This document shows, one piece after another, positions 1 through 38,357 of a DNA stretch of 38,357 bases. A program made the position numbers and the translations under genes. The notes under the pieces are model-generated. The model had not been told where the DNA came from and searched no databases. It worked only from the letters and a program-made list of their open reading frames with translations. The stretch spans positions 1 through 38,357 of the IMG/VR virus record IMGVR_UViG_3300036761_000511. One strand, 5' to 3'. The number at the start of each line of letters is the position of its first letter. Positions within the stretch are counted from its first letter, which is position 1. The DNA is from a virus.

Positions 1-16
1 CGACTTACCCACATGG

Positions 17-49
17 TCCTTGCCCCCGCGCAAAGTGATTGCGCGGAGG
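17..49 (+). promoter_or_regulatory. Hairpin leader before small terminase allele 1
   Basis: The arms CCGCGCAA and TTGCGCGG form a perfect 8-bp inverted repeat around a 5-base loop, followed at once by a GGAGG Shine-Dalgarno site. The block starting TCCTTGC and ending GCGCGGAGGCG is closely similar to 36594-36625, in front of the ParB-methyltransferase gene. Whether it acts as a terminator, a translation control or just a conserved junction cannot be told; there is no T-tract. Confidence 0.45.
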
Positions 50-61
50 CGGTGAGCGAGT

Positions 62-589
62 GTGCGGGGTCGAACGAGCCGAACACCAGAAAACGAAGCA
101 GCGCTCCTCGAGGCTGTTGTCCTCAATGGCGGTAACGTCACCGCTGCCTGCAAGGAATGCTCCATCGGTCGCACGACGGTTTTCGACTGGTCGCAAGCGG
201 ACCCTGAGTTCAAGAAACATTTGGCCGCCGCAGTTGATCGCGGGATTGACGTTCTCGAAGACGAATGTCGTCGTCGCGCTTTTGCTGGCACTGATGAGCC
301 TGTTTTCCACAAAGGCGAAGTCTGCGGTTACATCCGAAAATATAGCGACTTGCTCGCAATTTTCATGCTCAAGGGCGCGCGCCCCGAGAAGTACCGCGAG
401 CGATTCAACCAGGAGATCTCTGGCCCCGGCGGCGGTCCCTTGCGAATCGACAGCCCCGTCGTGGTTCTACCCGACGATGGTAGCGACCCCAACATCCCAA
501 GCGCCGCTGACGCGGGATCAATTGCTGCAACGGGCGCAGTTCCGCCCTCAGTCGATCCCGCAGTGGAAGTTCCTGGCGAGCCGAGCTGA
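62..589 (+). CDS. terS: Terminase small subunit, allele 1
   Basis: DNA-recognition subunit of the packaging motor, which brings phage DNA to the large subunit. The 175-residue product starts at a GTG, the first start codon after an in-frame stop at 53; GGAGG at 45-49 is a rather distant ribosome site. Residues about 8-45 form a helix-turn-helix (NVTAACKECSIGRTTVFDW), then a helical oligomerisation region and a Pro/Gly-rich tail. The 3' end overlaps the terL start in another frame. The last 15-16 residues are identical to those of the different terS at 37826, because that DNA also encodes the TerL N-terminus. The 61 upstream bases are not a copy of the other end of the window, so this may be an alternative allele and not a second gene. 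Confidence 0.8.
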   Translation: MRGRTSRTPENEAALLEAVVLNGGNVTAACKECSIGRTTVFDWSQADPEFKKHLAAAVDRGIDVLEDECRRRAFAGTDEPVFHKGEVCGYIRKYSDLLAIFMLKGARPEKYRERFNQEISGPGGGPLRIDSPVVVLPDDGSDPNIPSAADAGSIAATGAVPPSVDPAVEVPGEPS

Positions 590-1919
590 CGCGACGGTGT
601 ACGGTGGCGCGGTAGGCGGGGGCAAGACATTTGCCCTGCTACTCTCGCCACTGCGCCACATCCACCGCCCCGGATTCACGTCGGTCATCTTCCGGCAGAC
701 CGTGCCGCAGATTCGACAGGTGGGCGGCTTGTGGGATGTGGCGCGGCAGATTTACAAGACCAAGGGACTGGACGGCCAACCAAACGAGGGACGGACAGAG
801 TTCGATTTTCCGTCGGGTGCGAAAATCGCCTTTGGCCACATCGGCGCCGACCGTGACCTTGACGACTGGGCGGGATCGCAAATCGCCTTCACTGGCATTG
901 ACCAGATCGAGGCGTTCACCGAGCATCAGTTCCGATTCCTGACTTCACGCACACGTTCAACGTGCGGCGCGGTCCCCCGCATTCGCGCTACCTGCAACCC
1001 CGATCCCGATTGCTGGCTCAGAAACTTCATGGGCTGGTGGATCGACAAGGACACGGGCTACGCCATCCCCGAGCGGTCTGGCGTGATCCGGTACTACACG
1101 ATCCGGGACAACCAGGCCGATTGGGCGGACACACGCGAAGAACTGATCGAACGCTACGGCGCTGACGTTGGCGTTCTGTCATTCAGTTTCATCCCCAGCA
1201 GGCTCGAAGACAACCCTGAACTCATGCGGCTCAACCCTGGCTATCTCACGTATCTGCGGGGACTACCGCGAGTGCTGCGCGAGCGCCTTCTGTACGGCAA
1301 CTGGAACGTGCGGGCGAGTGCGGGCGACTACTTCAAGCGTGAGAAGTTCGCCATTCTCCCCGCGTGTCCACCGCTCGTTCGGGCGTGGCGTTATTGGGAT
1401 CGCGCTGGTACTGCGGCCAAGGACGGCAAGGAAGCCAAGGGCTCGCACACGGCCGGCTGCCTGATGGGTGTGACCGCCACTGGTCGCTACGTGATCGCGC
1501 ACATGCATCGGTTCCAGTGCGAACCGCCCGAAGTACAAACACGAATTCAGAACGTCGCCAGCCAGGATGGTCGCGCCGTGAACATCGGGATCGAGGGGGA
1601 TCCAGGACAGGCAGGCAAGGCCGAGGCGCAATCCCAAGTCGCCGGATTGGCGGGCTACAGAGCCGAAGTGAACTACGTTCACGAATCAAAGGGCGCTCGC
1701 GCCTTGCCGCTATCCTCCCAGGTGCATATCAGCAACGTCGATCTGGTCGCGGGTGATTGGGTTGATGCGTTTATTCGAGAGGCCGAGAACTTCGACGGAT
1801 CGGGCAAGGGAACGACCGATCAGATTGACGCGGCGTCTGGGGCGTTCCACATGCTGACGACTACCAAGGTCGGCGGCACGTTCGCCTTCAGCCTCGGAAC
1901 GGGGATGAGCAGTGCCTGA
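477..1919 (+). CDS. terL: Terminase large subunit
   Basis: ATPase/nuclease that cuts concatemers and pumps DNA into the prohead. The 480-residue product has Walker A GGAVGGGKT at residues 43-51, a Walker-B-like region (IAFTGIDQIEAF) near residue 140, and a C-terminal RNase-H-like nuclease with RYWDRA, GIEGDPGQAGK and DQIDAASGAF. The frame is open far upstream, but that part is only the other reading of terS. ATG 477 (MVATPTSQ) is chosen here with no strong ribosome site, overlapping terS by 113 bases. In the second allele the start is ATG 38265 behind GGAG, so the true start could lie nearer the conserved QFRPQS. It overlaps the portal start by 8 bases. Confidence 0.93.
   Translation: MVATPTSQAPLTRDQLLQRAQFRPQSIPQWKFLASRADATVYGGAVGGGKTFALLLSPLRHIHRPGFTSVIFRQTVPQIRQVGGLWDVARQIYKTKGLDGQPNEGRTEFDFPSGAKIAFGHIGADRDLDDWAGSQIAFTGIDQIEAFTEHQFRFLTSRTRSTCGAVPRIRATCNPDPDCWLRNFMGWWIDKDTGYAIPERSGVIRYYTIRDNQADWADTREELIERYGADVGVLSFSFIPSRLEDNPELMRLNPGYLTYLRGLPRVLRERLLYGNWNVRASAGDYFKREKFAILPACPPLVRAWRYWDRAGTAAKDGKEAKGSHTAGCLMGVTATGRYVIAHMHRFQCEPPEVQTRIQNVASQDGRAVNIGIEGDPGQAGKAEAQSQVAGLAGYRAEVNYVHESKGARALPLSSQVHISNVDLVAGDWVDAFIREAENFDGSGKGTTDQIDAASGAFHMLTTTKVGGTFAFSLGTGMSSA
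533..617. repeat. Terminal direct repeat, left copy
   Basis: These 85 bases are identical to 38273-38357, the last bases of the window (constant offset 37740). Just upstream there is one mismatch (532 against 38272), and then the two copies diverge, although both terS genes keep a similar LPDDGSDP-encoding stretch. The simplest reading is an assembly overlap closing a circular or permuted genome of about 37.74 kb. Confidence 0.95.
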
Positions 1920-3570
1920 GACGAAACCCATACCCGCTGGATTCGTGGCGACACGCTCGGGCGTGATCGTCAAGAAATCTGTGGCAATGGAGGCCACTGC
2001 CAACTCTCAATTCGGCTGGCAGATGGTCGGGCTCGATGATCCCGAGAAACGGGGTGAGGACCGTGCGGATTTCAAATACGAGCGCTTGCTCAAAGAAATC
2101 GAAACGAGTCGTCGGCGCGATCCGATCATTTTCCGAGCCGTCGATTACTTCGACAAACTTGCGCTGGGAACCGGCGTCACGCTCTCCTCTGAGAATGCTG
2201 ATGTATTGCGAGCAGCCGATGCGTTCTGGGCGGCCAATGATCTTGACGACGGCCAGCACGAAATGTCAACCGAACTGGTCACCACCGGCAATCTCTTTGC
2301 CCATGTACCCGAGCAATTTGACGGCGACATTCCGGTACTGCAACTGATACCGACTGCACAGATCGACCGCATTGCCACCAAGGACGGCGCGCCGTGGTAC
2401 TACCGGCGCAAGTGGACCGAGTTGGTGTATCCTGAGCCGAAAAAGGGCGTGATGGATGGTCGGTCTGGTCTGACGCCCACGCCGAAGACCAGGCAGCAAG
2501 ACATTCCGGCAGCGGAGATGGTGCATGTCGGGATCAATCGCGCGGCGGGTGAATTGCGCGGCGTGTCGGCGGTTGAACCGGCGATCTATTGGTCGGCGCT
2601 CTACGGGCGCGGGCTCGAAACTGGCTACGCCACGGCAGTCGCGCGGGCGATGATCGCCTATCATGGCAAGATCGCCAACACGAATAGCGATGAACTTACG
2701 AAGTTGAAAGACCTGATCGAGTCGCAACTGGTGACGCGCACTGACTCTCGCGGTCAGGCTTACAAGGCGATGGGCACGGGCCAGATTCTTTGGACCGGCG
2801 ACAACGTCGATATGAGTTCGCTCGGCAACGATCTGCGGGCGGGCACGTCTGACCCTGAGATTAGACGCATCTTGCTGATGGCGGCTACGGCATTCGGTCT
2901 GCCGGAGTTCTCGCTATCAGACGGGAACAGCACTAATCGCGCCACAGGGCAGAGCCAGAGCGATCCGTTCTTCCGATTGATGCAGTCGCATCAGGCGACG
3001 TTGTTGCGGGCGCTGCGGCGCGTATTCGTGAAAGTGTTCGACCGTTACCAAGTGCGCAAGCAATTCAGATCGCTTGCACCGCCAGAAGGCAAGTCACACG
3101 TCTCCGATTGGCTGACACTCTCCGCTCCCGAGATGCTGGAGCCGAACCTGGCGGAACTCGCCCCCGCTGCGGAGTTGCTGGTTGCTGCGGGTCTGTGGTC
3201 GAAAGAGTACGCCAACCAGCGCATGGGGTCGAATTGGGACACGATGAAAAAGCAGATCGTGTCCGAGCGTGAAGAAGGATTCGCGCCGGTGGTACCGCAA
3301 CCCGCACCGCCCCTTGGGGGGCCGTCTCCATTCCCATTGTCATTCTCGGCAGAGGAAGTGCGCCACGAGGAAACCGAGACGCCAGTACAGAAGAAAAAGC
3401 GGATCACAAAAGAGGTGATCGCGCAGTTTGTCGCCGATGTGAAGGCGTCCAAGGGAGACAAGGACAAGATCGCCGACGCCAAGGCGAAAGCGGCTAAGCA
3501 ACTGAAGACCGAATTTGATGACCTGATCGATCTCGCCCGCGAGATGGGCGTCGAAAGCGTAGCAGCCTGA
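1912..3570 (+). CDS. Portal protein
   Basis: Dodecameric ring at the head vertex through which DNA enters and leaves. The 552-residue product is the usual length for a siphovirus portal and lies directly after TerL. Family-like features are the central region AFGLPEFSLSDGNSTNRATG followed by the long helix QSQSDPFFRLMQSHQATLLRALRRVF, and a Lys/Glu-rich C-terminal helical tail (KKKRITKEVIAQF). The GTG start at 1912 lies inside the end of terL, and the stop overlaps the next ATG (TGATG), so translation is probably coupled. Identification rests on remembered family pattern plus position. Confidence 0.88.
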   Translation: MPETKPIPAGFVATRSGVIVKKSVAMEATANSQFGWQMVGLDDPEKRGEDRADFKYERLLKEIETSRRRDPIIFRAVDYFDKLALGTGVTLSSENADVLRAADAFWAANDLDDGQHEMSTELVTTGNLFAHVPEQFDGDIPVLQLIPTAQIDRIATKDGAPWYYRRKWTELVYPEPKKGVMDGRSGLTPTPKTRQQDIPAAEMVHVGINRAAGELRGVSAVEPAIYWSALYGRGLETGYATAVARAMIAYHGKIANTNSDELTKLKDLIESQLVTRTDSRGQAYKAMGTGQILWTGDNVDMSSLGNDLRAGTSDPEIRRILLMAATAFGLPEFSLSDGNSTNRATGQSQSDPFFRLMQSHQATLLRALRRVFVKVFDRYQVRKQFRSLAPPEGKSHVSDWLTLSAPEMLEPNLAELAPAAELLVAAGLWSKEYANQRMGSNWDTMKKQIVSEREEGFAPVVPQPAPPLGGPSPFPLSFSAEEVRHEETETPVQKKKRITKEVIAQFVADVKASKGDKDKIADAKAKAAKQLKTEFDDLIDLAREMGVESVAA

Positions 3571-3983
3571 TGCCAGCAGCCGACACATTCGCCACTGCGA
3601 TCAAGGGGCGCTTCGCCGACGACGTGATGGGGATCGTTGATGACCTTGCGAACGCGGCGATCAAGGTGTGGAACTTGGGTGATGCGACAATAACGGAAGA
3701 GACTATCTCGATCGCGCAAGACGACGCGCAATATCGCCTCGATCTGGCCGTCGATTCTGCCGGATGGCAGGGCTACCAAGCGGGGCGTGTCGATGCAATC
3801 GCCGGGGAAGGCGGGCGGTTCCGCTGGAATTTGGATCCGGGCGCAAACCACTGCGAAACCTGCCTGGAGTACGCGGCGGGCGGTCCGTACACGTTCGATG
3901 AACTGGTGAGTACAATCGGTATACCGGGGGATGCCCCGACAATTTGCGATGGAGGATGCAGATGCAATCTCGTAGCCGCGTGA
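3570..3983 (+). CDS. MuF-like minor head protein (short)
   Basis: The 137-residue product has the C-terminal signature of the SPP1 gp7/Mu gpF head morphogenesis family: HCETCLEYAAGGPYTFDELV, then PGDAPTICDGGCRCNLV. The paired Cys/His residues probably bind a metal or stabilise the fold. Full MuF proteins are usually 250 residues or more, so this is a compact version with a short helical N-terminus. In known phages such proteins sit inside the head near the portal and are ejected or help assembly. ATG 3570 overlaps the portal stop, and the 3' end overlaps the next gene by 22 bases. Confidence 0.75.
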   Translation: MPAADTFATAIKGRFADDVMGIVDDLANAAIKVWNLGDATITEETISIAQDDAQYRLDLAVDSAGWQGYQAGRVDAIAGEGGRFRWNLDPGANHCETCLEYAAGGPYTFDELVSTIGIPGDAPTICDGGCRCNLVAA

Positions 3984-4942
3984 AGATGCTGGTGGGTTTG
4001 GCCGCGCTCATTGGCGCGTTGTTGTTGGCGGGTCAGGCGGTCGCCGGTGGGGTCAGCACGAACACCTTCAGTGCCATCGAGGATTCCTCTGGCGAGGCAA
4101 TCTGGGTGATAGGGGATAGCCTCGCAGTCGCAACGACGCGAGTCGACACCTTCTTCGTCAATGCGAACGGACATGTCGATGTCCTCTGGACCAAGAGAGA
4201 TACTGATTCGAGTTATGCCCAGCTGGTCAACGAGGCGACAGCCAACGACGTTGACTATTTCTACTACACAGACACCGCGATTGCTGGCTACAACTCGGTC
4301 AAGTTCGATGCCGACACGAGTAAGACGCTGGCCGTTATTGATTCGGCGCGCATCTGGTATCGAACCGCGACAACCGCTGTCGCGTCAAAGGTGCTTCAGT
4401 GCCGATGGGATTCGACAGATGCTGGTACGGGTGTGGTCTTCGACAGTGTGACGGCGGACGCGGACAGCGCCTACAGTACGGATGTCTCTTGCCCGATCAG
4501 GGGATTGACTGAGAGGCTCCTGACGAAGCTCACGGCCGGTGTTTATGGGATTACGAATGCCGGTGTCGGCAAGGACGTGCGCGTCACTTGGATGGCCATG
4601 CAGGTGTACTCGCACTCGTGGGGGGTGCGGATAGACGTAGACACTTCCAGTGTCTATGATGCTCAGTATTGGGAAACGCTGACAATGCAGGCGAAGTTCG
4701 CTCCTTCGACAGTTGTTGGGAGCACAGATTCTGGTGCGGTGACGATCATCCTGGAAATGTCAAACGACGCTTTGTATTGGACGAAAATTGATTCCTTGGT
4801 TTCCGTTGATTCACTCGCGGCATTCAAGAACTTCACCATGCAGCCGTATCGTTACGCGCGGTTTGTGACTCACCAGGGAACGAAAACAGATTCGGCTGGG
4901 GTGCGCGGACGTATCGTGAATCATGCGACGGGGAGATGGTGA
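3962..4942 (+). CDS. Secreted or virion beta-rich protein with signal peptide
   Basis: Function not recognised. ATG 3962 is chosen because GGAGG at 3951-3955 precedes it by 6 bases; an upstream TTG (3944) and ATG (3956) are less well placed. The 326-residue product begins with a Sec signal: basic MQSRSRVK, hydrophobic MLVGLAALIGALLLAG, probable AVA cleavage near residue 28. The rest is rich in Ser/Thr/Asp/Val. Its C-terminal part (IILEMSNDALYWTKID, then MQPYRYARFVTH) resembles a discoidin-like beta-sandwich. A Sec signal is unexpected between MuF and the head protease, since virion proteins do not need export. It may be a surface or periplasmic protein, or a structural protein with a hydrophobic leader. 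Confidence 0.7.
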   Translation: MQSRSRVKMLVGLAALIGALLLAGQAVAGGVSTNTFSAIEDSSGEAIWVIGDSLAVATTRVDTFFVNANGHVDVLWTKRDTDSSYAQLVNEATANDVDYFYYTDTAIAGYNSVKFDADTSKTLAVIDSARIWYRTATTAVASKVLQCRWDSTDAGTGVVFDSVTADADSAYSTDVSCPIRGLTERLLTKLTAGVYGITNAGVGKDVRVTWMAMQVYSHSWGVRIDVDTSSVYDAQYWETLTMQAKFAPSTVVGSTDSGAVTIILEMSNDALYWTKIDSLVSVDSLAAFKNFTMQPYRYARFVTHQGTKTDSAGVRGRIVNHATGRW

Positions 4943-5325
4943 GCACACTACTTGACCGGCTGACACATGCGCGGATGACGACGGCGCAAGCTCGCGACAC
5001 TGCCGCCCAGATCAAAGTGATTGAGGCGGCGACGTTCACGGCGCGGTCGCTTGTGTACTATGAGTTTCTGAGCGAGTTGCCGGATCATGTCAAGAATCAC
5101 CCCCTCCGAGCGCAGCGTGCGTTTCTCAACACCTACAACAACGTGCTGAAGCGATGGGGCGACTATGGTGTGGCCATGCGGGCGGCGGATAAGGCTCTGC
5201 GCAGCGTCGCTCGCCAGATGAGAGAGAAGAGCGCACCGGCATTGCCGGGAGTTGACACGGATGTCATAGAGTTCCATGCGAAGCGGATGCTTCAAGGGCC
5301 ACGGGCGCAGATCGTGGCCCCGTGA
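4936..5325 (+). CDS. ChaB-like small helical protein
   Basis: The 129-residue helical protein carries a stretch (about residues 47-90: LPDHVKNHPLRAQRAFLN, then NVLKRWGDYGVAMRAADKAL) that resembles the ChaB fold, in which LPxHAK is followed by an amphipathic helix and a conserved RA.RVAW-type helix. ChaB-like proteins are often encoded beside head proteases and capsid genes in environmental phages; their role there is not established. ATG 4936 lies inside the end of the preceding gene. The similarity is partial, so the family call is tentative. Confidence 0.6.
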   Translation: MVSTLLDRLTHARMTTAQARDTAAQIKVIEAATFTARSLVYYEFLSELPDHVKNHPLRAQRAFLNTYNNVLKRWGDYGVAMRAADKALRSVARQMREKSAPALPGVDTDVIEFHAKRMLQGPRAQIVAP

Positions 5326-5341
5326 TTGACAGGAGAATACG

Positions 5342-6994
5342 ATGCCAGAAGACAATCAGGAGTCAATCGAGATTCGCCAATTCGATCCGGGCGAGTGCCA
5401 AGAGGGCGCGATGGAGGGCGGCGAGACGTTTGCCACGTCCGAGCTTGGCGACGGGGTACAGGCGGTCATGTGCAAGCGGGCAGTCGATGGTGCCGCCGAA
5501 GTGCAGAGTCTGATCTTCGATAAGGCGAAGTTCCCAGATGAAGCAGCGGCCAAGCAATGGGTGGATGACAATAACGTCAAGGCGTGGGCGCAGCGGAAGG
5601 CCGAGCATGAAGCGCTCTATCTCGGAACGCAGATCAAGTACCACGACACGCCGTTCACCGCAGAGGCCGGTGCGCCGGGGCAGGCCATAGACCCAGAGAA
5701 TCCGAAAGCATCCGAGGGCATGGAAAACTTCAAGATGCAAGTGCAGGCCGCCCTCGATGCGGCGGGCTGGACCATCTTTGGATCGATGGAGCCGAAGTGG
5801 GACTTCTGCATCATGGAGTTGTTCACCGACAGCGCCATCGTCATGGACATGATGAGCGGGGAGTACTACCGGATCGGACTGTCACTCGAATCAGACAACG
5901 TCACACTCGGAGAACCAGAGAAGTATGACATCACATTTACGCCGTCGGATGGACCCGCGCAAGAGCCAGCGGAGGGCGACCCGGAGAAACAAACGCAAGA
6001 GGGACCGGGACCAGCAATGGCGGCTGCGGAAGTGAAGCAGCAAACAAAGTTCCGCTCACATGGTGCGCCAATAGTTTTCAAAGCCGTAGAGGGCGAGAAG
6101 CGTCCGACCTACGAAGTGCTGATCGTCCAGTCGGGCTGGACGAAAGACGGAAGATACATGACCGCTGAATCGCTGAGAGATGCGGTGGCGGCCGGGATGT
6201 TTGACCGTGCGCCGATGTACTGGCAGCACGCGCCGGATGAGCCGGGGCCGAAGCGGCCCGGTGTCGTCTGTGGTTACATCAAGGCAGGTTCCGTGCGTCT
6301 GCAAGAAAATCAGGCGGGCGGCGTCGATGTGTTTGGGCACGCGGTATTGCTCAACACCAACATCGGCGGGGACATCAAGGAAGTGGTGGATGCTTCGCTG
6401 GAGTCCGGGAGGCCGCTGGTCGGTGTCTCGATCTTCTCGAAGTCGGCAACGCAGACGCAAGGCAAGATCGAGAACCGCGATGGCTTGATCATCACGCACT
6501 TCGATAGCATCGACGCGGTGGATTTCGTCGAAGACCCGGCGTATCCCCGCGCGGGCATCACGCAGCGCGTGGCGGCCAGCGCAACGAAAGGGAATCTAAC
6601 GATGGACGAGAAATTGGAACTGGAGCGCTTGCGGAAGTCCGAAGTGGAACTCTCCGCCAAGATCAAGCGCATGGAAACCGAAACCGAAGTTGACAAGTCA
6701 CTGGGCGAGTCCGGCCTGCCCGAAGACCGATGCAAGTTGCTGCGGCCAATCCTTCTCAGCATCTACAGTGCCGATGTGCGCACGGCGTCGCTGGAGATGT
6801 CAAAGCAGGACTACTGGCGGGCGGCCAAGGGATCGACCAAGCCGGGCGGTGCGAATGACACGACCACGCTACCGACGGCCAGGCCATTGCGCGCCGACGT
6901 GCAGGAGGCTGTCAACAAGGCGGCCAAGGCCGCTGGCATTACGCCCGAGCAACTCGCGAAGGCGCAACTCGAAGTCCTCGGTGTCGCTGAGTAG
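5342..6994 (+). CDS. Prohead maturation protease with C-terminal scaffold
   Basis: The 550-residue product starts at ATG 5342 behind AGGAG. Residues 1-210 are an acidic domain of unknown role. Residues about 240-420 look like a herpes-fold (S78-type) prohead protease: YEVLIVQSGWTKDGRYM, a likely catalytic His296 in MYWQHAPDE and a likely Ser363 in GVSIFSK, followed by the family-typical VEDPAYPRAGI. From residue 421 an acidic coiled coil (MDEKLELERLRKSEVELSAK) is probably the scaffold. Position before decoration and capsid genes fits. The long N-terminal domain is unusual for this family. Catalytic residues are inferred from pattern only. Confidence 0.78.
   Translation: MPEDNQESIEIRQFDPGECQEGAMEGGETFATSELGDGVQAVMCKRAVDGAAEVQSLIFDKAKFPDEAAAKQWVDDNNVKAWAQRKAEHEALYLGTQIKYHDTPFTAEAGAPGQAIDPENPKASEGMENFKMQVQAALDAAGWTIFGSMEPKWDFCIMELFTDSAIVMDMMSGEYYRIGLSLESDNVTLGEPEKYDITFTPSDGPAQEPAEGDPEKQTQEGPGPAMAAAEVKQQTKFRSHGAPIVFKAVEGEKRPTYEVLIVQSGWTKDGRYMTAESLRDAVAAGMFDRAPMYWQHAPDEPGPKRPGVVCGYIKAGSVRLQENQAGGVDVFGHAVLLNTNIGGDIKEVVDASLESGRPLVGVSIFSKSATQTQGKIENRDGLIITHFDSIDAVDFVEDPAYPRAGITQRVAASATKGNLTMDEKLELERLRKSEVELSAKIKRMETETEVDKSLGESGLPEDRCKLLRPILLSIYSADVRTASLEMSKQDYWRAAKGSTKPGGANDTTTLPTARPLRADVQEAVNKAAKAAGITPEQLAKAQLEVLGVAE
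6602..6994 (+). CDS. Putative nested scaffold protein (internal start)
   Basis: An in-frame ATG at 6602 (MDEKLELERL) falls exactly at the boundary between protease and coiled-coil scaffold, with AAAGGG at 6588-6593 about 8 bases upstream as a ribosome site. Translation from here would give a separate 130-residue scaffold, as lambda Nu3 is made inside gene C. This is inference from layout; the same region is also the C-terminus of the protease. Confidence 0.4.
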   Translation: MDEKLELERLRKSEVELSAKIKRMETETEVDKSLGESGLPEDRCKLLRPILLSIYSADVRTASLEMSKQDYWRAAKGSTKPGGANDTTTLPTARPLRADVQEAVNKAAKAAGITPEQLAKAQLEVLGVAE

Positions 6995-7024
6995 TTGAGC
7001 GATTCCGTTTGAAGGGAGAATCAC

Positions 7025-7462
7025 ATGGCCGCACTAACTGCGGACAAAGAACTTGAAATGAAAAATCCCGGCGGGGTGATCCGCTTGAAGATGGGAGCAT
7101 CGAAGACCATCTACAAGGGCTCGATGGTGTCCATCACAAAAGCGACCGGGCTGGCGATGGCATCGGCCGACACAGCAGCGGACATCTTCGCGGGGATCGC
7201 CGTCGAAGGCAACGTGAGCGCCGCGACAGGAACCTACTACATCAAGGTGTACACGGAGGGAGCATTCCGACTTGTCGGGTCTTCCCTCGAAGAGGCAGAC
7301 ATCGGCCAGGGTCTCACCGTCTCGGACGATCAGACGGTGACTGATTCTGCATCCACCAACGACATCCCGGTTGGGATTCTCGTTGAGATGGTTTCGGCTA
7401 CGGATGCGTGGGTGTTAATCCGCCCGTTTGCGGCGGCAGCGGCTTCGATACCTGCGACCTAA
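7025..7462 (+). CDS. Capsid decoration protein
   Basis: The 145-residue product lies between protease/scaffold and major capsid, where head decoration proteins (lambda gpD-like, DUF2190-like) are found. The sequence is beta-rich with Ala/Gly/Thr turns (KTIYKGSMVSITKATGLAMA, then FAGIAVEGNVSAATGTYYIK), the pattern of that class: a kick-out of host-exposed loops and a compact barrel. AAGGGAG precedes ATG 7025 by 6 bases. It probably trimerises on the capsid surface and stabilises it. The family is recalled from pattern, not from a search. Confidence 0.72.
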   Translation: MAALTADKELEMKNPGGVIRLKMGASKTIYKGSMVSITKATGLAMASADTAADIFAGIAVEGNVSAATGTYYIKVYTEGAFRLVGSSLEEADIGQGLTVSDDQTVTDSASTNDIPVGILVEMVSATDAWVLIRPFAAAAASIPAT

Positions 7463-7489
7463 CAGTCGCACTGAGAGAGGAAGACGGAA

Positions 7490-8404
7490 ATGATAGTTGA
7501 CACACAATTCCTCGCCGGAGTCCGCACGACGTTCAAGGCGGTTTTCGATCAGGTCATGGGGGCTGCGCCTTCAGACTGGACGAAATTCGTCACCGTCATT
7601 GACACCGGTGGGAAAACCAAACTCACCTTCAATTGGCTGGGGGCGCCGCCAATGATGAGGGCAATGGGCGACACGCTCATTTTCGGCAAGGCGTTTCCAC
7701 ATGACTACACGATCACGGCAACCGAGAACGGAGTCGGGATCGAGATCAGCGAGCAGACGTTCATGAACGATCCGCTCGGGACGATCACGTTGTTTGTGAA
7801 GAATCTGATGGTGCAGGCGGCGAAGTACGAAATGAAGATCGCAGCCGAGACGTTGTCCGATGGATTCGCGGCTGCGGGGTTTGATTCCGCCAAGATGTTC
7901 TACTCCGCCACCCATGCCTATGGCGATTCGGGCACGTACAACAACCTCAGCGCCACGCCTCTTGCTGCCGATGGTCTCGCCTATCAGGTCGGCTGGCTGG
8001 CGATCAACACCGCCTGCGACGATGCCGGTGTGCCGATGGCCCTGGTGCCCGATCTGTTGGTGGTACATTCCGCGAATCGCCTGATTGTCAAGCGTTTACT
8101 GACCGCCGAATTCATCGTCGTCACCGCTGGCGACGGAGCCACCAGCAACGTCAATAGGGGGGACGTGGATTACATCATCACCCCCTACCTGAAAACCGCG
8201 ACCCAATGGCACCTCCTCGCGACGAATTCGATGGAGCCGAAGCCGGTCATCTTCGCCGAGCAAATGCCCAAGCGGTTTGTCGCGCAAGACGGCCTGGACG
8301 CGGAAGACGCGTTCAACCGGAACGTTTACAAGTACAAGGTTGACAACAAGATCGCCACGGGATACGGCGATCCGCGTTCGGCCTTTGGATCGACTGGCAT
8401 ATAG
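7490..8404 (+). CDS. Major capsid protein, Mu gpT-like
   Basis: The 304-residue product matches the Mu-type major head subunit: MIVDTQFLAGVRTTFKAVFD, PMMRAMGDTLIFGKAFPHDY, IEISEQTFMNDPLGTI and KMFYSATHAYGDSGTYNNLS, followed by PMALVPDLLVVHSANR. These segments line up with the HK97-fold N-arm, E-loop and P-domain of Mu gpT. GAGAGGAAG upstream gives a strong ribosome site, as expected of the most abundant virion protein, and a stable hairpin follows the gene. A Mu-like capsid inside a siphovirus-type genome with no transposase points to modular exchange. Confidence 0.9.
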   Translation: MIVDTQFLAGVRTTFKAVFDQVMGAAPSDWTKFVTVIDTGGKTKLTFNWLGAPPMMRAMGDTLIFGKAFPHDYTITATENGVGIEISEQTFMNDPLGTITLFVKNLMVQAAKYEMKIAAETLSDGFAAAGFDSAKMFYSATHAYGDSGTYNNLSATPLAADGLAYQVGWLAINTACDDAGVPMALVPDLLVVHSANRLIVKRLLTAEFIVVTAGDGATSNVNRGDVDYIITPYLKTATQWHLLATNSMEPKPVIFAEQMPKRFVAQDGLDAEDAFNRNVYKYKVDNKIATGYGDPRSAFGSTGI

Positions 8405-8429
8405 TCCGGCGCATTGACATGGAGGTCAC

Positions 8430-8457
8430 GGGGGCCGGGCGGGGAATCCCGACCCCC
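8430..8457 (+). terminator. Stable hairpin after the capsid gene
   Basis: GGGGG pairs with CCCCC, then one C/A mismatch, then CGGG pairs with CCCG around an 8-base loop. No T-tract follows. It could slow polymerase or protect the 3' end of the abundant capsid message from decay. It lies only 8 bases before the next start codon, so it may also lower translation of that gene. Confidence 0.5.
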
Positions 8458-8465
8458 AAGATAAA

Positions 8466-8957
8466 ATGGCAACGAGCTACACGACGACAGACCTGGTGGC
8501 CGACCAGTTACGGCGTGATGTGCGCGTCGAAATCGGACAGGCCGAACCATCGGGCACCAATCAGATCGACATCAGTTTTGCCGGCGTCGATTCGATCAGG
8601 ATCCGCGTTGAGGGCGAACTGTCGCACAACTTTGGGCGGTTCTACTCTCTGCCGTTGGCGCTGGTCGACCGGAACACGATCAGTCTCATCGAGAAGATTG
8701 CCACTGAGCTAACGGCCTACAATTGCTGGCTGGCGATCCATCCGCAGATGACGCGGGACGCATTGCCCGCTGCGATACTGGAATGGAAGAAGAACGCCGA
8801 CGCATTGCTGGAGAAGATCGTTCCGACGGGGAAATCGACGGCCCAATCGGGGCGCGACATCATCCTCCAGGGTGAATCGCTTCTGGCTGGGTCCGGCTCT
8901 CCGGGAACGGCGGCGGTAATTATAACGCGCTTCCTTCCATTTGGGGGTGAGGCATAG
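8466..8957 (+). CDS. Head-tail connector, Mu gp36-like
   Basis: The 163-residue product lies directly after the capsid gene, the place of the head-completion or adaptor protein. The start MATSYTTTDLVADQLRRDV and the helical middle (LIEKIATELTAYNCWLAI) recall DUF1320/Mu gp36 adaptors, which form a ring under the portal. The ribosome site is weak (AAGATAAA), perhaps reflecting low copy need or the upstream hairpin. The stop overlaps the next GTG by one base. Family assignment is by position and pattern. Confidence 0.65.
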   Translation: MATSYTTTDLVADQLRRDVRVEIGQAEPSGTNQIDISFAGVDSIRIRVEGELSHNFGRFYSLPLALVDRNTISLIEKIATELTAYNCWLAIHPQMTRDALPAAILEWKKNADALLEKIVPTGKSTAQSGRDIILQGESLLAGSGSPGTAAVIITRFLPFGGEA

Positions 8958-9511
8958 TGGCGCGCTTCATCTTCGACTGGCCAGTCGGCGAGCAACGGGC
9001 CGTGCGCCAAGTGCTGTCGGTCTATTCGCTCGGGCTCAAAGACCTGCGCGAAGTCTGGGACAAATTCATCCCCAACATCCGGCGACGGCATCGCCTGACG
9101 TTCTTGTCGGGCGTGTCCCCCTTCGGGGAAGCATGGCCAGCCCTGTCGCCCAAATACGCGGTGGCCAAGGGGAGGTCCGGCGGCACTCGCAAGATACGTG
9201 GTGGCGGGATTGCGTCCGTGTTCAGGCCGATTCTCGTTTCCACTGGAGCCTTGAGAAAGGCCGCGTCGGTCAAGGGCGCGCCGGGGCAGTTCATCCAGCT
9301 GGATCCGCTGGCATTTACTTTTGGTGTCAGTCGCATGTCGGGCACGTTCGACGTTGGCCGGATACATCAAACCGGTGGATCGAAAATGCCGCGCCGGACA
9401 TGGATGGGGCTCAAAAAGCAAGAGGATCTAATTGCATTGCAGACACAGATCGAGGGGTATCTGCGGCGCCTCAAAGGCCAGATCGTGGCCGTTGGCCGGG
9501 GGAGGGCCTAA
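8957..9511 (+). CDS. Virion morphogenesis protein, Mu gpG-like
   Basis: The 184-residue product contains the family-typical core RRHRLTFLSGVSPFGEAWPA, then LSPKYAVAKGR, and a C-terminal HQTGGSKMPRRTWMGL stretch, as in Mu gpG-type tail completion/virion morphogenesis proteins. These act at the head-tail interface or tail terminator stage. The start is GTG 8957, overlapping the stop of the previous gene; the stop overlaps the next ATG. It is basic overall, which fits a protein in contact with the DNA channel. Confidence 0.75.
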   Translation: MARFIFDWPVGEQRAVRQVLSVYSLGLKDLREVWDKFIPNIRRRHRLTFLSGVSPFGEAWPALSPKYAVAKGRSGGTRKIRGGGIASVFRPILVSTGALRKAASVKGAPGQFIQLDPLAFTFGVSRMSGTFDVGRIHQTGGSKMPRRTWMGLKKQEDLIALQTQIEGYLRRLKGQIVAVGRGRA

Positions 9512-9993
9512 TGGCTGCGATCATCACCGGTGATATCCTCTCGGACGCCGTGGCGAATTTGCAGGCCGCCCTTGACTCGCAGAAGACGACGTGGGGCGTG
9601 TCGCAAGTCTATGATTATGCGGCGCAAGAAGTCGGGGTCCGCGGTGATGCAATCGCTATCGAGGTCACATCGTGGCAGCCGCAACTAATCCAGCAGGCGA
9701 GCCCGAGCGTAGAGCTGGCCCACAAAGTCGGGATGCGCGTCTGGTACATCACCGCGGCGATTCGGGCAGACGTCGCGTTCGAGAAGATTCTCTCGAAGCT
9801 CTCGAAGATCGTGGTCTACCTGATCGAAAACCCGCGCCCGAACGGCTACGGGGAATTGCTGATCGATGACCAAGCGTTCGGCCCGACCATCGAAGCAGTG
9901 CAGGGAATTGAGTCAGGGGCCGGGCAATTGCTGGCCGGGAAGTTCAATCTCGTTCACACGTACTACAAGGCGCACACGCAGACGTTCGCCTGA
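9511..9993 (+). CDS. Tail terminator or tail completion protein
   Basis: The 160-residue product starts at ATG 9511 behind GGGGGAGGG; the longer open frame upstream is only another reading of the previous gene. The alternating strands and helices (AIAIEVTSWQPQLI, HKVGMRVWYITAAIRADVAF, LSKIVVYLIENPRPNGYGEL) and its position before the tail tube gene match tail terminator proteins that cap the tube. No family motif is certain. Confidence 0.6.
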   Translation: MAAIITGDILSDAVANLQAALDSQKTTWGVSQVYDYAAQEVGVRGDAIAIEVTSWQPQLIQQASPSVELAHKVGMRVWYITAAIRADVAFEKILSKLSKIVVYLIENPRPNGYGELLIDDQAFGPTIEAVQGIESGAGQLLAGKFNLVHTYYKAHTQTFA

Positions 9994-10007
9994 TCGAGGG
10001 GTGAAGT

Positions 10008-11042
10008 ATGAGCTTTGGATACACACAGGCGCTGTGGATGAAGGAGTCGGCGACATACGGCAGCGCCGAGGATCTTGCAACCGGGACTCTCTACATACTC
10101 CCGGTCAAGGCAAACGTCAGTCTCGCGCAGGAGATCGATGTGATCGAGACTGAGCACATGCGTGCGACCGCATCGAAGCAACAGGCGGAAATCCAGACCG
10201 GAAAGTCATCGGCTGGCGGGGCGTTTTCGTTCGTGGTACCCTGCAAATCGGCCATATCGACCGGGGCGAATGCGTTCTGCGTTCTTGTGAAGCATTTGCT
10301 CGGGAAACTCGCGACATCGGGGCCAGCGGGAACAACCTACACGCATACCTTCACATGGAACGATTTGCTTTTCCCCGGCCTGTCTATCGGCGGCAATCGG
10401 GCTGGGGCGTCATACGTCTATCACGGCCAGCAAATCAAATCGCTCAAGCTGACCTGCAAGGTCGGCGGGCCGCTTGAGGCGACGGTGACCACCGTCGGGA
10501 AAAGCGAGGCCGCGGCTGCGGCACTAACCGCACCGACTGTTGTTCTTTTGTCTGCGGATCCCTACTGGATATTCCAGGACGCGACCTTCAAGATGGACAC
10601 GGTCGCAACGCCGATCACCGAGATCGATCTGGAATTCACGAATGAACTGGAGGAGGCCGACGACAAGTCGTTTGTGCTCGGGAGTACGACTCGTGCCTTG
10701 CTCCCGAAAGCGGGACATACCGTGACCGGCACTGTCAAGCGCCGCCACGCGGTGGACGGAACCAACATCTCGAAGTTCTATACCAAGTTCCTGTCGCAGG
10801 CCCCGGCCGCCCTGCAACTGACATTCACGAATCCGAGCGACGCCGACTACACGATGGTGATCAATCTCGGCGTCTGCAAGTACAAGGGCAAAACACCCGA
10901 GGCGAGTGACAAGGGATTGATCATGGAGGAAGTCCCATTCGAGGCGCTCGATCTGAATTTGTCCACGTCCTCAATCGTCATCACCGATGAGGTCGCAACC
11001 CCGGCGACGGCCACGGGAAGCTATGACGGGGCAGGGGCATAG
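10008..11042 (+). CDS. Major tail (tube) protein
   Basis: The 344-residue product begins MSFGYTQALWMKESATYGSA, a start typical of phage tail tube proteins, and is beta-rich, with TYTHTFTWNDLLFPGLSIGG and FEALDLNLSTSSIVITDE resembling known tube proteins. It lies between the terminator and the chaperone pair. Length above 300 suggests a tube domain plus an extra Ig-like or beta domain exposed on the tail surface. GAGGGGTGA upstream is a fair ribosome site. It would polymerise in hexameric rings to form the tail. Confidence 0.8.
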   Translation: MSFGYTQALWMKESATYGSAEDLATGTLYILPVKANVSLAQEIDVIETEHMRATASKQQAEIQTGKSSAGGAFSFVVPCKSAISTGANAFCVLVKHLLGKLATSGPAGTTYTHTFTWNDLLFPGLSIGGNRAGASYVYHGQQIKSLKLTCKVGGPLEATVTTVGKSEAAAAALTAPTVVLLSADPYWIFQDATFKMDTVATPITEIDLEFTNELEEADDKSFVLGSTTRALLPKAGHTVTGTVKRRHAVDGTNISKFYTKFLSQAPAALQLTFTNPSDADYTMVINLGVCKYKGKTPEASDKGLIMEEVPFEALDLNLSTSSIVITDEVATPATATGSYDGAGA

Positions 11043-11045
11043 CCT

Positions 11046-11504
11046 ATGACTGAAACTACAGACACAATTGATCCACAGGCCGAGGCGGTGGAACCGAAAT
11101 TCACGAATTGCTGGGTCGATGATGAACGCGAAATCATCCAGACCGAAATCGGCGGAGTGACATTCCGGCTGCGCTCTATCACAGTGGGAGAGGAACGGCG
11201 GATCGCCGATGAACTCGCGCTGGAATTGACAATGCCCGCCAAGAAGAAGGAACTTCCAGAAGAGGCGGCTTCTATCCCCGGCGCCGTTGTCATGGTGGAG
11301 GAAGTACCCGCTGTCATCAGGATGGGCGACTTCACCCGGCGCATGATCCTGAATGTCGGGGCAGCACTCGGCATGTGGAAAAAGTACAGCAGCGAGGGCT
11401 GGTCTGATTCCCGCCCCGTGTCGCCGGAGAATGTTGAGGCGCTGAAAGGGGACGTGCTGACCAAGTTGTGGTTAGAACACGTCAAGTACTTTCGCTGCGT
11501 CTGA
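11046..11504 (+). CDS. Tail assembly chaperone (gpG-like)
   Basis: The 152-residue acidic protein lies just after the tail tube and before the tape measure. The stretch FTNCWVDDEREIIQTEIGGV, then FRLRSITVGEERRIADEL is the type seen in tail chaperones, which coat the tape measure during assembly and are absent from the virion. The stop at 11502 lies within the open region of the next frame, which is open from 11476. That allows a gpG-gpGT style frameshift of +1 or -2. Confidence 0.7.
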   Translation: MTETTDTIDPQAEAVEPKFTNCWVDDEREIIQTEIGGVTFRLRSITVGEERRIADELALELTMPAKKKELPEEAASIPGAVVMVEEVPAVIRMGDFTRRMILNVGAALGMWKKYSSEGWSDSRPVSPENVEALKGDVLTKLWLEHVKYFRCV

Positions 11505-11508
11505 GGCA

Positions 11509-11913
11509 TTGCTCCGCAACCTCGAAAAGCAAATCAGGTGGAGCTTTGAGCCGATTACCGACAACTGGTGTTATCCGCGTGACCCACTTACCGGGGCCGG
11601 GTGTCAATTCTGGATCGAGCGGGATACCCCTCCTGCGCGATCCGTTTGCATGGCCTGCCCCGTGGTACAGGTCTTTTGCATTGGCTGCCGGGCGCGTCCG
11701 GGGTGTCAGATTGCCCGGCGGCCTAAAGTGCGGCCCGATGTGCGACGGTTTCTCTCGCGGTTCAAAGTCGCCCGCGAAATGCACCAGCCGCTCTGGGCTA
11801 CCAGTTACAAAGAACTGCCGGTCAAGGAATGGGCGCTCATCTGCCGGGCGCTGAACGTCGTGAGTGAGTGCGAACTGGAATCGGTGAAGAAGTTCAAGAG
11901 GAACAATGCCTGA
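11509..11913 (+). CDS. Second tail chaperone reading (gpT-like), Cys-rich
   Basis: The 134-residue reading lies between the first chaperone and the tape measure. The only possible early start is TTG 11509 with GAGG just 2 bases upstream, a poor ribosome site. The frame is open back to 11476, so a fusion product by frameshifting in 11476-11504 is plausible. The protein is cysteine-rich (SVCMACPVVQVFCIGCRARP), unlike most chaperones, and could bind a metal. It overlaps the tape measure start by 8 bases. No classical -1 slippery heptamer is seen. Confidence 0.6.
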   Translation: MLRNLEKQIRWSFEPITDNWCYPRDPLTGAGCQFWIERDTPPARSVCMACPVVQVFCIGCRARPGCQIARRPKVRPDVRRFLSRFKVAREMHQPLWATSYKELPVKEWALICRALNVVSECELESVKKFKRNNA

Positions 11914-13375
11914 CATCGAAACCTCCATACGCATAACCGCCGAGACTAAGGCGGCGCTGCAAAATCTCGCCGCGCTCGATACCAAGATGGGCGAATCGGC
12001 GCGGGCGGTGCTCGCGGCGAGCAACAATGCGTCGGCGGGATTCTCGCGCATGGATGGCGCGATGGGGATGCTGGCCAAACGCAGTACTCCGGCGCTGGGG
12101 GCGGCATTCGGTTCTCTATCGTCGCAGGCCATTTCCATGACCACGGGATTCAGTGGTGCATCAGGCATGATCGGCATGTTGGGCCAGTCGATGCTGATGG
12201 TGTCCCCCGTCATCGGCGGGGTTGCGATTGCGGCGGCGGCGCTCACCACAATTCTGTTGAAGAAAAAGGATTCGGTCGATTCCGTCACGGCGGCATGGAA
12301 GCCCAACCTCGATATGTTGCGACAATTGGTAGAGGCCAATGATGCCCTGTCGCTTTCCGCTGGTCGCGCCCTCGAAGCCGCATTGAAAGATAAAAAGGCG
12401 CGACTCGAATTGCTCGAAGTGCAATTGCTGGCTCTCGAAGCCACCCCCCTCCGCATGAGCGCATTGGCGCTTGAGGCCCGCGAAATCGGGATGCTATATG
12501 ACGCCGAGAAGGCGCAGAAGATCATTACTCAGGATTCGTTGGATGCCACGAAAGAGCGTAGGATCGAGGTCAACAAGCTCCGCGAAGCAATTCTTCTCCT
12601 GAGAAAAGAAATCGAGGCCGGGACGGCGACTCCGTTCGGTCCGCCAACCCCAACAAGCGGTCCGGCAGCAGCGGGTCCGACCACCGCGAATTGGGAATTC
12701 CTCAACAGGCGAGCCGAGATAGAAACTGGATACGAGCAGCTCCTCCGCGGAACGAATTCCGCCATTTTGGATCAAGGGGTGGCGTACACGGCAATGTCGG
12801 ACGTGGCTATCGGTTCAATCGGGAAAGTGCAGAAAGTAGAGGCCGCCCACCAAAAAGCGATATTGACGGCGAATCAGATGAGGGTCGTGGCAATCGCCCA
12901 AGGTGCCGCGCAGATGTTGCTCTTGGAGAAGAAGAATGTCGGGGAAGTGCTCCAGGCGGTCATCGCGGGCATCGAGGCGGAACTGTTGGCAAAGGCGATC
13001 CTCTGGACAGCGGAAGGCATCGCCCTGATGTTCACTCCCGGCAAACAAGCCCAGGCGGGCGCCAAGTTCACGGCGGCAGCAATGGCGGGTGCCGGAGCGG
13101 GAGCACTCGCAGTTATCGGGTCGGCATTCGAGGAGAAACAATCCGCCATGGAGAGCACCAGCGGCGCAGCCATCGCGGGTTCCGCTGGCGGTGAGGGTAG
13201 CTCCACCGGCCGCACGCTCGTGTCCCAGGGGCCAGTGACGCTCTACTACAACGCGACGCTGGTGGTCAACGGAAGCATCCTTGATCGCGGCGATTTCTTC
13301 GCGCTCTGGAATGAGGCGAATCTCCAGAATCTGCGCACGGCGAATGTGGATGTCAGCCAGAGGGCGAGGAAGTAA
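11906..13375 (+). CDS. Tail tape measure protein (short)
   Basis: At 489 residues it is the length ruler of the tail. By the general rule of about 1.5 angstrom per residue, it would give a tail near 70 nm. Long helices dominate (ALEAALKDKKARLELLEVQ, IEVNKLREAILLLRKEIEA). There are two hydrophobic stretches, residues about 89-118 (MLMVSPVIGGVAIAAAAL) and a Gly/Ala segment near 390-415 (AAAMAGAGAGALAVIGSAF), as expected of a protein that reaches the host membrane on ejection. AAGAGGA precedes ATG 11906. The length is at the short end for siphophages. Confidence 0.85.
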   Translation: MPDIETSIRITAETKAALQNLAALDTKMGESARAVLAASNNASAGFSRMDGAMGMLAKRSTPALGAAFGSLSSQAISMTTGFSGASGMIGMLGQSMLMVSPVIGGVAIAAAALTTILLKKKDSVDSVTAAWKPNLDMLRQLVEANDALSLSAGRALEAALKDKKARLELLEVQLLALEATPLRMSALALEAREIGMLYDAEKAQKIITQDSLDATKERRIEVNKLREAILLLRKEIEAGTATPFGPPTPTSGPAAAGPTTANWEFLNRRAEIETGYEQLLRGTNSAILDQGVAYTAMSDVAIGSIGKVQKVEAAHQKAILTANQMRVVAIAQGAAQMLLLEKKNVGEVLQAVIAGIEAELLAKAILWTAEGIALMFTPGKQAQAGAKFTAAAMAGAGAGALAVIGSAFEEKQSAMESTSGAAIAGSAGGEGSSTGRTLVSQGPVTLYYNATLVVNGSILDRGDFFALWNEANLQNLRTANVDVSQRARK

Positions 13376-14323
13376 GTGGCCTTCGGCGATCCCATGGTGC
13401 TGGACACCAGGTACAACTGGAGCCTGTCCACGCGGGACAACTTCGACACGATGCTGGTCGGCGGGAAATTCGACGGGAGTGCGCTGGACGTCGATGGAAT
13501 CAGCCCCATCGGTTGGGCCGCGCTCAATCCCTATTCAGACGGAACGTTTTCGATGCTGTCCGGAACAAGGACGGGCGGCAGCGGTTCGCGCGTTTACCGC
13601 GTGCAGTATACGTCGGTCGGGGCGCATGAACTGGTCACGATTTCCCAGGTCGCTCGCCTCCTGGGGAACGAACGATATGAGGTCAATGGCCACGCGGCGC
13701 GGCCATTCGCATTTACGATTTGGGCGAAAAATGCCGGGACTGGAACTGTGACGATTCGACTGACCATGCAGGCGCTCCAGGAAGACATCACTACGCCGGT
13801 CTCTGCGGATACCATCATTGAATCGGCGGTTTCGCTGACGGGGACCTGGACGCAATACACAAGCGCGGTCGTTCCCGGATCGCCCCTCACCGCGGCATAT
13901 AAGCTCAAGGTGGACTGTGTTTGCACGGCCACCGGTAATCCCGACCTCCAGTTCGATGAGGCCGAATTTTACACGACGTACACGTTCGCGGTCAATGCCG
14001 CGATGCCGGATTCACCGAGGATCCTGGTCCCGAACCGGACATATCAGCGGACGCCGGCCGGCCGGCTTTTGCGCCACCGCCCGCGCGCGGGAAATGCGGC
14101 CAAACACGAATACGATCTCAACTTCGGACTGATCGGACTGACACAGTTGAGGGCGTTGAAATCGCTCTGGCTGCTCGATACACCGTTGCGCTGGCAGCCA
14201 AATCTCCCGCACCTGCCGACCTATCTCGCCGTGCTGATGACTGACAATTTCGATTTGCGAATGAGTTCACCGAGTGTCAACAGCAACAACTACTCCGGAT
14301 CGCTCAGGCTGACGGAATACTGA
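13376..14323 (+). CDS. Distal tail protein with carbohydrate-binding-like domain
   Basis: The 315-residue product starts at GTG 13376, overlapping no sequence but abutting the tape measure stop, with GAGGA upstream. Residues about 30-200 resemble a CBM/CenC-like jelly roll (ARPFAFTIWAKNAGTGTVTI, SLTGTWTQYTSAVVPGSPLT, NPDLQFDEAEFYTTYTF). The C-terminal 100 residues (KHEYDLNFGLIGLTQLRAL, then LRWQPNLPHLPTYLAVLM) look like the distal tail (Dit) type that links tube and baseplate. So it may attach the baseplate and bind host sugar. Confidence 0.62.
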   Translation: MAFGDPMVLDTRYNWSLSTRDNFDTMLVGGKFDGSALDVDGISPIGWAALNPYSDGTFSMLSGTRTGGSGSRVYRVQYTSVGAHELVTISQVARLLGNERYEVNGHAARPFAFTIWAKNAGTGTVTIRLTMQALQEDITTPVSADTIIESAVSLTGTWTQYTSAVVPGSPLTAAYKLKVDCVCTATGNPDLQFDEAEFYTTYTFAVNAAMPDSPRILVPNRTYQRTPAGRLLRHRPRAGNAAKHEYDLNFGLIGLTQLRALKSLWLLDTPLRWQPNLPHLPTYLAVLMTDNFDLRMSSPSVNSNNYSGSLRLTEY

Positions 14324-17300
14324 TGACGACAACCCAGGCGATCATCGCACAGACCGGCAAAGCGGCGATTGACTACACGCTGGAGTTTCGCACATGGAAC
14401 GGGTCCGCTTATGCTTGGACCGACTACACCGACCGGCTTGTGGATTTCTCCGGGATCGGTTCGACCATCGAGGAAAACGCATTTCCCAACGCGTTCCGCA
14501 TGAGCATCGGGCGGATCGAGTTGGACAACACCGACGGGAGATTCGACAACCTCGATGTGCTGGATGGGAAACTCTACAATTCTGCGGAGCCCTACGGCAA
14601 GGGGATTTACAAGCGCATGGTGCGGATCACCGACGTGCGCGACAATGAGAGCAAGGTCATCGGTGTTGGCCTGGTGCGGGATTGCAAGCCGTCGTCGCAC
14701 AAGCGCACGGTGATCATCGAGACAATCTCGCTGGATGCCAGGGCGTCGGATCAGATATGCGATGGCGTGACGGCTGAGCGGCACCCACTGGGCGGGACAG
14801 ACAAAACCGCTCTGGCCACATGGACAACCTCCAATCCGGCTTCTGCCACCGGCAACGTGAATCTCTACCGATGGCGCGAACAAGAATCCGAAGACAACCA
14901 ATTATACTTCGGTTGGTTCAAAGACCGGCACTACGGAGACATCATCGAACGTACCGCGTGGGCCCTGGATGATCTGGCGACGGATATTACAAGAAGCTAC
15001 CGCCTGATGACCGAGATGCCCGTCGGCGGCACAAGAGGCGCTGATGATCGGGAGATTGCGACCACACGCAATATTCCCCCGGACGATCCGGCGATTTCGA
15101 CGGGCTGGACGACGGACCGCTGCCGCGCCCTGGTCTGGAACCCCGAGCGCAACGTTCTGGTCTGCTGCGTGGGACATTTGATTTACGATTACACGCCGCT
15201 GACGAATGTCTATACGCTGCGCAATACGCTGACCGCTGGCCGGGACGTGCAGCGGGCATTCTACACGACTGAGGCGGATTCCGCTGGCAAGAACAAACGG
15301 ATCGTACTGGTGCAGTGCGACATGGTGACCTACGCGGGGCTCGCGTCGCGCGTGGCGACTGCGTGGTGTACCGTACTCGATGCAACGGGCACGGGCGCCT
15401 ATGCGGTTTTGGCCAACGAAACGTCCTTGGGAACCGACGTTTTCCCCGGCACGCACAACTGCCGGGAAGGCGATCAAACCACATCCTCGTATTCTACATA
15501 TCTGGGGAAGTGGGGGATAACGAACGGAGAAAACGCAATTGCCCAATTCAGAAGCCGCGTCGACATTCTCGCATCGGGGACGACCGAAGAAATCGTGAAG
15601 AGCGACACCACCGCGACCATATTTACAGACTTCGCCATCGGCACGACGGCTCCTCCACAAACTGTTGATCGCAGTTACAACAAGGCCTCATGCACCGTGG
15701 CGACGCCTCCCGCCATTCCGATGGGCCTCATGTATCCCAGCGGGGGCATGTTCTCATGCTCCCTCAATATCTATCACGCCGGTGGCAGGCTGTACTTCCA
15801 TGTGTGGGACAGCGCGAATCTGTACAGGCTGAAGTTCTTTGAGTTGTACACATACACCTTCCCCGGCTATCTGTTGCAGTCCGTGTCCGCCCATGTCCCG
15901 CATTTCCTCTACTCCCCGCAGGACGCAACCTGGAAGAAACGTCTCTATTGCTGCCAGATGGACTGGAAGGAAGTCAACGGTGCGGGTAACGTCTATTCTG
16001 TCGGGCACACGTATTACTATGATCTATCCACCACCACATGGACCGAGATCACATTCATCTCCGGCGCGACCGGGAACAACCAGGCGTGGATGATCACCGA
16101 ACTGGCGCATCACGACAAGGACGCACCGACCTCACCTCAGATCGCCGCCGTCTGGTTCAATCGTGAAACACGGCGATACCGATTCGCGTCGGCACTGGCC
16201 AATAGCTTCTCTACAAATGAGGGTTATTTTGCAACCAGCTTCGACAACGGGATTAAGGACCAGGAGAATCGGTTGGAGGGCTTACATGCCCGCGATGTGG
16301 GCACGACCTCCCCGGAAACATTTTTCGTTGAGGCTGGCCGGAATGTCCTTTGGAGTTATCTGACGGTTTGGGGTTCGCCCGGATTGTGGCGGGCGAACAA
16401 GACGCCGAAGGATCCACCAGCGTATACGCCCCCGCGGGGCGCTGGCGACCCGATCAATTCGGATCGTGGCTTGGGGTCAATGATCGTTTCGACACCTCGC
16501 AATTACCCGGATACCGATAGCCCCAAGGGTGTACTCTTTTGGATGTCGGCGAACGATTATATCGATGTCGGGGCCGATCACCTGGCGGGGCGGTATATCC
16601 TCTGTCAGTACGCGAACTTCGATCCTGGTTTCATTGAATTGCTGGACCTCTCCGGCTTATCATTCTGGGAACTGCGCACACTACTGGCCGAGCGATTTGG
16701 ATTCGTTCACTACTACGCCCCTGATGGGACGCTGATTTTCAAGCCCCGCGTTACCAGTGGGGCGGCGTCATTCAATTTCAGTTCCGACAATCGCAACGTG
16801 ATCAAGGCCGAAATCCAGACGCGGGGATTCGAGGCGATCATCAATGACGTGACAGTCTATCCCTATGCGGCCACGTCAGAAGATCGGCCAAGCGCGATTG
16901 TCAAGGGCTACAATGAGGCCAGCGTGGGTATGGATGGAAAGATGGACTGGGTGTCCGTCTCTGGTGCGCCTGGAGAAAATTCACAATGGCGGGTGGTCTT
17001 CATATCCGCGACGACCTACGATCTTTACAAACTGCAAGGGGCGAATTTCAGTTTCAGCACGGCGAAGGCGACGGCGCAGAGCATCAACAGCACGCTTCGG
17101 GCTCCGACGGATGGTCTATATCTCGCGATCAATCCCGAGAATTTCATCGGCGTCTTCGTCAAAGATGACAACTTCACCTTCTGGGTGCTCTTGCCGCGGG
17201 AATCTCTGAGTAAATTGGATGACCGGGATAGGGCGCGCATCGAAGACACTGCATCGAGCGCGGGCAACAAGCGTGTGAGTAAGACATTCGATAATCGGTT

Positions 17301-17529
17301 CATCCCGAAACTGATCGCGGGCGATTACGCGGAGAACATCTTAGTTTGGCGCAAGGATCGTCACGACGTGGTACGGATCGAGGCGGTGAGTGATCCCAAT
17401 TACCTGCCGCTGTTGCGCTGCACGCTGAAGGATGAAAACATGGGGTACACGGGGACTGAGACGTTTCAGATCATGGGCGTCGAACACCGGCGGCATCAAC
17501 CGAGCAATCTCATCCTGGTGAAGGTGTAG
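14323..17529 (+). CDS. Large baseplate hub / tail-associated protein
   Basis: At 1068 residues this is the longest gene. The N-terminus (TLEFRTWNGSAYAWTDYTDR, FRMSIGRIELDNTDGRFDNL, VIGVGLVRDCKPSSHKRTVI) has the hub-type beta domain. Residues about 190-690 contain repeated Trp/Tyr-rich strands of propeller-like appearance. The C-terminal third (LSFWELRTLLAERFGFVHYY, APDGTLIFKPR) returns to a hub/Tal-like fold. It would form the tail tip with the distal tail protein. No lytic or peptidase motif was recognised. ATG 14323 overlaps the previous stop (TGATG). Confidence 0.7.
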   Translation: MTTTQAIIAQTGKAAIDYTLEFRTWNGSAYAWTDYTDRLVDFSGIGSTIEENAFPNAFRMSIGRIELDNTDGRFDNLDVLDGKLYNSAEPYGKGIYKRMVRITDVRDNESKVIGVGLVRDCKPSSHKRTVIIETISLDARASDQICDGVTAERHPLGGTDKTALATWTTSNPASATGNVNLYRWREQESEDNQLYFGWFKDRHYGDIIERTAWALDDLATDITRSYRLMTEMPVGGTRGADDREIATTRNIPPDDPAISTGWTTDRCRALVWNPERNVLVCCVGHLIYDYTPLTNVYTLRNTLTAGRDVQRAFYTTEADSAGKNKRIVLVQCDMVTYAGLASRVATAWCTVLDATGTGAYAVLANETSLGTDVFPGTHNCREGDQTTSSYSTYLGKWGITNGENAIAQFRSRVDILASGTTEEIVKSDTTATIFTDFAIGTTAPPQTVDRSYNKASCTVATPPAIPMGLMYPSGGMFSCSLNIYHAGGRLYFHVWDSANLYRLKFFELYTYTFPGYLLQSVSAHVPHFLYSPQDATWKKRLYCCQMDWKEVNGAGNVYSVGHTYYYDLSTTTWTEITFISGATGNNQAWMITELAHHDKDAPTSPQIAAVWFNRETRRYRFASALANSFSTNEGYFATSFDNGIKDQENRLEGLHARDVGTTSPETFFVEAGRNVLWSYLTVWGSPGLWRANKTPKDPPAYTPPRGAGDPINSDRGLGSMIVSTPRNYPDTDSPKGVLFWMSANDYIDVGADHLAGRYILCQYANFDPGFIELLDLSGLSFWELRTLLAERFGFVHYYAPDGTLIFKPRVTSGAASFNFSSDNRNVIKAEIQTRGFEAIINDVTVYPYAATSEDRPSAIVKGYNEASVGMDGKMDWVSVSGAPGENSQWRVVFISATTYDLYKLQGANFSFSTAKATAQSINSTLRAPTDGLYLAINPENFIGVFVKDDNFTFWVLLPRESLSKLDDRDRARIEDTASSAGNKRVSKTFDNRFIPKLIAGDYAENILVWRKDRHDVVRIEAVSDPNYLPLLRCTLKDENMGYTGTETFQIMGVEHRRHQPSNLILVKV

Positions 17530-17530
17530 C

Positions 17531-17800
17531 ATGGGATTGGCGTGGCTACAAAATATCGGCTGGGCGGCGAGCGACGTTGGGCTTCAGCGCCCGAGCGCTG
17601 CGTTCAACATTTGCGTGGCCGCGCGATCACGCGGAGAGGGTGTGGCGTTCCAGCCACGCTCAATGGCGGAGGGCATTCAGATGAAAGCCCGCTCGGTCTC
17701 CGAGGGATCAGAAGTGAAAGCCCGCACGGTCGCCGAAGGCACCGAGGTAAGGCCCCGCAGCGTGGGGGAGCGATTCGGGATCAAGGAGATTGGGGGATAA
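17531..17800 (+). CDS. Small protein of 11-residue tandem repeats
   Basis: The 89-residue product is not recognised. From about residue 25 it is built of 11-residue repeats: VAFQPRSMAEG, IQMKARSVSEG, SEVKARTVAEG, TEVRPRSVGER, with a degenerate copy before. The consensus is x-x-V-K-x-R-S-V-x-E-G. Regular spacing of V, R and EG suggests a small solenoid or an extended interaction strip. It sits one base after the hub gene and abuts the next GTG, so it is probably a tail-tip accessory protein. The start ATG 17531 overlaps the preceding stop region closely. Confidence 0.6.
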   Translation: MGLAWLQNIGWAASDVGLQRPSAAFNICVAARSRGEGVAFQPRSMAEGIQMKARSVSEGSEVKARTVAEGTEVRPRSVGERFGIKEIGG

Positions 17801-18154
17801 GTGCCACAGGGAAAAATCTACCTCGACACCACGGGGGACATTACGGCGACAATCGAGCAGGGTTCCGTTCCGGTTCCTGGATCGACCGTCACAGCACTGA
17901 CGCTCACGATCCGCAATCGCGACACAAACAATACGGTGGTCAATGGCCGGAACGCATCGGCGCTGACGCCCATTGCTACCTATCTGGATGAGAGTGGCAA
18001 GCTGTCAATCCCTCTTCTTCCGGCGGACAATATACTGATCGATGCCACTAAGCACGAGGAAACGCATCGGGTGATTGTGAAGTGGACATACACCGGCGGG
18101 GCCAAGGGTCTTCTTGCCGAAGACTACAACGTACAGAATCCCGAGGTCGTGTAG
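17801..18154 (+). CDS. Tail accessory protein, beta-rich
   Basis: The 117-residue product starts at GTG 17801 immediately after the previous stop, behind AAGGAGATTGGGGG. The sequence alternates strands (KIYLDTTGDITATIEQGSV, ALTLTIRNRDTNNTVVNG, HRVIVKWTYTGGAKGLLAED). It resembles small Ig-like or BppU-like N-terminal modules near tail fibres, but I do not recognise the family with certainty. Context suggests a structural part of the tail tip. Confidence 0.6.
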   Translation: MPQGKIYLDTTGDITATIEQGSVPVPGSTVTALTLTIRNRDTNNTVVNGRNASALTPIATYLDESGKLSIPLLPADNILIDATKHEETHRVIVKWTYTGGAKGLLAEDYNVQNPEVV

Positions 18155-18163
18155 GGGGAGCAC

Positions 18164-18472
18164 ATGCAGAACGGAAACGGCATCTGGAAGATGGCAACGG
18201 CTGCGCTGATTACGGGCGCGGTCATGATGATGGTGGGTTGGCAACTTGGCGTCTCGCGAAACGACGCGATCCTCGCACAGAACTCGATGATCTTCGCACA
18301 ACTGAAAGAGACTGACAGCGGGTTGCTGAAAATAGTAGAGTCGCTCCAGTTGCAATCAGATGCGCTGCGTTCATCTATCGCCACCACCAATTCAAACGTC
18401 GCGGTGCTTCAAACAATCGCGACACGCAATTCGATGTTGATTGAAAGACTCAGGGATTCGTTTGGGAGGTAG
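18164..18472 (+). CDS. Membrane-anchored coiled-coil protein (spanin- or lysis-type)
   Basis: The 102-residue product has one N-terminal membrane helix (MATAALITGAVMMMVGWQLG, residues about 9-28) followed by a helical periplasmic or cytoplasmic domain with heptad character (LLKIVESLQLQSDALRSSIA, then NVAVLQTIATRNSMLIERL). This is the layout of an inner-membrane spanin or a holin regulator. The lipoprotein at 19941 could be an outer partner, but the two are 1.5 kb apart, unlike classical Rz/Rz1. GGGGGAG precedes ATG 18164. Confidence 0.6.
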   Translation: MQNGNGIWKMATAALITGAVMMMVGWQLGVSRNDAILAQNSMIFAQLKETDSGLLKIVESLQLQSDALRSSIATTNSNVAVLQTIATRNSMLIERLRDSFGR

Positions 18473-18473
18473 T

Positions 18474-18791
18474 ATGCCAGTTGACAGCACGACAGTAGCA
18501 GTCTTCACGCGCATGGGCGAGTTGTTCGGATTGCCGATTGGCTGGTTCGCAGCCGGGATCGGCACCACGTGGGGGTTGATCAACACAATCAAGACGCTGG
18601 CCCCGAACCTGATTCAGTCTGTGTGGTATCCGGTTGTGGGGTTTGTGTGGGCGGCGCTCTACTGCTACCTATCGTTGGGCCCATCGTGGTCAACAATTGT
18701 CGTCGGTACGGTTCTGATATTTGGCTTGCAATGGATCGCTTGGATCGGCGCGAAGAAGGCGGCAGTCGCCAAGGGAATTAGAAGCGCATGA
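18474..18791 (+). CDS. Holin-like membrane protein
   Basis: The 105-residue product starts at ATG 18474, 4 bases after GGGAGG. Three hydrophobic segments are visible: about residues 14-35 (LPIGWFAAGIGTTWGLIN), 45-64 (VWYPVVGFVWAALYCYLSLG) and 68-87 (WSTIVVGTVLIFGLQWIAWI), with a basic C-terminus (KKAAVAKGIR). Size and topology are those of a class I holin, which permeabilises the inner membrane to free the endolysin. Alternatively it is another tail-adjacent membrane protein; the endolysin is 6 kb downstream. Confidence 0.6.
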   Translation: MPVDSTTVAVFTRMGELFGLPIGWFAAGIGTTWGLINTIKTLAPNLIQSVWYPVVGFVWAALYCYLSLGPSWSTIVVGTVLIFGLQWIAWIGAKKAAVAKGIRSA

Positions 18792-19249
18792 TCATCACAG
18801 TAATCATCTTTGTTGTCGTGGCGGTTGTGATGTGGTTCTTGTGGCCAGTCACGCAACCGCCTGCGCGTCGCAAGTATCACCATTACAGCTACCGGGTTGG
18901 AAGACCCAGAAGAAAGGCAAGGTTCATCATGTTGGAACTCAGTTGCACGAACGAAGAGAAGGTGCCGGTCAAGATCACGCCGATAACAACCACGGGGAGG
19001 CCATCCAAGATTCAAAGCGCGTCGCTTGTCGTTACCGCCCAGAATGGGTACGGGACGGTTGAATTGATCGACGACTCCTCCTTCTACGTTGTCAGTGGCG
19101 ACGATCCGGGCGACACGGAATATCTGGTCTGTGGCGATGCAGACCTCGGCGAAGGCGTGACAACCATCAGTGACATCGTGTTGCTACGTGTTGCCGGTGC
19201 CAGTGCCGCCAATCTCGGTTTGTCGGCTGGAGCGGCGGTGCCGAAATGA
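18788..19249 (+). CDS. Membrane-tethered Ig-like phage protein, possible dual start
   Basis: The 153-residue product begins with a membrane helix (MIITVIIFVVVAVVMWFLW) and a basic linker. A second ATG at 18929, preceded by AAGG, would give a soluble 106-residue form. That part (MLELSCTNEEKVPVKITPI, IDDSSFYVVSGDDPGDTEYL, DADLGEGVTTISDIVLLRVA) matches a small Ig-like family I recall from many environmental phages, usually without a membrane helix. So either the helix is a new fusion, or two products are made. Role unknown. The start overlaps the holin-like gene by 4 bases. Confidence 0.65.
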   Translation: MIITVIIFVVVAVVMWFLWPVTQPPARRKYHHYSYRVGRPRRKARFIMLELSCTNEEKVPVKITPITTTGRPSKIQSASLVVTAQNGYGTVELIDDSSFYVVSGDDPGDTEYLVCGDADLGEGVTTISDIVLLRVAGASAANLGLSAGAAVPK

Positions 19250-19581
19250 ACACGGTTGACGATTTCGTTTTACTCGTGAAAACACGGCTGGCCGCGACCT
19301 ACGGCGAGCTGGTGGCGGCGCGGGGATTGGCCGCAATCGCCAAGCTCTTCGGCCCGGTCATCAAGACGGTTGAGGAAGTGGCGCTGGAAGGCGTGAAGCT
19401 GACCGGTGCGGAGAAGAAAGAAGCGGCGGTCGCGGTCCTGAATGAGTTGATCGACATTCCTCTGCTGCCTGAGTGGATCGAGGCCAAGGTCATCAGCTTG
19501 GTGATCGACGCAGTGGTCGAGGGCTTCAACTCGATCTTCTCGAAGCTCTGGATCAAGAAAGCCGAGCCGGTAGTGCTATGA
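19246..19581 (+). CDS. Small helical protein in the tail-lysis region
   Basis: The 111-residue product is not firmly recognised. The C-terminal half (GAEKKEAAVAVLNELIDIPL, PEWIEAKVISLVIDAVVEGF) resembles a helical protein seen near holins and phage lysis genes, and superficially the tail half of the LL-H type holin family, but no strong membrane helix is visible. It overlaps its neighbours by 4 bases at both ends, so it is co-translated with membrane proteins on both sides. Confidence 0.55.
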   Translation: MNTVDDFVLLVKTRLAATYGELVAARGLAAIAKLFGPVIKTVEEVALEGVKLTGAEKKEAAVAVLNELIDIPLLPEWIEAKVISLVIDAVVEGFNSIFSKLWIKKAEPVVL

Positions 19582-19847
19582 AGCCCAAGCGGGTGATCTA
19601 CTGGCTGCGGCTACGCTGGGCCTACGGCCATGCGTGGCTCCTGACGCGGGGGAAGGAGAACGTCTTCTGCCCGCTCGGGGCCGAGAACGAAACCACGTTC
19701 GCCAAGGCGAAGAAAGCCGCCCGCGCCTACTGCCGCGCGCGCTGGGAAGACCACGAAGAACTCTGCCAGTTGCGAATCTGCAATCTAAAGGGGCGCGTGT
19801 CCGAGGAAAACACCTATGGGCGCGATCCAAGGAGGTATCAGGGATGA
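19578..19847 (+). CDS. Unknown basic protein
   Basis: The 89-residue product starts at ATG 19578, overlapping the previous stop. It is rich in Arg, Trp and Cys (YWLRLRWAYGHAWLLTRGKE, AKKAARAYCRARWEDHEELC). No domain is recognised. The four Cys residues could bind a metal. It ends in an overlap with the next small zinc-ribbon gene, whose GGAGG site lies inside this gene. Confidence 0.55.
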   Translation: MKPKRVIYWLRLRWAYGHAWLLTRGKENVFCPLGAENETTFAKAKKAARAYCRARWEDHEELCQLRICNLKGRVSEENTYGRDPRRYQG

Positions 19848-20038
19848 TGCAGATGTGTCCGGTGTGCAAGAAAGAGATTGGCGGGAGTGGTTACGGCCCG
19901 TCTATCTGGCCATGCTCTGAAACCTGTTGGGAGAAATACGATGCTGACATTCGTAAGGATTGGGATCGCCGTATTGCTGACGGCTCTTGTGGCGCTGAGT
20001 GCGTGCCAGAAGAAAACGATCAACGCGGTAGCGCCTGA
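19844..20038 (+). CDS. Zinc-ribbon mini-protein
   Basis: The 64-residue product starts at ATG 19844, 8 bases after GGAGG (19831-19835); a second ATG follows directly. Cys pairs CPVC and CSETC (residues about 5-8 and 24-28) form a probable zinc ribbon, then a charged helix (EKYDADIRKDWDRRI). Such tiny zinc proteins in phages are often of unknown role, perhaps binding nucleic acid or protein. The 3' 98 bases also encode the start of the lipoprotein at 19941 in another frame. Confidence 0.55.
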   Translation: MMQMCPVCKKEIGGSGYGPSIWPCSETCWEKYDADIRKDWDRRIADGSCGAECVPEENDQRGSA

Positions 20039-20192
20039 TCGGCTGTCACTAAACGGGATCGGGATCAACGGCCACATGGACAAGATCAGTGGCCAGTGGA
20101 TCCCCGCATGGGGGTACATCGACGCCCAGGGCGACACGGTGTGCTGTTTCTGGACAGAGATTGAGGCAACGACAATCGCACGAGCGGAGTGA
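19941..20192 (+). CDS. Phage lipoprotein (possible outer spanin)
   Basis: The 83-residue product begins MLTFVRIGIAVLLTALVALS followed by AC: a signal peptide with lipobox LSAC, lipidated Cys at residue 22. GGGAGA lies 6 bases before ATG 19941. The mature part is short and without membrane helices, fitting an outer-membrane lipoprotein such as an outer spanin. It lacks the high proline content of Rz1. A superinfection-exclusion lipoprotein is an alternative. It overlaps the zinc-ribbon gene by 98 bases in a different frame. Confidence 0.6.
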   Translation: MLTFVRIGIAVLLTALVALSACQKKTINAVAPDRLSLNGIGINGHMDKISGQWIPAWGYIDAQGDTVCCFWTEIEATTIARAE

Positions 20193-20194
20193 CC

Positions 20195-20470
20195 ATGCCA
20201 TTAGCAGCAAGCAAGCAACTACAGACGTGTCTCAACGCATTCGCCCAGGCGATGGATCAAGTGACTGCGGCGAATGTGCGGATTCAACAGATTAAGGCGG
20301 CGGCGGTCGCGCACAGTCTCGGGGCGCTCATGCCCACTGGCGCGGCGACCGCGTTGAGTACATTGGCCGTCGATCTGGACGCTCTGACGAAACGCGCGGT
20401 AGTCGCGCAACTTAAGGCGCTCTACTCGCCGACACACGAGGGCAAGGCGCTACCGGGAGAGGTGGATTGA
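20195..20470 (+). CDS. Small helical protein
   Basis: The 91-residue product starts at ATG 20195, 7 bases after GGAG; an in-frame GTG at 20189 is also possible. It is almost entirely helical and Ala-rich (LQTCLNAFAQAMDQVTAANV, ATALSTLAVDLDALTKRAVV). No family is recognised. Position between lysis-type proteins and adhesins gives no clear role; a fibre chaperone or structural filler is possible. Confidence 0.5.
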   Translation: MPLAASKQLQTCLNAFAQAMDQVTAANVRIQQIKAAAVAHSLGALMPTGAATALSTLAVDLDALTKRAVVAQLKALYSPTHEGKALPGEVD

Positions 20471-20471
20471 C

Positions 20472-21011
20472 ATGGCGACAGGGACACTCATTCTCCCGAT
20501 CAGTGGGGCGATACCAGCCGACGGAACGTCTTACAACGCATTCCCGGCCATCAGCCTGCACACATCGACTGACGCTGACGATCCGTCGTTTCGCCGATTC
20601 GTCGCGGCGTTCGACGACACGGAAAAGGAAACAATTTCCTTTGGCTTCCGGCTTCCGGTGAATTGGGCCAGTGGCGGCGCGCTGAAGTTCCATTGGTATC
20701 CGGCGGGAACCAACTCTTCAAAGAATGTCGTCTGGCAAGCTGCCGTGCAGGCGGTCACTCCCGGCGACAGCACAGTGATGACATCACTGGACGCGGTGAA
20801 CGCGGGCGGGGGCTGGGCGTCAGTCACGACGGCCTGTCCGGGCACGATTGGATACCCGACCGTGTCGTCGATCACGCTGACGTTGTCGTCAGTGGCCGCA
20901 GGCGATTCGATGGCCCTGATCTTCCAGCGCGATCCCACCAACGGGAGTGACGACACCGTAGGCGACGTGATCATCATGGACGAATTTCACTTGGAGTACA
21001 CTACCACGTAG
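20472..21011 (+). CDS. Adhesin or fibre component, beta-sandwich type
   Basis: The 179-residue beta-rich product contains FGFRLPVNWASGGALKFHWY, NVVWQAAVQAVTPGDSTVMT and MALIFQRDPTNGSDDTVGDV, a pattern I recall from small phage fibre/appendage proteins of environmental phages. It starts one base after the previous stop. It is probably a trimeric beta-sandwich that decorates the tail tip or fibre. The family is not named with certainty. Confidence 0.62.
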   Translation: MATGTLILPISGAIPADGTSYNAFPAISLHTSTDADDPSFRRFVAAFDDTEKETISFGFRLPVNWASGGALKFHWYPAGTNSSKNVVWQAAVQAVTPGDSTVMTSLDAVNAGGGWASVTTACPGTIGYPTVSSITLTLSSVAAGDSMALIFQRDPTNGSDDTVGDVIIMDEFHLEYTTT

Positions 21012-21026
21012 TAACAGGAAGAATCT

Positions 21027-21896
21027 ATGAGCATCGTTCGATCAGACGCCACCATCGGACTCGCGATTCAATGCGGGGATGCTGCGGTCCAGATTCAGCC
21101 ACCGGTGACAATGGCGGCGTGGGCGCGCCTGAACGTTGACCCGGCAGATACGACGATCCGCGGCGTAGTTGATTTCACGACTCCAACGTTTTCCGCCGGT
21201 CTGATCGGATACAACTTCTTTCTCGTGTCATCGAAGTTCCGGGCGTATGTGAGATTAGCCACGGCACCTAATAGTTGGGCGACGGTGGCAGCTACGGCGA
21301 ACGCCACTGTCGGCAAGTGGTATCACTTGGCGCTTCGAGTGTTCGACACTGATCCAACTGCGGGCAATCGTATAGTAGAATTCTTTGTCGATGGAGTATC
21401 GCAAGGAACACACTCAACAGCGTTCGACATCGGTGACGACAACCCGCCTCCAGATATTCGGTATGCGACCAGCAACCTGATGCTCGGTCGATACATTTCC
21501 AATCTGAGCGAGACCGCAATACAGGATCTCGCAATTTGGAATGTGAAGTTGACCGACGCCGAAATCGCCTACATGGCGGGATCGCGTTCGCATTGGGCAC
21601 CGCTGGCGGTTGGCCAAGCGGCGACACTCCGCCCCTTCTGGCCGTTCGACGAAATGAACGATGAGCAAGAAGTGGGGAGCAGCCCCAAGGACTTCCAGAA
21701 TCGCGGCAAGATGCTGACGAATGTCTCTGATTTCTTCTATCCCGGCGGAACGGATAGTGGATCGACCGGGCACAAGACGCGCGGGCAGTCGATTCCGACG
21801 ATCTACGGGCCGGGCGCGCGGATGATCACGGTCAGTGCGCCAGCGGCGGCGGCACCATCATTCAGGGGTTTGGCTCTCTGCGGAGTGGGGGTATAA
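21027..21896 (+). CDS. LamG/concanavalin-like adhesin
   Basis: The 289-residue product has a clear LamG-type fold: VTMAAWARLNVDPADTTIRG, GKWYHLALRVFDTDPTAGNR, VEFFVDGVSQGTHS, LMLGRYISNLSETAIQDLAI and the closing WNVKLTDAEIAYMAG. Such domains bind sugars or act as structural sandwiches in tail fibres. The C-terminal 80 residues are Gly/Ser-rich and end near the fibre gene, which starts two bases later. AGGAAGA precedes ATG 21027. It probably contributes to receptor binding. Confidence 0.78.
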   Translation: MSIVRSDATIGLAIQCGDAAVQIQPPVTMAAWARLNVDPADTTIRGVVDFTTPTFSAGLIGYNFFLVSSKFRAYVRLATAPNSWATVAATANATVGKWYHLALRVFDTDPTAGNRIVEFFVDGVSQGTHSTAFDIGDDNPPPDIRYATSNLMLGRYISNLSETAIQDLAIWNVKLTDAEIAYMAGSRSHWAPLAVGQAATLRPFWPFDEMNDEQEVGSSPKDFQNRGKMLTNVSDFFYPGGTDSGSTGHKTRGQSIPTIYGPGARMITVSAPAAAAPSFRGLALCGVGV

Positions 21897-21897
21897 T

Positions 21898-24420
21898 ATG
21901 GCGGATAATTTTGTTGTGAATGCGGCCGCAGGCGGTGACACGTTTGCCGCTGATGAGATTGCAGCGGTCAAGCACCAGCGCGTGAAAGTTCAGATTGGTG
22001 CGGACGGCACGGCGACGGATGTGAGTACCGCGAATCCCATGCCGGTAAATGATGCCGGGGGTTCCCTTACCGTCGATGGAACCGTCGCCGTCACTGGAGC
22101 ATTGACGAATACAGAACTGAGGGCGACCGCAGTTCCAGTTTCTGGTCCTCTCACAGATACGCAATTGCGGGCAACCGCAGTGCCGGTTAGTGGAACGGTA
22201 ACGGCATCCGGGCCCCTCACGGATACACAACTCCGCGCGAGTGCCGTTCCGGTCAGTGCGGCTTCTCTGCCGTTGCCCACGGGCGCGGCAACGGAAACCA
22301 CGTTATCGGCATTGAACACAAAGGTCACGGCCTGCAACACGGGCGCAGTAGTGGTCGCTTCGGGCGCAGTTACAGCCGATACCGAGCTGACGACGGCAGA
22401 CCTGGACACTGGCGCGGGAACCGATACCCGCGCAGTGGTTGGTATCGTCGGGTCGAAATCCGGCGGCGCGCAACTCATCCCCGGTGACGCGACCGCTGGC
22501 CTGAAGATCGATCTTGGGGCCGACAATGATGTGACGATCACATCCGGTACCCTGACCGCGGTGACGACAATCACGAATGTTGTGCATGTCGATGACAATG
22601 CCGGTTCTCTCACGGTTGACAACGCGGCGCTTTCCGTTGTCGGCGGCGGTGCAGAGGCTACGGCGCAGCGAGTCACGATCTCCAATGATTCGACGGGGGT
22701 TTTATCCGTCGATGACAATGGCGGGAACCTCTCGATTGACGATGGTGGGAACTCGATCACGGTAGATCAGGCCACCGGGACTAATTTGCATGTGGTTGTC
22801 GATTCCGGTACGATCACAGTGAGTGGGGGCGGCGGGGATGGTGCGATCCTTGATGGGGTTTCATCTGCGATCAAAGCGACCGTTCTGGACTATACAAATT
22901 CCAATCCGCTCGCGGTGCGTCTGACTGATACCGCGGGCGATTATGTCGGGGCTGGCGCGGGAACGCAGTATACGGAAGATGCAGCAGCAGCAGCCGATCC
23001 CATTGGATCACAGTTGATATCGCGGCGTCGGGATTCGCTGTCAACCGAAACGACAACAGACGGTGATGTGACTGCGGTCAACGCGACCGCCAAGGGCGAG
23101 CTGTATGTTAAGCATGTCGATGCGATTCCAGTAACTGATAATGCGGGGTCGCTGACTATCGATGGCACGGTCGCGGTATCCTCAGTCGGTGGTACAGTCA
23201 CGGTTGCGGGGGCCGTCACCAATACTGTCCTCTCGGTTGTCGGTTCCGGAACGGAAGCAACCGCCCAACGAGTAACAATTGCGACGGATTCTACGGGCGT
23301 TCTATCTGTTGATGACAATGCGGGATCGCTCACTGTCGATGGTGCGGTCACGGTCAGTGGAACGGCGACAGTATCGCAAAGCACGGCGACCAATCTCAGA
23401 GCGGAGGTCGTCGGTCCAACCGCCGATGATGCGGCGAATCCAACGGCCAAGCTCGCCGTCCTTGCGGGTGTGGCGAATGCGGCCGCACCAACGAGGACAG
23501 AGAGCCACGTTGTCCCCCTGAGAACCAACCTCGCGGGTGATGTGGCGATCACGTTGGATGGCGAGACGCAAATCGGACAGATTGCCGACGGAGTGACACC
23601 CTCGATCAAGGCAACCGTGCTCGATCTGGCCAACAGCAATCCCCTCTCGGTCGTGATTGCGCATCCCGGTACGGGTGCGGCATTCGGCGCGGTGTTAATT
23701 TTAGGCGAGGATACATCGACAAAACTGGAAATAATTAATGGCGGCAGCGGCGGCCAGGCATTGACGGTTGCATCCGGGAGTGTTCCGCACGGCAACACCG
23801 ATTCCTCCCTATCCCCGACTCACGACGCCCCGATCAAGATCGGCGGCAAGGCGGCCTCCAGTGCGCCTACTCCCGTCACGGCTGGCCAGCGGGTCAACGG
23901 ATATTTCGATCTGAATGGCCGCCTGATAGTGCATGACGATCAGGCGATCCCGGCGGGCACAAACGCAATCGGAAAGCTCGCAGCAAATAGCGGCGTCGAT
24001 ATTGGTGACGTCGATGTGACCAGTCTGCCAGCGCTCGCGACGGGAACCAACACCATTGGCAACGTCGGCGCCGTGGCGATTGCGACCGGCGGGGCAACAT
24101 CCATCCATCTGGTCAGCGCCGGATCGGGAGACGCGACCAACGTCAAGGCGGGAGCGGGGAAATTACTCGGCTGGTACATCAGCAACACCAACGCGGCCGC
24201 GCGATATATCAAGTTCCACAATACGGTCTCGACGCCGACGCCAGGATCGGGGGTTGTCATGGCGTTCATGATCCCGGCTGGTGGGGCGGCGAATATGGGA
24301 TTTGGCGAAGGGATCGACTTCGCCACCGGGATCGCGTTCAGCCTGGTTACTGGCGCAGCGGACGCGGATACCACTGGCGTTGCTGCGAGTGAAATGATTA
24401 TCAATTTATGGTTCAAATGA
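21898..24420 (+). CDS. Long repetitive tail fibre / receptor-binding protein
   Basis: The start ATG 21898 (MADNFVVNAAAGGDTFAADE) is chosen over an upstream ATG because this N-terminus is a recurrent opening of phage fibre proteins and GGGGGTATA lies upstream. The 840 residues are low-complexity and beta-rich. Repeats include TDTQLRATAVPVSG-like units near residues 65-115 and TEATAQRVTI, STGVLSVDDN, GSLTVDG units at about 250-280 and 445-480. The C-terminus (GWYISNTNAAARYIKFHNT, AFMIPAGGAANMGFGEGIDF) is a compact head domain of a type common in such fibres. It is the probable host-range determinant. Confidence 0.8.
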   Translation: MADNFVVNAAAGGDTFAADEIAAVKHQRVKVQIGADGTATDVSTANPMPVNDAGGSLTVDGTVAVTGALTNTELRATAVPVSGPLTDTQLRATAVPVSGTVTASGPLTDTQLRASAVPVSAASLPLPTGAATETTLSALNTKVTACNTGAVVVASGAVTADTELTTADLDTGAGTDTRAVVGIVGSKSGGAQLIPGDATAGLKIDLGADNDVTITSGTLTAVTTITNVVHVDDNAGSLTVDNAALSVVGGGAEATAQRVTISNDSTGVLSVDDNGGNLSIDDGGNSITVDQATGTNLHVVVDSGTITVSGGGGDGAILDGVSSAIKATVLDYTNSNPLAVRLTDTAGDYVGAGAGTQYTEDAAAAADPIGSQLISRRRDSLSTETTTDGDVTAVNATAKGELYVKHVDAIPVTDNAGSLTIDGTVAVSSVGGTVTVAGAVTNTVLSVVGSGTEATAQRVTIATDSTGVLSVDDNAGSLTVDGAVTVSGTATVSQSTATNLRAEVVGPTADDAANPTAKLAVLAGVANAAAPTRTESHVVPLRTNLAGDVAITLDGETQIGQIADGVTPSIKATVLDLANSNPLSVVIAHPGTGAAFGAVLILGEDTSTKLEIINGGSGGQALTVASGSVPHGNTDSSLSPTHDAPIKIGGKAASSAPTPVTAGQRVNGYFDLNGRLIVHDDQAIPAGTNAIGKLAANSGVDIGDVDVTSLPALATGTNTIGNVGAVAIATGGATSIHLVSAGSGDATNVKAGAGKLLGWYISNTNAAARYIKFHNTVSTPTPGSGVVMAFMIPAGGAANMGFGEGIDFATGIAFSLVTGAADADTTGVAASEMIINLWFK

Positions 24421-24869
24421 TGATCCCCGGAACACTCAGAGAGTGGGCGATTCACGTCGCCCTGTCGAATCTCGGGCACCCCTACCGCTGGGGCGGGGAC
24501 GATCCGGTGGCGGGTTTCGATTGCTCCGGGCTGGTGATCCACTGCCTGCAATCGGTGGGGGTGCTGCCACAGAAGTTCGACACGACGGCGGCTGGGATCT
24601 TCGAGATGTGGCGGGCGGCTGGAAAGGAATTGCGCGTTCCGCCGTTCCCGCCTGGTGCGCTGGTGTTCTACTCGAGCTACCCGGACGCCGTGAGGATCCA
24701 CCACGTCGAAATGATCCTGAATTGTGATCTGTCGGTAGGTGCGGCCAGCGGCGGGAGCGCAACATTGACCGAGGCCGACGCCGTTCTGCAGAACGCATTC
24801 GTCAAGATTCGCCCGATGCTCGGACCCCACCGACCCCGGCACATTTTCTACGCCGACCCCTTTGGATAA
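24417..24869 (+). CDS. Endolysin, NlpC/P60 peptidase
   Basis: Cysteine peptidase that cuts peptidoglycan stem peptides. From ATG 24417 (overlapping the fibre stop; ATG 24408 is in frame and adds three residues) the product is 150 residues. It shows HPYRWGGDDPVAGFDCSGLV with catalytic Cys36, and HHVEM with catalytic His95/96. There is no signal peptide or membrane helix, so it would need the holin-like proteins to reach the wall. It is the last late gene and is followed by terminators. A role as a virion-associated ejection peptidase is also possible for this family. Confidence 0.85.
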   Translation: MMIPGTLREWAIHVALSNLGHPYRWGGDDPVAGFDCSGLVIHCLQSVGVLPQKFDTTAAGIFEMWRAAGKELRVPPFPPGALVFYSSYPDAVRIHHVEMILNCDLSVGAASGGSATLTEADAVLQNAFVKIRPMLGPHRPRHIFYADPFG

Positions 24870-24874
24870 CGTGC

Positions 24875-24991
24875 AGCCCCCCAGGTCGCACAAGGGCTGG
24901 CCTCGCGCGGGAGATTGCGCGGGGCCGGTTCGATTACAGGCCCACCACGGCACTTTCCCCGGTCGGCCCGACTCCAGAGTCGAACCAGCCC
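24875..24991 (+). ncRNA. Candidate structured RNA after the endolysin
   Basis: Three stems follow each other without a spacer: AGCCC/GGGCT (24875-24898), GGCCTCGCGC/GCGCGGGGCC with one G-T wobble and an 8-base loop (24899-24926), and GGTTCGATT/AGTCGAACC with one wobble (24927-24986). An alternative 7-bp closing stem, GGGCTGG (24894-24900) with CCAGCCC (24985-24991), is mutually exclusive with parts of these. It could be a 3' UTR structure that guards the late message, or a separate small RNA. It does not fold as a standard tRNA. Confidence 0.4.
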
Positions 24992-25017
24992 CCAAGCCGC
25001 TGAAATCCCCGCCAGGA

Positions 25018-25037
25018 CCCCCAAATGGGGGCGTTTT
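25018..25037 (+). terminator. Rho-independent terminator 1 for the late genes
   Basis: CCCCC (25018-25022), a four-base AAAT loop, GGGGG (25027-25031), then CG and TTTT. The stem is short but all G-C. It lies 148 bases after the endolysin stop. Confidence 0.65.
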
Positions 25038-25061
25038 GGTGGCTGGGGCTGCCACCATTTT
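25038..25061 (+). terminator. Rho-independent terminator 2, in tandem
   Basis: GGTGGC (25038-25043) and GCCACC (25051-25056) form a perfect 6-bp stem with a 7-base loop, followed by ATTTTG. It starts directly at the T-tract of terminator 1, so the two form a double stop between the late and early regions. Confidence 0.65.
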
Positions 25062-25098
25062 GCCACCATCAGCAATATGGTCGGTCGGGGTGAGGGCA

Positions 25099-25114
25099 TG
25101 TTTCACGTGGAACA
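25099..25114. promoter_or_regulatory. parS-like ParB-binding site
   Basis: TGTTTCACGTGGAACA matches the conserved bacterial centromere parS (consensus TGTTnCACGTGnAACA-like; CACGTG core flanked by GTT/AAC arms). The symmetry extends to GCA on the left and TGC on the right, 20 of 22 positions being palindromic. It lies in non-coding DNA just after the late terminators. In bacteria ParB with CTP loads at parS and spreads. No complete ParB with the parS-reading helix-turn-helix domain is encoded here; the ParB-like domain at 36628 lacks it. So host ParB is the likely partner. Confidence 0.75.
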
Positions 25115-25147
25115 TGCAAACCTCGTGCCAATCGGCCTGGGTTTATT

Positions 25148-25176
25148 TTGATGCTTTGCGTGAAAATGTGAAGATT
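25148..25176 (+). promoter_or_regulatory. Weak candidate early promoter
   Basis: TTGATG and AAGATT are separated by 17 bases within the only AT-richer stretch of the junction. The -10 match is poor (3 of 6). It is proposed mainly because the early operon must start between the terminators and 25236. Confidence 0.22.
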
Positions 25177-25235
25177 TTCCTTGCGCGGGGCGAGTCCATG
25201 CGGTGATCTGCTGATGTGATTAACAGGAGGATCGA

Positions 25236-25511
25236 ATGGGAGAATTAGGACGATTCATGCAGATGCATGAGGGGCGGAAGTACCCGACCGTGATACAGAA
25301 GATCAACTGCCCGACGTTCAGGGGACAGCCAAACCCTGAACACGAAAGATTCTATTTTGCTGGGTCAATCCCGCTGGCGTGTTGGGATGCCAGCCGTGAA
25401 GGGTCCTCGCATTACGACACAGAGCAAGAGGCAATCGACGCCGCATTGGCGGCTGGGGTTACGCATCTTCAGGGCGTCGATTGTCGGAAAATCGTGTGGG
25501 GGGAGCGATGA
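25236..25511 (+). CDS. Early protein of unknown function
   Basis: First gene of the early region, 91 residues, with a strong AGGAGG 6 bases upstream, so it is probably highly expressed early after infection. The sequence (MQMHEGRKYPTVIQKINCPT, YFAGSIPLACWDASREGSSH, TEQEAIDAALAAGVTHLQGV) looks like a small alpha/beta fold. No family is recognised. First early genes in phages are often host-takeover or anti-defence factors; that is a guess from place only. It overlaps the next start by 4 bases. Confidence 0.65.
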   Translation: MGELGRFMQMHEGRKYPTVIQKINCPTFRGQPNPEHERFYFAGSIPLACWDASREGSSHYDTEQEAIDAALAAGVTHLQGVDCRKIVWGER

Positions 25512-25729
25512 CAATCAGGGACTTTTTCAAGTCACACCTTCTACCAGTGGGGGCATTCGGCGAGCGGATCGGGATGGATCCCGACAAAACCCGGCGCATA
25601 GTGAGTGGTGCGCAGGAGCCGTCGGCCAGGGAGGCCGTCCGTATCGTCGATGAGTTGATCGTGCTCACTGGCGAGCAATTGTCGGTCGCCGATTTCTGGC
25701 CGCCGGTGGTCGCGGAGCAAACCCAGTGA
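25508..25729 (+). CDS. Cro-like helix-turn-helix protein
   Basis: The 73-residue product starts at ATG 25508 behind GGGGGAG. Residues about 14-45 (PVGAFGERIGMDPDKTRRIV) followed by SGAQEPSAREAVRIVDEL have the five-helix Cro/XRE pattern with a helix-turn-helix at about 15-36. It probably controls early transcription as a Cro-type or antirepressor-like regulator. No CI-like partner or integrase is present, so lysogeny control is not indicated. Confidence 0.6.
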   Translation: MTIRDFFKSHLLPVGAFGERIGMDPDKTRRIVSGAQEPSAREAVRIVDELIVLTGEQLSVADFWPPVVAEQTQ

Positions 25730-26082
25730 CCAGCATCCAGTTCCAGCTATCCCCAGAAGATGAAGTCGTGGCGCGGCGGCTGGCCGGGTGGCTGCGAATG
25801 TTGGAACACCCGGTCACATCTCTGACGATTGAACGGGCGTTCGGCGTTGGCGGCGTCAAGGTCCGGGCCATGGTGCACTGGCTGCGGGTCCAGGGCGATC
25901 CAGACCTGAGCCGGATCGGCAGTGACACGTCTGGATATTTCTGGCTCCGCGAGTACGACCGTGAAGTTGTGGCCGGGTTGCGTTCCCGCGCGCGGTCCAT
26001 AGAGGCCGCGGGCGTCGGCCTTTGCCGAAGCTTCGGACGCGATTGGGATGACCCGGACCAAACAGAACTGGAACTGATGTGA
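25726..26082 (+). CDS. Winged-helix DNA-binding protein
   Basis: The 118-residue product starts at GTG 25726, overlapping the previous stop. The stretch TSLTIERAFGVGGVKVRAMV, HWLRVQGDPDLSRIGSDTSG, YFWLREYDREV is the pattern of a small winged-helix protein I recall from many phages, where a helix-turn-helix is followed by a wing ending in G-Y-x-W. The long helix afterwards (VAGLRSRARSIEAAGVGL) may dimerise. Probably a regulator or replication accessory; the exact role is unknown. Confidence 0.6.
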   Translation: MTSIQFQLSPEDEVVARRLAGWLRMLEHPVTSLTIERAFGVGGVKVRAMVHWLRVQGDPDLSRIGSDTSGYFWLREYDREVVAGLRSRARSIEAAGVGLCRSFGRDWDDPDQTELELM

Positions 26083-26104
26083 CTAATCTGGGAAGGAGGG
26101 TGAA

Positions 26105-26233
26105 CTGCTGGGCCGGGGGGATGGCCCTGAATCGACTTTGTTTGACTGTATCAAAGCACGGGTAGCGGCGACCGAGCCCCACCGCATTGTAGACGTTACT
26201 GACATGCTCAGCCTACCGGCGGGCGACCCCTGA
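26105..26233 (+). CDS. Possible 42-residue protein with a CTG start
   Basis: A perfect AAGGAGG (26093-26099) is followed 5 bases later by CTG CTG and an open frame of 42 codons (LLGRGDGPESTLFDCIKARV, then DVTDMLSLPAGDP). The composition looks protein-like and it fills an otherwise empty 180-base gap. GTG 26100 is too close to the ribosome site, and its frame stops after 21 codons. CTG starts are rare, so confidence is low. Confidence 0.3.
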   Translation: MLGRGDGPESTLFDCIKARVAATEPHRIVDVTDMLSLPAGDP

Positions 26234-26246
26234 CGCCGCCCGCCGG
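26216..26246 (+). terminator. Strong GC hairpin
   Basis: CCGGCGGGCG and CGCCCGCCGG form a perfect 10-bp inverted repeat around an 11-base loop, which contains the stop of the mini-frame above. GAATTAAAAA follows instead of a T-tract, so it is terminator-like but not canonical on the + strand. It may act as a partial terminator or processing site within the early operon. Confidence 0.45.
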
Positions 26247-26265
26247 GAATTAAAAAGAGGGAAGA

Positions 26266-26460
26266 ATGGAAACCGAAATCACACTGACAATCAAGATCGT
26301 CTCCGGCGGGTTTGCGGTCTATGGCAAAAACCAAGCGAGGGAGAGGTCGAATGAGATTGTGGTTGTAGGGGAAGAGAGACTCTTCGCCGTTAGCACCACT
26401 CCGGCGGCGCTCGGCCGTTTCGTCAAGGCGTGGGCAGAGGGGCAGGCGAAGACATCGTGA
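26266..26460 (+). CDS. Small early protein, beta-rich
   Basis: The 64-residue product begins METEITLTIKIVSGGFAVYG, with AGAGGGAAG as ribosome site. It alternates strands and ends in a helix (AALGRFVKAWAEGQAKT). Not recognised. It is translationally coupled to the next gene (ATGA-type overlap at 26457). Confidence 0.5.
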   Translation: METEITLTIKIVSGGFAVYGKNQARERSNEIVVVGEERLFAVSTTPAALGRFVKAWAEGQAKTS

Positions 26461-26678
26461 AGGCAACCGGGACAATAACTGGAATGAAGCTCAAATCGGA
26501 AACGGAGCGAGACGATAACGGCGACATCGTCGGGACGATGACCTCGTGGGTTGTCGCGTTGAGAATCCCCAGCCACAAAGTGGATGCAAACGAAATCGAA
26601 CGCATGACGGGTGAAGTCATCACCATCGAACTGAGCCCGTTGCAAACGAAGATGAAACTGGAAGGGGAGGAAGAATGA
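26457..26678 (+). CDS. Small early protein
   Basis: The 73-residue product starts at GTG 26457. The sequence (KATGTITGMKLKSETERDDN, GDIVGTMTSWVVALRIPSHK) suggests a compact beta fold, followed by a helix (ANEIERMTGEVITIEL). It resembles short proteins near phage recombination genes, but no family can be named. It overlaps both neighbours by 4 bases. Confidence 0.55.
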   Translation: MKATGTITGMKLKSETERDDNGDIVGTMTSWVVALRIPSHKVDANEIERMTGEVITIELSPLQTKMKLEGEEE

Positions 26679-26824
26679 GGGACGCCACCGATCAGATGGT
26701 ATCAGAGATTTCGGACACGGTCGATCTGATGGCTACGCGAATCCGAGAACTGGAAACCGAGAACGCAGAACTTCAGACAGAGATTGCGGACTTAGAGCGC
26801 CAACTGAAGGAGGCGACACCATGA
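26675..26824 (+). CDS. 49-residue coiled-coil peptide
   Basis: ATG 26675 follows GGGGAGGAA. The product is a leucine-zipper-like coiled coil over nearly its full length (VDLMATRIRELETENAELQT, then IADLERQLKEA), with Leu, Ile or Val at a and d positions. It is too short for many gene finders but has an excellent ribosome site and overlaps both neighbours by 4 bases. It resembles the coiled coil at 28801 in style. Confidence 0.6.
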   Translation: MRDATDQMVSEISDTVDLMATRIRELETENAELQTEIADLERQLKEATP

Positions 26825-27057
26825 CACCATCACAGCAAATGCAGGCGCTTGCCGCCGACAAGCGGGACTACATCCATCGGCTCGGGCATGACCGTCGGTA
26901 TTGCCACTGTCGCCGGTGCGCGACGATCAACAAACACGCCCGGCGAATCAGCATCGCCGTCAGGGCAACATTCGTGGCGTTCCTGGCGGGGTTTGGTATT
27001 GCCGTTGTCCGGTGGATCGTCGCCGGGTTTCCGGGACTCATGCGAGTGGGCGGATAA
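26821..27057 (+). CDS. Small membrane protein with CxC..C motif
   Basis: The 78-residue product has a basic N-terminal half with YCHCRRCATINKH (a possible metal site) and one membrane helix at about residues 48-70 (ATFVAFLAGFGIAVVRWIVA). It starts at ATG 26821 behind AAGGAGG. An early phage membrane protein of this size could modify the host envelope or exclude other phages; there is no direct evidence. Confidence 0.5.
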   Translation: MTPSQQMQALAADKRDYIHRLGHDRRYCHCRRCATINKHARRISIAVRATFVAFLAGFGIAVVRWIVAGFPGLMRVGG

Positions 27058-27063
27058 ACAGAA

Positions 27064-27087
27064 GCCCCGACGCGCTAACGCCGGGGC
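27064..27087 (+). terminator. Hairpin after the small membrane gene
   Basis: GCCCCG and CGGGGC pair perfectly, with a further CG/CG pair inside after one mismatch. No T-tract follows. It could be an intra-operon attenuator ahead of the recombination genes. Confidence 0.45.
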
Positions 27088-27127
27088 CTCAGCAGAGAAG
27101 ACACGAATACCCAGCAGAAAGGTAACC

Positions 27128-27382
27128 ATGATGACTGATCTGTCAAGACCAAATCTGAAGCTCTTCGCCACAATCGCCGTGGATGACCGGCGGGGCACCT
27201 GCCCCACATGCGGAAACCAAAACGCATACCGAGCGGACCTGGAACAATTTGGTCGATGTGTCGATTGTGCCGAAGCGATTCTCGGAACTCGCCCCGTGCT
27301 GATCCGGGAGATGTTCACGCCGGTACATCAGGGCGTCTACCGGTACGATCTGCCGAAGGTGGTGGGCCATGAATCCAATTGA
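27128..27382 (+). CDS. Zinc-ribbon early protein
   Basis: The 84-residue product starts at ATG 27128 (another ATG follows) behind AAAGG. It carries CPTCGN (residues about 26-31) and CVDC (about 44-47), a four-Cys zinc ribbon, within DRRGTCPTCGNQNAY and FGRCVDCAEA. Zinc ribbons of this form bind nucleic acid or act as adaptors. It overlaps the ERF gene by 14 bases, which suggests a link to recombination, but that is inference from position. Confidence 0.6.
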   Translation: MMTDLSRPNLKLFATIAVDDRRGTCPTCGNQNAYRADLEQFGRCVDCAEAILGTRPVLIREMFTPVHQGVYRYDLPKVVGHESN

Positions 27383-28136
27383 GGGATCGGCGCGGGCGAT
27401 CATCGTATCCGAGAACGTCCAGACACCGTCGGTGGCGCAACTGCTACAGCTCGCCGTTCAGCAATTGGGCGGGGAGGGCGCGGCGTCGGCGGTCGAGGCG
27501 CTGGAGAAATTGGTTGCCCTCCATGAGCGGGTTGAGGCGAACCGGGCGGCGGGAGAGTTCGCCAAGGCAATGGCCGAGTTTCAACAGCGCTGTCCCTCGA
27601 TCCCGAAGACGTCGACGGCCAAGATCGCCACGGCTGGCGGATCCAGCTACTCCTACAAGTATGCCGAACTGGACCAGATCGCCAGTGTGGTCGGTCCGAT
27701 CCTGAGCGACTTGGGCGTGTCCTACTCTTGGGATAGTGACGTGGTGGGCGACGTGCTCAAATGCAGTTGCACGATCCGCCACAGCAACGGCCACACGGTC
27801 ACATCCACATTCTCTTGTCCAACCGACACCAAGGCGGCAATGAGCGGGGCGCAGAAGTTCGGCGCGGCCCTAACCTATGCCCGCCGTCAATCGCTCATTC
27901 AGGTGTTGGGCCTGACGACGTGCGACCCCGACGATGACGGGGCAACACAGGCCAGCGTCACTAAGATCGACCGCAACCAAGCGGCCAACATCGAATCTCT
28001 GATGAGCGAGGTCGGGGCGGATCGCGCCAAGTTCCTGCATTACATGGGCGTGGCGTCCATCGAGGACATCCCCGTAAGCGGATTCCAGAAGGCCGTCAAC
28101 TCGCTCCAAGCCAAGGCGCGGAAGGGGGCCGCATGA
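27369..28136 (+). CDS. erf: ERF-family single-strand annealing protein
   Basis: The 255-residue product matches the ERF superfamily (P22 Erf): a helical N-terminus (QLLQLAVQQL), then FAKAMAEFQQRCPSIPKTST, YSYKYAELDQIASVVGPILS, LGVSYSWDSDV and the closing FGAALTYARRQSLIQVLGLT, followed by acidic DPDDDG. It anneals complementary strands and works with the downstream exonuclease in double-strand break repair and concatemer formation. The C-terminal part (residues about 205-255) is a typical three-helix tail of phage annealing proteins. Confidence 0.9.
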   Translation: MNPIEGSARAIIVSENVQTPSVAQLLQLAVQQLGGEGAASAVEALEKLVALHERVEANRAAGEFAKAMAEFQQRCPSIPKTSTAKIATAGGSSYSYKYAELDQIASVVGPILSDLGVSYSWDSDVVGDVLKCSCTIRHSNGHTVTSTFSCPTDTKAAMSGAQKFGAALTYARRQSLIQVLGLTTCDPDDDGATQASVTKIDRNQAANIESLMSEVGADRAKFLHYMGVASIEDIPVSGFQKAVNSLQAKARKGAA

Positions 28137-28804
28137 TCACATTGAACCATCCACAGGGCAGCGCCGAATGGATTCAGGCGCGACTCGGCAAGCCGACGGC
28201 CAGCAATTTCGACCGGGTCATTACGCCGAAGACGCGCAAACCCAGCGCGTCGGCGGACAAGTACATGTGGATGCTGTTGGCCGAATGGCTCTCCGGCCAC
28301 TCACTTGACGATTATGTGTCACAACTGATGGAACGCGGAACCGAAATGGAGGAATCCGCTGTCCGATTCTACGAGCTGCAGCGGGATCTCGAAACGCAAG
28401 CGGTGGGCTTCTGCCTGCGCGACGACGGACTGGTGGGCGCGTCGCCCGACCGGCTGGTGGGCGATGACGGACTCCTGGAAATAAAGTGCCCATCGATGGT
28501 GACCCACATCGGCTACCTCCTGAATCCTGACGGACTGGACGCCTACAACTGCCAAGCCCAGGGGCAGCTTTGGATCACGGGGCGTCAGTGGGTTGACCTG
28601 CTTTCCTACAATCCCGAACTGCCGCCGTCTCTGGTGCGCTACCATCGGGACGGGGAATTCATAGCGGCGCTGGAATCCGCCGTCGATGCGTTTCTCGGAC
28701 AACTCGCTCTCGCCAAAGAGAAGATGATCGCGCTCGGTTGCACACCCGTTTTTGCGCCGCCGAAAGAGCAATGGTCCGACGTTCCCCAAGAGGTAACACC
28801 ATGA
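28133..28804 (+). CDS. YqaJ/lambda-type exonuclease
   Basis: The 223-residue product is a 5'-3' exonuclease of the lambda Exo/YqaJ family. Visible motifs are QGSAEWIQARLGKPTASNF (start of the fold), RGTEMEESAV (residues 68-77), SPDRL with Asp106 and LLEIKCPS with Glu116 and Lys118, the metal-binding and catalytic set, then the QAQGQLWITG helix. It resects ends for ERF. It overlaps ERF by 4 bases, as usual for such pairs. Confidence 0.92.
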   Translation: MITLNHPQGSAEWIQARLGKPTASNFDRVITPKTRKPSASADKYMWMLLAEWLSGHSLDDYVSQLMERGTEMEESAVRFYELQRDLETQAVGFCLRDDGLVGASPDRLVGDDGLLEIKCPSMVTHIGYLLNPDGLDAYNCQAQGQLWITGRQWVDLLSYNPELPPSLVRYHRDGEFIAALESAVDAFLGQLALAKEKMIALGCTPVFAPPKEQWSDVPQEVTP

Positions 28805-28998
28805 GCGAACCCCTGAGCGATGAGCGGCGGGCGGACCTCCGTGAGCAGACCAAAGAATTACTGGACGAGATCGACCGGCTGCGGGCGGAGAACCACCAAC
28901 TGCGCACGGCGCGGTCGATCATCGATCACGAGCGAGACGCGCTCAATGCGGAGAATGTCGAATTGACTGCGATGCTCAAGAAAGGGAAACATGACTGA
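28801..28998 (+). CDS. Short coiled-coil protein
   Basis: The 65-residue product is almost all coiled coil (ADLREQTKELLDEIDRLRAE, then DALNAENVELTAMLKK). It starts at ATG 28801 behind AAGAGG, overlapping the exonuclease stop. Not recognised; it may dimerise with the coiled-coil protein encoded next. Confidence 0.6.
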   Translation: MSEPLSDERRADLREQTKELLDEIDRLRAENHQLRTARSIIDHERDALNAENVELTAMLKKGKHD

Positions 28999-29689
28999 CG
29001 CAATTATCCAGGCGCTGATCCCGGAACCGACGGATGAAGAACAACAATTGGCTCACGACTATCTGTTGGAGCACACGTCGTGGCCATTCGGATATGAAGG
29101 TAAACCCGCATCGAAAGCGGAACTGGCGAAGTGGTTTGCCGCGCATCGTGTCGCCGCAGCAAGGACGGCTATCGAGTGGGCGGCAGAAAAGGCCAACATT
29201 TCGGATATGATCAACGGGGGGGCGGCAGGTGAGTACATATATACCCTACTTGCCACCCACGACGCGGCTGTCGCCATACAGAATGATGGAACCGAGAAAC
29301 CGATGACCAGCGCGGAGATGGTCCATATGCCAGGGCGGACAATCGCCAGGATCATCGCCCGTCTGGACTTCGAGATCGCCCAACGGAAGACGGAGGGCGA
29401 GGACAACAGGCGCGATTATTTGCAGCTCCGCGATGATTGCGATAAGGCATTGAAAAATGCGGCGGACTTGCAATTGGAACTCGCCGCCGAGCGGAAGAAA
29501 GTGGAACACGAGCGCGACCTCGAACGGCGGGCGCTGAGAGTGGTGATTGAGATGGAAGACTTGGAGAGTGGGACAGAAGGGGATTTCATGCGGTTCGCCG
29601 CCTATGGCGATTTATACGATGAGGTTAGGGCAATTCGCGCCGCCCTCATGCGCGAAACGGAGAGCAGGGATTCCAGGGATGCCAATTGA
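28991..29689 (+). CDS. Helical early protein of unknown function
   Basis: The 232-residue product has an N-terminal globular part (EQQLAHDYLLEHTSWPFGYE, KPASKAELAKWFAAHRVAAA) and a C-terminal coiled coil (YLQLRDDCDKALKNAADLQL, ELAAERKKVEHERDLERRAL). The arrangement resembles phage DUF-type proteins found with recombination genes, but no named family is certain. The start overlaps the previous gene by 8 bases, and the end overlaps the HNH gene by 11. Confidence 0.6.
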   Translation: MTDAIIQALIPEPTDEEQQLAHDYLLEHTSWPFGYEGKPASKAELAKWFAAHRVAAARTAIEWAAEKANISDMINGGAAGEYIYTLLATHDAAVAIQNDGTEKPMTSAEMVHMPGRTIARIIARLDFEIAQRKTEGEDNRRDYLQLRDDCDKALKNAADLQLELAAERKKVEHERDLERRALRVVIEMEDLESGTEGDFMRFAAYGDLYDEVRAIRAALMRETESRDSRDAN

Positions 29690-30032
29690 CTATCGCCAGT
29701 ATCCACCAAACTGGCTCAGGGAGATTCGCCCGCAAATTCTCGCGCGGGCGGGGAGCCGATGCGAGTGCTGGGGCGAGTGTGGGTTGCACCAGACACATCC
29801 GGGTCCGAGGCGGTGCGTTGAGCGGCACGGCGAACCGGCGCAGTGGGCCAAGGGCAAGATCGTCCTGACGGTAGCACACCTCGACCACAACGTGCTGAAC
29901 TGCGATCCGGAAAATCTGAGGGCGCTCTGCCAGCGGTGTCACCTGCGATACGATGGTCAGCATCATCGGCAGAACGCGGCTGCAACACGACGGCTGAAAA
30001 AAGGCAATCTGGAAATGGAGGGCATGACATGA
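29679..30032 (+). CDS. HNH endonuclease
   Basis: The 117-residue product has a beta-beta-alpha metal nuclease: CECWGECG (Cys28, Cys30, Cys34), VAHLDH with catalytic His69/70 region, Asn79 in DPENLRALC, and CQRCHLRYD (Cys84, Cys87, His88). ATG 29679 follows AGGGA inside the previous gene. It sits between the helical protein and the RuvC-like resolvase, not beside the terminase where packaging-linked HNH enzymes usually lie. So it may serve host DNA breakdown, recombination, or be a free-standing homing type. Confidence 0.85.
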   Translation: MPIDYRQYPPNWLREIRPQILARAGSRCECWGECGLHQTHPGPRRCVERHGEPAQWAKGKIVLTVAHLDHNVLNCDPENLRALCQRCHLRYDGQHHRQNAAATRRLKKGNLEMEGMT

Positions 30033-30124
30033 TCGACCTGGCCGACATCATCGGGGCAGCGATCATCTGTTTTTTCGCGGCAGTGGTTCTCACGCTGCTC
30101 CTGCGAAAGGACCGGGACGGATGA
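30029..30124 (+). CDS. 31-residue single-pass membrane peptide
   Basis: ATG 30029 overlaps the HNH stop, and the stop overlaps the next ATG, so the peptide is tightly coupled. It is one membrane helix (IIGAAIICFFAAVVLTLLL) with a charged tail RKDRDG. Function unknown; small membrane peptides of phages may disturb the host membrane or exclude rivals. Confidence 0.55.
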   Translation: MIDLADIIGAAIICFFAAVVLTLLLRKDRDG

Positions 30125-30636
30125 GAATTCTTGGCGTTGACCCGTCCCCGACGGGAATTGCGTGGGCGATCTACGATGACCAAATCCGAAAGGCCGTGGG
30201 GGTCTGTGCGGTCGGGTACCGATCCGACATCGTGGCATGGGGCAGCGGCCTGAACTGGTGCGACGAATGCAGGGCGGAAGTCTGTGGGGGGCGGCCATCC
30301 AGATGGGACTATGCCGCCATCGAAACAATCACGGCACGGCGCGCCGGACCAATCAGTTCGGCGGAAATCCAAACAGCATTCACAATCGGTATCTGGTGGG
30401 ATCGCCTTGGGACGAACACGCTATTGTTGGATCGCTCAACCATCCGGGCGGCGTTGAAAGTCGGCCACGGGGCGTCAGACCCCCAAGTCAATTGCGTTAT
30501 GGCCAAGCTCTGCCCCGCGCTTGACGGTGTGCGCAAAGGGCTGGATTCGCATCATCGTGCCGCAGCGGCGGTTGCTCTGGTCGCAGCGGGGCGCATCAAC
30601 ATGCCGGTCGCCGCCCAGCGCAAGGCGGGCGCGTGA
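30121..30636 (+). CDS. RuvC-like Holliday junction resolvase
   Basis: The 171-residue product has the RNase-H/RuvC fold: ILGVDPSPTGIAWAIYD with Asp7, AAIETITA with Glu68, and GLDSHHRAAAAVALV with Asp142 and His144/145. These are the acidic metal ligands of RuvC-type resolvases. It cuts branched DNA before packaging. An insert at residues 47-57 (CDECRAEVCGG) carries three Cys and may form a zinc knuckle, which is unusual for the family. Confidence 0.85.
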   Translation: MRILGVDPSPTGIAWAIYDDQIRKAVGVCAVGYRSDIVAWGSGLNWCDECRAEVCGGRPSRWDYAAIETITARRAGPISSAEIQTAFTIGIWWDRLGTNTLLLDRSTIRAALKVGHGASDPQVNCVMAKLCPALDGVRKGLDSHHRAAAAVALVAAGRINMPVAAQRKAGA

Positions 30637-31466
30637 CGGCGGCGGATTTATTCGCCGGCATCGGCGGCTTTCGTTTGGGCTTGGAGACTGCGGGATTTGA
30701 ATTCAAGTGGGCTTGCGAAATCGATCCCTACTGCCGCAAGGTGTATCTGAAACACTGGCCTGGCACCGATCCGTTTTACGAGGACATCCGAGAGGTACAC
30801 GATGCGCCGGAAGTCGATCTGCTCTGCGGGGGATTCCCCTGCCAAGACGTGTCTCTTGCCGGTAAACGCGCCGGAATTACCGGAGAGCGAAGCGGATTGT
30901 GGTCCGAGTTCGCCCGTCTTATTGGGGAAGTTCGACCGCGCTACGCACTCATTGAGAACGTCCCAGGGTTGCTTGTTCGAGGGCTTGAGCGAGTACTCTT
31001 CGACCTTTCCGAGATCGGGTATGATGCGGAATGGCACAGTATACCGGCTGCCGCCTTTGGTGCCCCGCATATCAGGGACAGGGTGTGGATTATTGCCTAC
31101 GCCACGGGCGATGAGGATCGGAAGGATCGATCTTCAAACGGCAGTGACGATGTGGCCGACGCCTCAAGCATCCGACGCAAAGAACGCCGCGGGCTGTTCT
31201 CAAGATTACATCAACAGACGCCGGAGAACGGGTCGGTCGAAAGTGTCAGAGATCGTAATCGATGGGCAAGTGGGCAATGGGCAGTTGAACCCCGTCTGGG
31301 TGAGTTGGTTGATGGGCTTTCCCCTGAATTGGCTGGAAGATTCATTCGAGTGGCTAAGGGTTGCCCTGATCGATCCAGCAAGCTCCGAGCGCTCGGAAAT
31401 GCCGTAGTGCCGCAAGTGGTCGAGTGGATCGGGCGGCGGATAATGGAAGCAGAGGCGGGCGCGTGA
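30633..31466 (+). CDS. DNA C5-cytosine methyltransferase
   Basis: The 277-residue enzyme transfers methyl from S-adenosylmethionine to cytosine C5. Motif I DLFAGIGG is at residues 5-12, motif IV GGFPCQDVS with catalytic Cys70, motif VI ENV at 108-110, motif VIII-like APHIRDRVWIIAY near 143-155, and motifs IX-X in LRALGNAVVPQVVEWIG. The target-recognition region (about 160-245) is short. No restriction nuclease partner is present, so it probably protects phage DNA. It starts at GTG 30633. A second long frame lies inside it (30802-31407). Confidence 0.93.
   Translation: MTAADLFAGIGGFRLGLETAGFEFKWACEIDPYCRKVYLKHWPGTDPFYEDIREVHDAPEVDLLCGGFPCQDVSLAGKRAGITGERSGLWSEFARLIGEVRPRYALIENVPGLLVRGLERVLFDLSEIGYDAEWHSIPAAAFGAPHIRDRVWIIAYATGDEDRKDRSSNGSDDVADASSIRRKERRGLFSRLHQQTPENGSVESVRDRNRWASGQWAVEPRLGELVDGLSPELAGRFIRVAKGCPDRSSKLRALGNAVVPQVVEWIGRRIMEAEAGA
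30802..31407 (+). CDS. Overprinted frame inside the cytosine methyltransferase
   Basis: A 201-codon frame in +1 relative to the methyltransferase, starting at ATG 30802 with AGAGG (30791-30795) 6 bases upstream. Its translation looks like a real family: SLRTSQGCLFEGLSEYSSTF, PRSGMMRNGTVYRLPPLVPR, TMWPTPQASDAKN, GQLNPVWVSWLMGFPLNW. I recall this pattern (PTP..SDAKN, LNPxWVxWLMGFP) from phage proteins found near or within cytosine methyltransferase genes. Both frames appear constrained. It may be a second protein on the same DNA, or a conserved shadow. Role unknown. Confidence 0.5.
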   Translation: MRRKSICSAGDSPAKTCLLPVNAPELPESEADCGPSSPVLLGKFDRATHSLRTSQGCLFEGLSEYSSTFPRSGMMRNGTVYRLPPLVPRISGTGCGLLPTPRAMRIGRIDLQTAVTMWPTPQASDAKNAAGCSQDYINRRRRTGRSKVSEIVIDGQVGNGQLNPVWVSWLMGFPLNWLEDSFEWLRVALIDPASSERSEMP

Positions 31467-32605
31467 CGCCGGACACAATCCCCGAAGAGGGGACTTTCGT
31501 TCAGGGTGACGCGCTGGTGAAGTGTCCCTACCCGTGGTTCGGCGGCAAGGCGCAAGTCGCGCCGCTGGTCTGGAATGCGTTCGGCAATGTCCATACCTAT
31601 ATCGAGCCATTCTTCGGGGGTGGAGCCGTACTGTTACGCGCGCCCTGGCCGTCAAAGCGCACAGAGACGATCAATGACATTAACGCCTGGCTCTGCAATT
31701 TCTGGCGGGCGGTCAAGACCGATCCCGATCAAGTGGCATTCTATGCCGCCGATCCTGTGTCCGAGCTGGATCTCCATGCGCGGGGCGACTGGTTGTTCTA
31801 CCGTCCCGGCGTCGATGTGGATTTCGTCGAACGGCTGCGATCCGATCCCGATTACTACGATCCAAAGAGCGCCGGGTGGTGGTGCTGGGGGCAGAGTTCG
31901 TGGATCGGGGATAATTGGGGGCGGAAGGAATGCCGTTCACTCCCCCACCTGAGCAGCGCGGGGATGGGCGTCAAGGGGATGGGCGTCAACCGGAAACGCC
32001 CCCACCTGGGCGACGCGGGGGTGGGCGTCAACCGGCAACGCCCCCACCTGGGCGACGCGGGGGTGGGCGTCAACCGGCAACGCCCCCACCTGGGCGACGC
32101 GGGGAAGGGCGTCAACCGGCAACGCCCCCACCTGGGCGACGCGGGGATGGGCGATGAAACAACGCGGCTGGTATCGATCCGGGAGTACATGCGGCAATTG
32201 TGCGAGCGCATGGCCGGGGTTCGGGTGTGCTGCGGCGATTGGTCGCGGGTACTCGGACCGGCAATCACAATATCGCATGGCAGATGGAGTTGCGGCGTGT
32301 TCCTCGATCCACCCTATGCGGTTGAAGATCGGGGCTCGGTGTACGGCGAACACGAAGATCGGGACGTTGCCAATGACGTGCGCGAGTGGTGCAGGGAGTG
32401 GGGCAAGCATCCGAGCATGCGGATCGTGCTTTGTGGATACGCAGGGGAACACGACGATCTAACTGTTGACGGCTGGACTACGATCATCTGGAAGGCATCG
32501 GGTGGCTATAGTAATGGTAACCGGTCAGACAACAACGACAACCGGGGGCGGGAACGCATGTGGCTGTCGCCGCACTGTCTGCGGCAAGAGGTCATGGGAC
32601 TATGA
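31463..32605 (+). CDS. D12-class DNA adenine N6-methyltransferase
   Basis: Dam-like alpha-class enzyme. From GTG 31463 it has 380 residues: YPWFGGK at 23-29 (S-adenosylmethionine-binding start), EPFFGGGAV at 48-56 and catalytic DPPY at 282-285 (CGVFLDPPYAVEDRGSVY). Between them, residues about 173-228 are four 14-residue repeats (GVNRQRPHLGDAG type) lying in the target-recognition region. The C-terminus (RIVLCGYAGEHDDL, GWTTIIWKASGGYS) is family-typical. It overlaps the cytosine methyltransferase stop and probably joins it in protecting phage DNA. Confidence 0.9.
   Translation: MTPDTIPEEGTFVQGDALVKCPYPWFGGKAQVAPLVWNAFGNVHTYIEPFFGGGAVLLRAPWPSKRTETINDINAWLCNFWRAVKTDPDQVAFYAADPVSELDLHARGDWLFYRPGVDVDFVERLRSDPDYYDPKSAGWWCWGQSSWIGDNWGRKECRSLPHLSSAGMGVKGMGVNRKRPHLGDAGVGVNRQRPHLGDAGVGVNRQRPHLGDAGKGVNRQRPHLGDAGMGDETTRLVSIREYMRQLCERMAGVRVCCGDWSRVLGPAITISHGRWSCGVFLDPPYAVEDRGSVYGEHEDRDVANDVREWCREWGKHPSMRIVLCGYAGEHDDLTVDGWTTIIWKASGGYSNGNRSDNNDNRGRERMWLSPHCLRQEVMGL
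31979..32146. repeat. Four 42-bp tandem repeats in the adenine methyltransferase gene
   Basis: Units at 31979-32020, 32021-32062, 32063-32104 and 32105-32146, nearly identical, plus degenerate half-units before (31937-31978) and after. Each unit contains GGGCGT...ACGCCC, a perfect 6-bp inverted repeat, so each can form a hairpin. The length (14 codons) keeps the frame, so copy number can change without breaking the protein. Confidence 0.95.
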
Positions 32606-32640
32606 CGCGGGGCGGCGGGTGAGATTTCCCATGGTCGCGA

Positions 32641-32669
32641 TTGAACAACAACAACTTAGACCATATTGA
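32641..32669 (+). promoter_or_regulatory. Weak candidate promoter for the secreted protein gene
   Basis: TTGAAC and TATTGA are separated by 17 bases in an AT-richer gap of 123 bases without a convincing gene. The -10 match is poor. The gap and the strong ribosome site downstream make a local promoter plausible. Confidence 0.3.
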
Positions 32670-32693
32670 CCGAACCAGCGAAATGGTCCAACC

Positions 32694-32710
32694 GTCCGAT
32701 CAAATCGGAC
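32694..32710 (+). promoter_or_regulatory. Inverted repeat upstream of the secreted protein gene
   Basis: GTCCGAT and ATCGGAC form a perfect 7-bp inverted repeat with a CAA loop, ending about 8 bases before the AGGAAAG ribosome site. It may be an operator for one of the small helix-turn-helix proteins, or an RNA hairpin affecting translation. Confidence 0.4.
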
Positions 32711-32728
32711 ACTTGAAAGGAAAGAGCA

Positions 32729-32980
32729 ATGAAGAAAGTAAGCAGGGTCCTCGCAGCACTGGCACTGATCGGGCTAACGGCCACGGCATTCGCCGGGCAG
32801 AAGACGACGACATTCCGCACGGGTGACGGCGTTCCGCGCCCGGTCTGGATGCCGGCAAACGCCGACTCGGGGCAGATCGTGACGTACTACCTGCTGAAGC
32901 GGCACTACATCCCGCCATCGACCGTGCCGGACCGAATCGACACGCTGAAGACATGGGAGAGAATCACGATCTGGTATTGA
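32729..32980 (+). CDS. Small secreted protein
   Basis: The 83-residue product has a clear Sec signal: MKKVSRVLAALALIGLTATA then FAG, cleavage probably after residue 22. The mature 60 residues (TFRTGDGVPRPVWMPANADS, YYLLKRHYIPPSTVPDRIDT) have no Cys and no recognised domain. GAAAGGAAAG gives a strong ribosome site, and the gene stands alone with space on both sides. A periplasmic or secreted early phage protein could alter the host envelope or block superinfection; there is no family evidence. Confidence 0.65.
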   Translation: MKKVSRVLAALALIGLTATAFAGQKTTTFRTGDGVPRPVWMPANADSGQIVTYYLLKRHYIPPSTVPDRIDTLKTWERITIWY

Positions 32981-33032
32981 GCACCTAACGCACGGACGGG
33001 GATGATCGTGGCCAGGGAACGGCAGAAAGTTG

Positions 33033-33061
33033 TTGACAGCGGGGGATCGGGGCGTTACCGT
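33033..33061 (+). promoter_or_regulatory. Candidate promoter for the helicase leader
   Basis: A perfect -35 TTGACA at 33033-33038, 17 bases, then TACCGT (3 of 6 to the -10 consensus). Transcription would start near 33068, right at the base of the long stem that begins at 33073. Confidence 0.35.
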
Positions 33062-33072
33062 GGGGCTGCGTG

Positions 33073-33178
33073 GGGAGCCTCGGAATTTCCCACAGCAACA
33101 ACTAAAGAGGTCCGTAAGCCGAACCGAGTCGGGAACCTTTCCGAGGCTCCCACCGGCACGGTGAGGCGAGCGGGCCTC
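33073..33178 (+). ncRNA. Candidate structured leader RNA before the helicase
   Basis: GGGAGCCTCGGAA (33073-33085) and TTCCGAGGCTCCC (33139-33151) form a perfect 13-bp inverted repeat 53 bases apart. Inside, TTCCC (33087-33091) pairs with GGGAA (33131-33135), leaving a 39-base loop that contains AACAACTAAAGAGG. A second hairpin GAGGC/GCCTC (33163-33178) ends 4 bases before the helicase ribosome site. This may be a cis-regulatory leader, a small RNA or a replication-linked structure. It matches no riboswitch I can name. Confidence 0.5.
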
Positions 33179-33192
33179 ATTTGGAGGGTCGT

Positions 33193-34578
33193 TTGAAACC
33201 AGCCACGGATGGCTTGGTTCCTCAAGCACCGGATGCAGAAGCGGCAGTCCTGGGCGCCATGATGCTGGCGCCGGATTGTGTGCCTGCCGTTCTCGCCATT
33301 CTGCGGCCAGAGCACTTTTATCTACCCAAGCACGCGAAGATATTTAAGGCCATTGCATCCCTGTCGGCAGCCAACACGCTGGTCGATCTGGGCACAGTGG
33401 CGAATGAACTCCACCACTCCGGGGATCTTGACGCCATCGGCGGCAGCATCGTCCTCCTGGAGTTTGTCGATCTGGTCTATACCGGGGCGACTGCGGAGGC
33501 ACACGCCAGGATCGTGCTGGAAAAGGCAGTCCTGCGGGAACTGGTGGCATTCGGTAATGAACTCAAGGAAGCCTCCGGGGGTCATCCGGGCAAACTCAGT
33601 GACCTGTTGGAGTCATGTCAGGAGAGGATCGGCTGCATTTCCGCGACCGCCCAGTATGGCGAGTCGGCCACGCGAGACTGGCAGTCGCTGTCCACCGACG
33701 TCAGTGCTCAGGTCGATGAGAACCAATCAATGCGCAAATCGCACGGTAAGATCGGCATTGCCCACACGGGGCTGGCGACCCTCGACCGGCGTATCGGAGG
33801 ATTCCGGGCTGGTCAATTCATCGTCGTGGGGGGGCGAACGGGGCAGGGGAAGACAGCGTTTGCGACCGGAATGCTAATCCACATGGCGTCACGCGAGAAC
33901 GTGCCCGTGGCCATGTTCTCGCTGGAGATGACGGACATCGATATTGGGATTAGAATCGTGTGCGCCCATGCGGGCGTGTCTGCGTTCAAGGCCATGAATG
34001 GCGAGTTGAGCGACGATGAGGTGGAACGCTTTTGCGCTGCCCAAGCCGGTCTCTACTCAATGCCGCTCTACCTCGATAAAACCATCAATCTCACTGTGGC
34101 CGGATTCCAGGCGCGCGCCCAGGAACTCATCCAAAACAAGGGCGTCCGCGTGATCGTCCTTGACTATCTCCAGCTCATGGGTGGGTCCAAGAAAGCACAG
34201 AACCGGGAGCAAGAGGTTGCGGCAATCTCCCGCGCCTGTAAGGCAATCGCCCTTGGCTCTCAGTGTGTAGTTGTCGCCCTCTCGCAGCTATCGCGTGAGG
34301 CGGAAAAGCGTGAGCGGGAAACGTCCAACAAACTCCCGAGCCTCACGGATCTCCGTGAATCGGGGGCCATCGAACAGGACGCGGACATCGTGCTTTTCCC
34401 ATGGCGCAAGATGAAGATGGACGCCGAGGGGGTCGAGGAGCGCCAGTCGGAACCAATGGAAGCCAAGATCGTGATCGGCAAACAGCGCAACGGGAGCCGG
34501 GGCGTCGTCGATGTGATGTTCCTACCTGAATCTATGACATTTGCAGACAAGTATTGGGGGGCAGACGATGGGCGGTAG
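33193..34578 (+). CDS. dnaB: Replicative DNA helicase, DnaB-like
   Basis: Hexameric 5'-3' fork helicase. TTG 33193 is chosen because GGAGG (33183-33187) lies 5 bases upstream; an earlier TTG at 33181 overlaps that site. The 461-residue product has the N-terminal DnaB domain (PQAPDAEAAVLGAMMLAPDC, HFYLPKHAKIFKAIASL) and RecA-like motor: Walker A GGRTGQGKT at 213-221, Walker B VIVLDYLQ with Asp324, and LSQLSREAEKR with DLRESGAIEQDADIVLF. With no phage polymerase or primase seen, it probably recruits the host replisome. Confidence 0.94.
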   Translation: MKPATDGLVPQAPDAEAAVLGAMMLAPDCVPAVLAILRPEHFYLPKHAKIFKAIASLSAANTLVDLGTVANELHHSGDLDAIGGSIVLLEFVDLVYTGATAEAHARIVLEKAVLRELVAFGNELKEASGGHPGKLSDLLESCQERIGCISATAQYGESATRDWQSLSTDVSAQVDENQSMRKSHGKIGIAHTGLATLDRRIGGFRAGQFIVVGGRTGQGKTAFATGMLIHMASRENVPVAMFSLEMTDIDIGIRIVCAHAGVSAFKAMNGELSDDEVERFCAAQAGLYSMPLYLDKTINLTVAGFQARAQELIQNKGVRVIVLDYLQLMGGSKKAQNREQEVAAISRACKAIALGSQCVVVALSQLSREAEKRERETSNKLPSLTDLRESGAIEQDADIVLFPWRKMKMDAEGVEERQSEPMEAKIVIGKQRNGSRGVVDVMFLPESMTFADKYWGADDGR

Positions 34579-35116
34579 GAACAAGGGATCGGGGTCTCAA
34601 TTTGCGGCCCAATACAGCATCGAGACCGTCGATTTCTGGTTGTCAGACCCCCGTGTCATGCGCCTTGGGGTGGTGGCAAAATGTATGCTTTTCTACCTCG
34701 GTTTGGTTGCCCTAAAGGAACGCCGGGAGTGTCTTCCGGCCCATTGGACTGTGCGCGAAATTTCGTTCCTTATGGAGAGCGGTGGGAGAGCTGTGGGAGA
34801 GTCGTGGGCGCACCGTGGGAGAGACTCAGGCAGAGCTTGGCAGAGCTTGGTGAGTAATGAACTTGTGGATCAAACCAAAGAAGGTAGGCTAATCGTTTGC
34901 GGCGCAAGGAAAAGACGCCCGAACCTCGTGTGGAAAGATGAAGGTGAGATTGTTGGTATAAACGGCTATACTTTTCACCAAGCAGTAAGCAGTAAGCAAG
35001 AAGCAGTAGCGAGACCCGAAGGCGCCGAAGGCGGCGCCTCGGTTCCGAAAAAGAAACTCAAAGCATTCCGAGACAGGGACGGTCGGTGGCTGGTCAAGGA
35101 AAGCGAGGTCGCGTGA
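34568..35116 (+). CDS. Putative replication initiator or helicase loader
   Basis: The 182-residue product starts at ATG 34568, overlapping the helicase stop, behind GGGGGG. The N-terminal half (DFWLSDPRVMRLGVVAKCML, FYLGLVALKERRECLPAHWT, EISFLM) reads like the winged-helix of phage initiators; then a linker with repeats and a basic C-terminal region (PKKKLKAFRDRDGRWLVKE). Two repeat sets lie in the gene, at 34782-34848 and 34980-35007, as the lambda origin lies within gene O. So it may bind its own gene as origin and load DnaB. Family not certain. Confidence 0.55.
   Translation: MGGRNKGSGSQFAAQYSIETVDFWLSDPRVMRLGVVAKCMLFYLGLVALKERRECLPAHWTVREISFLMESGGRAVGESWAHRGRDSGRAWQSLVSNELVDQTKEGRLIVCGARKRRPNLVWKDEGEIVGINGYTFHQAVSSKQEAVARPEGAEGGASVPKKKLKAFRDRDGRWLVKESEVA
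34782..34848. repeat. 11-bp-spaced iterons, candidate origin
   Basis: GTGGGAGAG begins at 34782, 34793 and 34815, with a diverged copy GTGGGCGCA at 34804: four copies exactly 11 bases apart, one helical turn. Two copies of GGCAGAGCTT follow at 34829 and 34839, 10 bases apart. Directly downstream the DNA becomes AT-richer (34849-34900). This is the layout of an iteron origin inside an initiator gene. Confidence 0.55.
34980..35007. repeat. Four tandem heptamers
   Basis: AAGCAGT, AAGCAGT, AAGCAAG, AAGCAGT in direct succession, followed by the hairpin-forming GGCGCC...GGCGCC at about 35020-35037. As protein this is only a linker (AVSSKQEAVARPEG). The repeats may be a slippage product or a second set of binding sites for the initiator. 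Confidence 0.7.
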
Positions 35117-35430
35117 TGTCTGGGTACTCCGATCAACTCTCCCGAGCGCTGCGGGATGAATTCCCCAACCTGACGATCAAACGCCTCGATGAGCTTTGGC
35201 TGTGGATGCTCCAGATGCCACGCGGACAAATCGCCCCAGATTTGGTTTATCCCCATGAACTCATAGCCGCGCTGCATCTCGCCAGAGAGCTTGCCTACCG
35301 GGACCGGGATGAACTCGCGAAAGTGATCAAGAGCTTGTCCGCCAGGAAGAAACGGGTGATGTTTCCCAAGAGCTATGCGGGGGAAGAAACCAATCCCGCG
35401 ACACAAGCGGCCATTCTGCATGGCCCTTAA
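35116..35430 (+). CDS. Small helical protein of the replication module
   Basis: ATG 35116 overlaps the previous stop (TGATG). The 104-residue product is helical (YSDQLSRALRDEFPNLTIKR, ELIAALHLARELAYRDRDEL) and ends with a Lys/Arg-rich segment (KSLSARKKRVMFPKSYAGEE). Position right after the initiator suggests a helicase-loading or replication accessory role. No named family is recognised. Confidence 0.6.
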   Translation: MSGYSDQLSRALRDEFPNLTIKRLDELWLWMLQMPRGQIAPDLVYPHELIAALHLARELAYRDRDELAKVIKSLSARKKRVMFPKSYAGEETNPATQAAILHGP

Positions 35431-35449
35431 AAAGAACACAGGAGGGACG

Positions 35450-35746
35450 GTGAGAGAAATCTGCATCGAGTGCCACCACGTGATCAAGAATGCGTCGCCG
35501 ACGACCGAGCTACACGACGAATGCTCGCGCTTGCGGGACAATCGGGCGAACTGTGCCAGGAATAAATCAACCACCACCGGGAGAAACGGCGACCGGCCGT
35601 CGGAATTCGCGGCCAAGGGGGGCACGGCCCCACGCCCGGCGCGCAAAACGTCGCTCAACTTCTCGGATATCATGCACGCGCCACCAGGGCAGGCGATCAA
35701 ATACCTCGACCGCATTCTGGCCGGGGAATCGGTGTTGACCGGATAA
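35450..35746 (+). CDS. Zinc-finger-like early protein
   Basis: GTG 35450 is chosen because GGAGG (35441-35445) lies 4 bases upstream; an upstream ATG 35420 lacks such a site. The 98-residue product starts REICIECHHVIKNASP and has DECSRLRDNRANCARN, so four Cys and two His that could bind zinc. The middle is basic and disordered, and the C-terminus (SDIMHAPPGQAIKYLDRILA, then GESVLTG) is helical. The tail resembles the tiny frame at 36186 (RILNGEMSVTG). Confidence 0.6.
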   Translation: MREICIECHHVIKNASPTTELHDECSRLRDNRANCARNKSTTTGRNGDRPSEFAAKGGTAPRPARKTSLNFSDIMHAPPGQAIKYLDRILAGESVLTG

Positions 35747-35772
35747 TTTCCGGTCGGAAAGACGAGGGGAGA

Positions 35773-36081
35773 ATGGGAACTTTCGACGAGGTAATCGCGG
35801 AACTAAAAACGCGGCGAGACAAGATCACCGTTGCCATTGAGGCGCTCGAAGAACTCAGCGGCGGGACGTCCAACGAATCAAGCGTCCGAGAAAACCGGAC
35901 GGTTGCGGTAGAGCCTAAGACCACGCGCCGTGTAGACGGAGCCATCGGAGACCCCGAGGCCGCCGACCTTGAGGCAGGCAATGATCGCACCCGATGCCTG
36001 CGGCCCGTCTTCCAGGATCTCTTGGATTCTCTCACGCAGAGTTGCGGACTTCCCTCCAGGCGGTCGGCCGATCCGGATTGA
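35773..36081 (+). CDS. Switched DNA-binding gene, present (disrupted) orientation
   Basis: Starts at ATG 35773 behind GAGGGGAG. Residues 1-53 are a helical N-terminus (MGTFDEVIAELKTRRDKITV, AIEALEELSGG) of a family I recall with a GRPPG linker and C-terminal winged helix. From 35934 the DNA is inverted, so the frame runs on through an unrelated 49-residue tail (VDGAIGDPEAADLEAGND) and stops at 36081, giving 102 residues. The missing middle is readable on the - strand, and the missing end on the + strand at 36122-36189. Restored, the protein has 138 residues. Confidence 0.75.
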   Translation: MGTFDEVIAELKTRRDKITVAIEALEELSGGTSNESSVRENRTVAVEPKTTRRVDGAIGDPEAADLEAGNDRTRCLRPVFQDLLDSLTQSCGLPSRRSADPD

Positions 36082-36121
36082 TTGTGCCTTCACGAGTGCG
36101 CCTTTCTTGGCAACACGGCGC
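35925..36121. other. Inverted (possibly invertible) intragenic DNA segment
   Basis: GCGCCGTGT (35925-35933) and ACACGGCGC (36113-36121) are perfect 9-bp inverted repeats around 179 bases. Reading the segment flipped joins, in frame at both edges, ...PKTTRRV to AKKGALVKAQSIRIGRPPGG, and GVSDGSVYTA to LNGMKAKGMIVIGKDG, ending at TGA 36189. No frame change or stop occurs. On the - strand the inner segment now shows IGRPPGGKSATLRERIQEIL. No recombinase gene is in the window. It may be a phase-variation switch, a fixed inversion or an assembly artefact. Confidence 0.8.
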
Positions 36122-36189
36122 TCAACGGGATGAAGGCCAAAGGCATGATCGTGATCGGCAAGGACGGCGTGTGGAGCCTGGCGAAATGA
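36122..36189 (+). pseudogene. Detached C-terminus of the switched DNA-binding gene
   Basis: In the present orientation this 3' fragment (LNGMKAKGMIVIGKDGVWSL, AK, stop) has no start of its own with a good ribosome site. It is the last helix and wing of a winged-helix domain. It is joined to the rest only when 35934-36112 is flipped. Confidence 0.7.
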
Positions 36190-36242
36190 TCGGCGAGTTG
36201 ATCATCCGCATACTCAACGGAGAAATGAGCGTGACAGGATAA
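36186..36242 (+). CDS. Possible 18-residue peptide
   Basis: ATG 36186 overlaps the TGA of the DNA-binding gene (ATGA), the usual junction style here. It encodes MIGELIIRILNGEMSVTG. The end (RILNGEMSVTG) resembles the C-terminus of the zinc-finger-like protein at 35450 (RILAGESVLTG), so it may be a duplicated and eroded tail. Low confidence. Confidence 0.25.
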   Translation: MIGELIIRILNGEMSVTG

Positions 36243-36300
36243 CCAGAACGGCGACTATCGGCCCTGCGCTTAGCGGAGCCGCGCTTTCAGGGGGTGAGTA

Positions 36301-36543
36301 GTGTCCAACCATGGATCGGGCAAATCAGGGGCCTTGCACCTAACGGGTGCGAATAGTGACAAGGAGAAACTAACCGCGATGGTGATTGACGCTATGGTCG
36401 CAGGCTACCGGCGCAGGGACGGATCGGACTGCGGAAACTACCCCGGCGGACCAAGCGCCCTACTCTCGGATATGCTAATCGCATGGGGGGTGCCAGCATC
36501 CCCCGACACGCTCAAGAACATCGCCTGCAAAGGACGAAAGTGA
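36301..36543 (+). CDS. Unknown early protein
   Basis: The 80-residue product starts at GTG 36301 behind GGGGGTGAG. Residues about 20-45 are helical (NSDKEKLTAMVIDAMVAGYR), and the second half (CGNYPGGPSALLSDMLIAWG, then VPASPDTLKNIACKGRK) contains two Cys. Not recognised. It is the last gene before the variable cassette region that leads to terminase. Confidence 0.5.
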   Translation: MSNHGSGKSGALHLTGANSDKEKLTAMVIDAMVAGYRRRDGSDCGNYPGGPSALLSDMLIAWGVPASPDTLKNIACKGRK

Positions 36544-36593
36544 TACCACTGCCCAATTAAGTGTTGCCAGTTCTTCGCGTTCCCTACGGTATA

Positions 36594-36625
36594 TCCTTGC
36601 GCGCGCGAACGATTGCGCGGAGGCG
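36594..36625 (+). promoter_or_regulatory. Hairpin leader before the ParB-methyltransferase
   Basis: TCCTTGC, then CGCGC pairing with GCGCG (plus G-T and A-T pairs inside) and GGAGG. It is the counterpart of 17-49 and has the same order: motif, hairpin, ribosome site, GTG start. It marks the point where the two cassettes begin. Confidence 0.45.
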
Positions 36626-36627
36626 AC

Positions 36628-37833
36628 GTGCAGGTAGAGCAAGTCCCAGTAGCAAGTCTAAAGCCCAACCCGGCCAATCCCCGCAAGAACGATCCGGCGG
36701 TGGATGCCGTCGCCCGCTCGATTGCCGCATTCGGTTTCAATAACCCGATTATCACGGACGGGGATCTCAACGTCGCGGCTGGTCACACGCGGATTAAGGC
36801 GGCGCTGGCCCTGGGCCTCGATACGGTTCCAGTGCTGCGCATACCGGGTCTGACTGGCTCCAAGTTTAAGGGCTACGCGGTAGCCGACAACCAAACTGCG
36901 ACCATCGCAACCTGGGACGATGAGAAGCTCCATGCTCTCGTTGCCGAGTTGAACCTCGAGGATGATTTCGATATCTCGACGCTGGGCTTCTCGGACAACT
37001 CCCTGGCCGACATCCTGCGGGACGCTGAGGCGGACGCCGGGATCGATGACGTGCCCGATCCTCCTGCTGTGCCGGTTACGCAGCCGGGCGACCTTTGGCT
37101 GCTTGGCCCGCACCGCGTGTACTGCGGCGACTCCACGTCCGAGGCGTCATCGAAGGCGGCCTGCGGTAATCTGCGGCCGTTCATCATGGTCACAGATCCG
37201 CCCTATGGCGTGGAGTACGATCCCGCCTGGCGTGAGCTTGTCGGGTCTGGACCCCGGTCGGTCGGCAAGGTGGCAAACGACGACCGCGTGGATTGGACTG
37301 AAGCATATCTGCTCTTCGGTGGCAACGTCGCTTACACGTGGTCGCCGCCCGGCGACCACGTCATTCTGACCGGGCAATCACTCCAGCGGGCGGGATTCCA
37401 GATTCGGGCGCAGATCATCTGGCGTAAACAGCATTTCGTGATTTCTCGCGGTGCTTATCACTGGCAACACGAGCCATGCTGGTACGGCGTTAGAAAAGGT
37501 GCGAGTGCGCAATGGTGTGGTGACCGCAAGCAGCCGACCGTTTGGGACATCGCAAATCGTTCAGCCTTTGGCGGTGTCGAAGACGACGAGTCAACCAATC
37601 ACGGCACGCAGAAGCCCGTCGAGTGTATGGAGCGCCCCATGCGCAACCACGGCAAACGAGGCGACGTCGTCTACGATCCGTTCGTCGGTTCAGGCACGAC
37701 AATCGTCGCTGCGGAGCGCTCGGGACGCATCTGCTGTGCGATTGAATTGGACCCAGGCTACTGCGATGTCACAGTCGAACGCTATGAGAAGTTGACGGGC
37801 ACTAAAGCGAAGCGGGAGGCCGCGTGTGGGTGA
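36628..37833 (+). CDS. ParB-like domain fused to N4/N6 DNA methyltransferase
   Basis: GTG 36628 lies 4 bases after GGAGG. Residues 1-100 are a ParB/sulfiredoxin-like domain (VEQVPVASLKPNPANPRKND, ITDGDLNVAAGHTRIKAALA) with AGHTR at 51-55. Residues 150-401 are a beta-class methyltransferase with DPPY at 190-193 before FVGSGTT at 352-358. This fusion is common in phages; the ParB-like part is an NTPase-type domain without the parS-reading helix-turn-helix. It is the third methyltransferase here, so probably anti-restriction. It overlaps the next terS start by 8 bases. Confidence 0.9.
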   Translation: MQVEQVPVASLKPNPANPRKNDPAVDAVARSIAAFGFNNPIITDGDLNVAAGHTRIKAALALGLDTVPVLRIPGLTGSKFKGYAVADNQTATIATWDDEKLHALVAELNLEDDFDISTLGFSDNSLADILRDAEADAGIDDVPDPPAVPVTQPGDLWLLGPHRVYCGDSTSEASSKAACGNLRPFIMVTDPPYGVEYDPAWRELVGSGPRSVGKVANDDRVDWTEAYLLFGGNVAYTWSPPGDHVILTGQSLQRAGFQIRAQIIWRKQHFVISRGAYHWQHEPCWYGVRKGASAQWCGDRKQPTVWDIANRSAFGGVEDDESTNHGTQKPVECMERPMRNHGKRGDVVYDPFVGSGTTIVAAERSGRICCAIELDPGYCDVTVERYEKLTGTKAKREAACG

Positions 37834-38329
37834 GGCTGGCGTCCCTATTGCGGCAGAAAAGCGGGCAGAGATGCGAGAGGTTTACCTCGAGCATCGGACA
37901 TGCCAAAGCGTTGTTAAGGCGTGTGATGTTTCGTGGCAAACCGCTGAGCGATATCGCGTTGAGGACAAATGGGATAAGGCGTGCGCTCGCGTCGATCAAC
38001 TCGCCGAAGACCTTGCCGTCAAGAAAATCGGCAAACGGCGCGCTGACACTATCCGCATTGCCTATGCCTCAATCGTCAAGATGGCCAAAGACTTGGAGAG
38101 TAAAACATCTCTCCCGTGGAGCGCTCCCGATGTTGACAAGATGGCTCGTCTGGTTGAATTGCTGTCTGGTAGTGCCGACAGCCGCCCCGGCATCGCAGGC
38201 GATGGTCCGGTTGTCATCCTACCCGACGACGGCAGCGATCCCGACTTCACCCCCCCGGAGCCAAATGCAGCAGGCGCAGTTCCGCCCTCAGTCGATCCCG
38301 CAGTGGAAGTTCCTGGCGAGCCGAGCTGA
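37826..38329 (+). CDS. terS: Terminase small subunit, allele 2
   Basis: The 167-residue product starts at GTG 37826 behind GGGAGG. Residues about 10-50 form a helix-turn-helix (REVYLEHRTCQSVVKACDVS, WQTAERYRVEDKWDKA), then a helical oligomerisation part (IRIAYASIVKMAKDLESK) and an acidic, Pro-rich tail. It shares with allele 1 only the LPDDGSDP region and the terminal AGAVPPSVDPAVEVPGEPS, so the DNA-binding halves differ. In a closed genome this gene precedes the same terL, making it the allele connected to the rest of this assembly. Confidence 0.8.
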   Translation: MGEAGVPIAAEKRAEMREVYLEHRTCQSVVKACDVSWQTAERYRVEDKWDKACARVDQLAEDLAVKKIGKRRADTIRIAYASIVKMAKDLESKTSLPWSAPDVDKMARLVELLSGSADSRPGIAGDGPVVILPDDGSDPDFTPPEPNAAGAVPPSVDPAVEVPGEPS

Positions 38330-38357
38330 CGCGACGGTGTACGGTGGCGCGGTAGGC
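38265..38357 (+). CDS. terL: Terminase large subunit, 5' fragment (second copy of its start)
   Basis: ATG 38265 follows GGAG by 4 bases and opens the frame MQQAQFRPQSIPQWKF, which continues into residues that match terL from 533 on, up to YGGAVG at the window end. So it is the true start region of terL in the allele 2 context; the gene continues at 618 after closing the circle. It overlaps terS allele 2 by 65 bases. Confidence 0.8.
   Translation, partial: MQQAQFRPQSIPQWKFLASRADATVYGGAVG
38273..38357. repeat. Terminal direct repeat, right copy
   Basis: Identical to 533-617, ending at the last base of the window. It joins the terS allele 2 cassette to the common terL gene. Confidence 0.95.

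What the first reader, a model, noticed from the sequence alone, without database searches (positions are those of the whole stretch)
35925..36121. Intragenic DNA inversion whose reversal restores a complete DNA-binding protein
Seen in the sequence: 9-bp perfect inverted repeats (GCGCCGTGT / ACACGGCGC) flank 179 bases. As given, the gene at 35773 is cut off, its middle part (IGRPPGGKSATLRERIQEIL) reads on the - strand, and its end (MKAKGMIVIGKDGVWSLAK) reads on the + strand without a start. Flipping the segment in silico gives one uninterrupted 138-residue frame from 35773 to 36189, in frame at both joints. Chance would rarely do that. Known: intragenic inversions that switch C-termini exist in bacteria. 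Inference: a phase-variable phage regulator giving either a full winged-helix protein or a form with a short alternative tail. The short repeats and absence of a recombinase leave host-encoded inversion, template switching or an assembly error as alternatives.
Basis: partly seen in the sequence, partly recalled or inferred. Interest (0 to 1): 0.87.

Follow-up and report, generated by a model that had tools for sequence, protein, structure and literature searches.

The report
Flipped segment inside a phage gene
In this environmental phage a 197-base piece of a small DNA-binding-protein gene sits back to front between two 9-base mirror-image repeats, which breaks the gene; it looks like a rare copying accident rather than a proven on/off switch, because no second copy in the other orientation could be examined.

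Summary
Perfect 9-bp inverted repeats (35925-35933, 36113-36121) flank 179 bp, and flipping the unit joins three gene pieces into one 138-codon frame (35773-36189). This is more than chance, though not because the frame is open, since open frames after a flip are common in this GC-rich phage. Among 402 inverted-repeat pairs of 8 bp or more, this flip gives the largest coding-score gain. The flipped segment regains the phage's codon usage and purine bias. PadR/TrmB/PaaX-type winged-helix matches run across the right joint and are absent as given. So a real winged-helix gene was probably broken by an inversion.

Phase variation is not shown. The record encodes no serine or tyrosine recombinase, the site likeness is only 9 bp, the nearest relatives lack the gene, and the record's own siblings are hidden from the searches. 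The best explanation is a recent short-repeat inversion (replication template switching or strand annealing) that inactivated an accessory phage gene and now dominates the sampled population. Rivals are a host-driven invertible switch and a library or assembly artefact. Novelty is modest: a new example of a known kind of mutation.

The parts
35773..35924 (+). 5' part of the split gene: start codon, N-terminal likely coiled-coil (VIAELKTRRDKITVAIEALEEL) and basic linker
   Evidence: open frame, coding score 0.291 bits/codon
35925..35933 (.). left arm of the 9-bp perfect inverted repeat, GCGCCGTGT
35934..36112 (-). inverted middle part of the gene (RIGRPPGGKSATLRERIQEIL...SDGSV); reads in the gene's frame only on the - strand; an isolated - strand ORF 35878-36093 is its remnant
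   Evidence: codon score 0.194 in the restored frame, purine bias, weak PF0610-like_N match
36113..36121 (.). right arm of the inverted repeat, ACACGGCGC; codes YTAL at the joint of the restored winged helix
36122..36189 (+). 3' part of the gene: end of the recognition helix and wing (NGMKAKGMIVIGKDGVWSLAK, stop), cut off from the 5' part
   Evidence: coding score 0.673 bits/codon; PadR/TrmB/PaaX matches run into it only when restored
35773..36081 (+). frame as given: 102 aa, true N-terminus plus a 48-residue out-of-gene tail; probably a non-functional product
   Evidence: tail score 0.018; no Pfam or PHROG match under E 0.05

Best explanation
An accessory phage gene for a small protein (N-terminal helix, basic linker, C-terminal winged helix, probably a DNA-binding regulator) was broken by inversion of 197 bp between two chance 9-bp inverted repeats. 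The most likely route is replication or repair: the growing 3' end ending in GCGCCGTGT pairs with the complementary arm, copies the spacer backwards, and switches back at the other arm. Alternatively, ssDNA annealing at the arms, helped by the phage's own Erf-like annealing protein and exonuclease, could do it. The event is recent, since the pieces carry no further damage, and the flipped form dominates the sequenced population. Shown: the repeat, the three pieces, the restored frame, the coding and winged-helix signals across the joints. Inferred: mechanism, direction (intact first, flipped later), recency, dominance. A rare back-flip by the same route is possible but would not be a programmed switch.
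For: Exact joints at the repeat arms and restored frame. First of 402 inverted-repeat flips by coding gain. Codon usage and purine bias of the segment fit the phage only when flipped. Winged-helix models (PadR, TrmB, PaaX, MCM_C) match across the right joint, while the - strand piece alone matches only PF0610-like_N and the as-given frame matches none of them. A 30-residue piece over the right joint matches PadR in register (E 0.06). Only this breakpoint pair has more than 5 bp of homology. No serine or tyrosine recombinase in the record. Erf-like annealing protein, RecE-like exonuclease and RuvC-like resolvase present. Spacer inversion between short inverted repeats by polymerase template switching is documented, and the general mechanism was first proposed in phages (PMC8604942).
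Against: Documented template-switch spacer inversions have spacers of a few bp, and that study searched only up to 70 bp and saw them only with arms over 9 bp; 9-bp arms 179 bp apart are outside that range. No intact orthologue was found, so the ancestral orientation is inferred from composition and domain logic, not comparison. Winged-helix matches stay below Pfam gathering scores.
Confidence: 0.6

Rival explanations
1. A genuine invertible switch: a recombinase supplied by the host flips the segment reversibly, so the phage population holds an ON form (138-aa winged-helix protein) and an OFF or alternative-tail form.
For: The segment is intact in both orientations and flips exactly in frame. 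Intragenic invertons are a recognised class (Chanin et al. 2024, cited in PMC11868660). The gene looks regulatory.
Against: No serine or tyrosine recombinase in the record. Site likeness is only 9 bp with no palindromic or core structure, and repeats of this length are common here (110 pairs of 9 bp or more). The OFF tail looks non-coding. A short-read assembly would probably have broken at this 179-bp segment if both orientations were common (inference).
Confidence: 0.15
2. Library or assembly artefact: the phage carries the intact gene and the flip was made by chimera formation (for example during whole-genome amplification) or by the assembler.
For: Short complementary repeats are where amplification chimeras form (own knowledge). 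The contig shows another population or assembly irregularity at its ends: two small-terminase versions sharing the same C-terminus and leading into the same large terminase.
Against: A 9-bp repeat is shorter than assembler word sizes, so both new joints must have been in reads. Two matching joints without deletion need two events or a true inversion. The pieces are otherwise undamaged.
Confidence: 0.18
3. Coincidence: the as-given arrangement is the natural one and the restored frame is an accident of high GC.
For: Flips often leave open frames here; no orthologue of the restored protein was found.
Against: Best coding gain of 402 flips, codon and purine fit, winged-helix match across the joint.
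Confidence: 0.05

Closest known systems
Template-switch spacer inversion between short inverted repeats (PMC8604942)
   Same: Perfect short inverted repeat, complete spacer inversion inside coding DNA, reversible in principle, no dedicated recombinase
   Different: Spacers there are a few bp and mostly change one or two amino acids; here 179 bp and gene disruption
Short-inverted-repeat inversions of chloroplast genomes (described in PMC12928735)
   Same: Inversions bounded by about 11-24 bp inverted repeats, flip without a dedicated enzyme; spacers commonly 5-50 bp, occasionally far longer
   Different: Organelle genomes, longer arms; here inside a coding gene with 9-bp arms
Intragenic invertons (Chanin et al., Nature 2024, as cited in PMC11868660)
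   Same: Invertible-looking segment wholly within one gene, in frame in one orientation, early stop in the other
   Different: Those are called from reads with both orientations, in bacterial genomes (own knowledge); here one assembled orientation in a phage and 9-bp arms
Phage Gin/Cin-type serine invertase switches (own knowledge)
   Same: Inversion that exchanges the C-terminus of a phage protein
   Different: Those use sites of about 26 bp, an encoded invertase and tail-fibre genes; none of these is seen here

Membership tests
Intragenic inverton (phase-variable) | Inverted repeats flanking a segment within one gene | tested here: met
Intragenic inverton (phase-variable) | Both orientations observed in one population | not testable with these tools
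   No reads; the record and its siblings are withheld from collection scans
Intragenic inverton (phase-variable) | A recombinase able to act, phage- or host-encoded | tested here: inconclusive
   No PF00239 or PF00589 match in the record; the host is unknown
Gin/Hin-type serine invertase system | Crossover sites of about 26 bp with imperfect dyad | tested here: not met
   Likeness of the two sites ends at 9 bp
Gin/Hin-type serine invertase system | Linked invertase gene | tested here: not met
Short-inverted-repeat spacer inversion (template switching) | Perfect inverted repeat of about 9 bp or more exactly at both breakpoints | tested here: met
   9 bp is at the lower edge of documented cases
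   Spacer 179 bp; limit in PMC8604942
Short-inverted-repeat spacer inversion (template switching) | Ancestral sequence in the other orientation in a relative | tested here: inconclusive
   Nearest relatives L083/L084 lack the gene or do not cover it
PadR-like / winged-helix regulator | Match above the curated Pfam cut-off | tested here: not met
   Best scores 17.7 (PF0610-like_N, cut-off 33) and 15.4 (PadR, cut-off 27)
PadR-like / winged-helix regulator | Recognition-helix and wing pattern in register | tested here: met
   PadR positions 4-50, TrmB 32-54, PaaX 32-59 aligned across the joint; weak scores

The most novel reading that the evidence does not exclude
A phage regulator gene that is switched on and off by reversible inversion between repeats of only 9 bp without a phage recombinase, using replication or annealing functions as the flipping machinery.
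Probability: 0.1. Interest if true: 0.62.

Novelty: new member of a known kind. Interest (0 to 1): 0.3.

Why it matters
It is a clean example of a medium-sized (about 180 bp) inversion at a very short repeat inside a gene, longer than the template-switch inversions read about here. If reads showed both orientations it would extend intragenic switching to phages with minimal sites. If they show one, it is a reminder that an in-frame flip alone does not make a switch, and it gives an estimate of how often such flips look convincing by chance.

Tried and rejected
Close relatives of the restored protein: none in IMG/VR by exact 8-residue words. None better than E 0.2 in phage records, where the top hit MT835520 lies in a different kind of HTH protein and does not cover the wing. 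Plasmids gave only Streptomyces proteins with a C-terminal winged helix and a Burkholderia stretch at E 0.2-1. Only one match at E 0.0017, in a read-through frame, in 132 genomes of a phylum that has a related terminase. A degenerate SVYTAL motif scan gave nothing. The methyltransferase neighbour is too common to find kin. Terminase found kin L083/L084 and a Zixibacteria MAG, but none was seen to carry this gene.

Wing test: the 20 residues right of the joint are the best of 49,313 window peptides against the Streptomyces protein. That protein was itself found with the whole restored query and is not found with the left part alone, so the test is biased and is not counted as independent proof.

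First version of the flip ranking clipped long genes and was replaced.

Full report
What is there. The window is a whole IMG/VR record of 38,357 bp, classed linear, of a tailed phage. It has large terminase, portal, major head protein, minor tail proteins, Erf-like annealing protein, RecE-like exonuclease, HNH and RuvC-like nucleases, DnaB helicase and DNA methyltransferases. The genes assigned all read on the + strand. At 35925-35933 and 36113-36121 there is a perfect 9-bp inverted repeat with 179 bp between; the likeness does not go beyond the nine bases. Flipping 35925-36121 turns a 102-codon frame and loose pieces into one 138-codon gene, 35773-36189.

Is it more than chance? In this roughly 59% GC record 1913 of 7632 flips of 197 bp on the + strand have a spanning open frame of at least 138 codons (many inside long genes), and there are 110 inverted-repeat pairs of 9 bp or more at gaps of 30-600 bp.

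Four other tests do favour it. (1) Scoring every flip between 402 inverted-repeat pairs by the change in codon-usage score of the best set of + strand genes, this one is first (+15.6 bits; median -26.8; three above 10). (2) The segment's codon score in the restored frame is typical for true genes of the phage and beats 99.1% of open wrong frames. (3) The purine excess of the coding strand is missing in the segment as given and normal when flipped; low-purine stretches also occur inside true genes, so this is supporting only. (4) Winged-helix profiles (PadR, TrmB, PaaX, MCM_C) align through the right joint of the restored protein, while the - strand piece alone retains only a PF0610-like_N match and the as-given frame matches none of them. 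All scores are below curated cut-offs.

What it is. An accessory gene for a small probable DNA-binding protein has been split by an inversion whose two breakpoints lie in a 9-bp inverted repeat. No other breakpoint pair tried in the region has more than 5 bp of inverted homology. The tail that the as-given frame would add to the N-terminus has no coding signal (0.018 bits/codon). The gene is not conserved in the nearest relatives: L083 and L084 (large terminase 79%, small terminase 72% identical). L084 keeps the neighbouring 36301 gene (45%) but has other genes, including a RusA-like one, where the split gene would be; L083 does not reach that far. The RusA reading is by eye.

How it probably arose. 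Polymerase template switching between inverted-repeat arms inverts the spacer and has been described in coding DNA (PMC8604942), with much shorter spacers. Inversions at short inverted repeats also occur in chloroplast genomes (PMC12928735). The phage's annealing protein and exonuclease could promote pairing at short arms (inference). No site-specific recombinase of the serine or tyrosine type is encoded; a host enzyme cannot be excluded. The intact pieces imply a recent event or continuing reversal. An unbroken contig across a 179-bp segment suggests that one orientation dominates, if the assembly was from short reads (inference, not tested).

Phase variation or not. The defining test, both orientations in one population, could not be made. 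Collection scans leave out this record and near siblings: a 21-mer that is in the window returns nothing. The prior for an enzymatic switch is lowered by the 9-bp sites and absent recombinase. I put fixed or dominant accidental inversion at 0.6, artefact at 0.18, programmed switch at 0.15 and coincidence at 0.05.

Novelty. As an inversion at a short repeat inside a gene it is a new member of a known kind. It would become interesting only if reads show switching.

Noticed in passing
1-617 and 37826-38357: The two contig ends carry different small terminases (phrog_4044/Sf6-like at 62-589; DUF1804/phrog_756-like at 37826-38329) with nearly the same C-terminus, both leading into the same large-terminase start; 467-617 and 38219-38357 are 85% identical, the last 92 bp 98%. 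Suggests a circular or permuted genome with a small-terminase swap in the population.
   Followed up: partly
33073-33151: 13-bp perfect inverted repeat (GGGAGCCTCGGAA / TTCCGAGGCTCCC) with a 53-bp loop just upstream of the DnaB-like helicase gene, shortly after a TTGACA-like box; a leader hairpin or another invertible candidate.
   Followed up: partly
31939-32153: 42-bp tandem repeats (about 4 copies) inside the ORF 31424-32605, whose start resembles a DNA methyltransferase.
   Followed up: no
35690-35746 and 36187-36243: Two neighbouring short frames end alike (...RILAGESVLTG* and MIGELIIRILNGEMSVTG*); and 35643-35659 resembles 36110-36126 over the right joint (15 of 17 bases). Possibly a local duplication.
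   Followed up: no
36613-37833: ParB-like N-terminal domain fused to a DNA methyltransferase; many relatives in IMG/VR at about 50% identity.
   Followed up: no
L088: A Candidatus Zixiibacteriota MAG contig holds a related large terminase (49%) and a DnaB-like helicase, a possible prophage and hint of host range of distant kin.
   Followed up: partly
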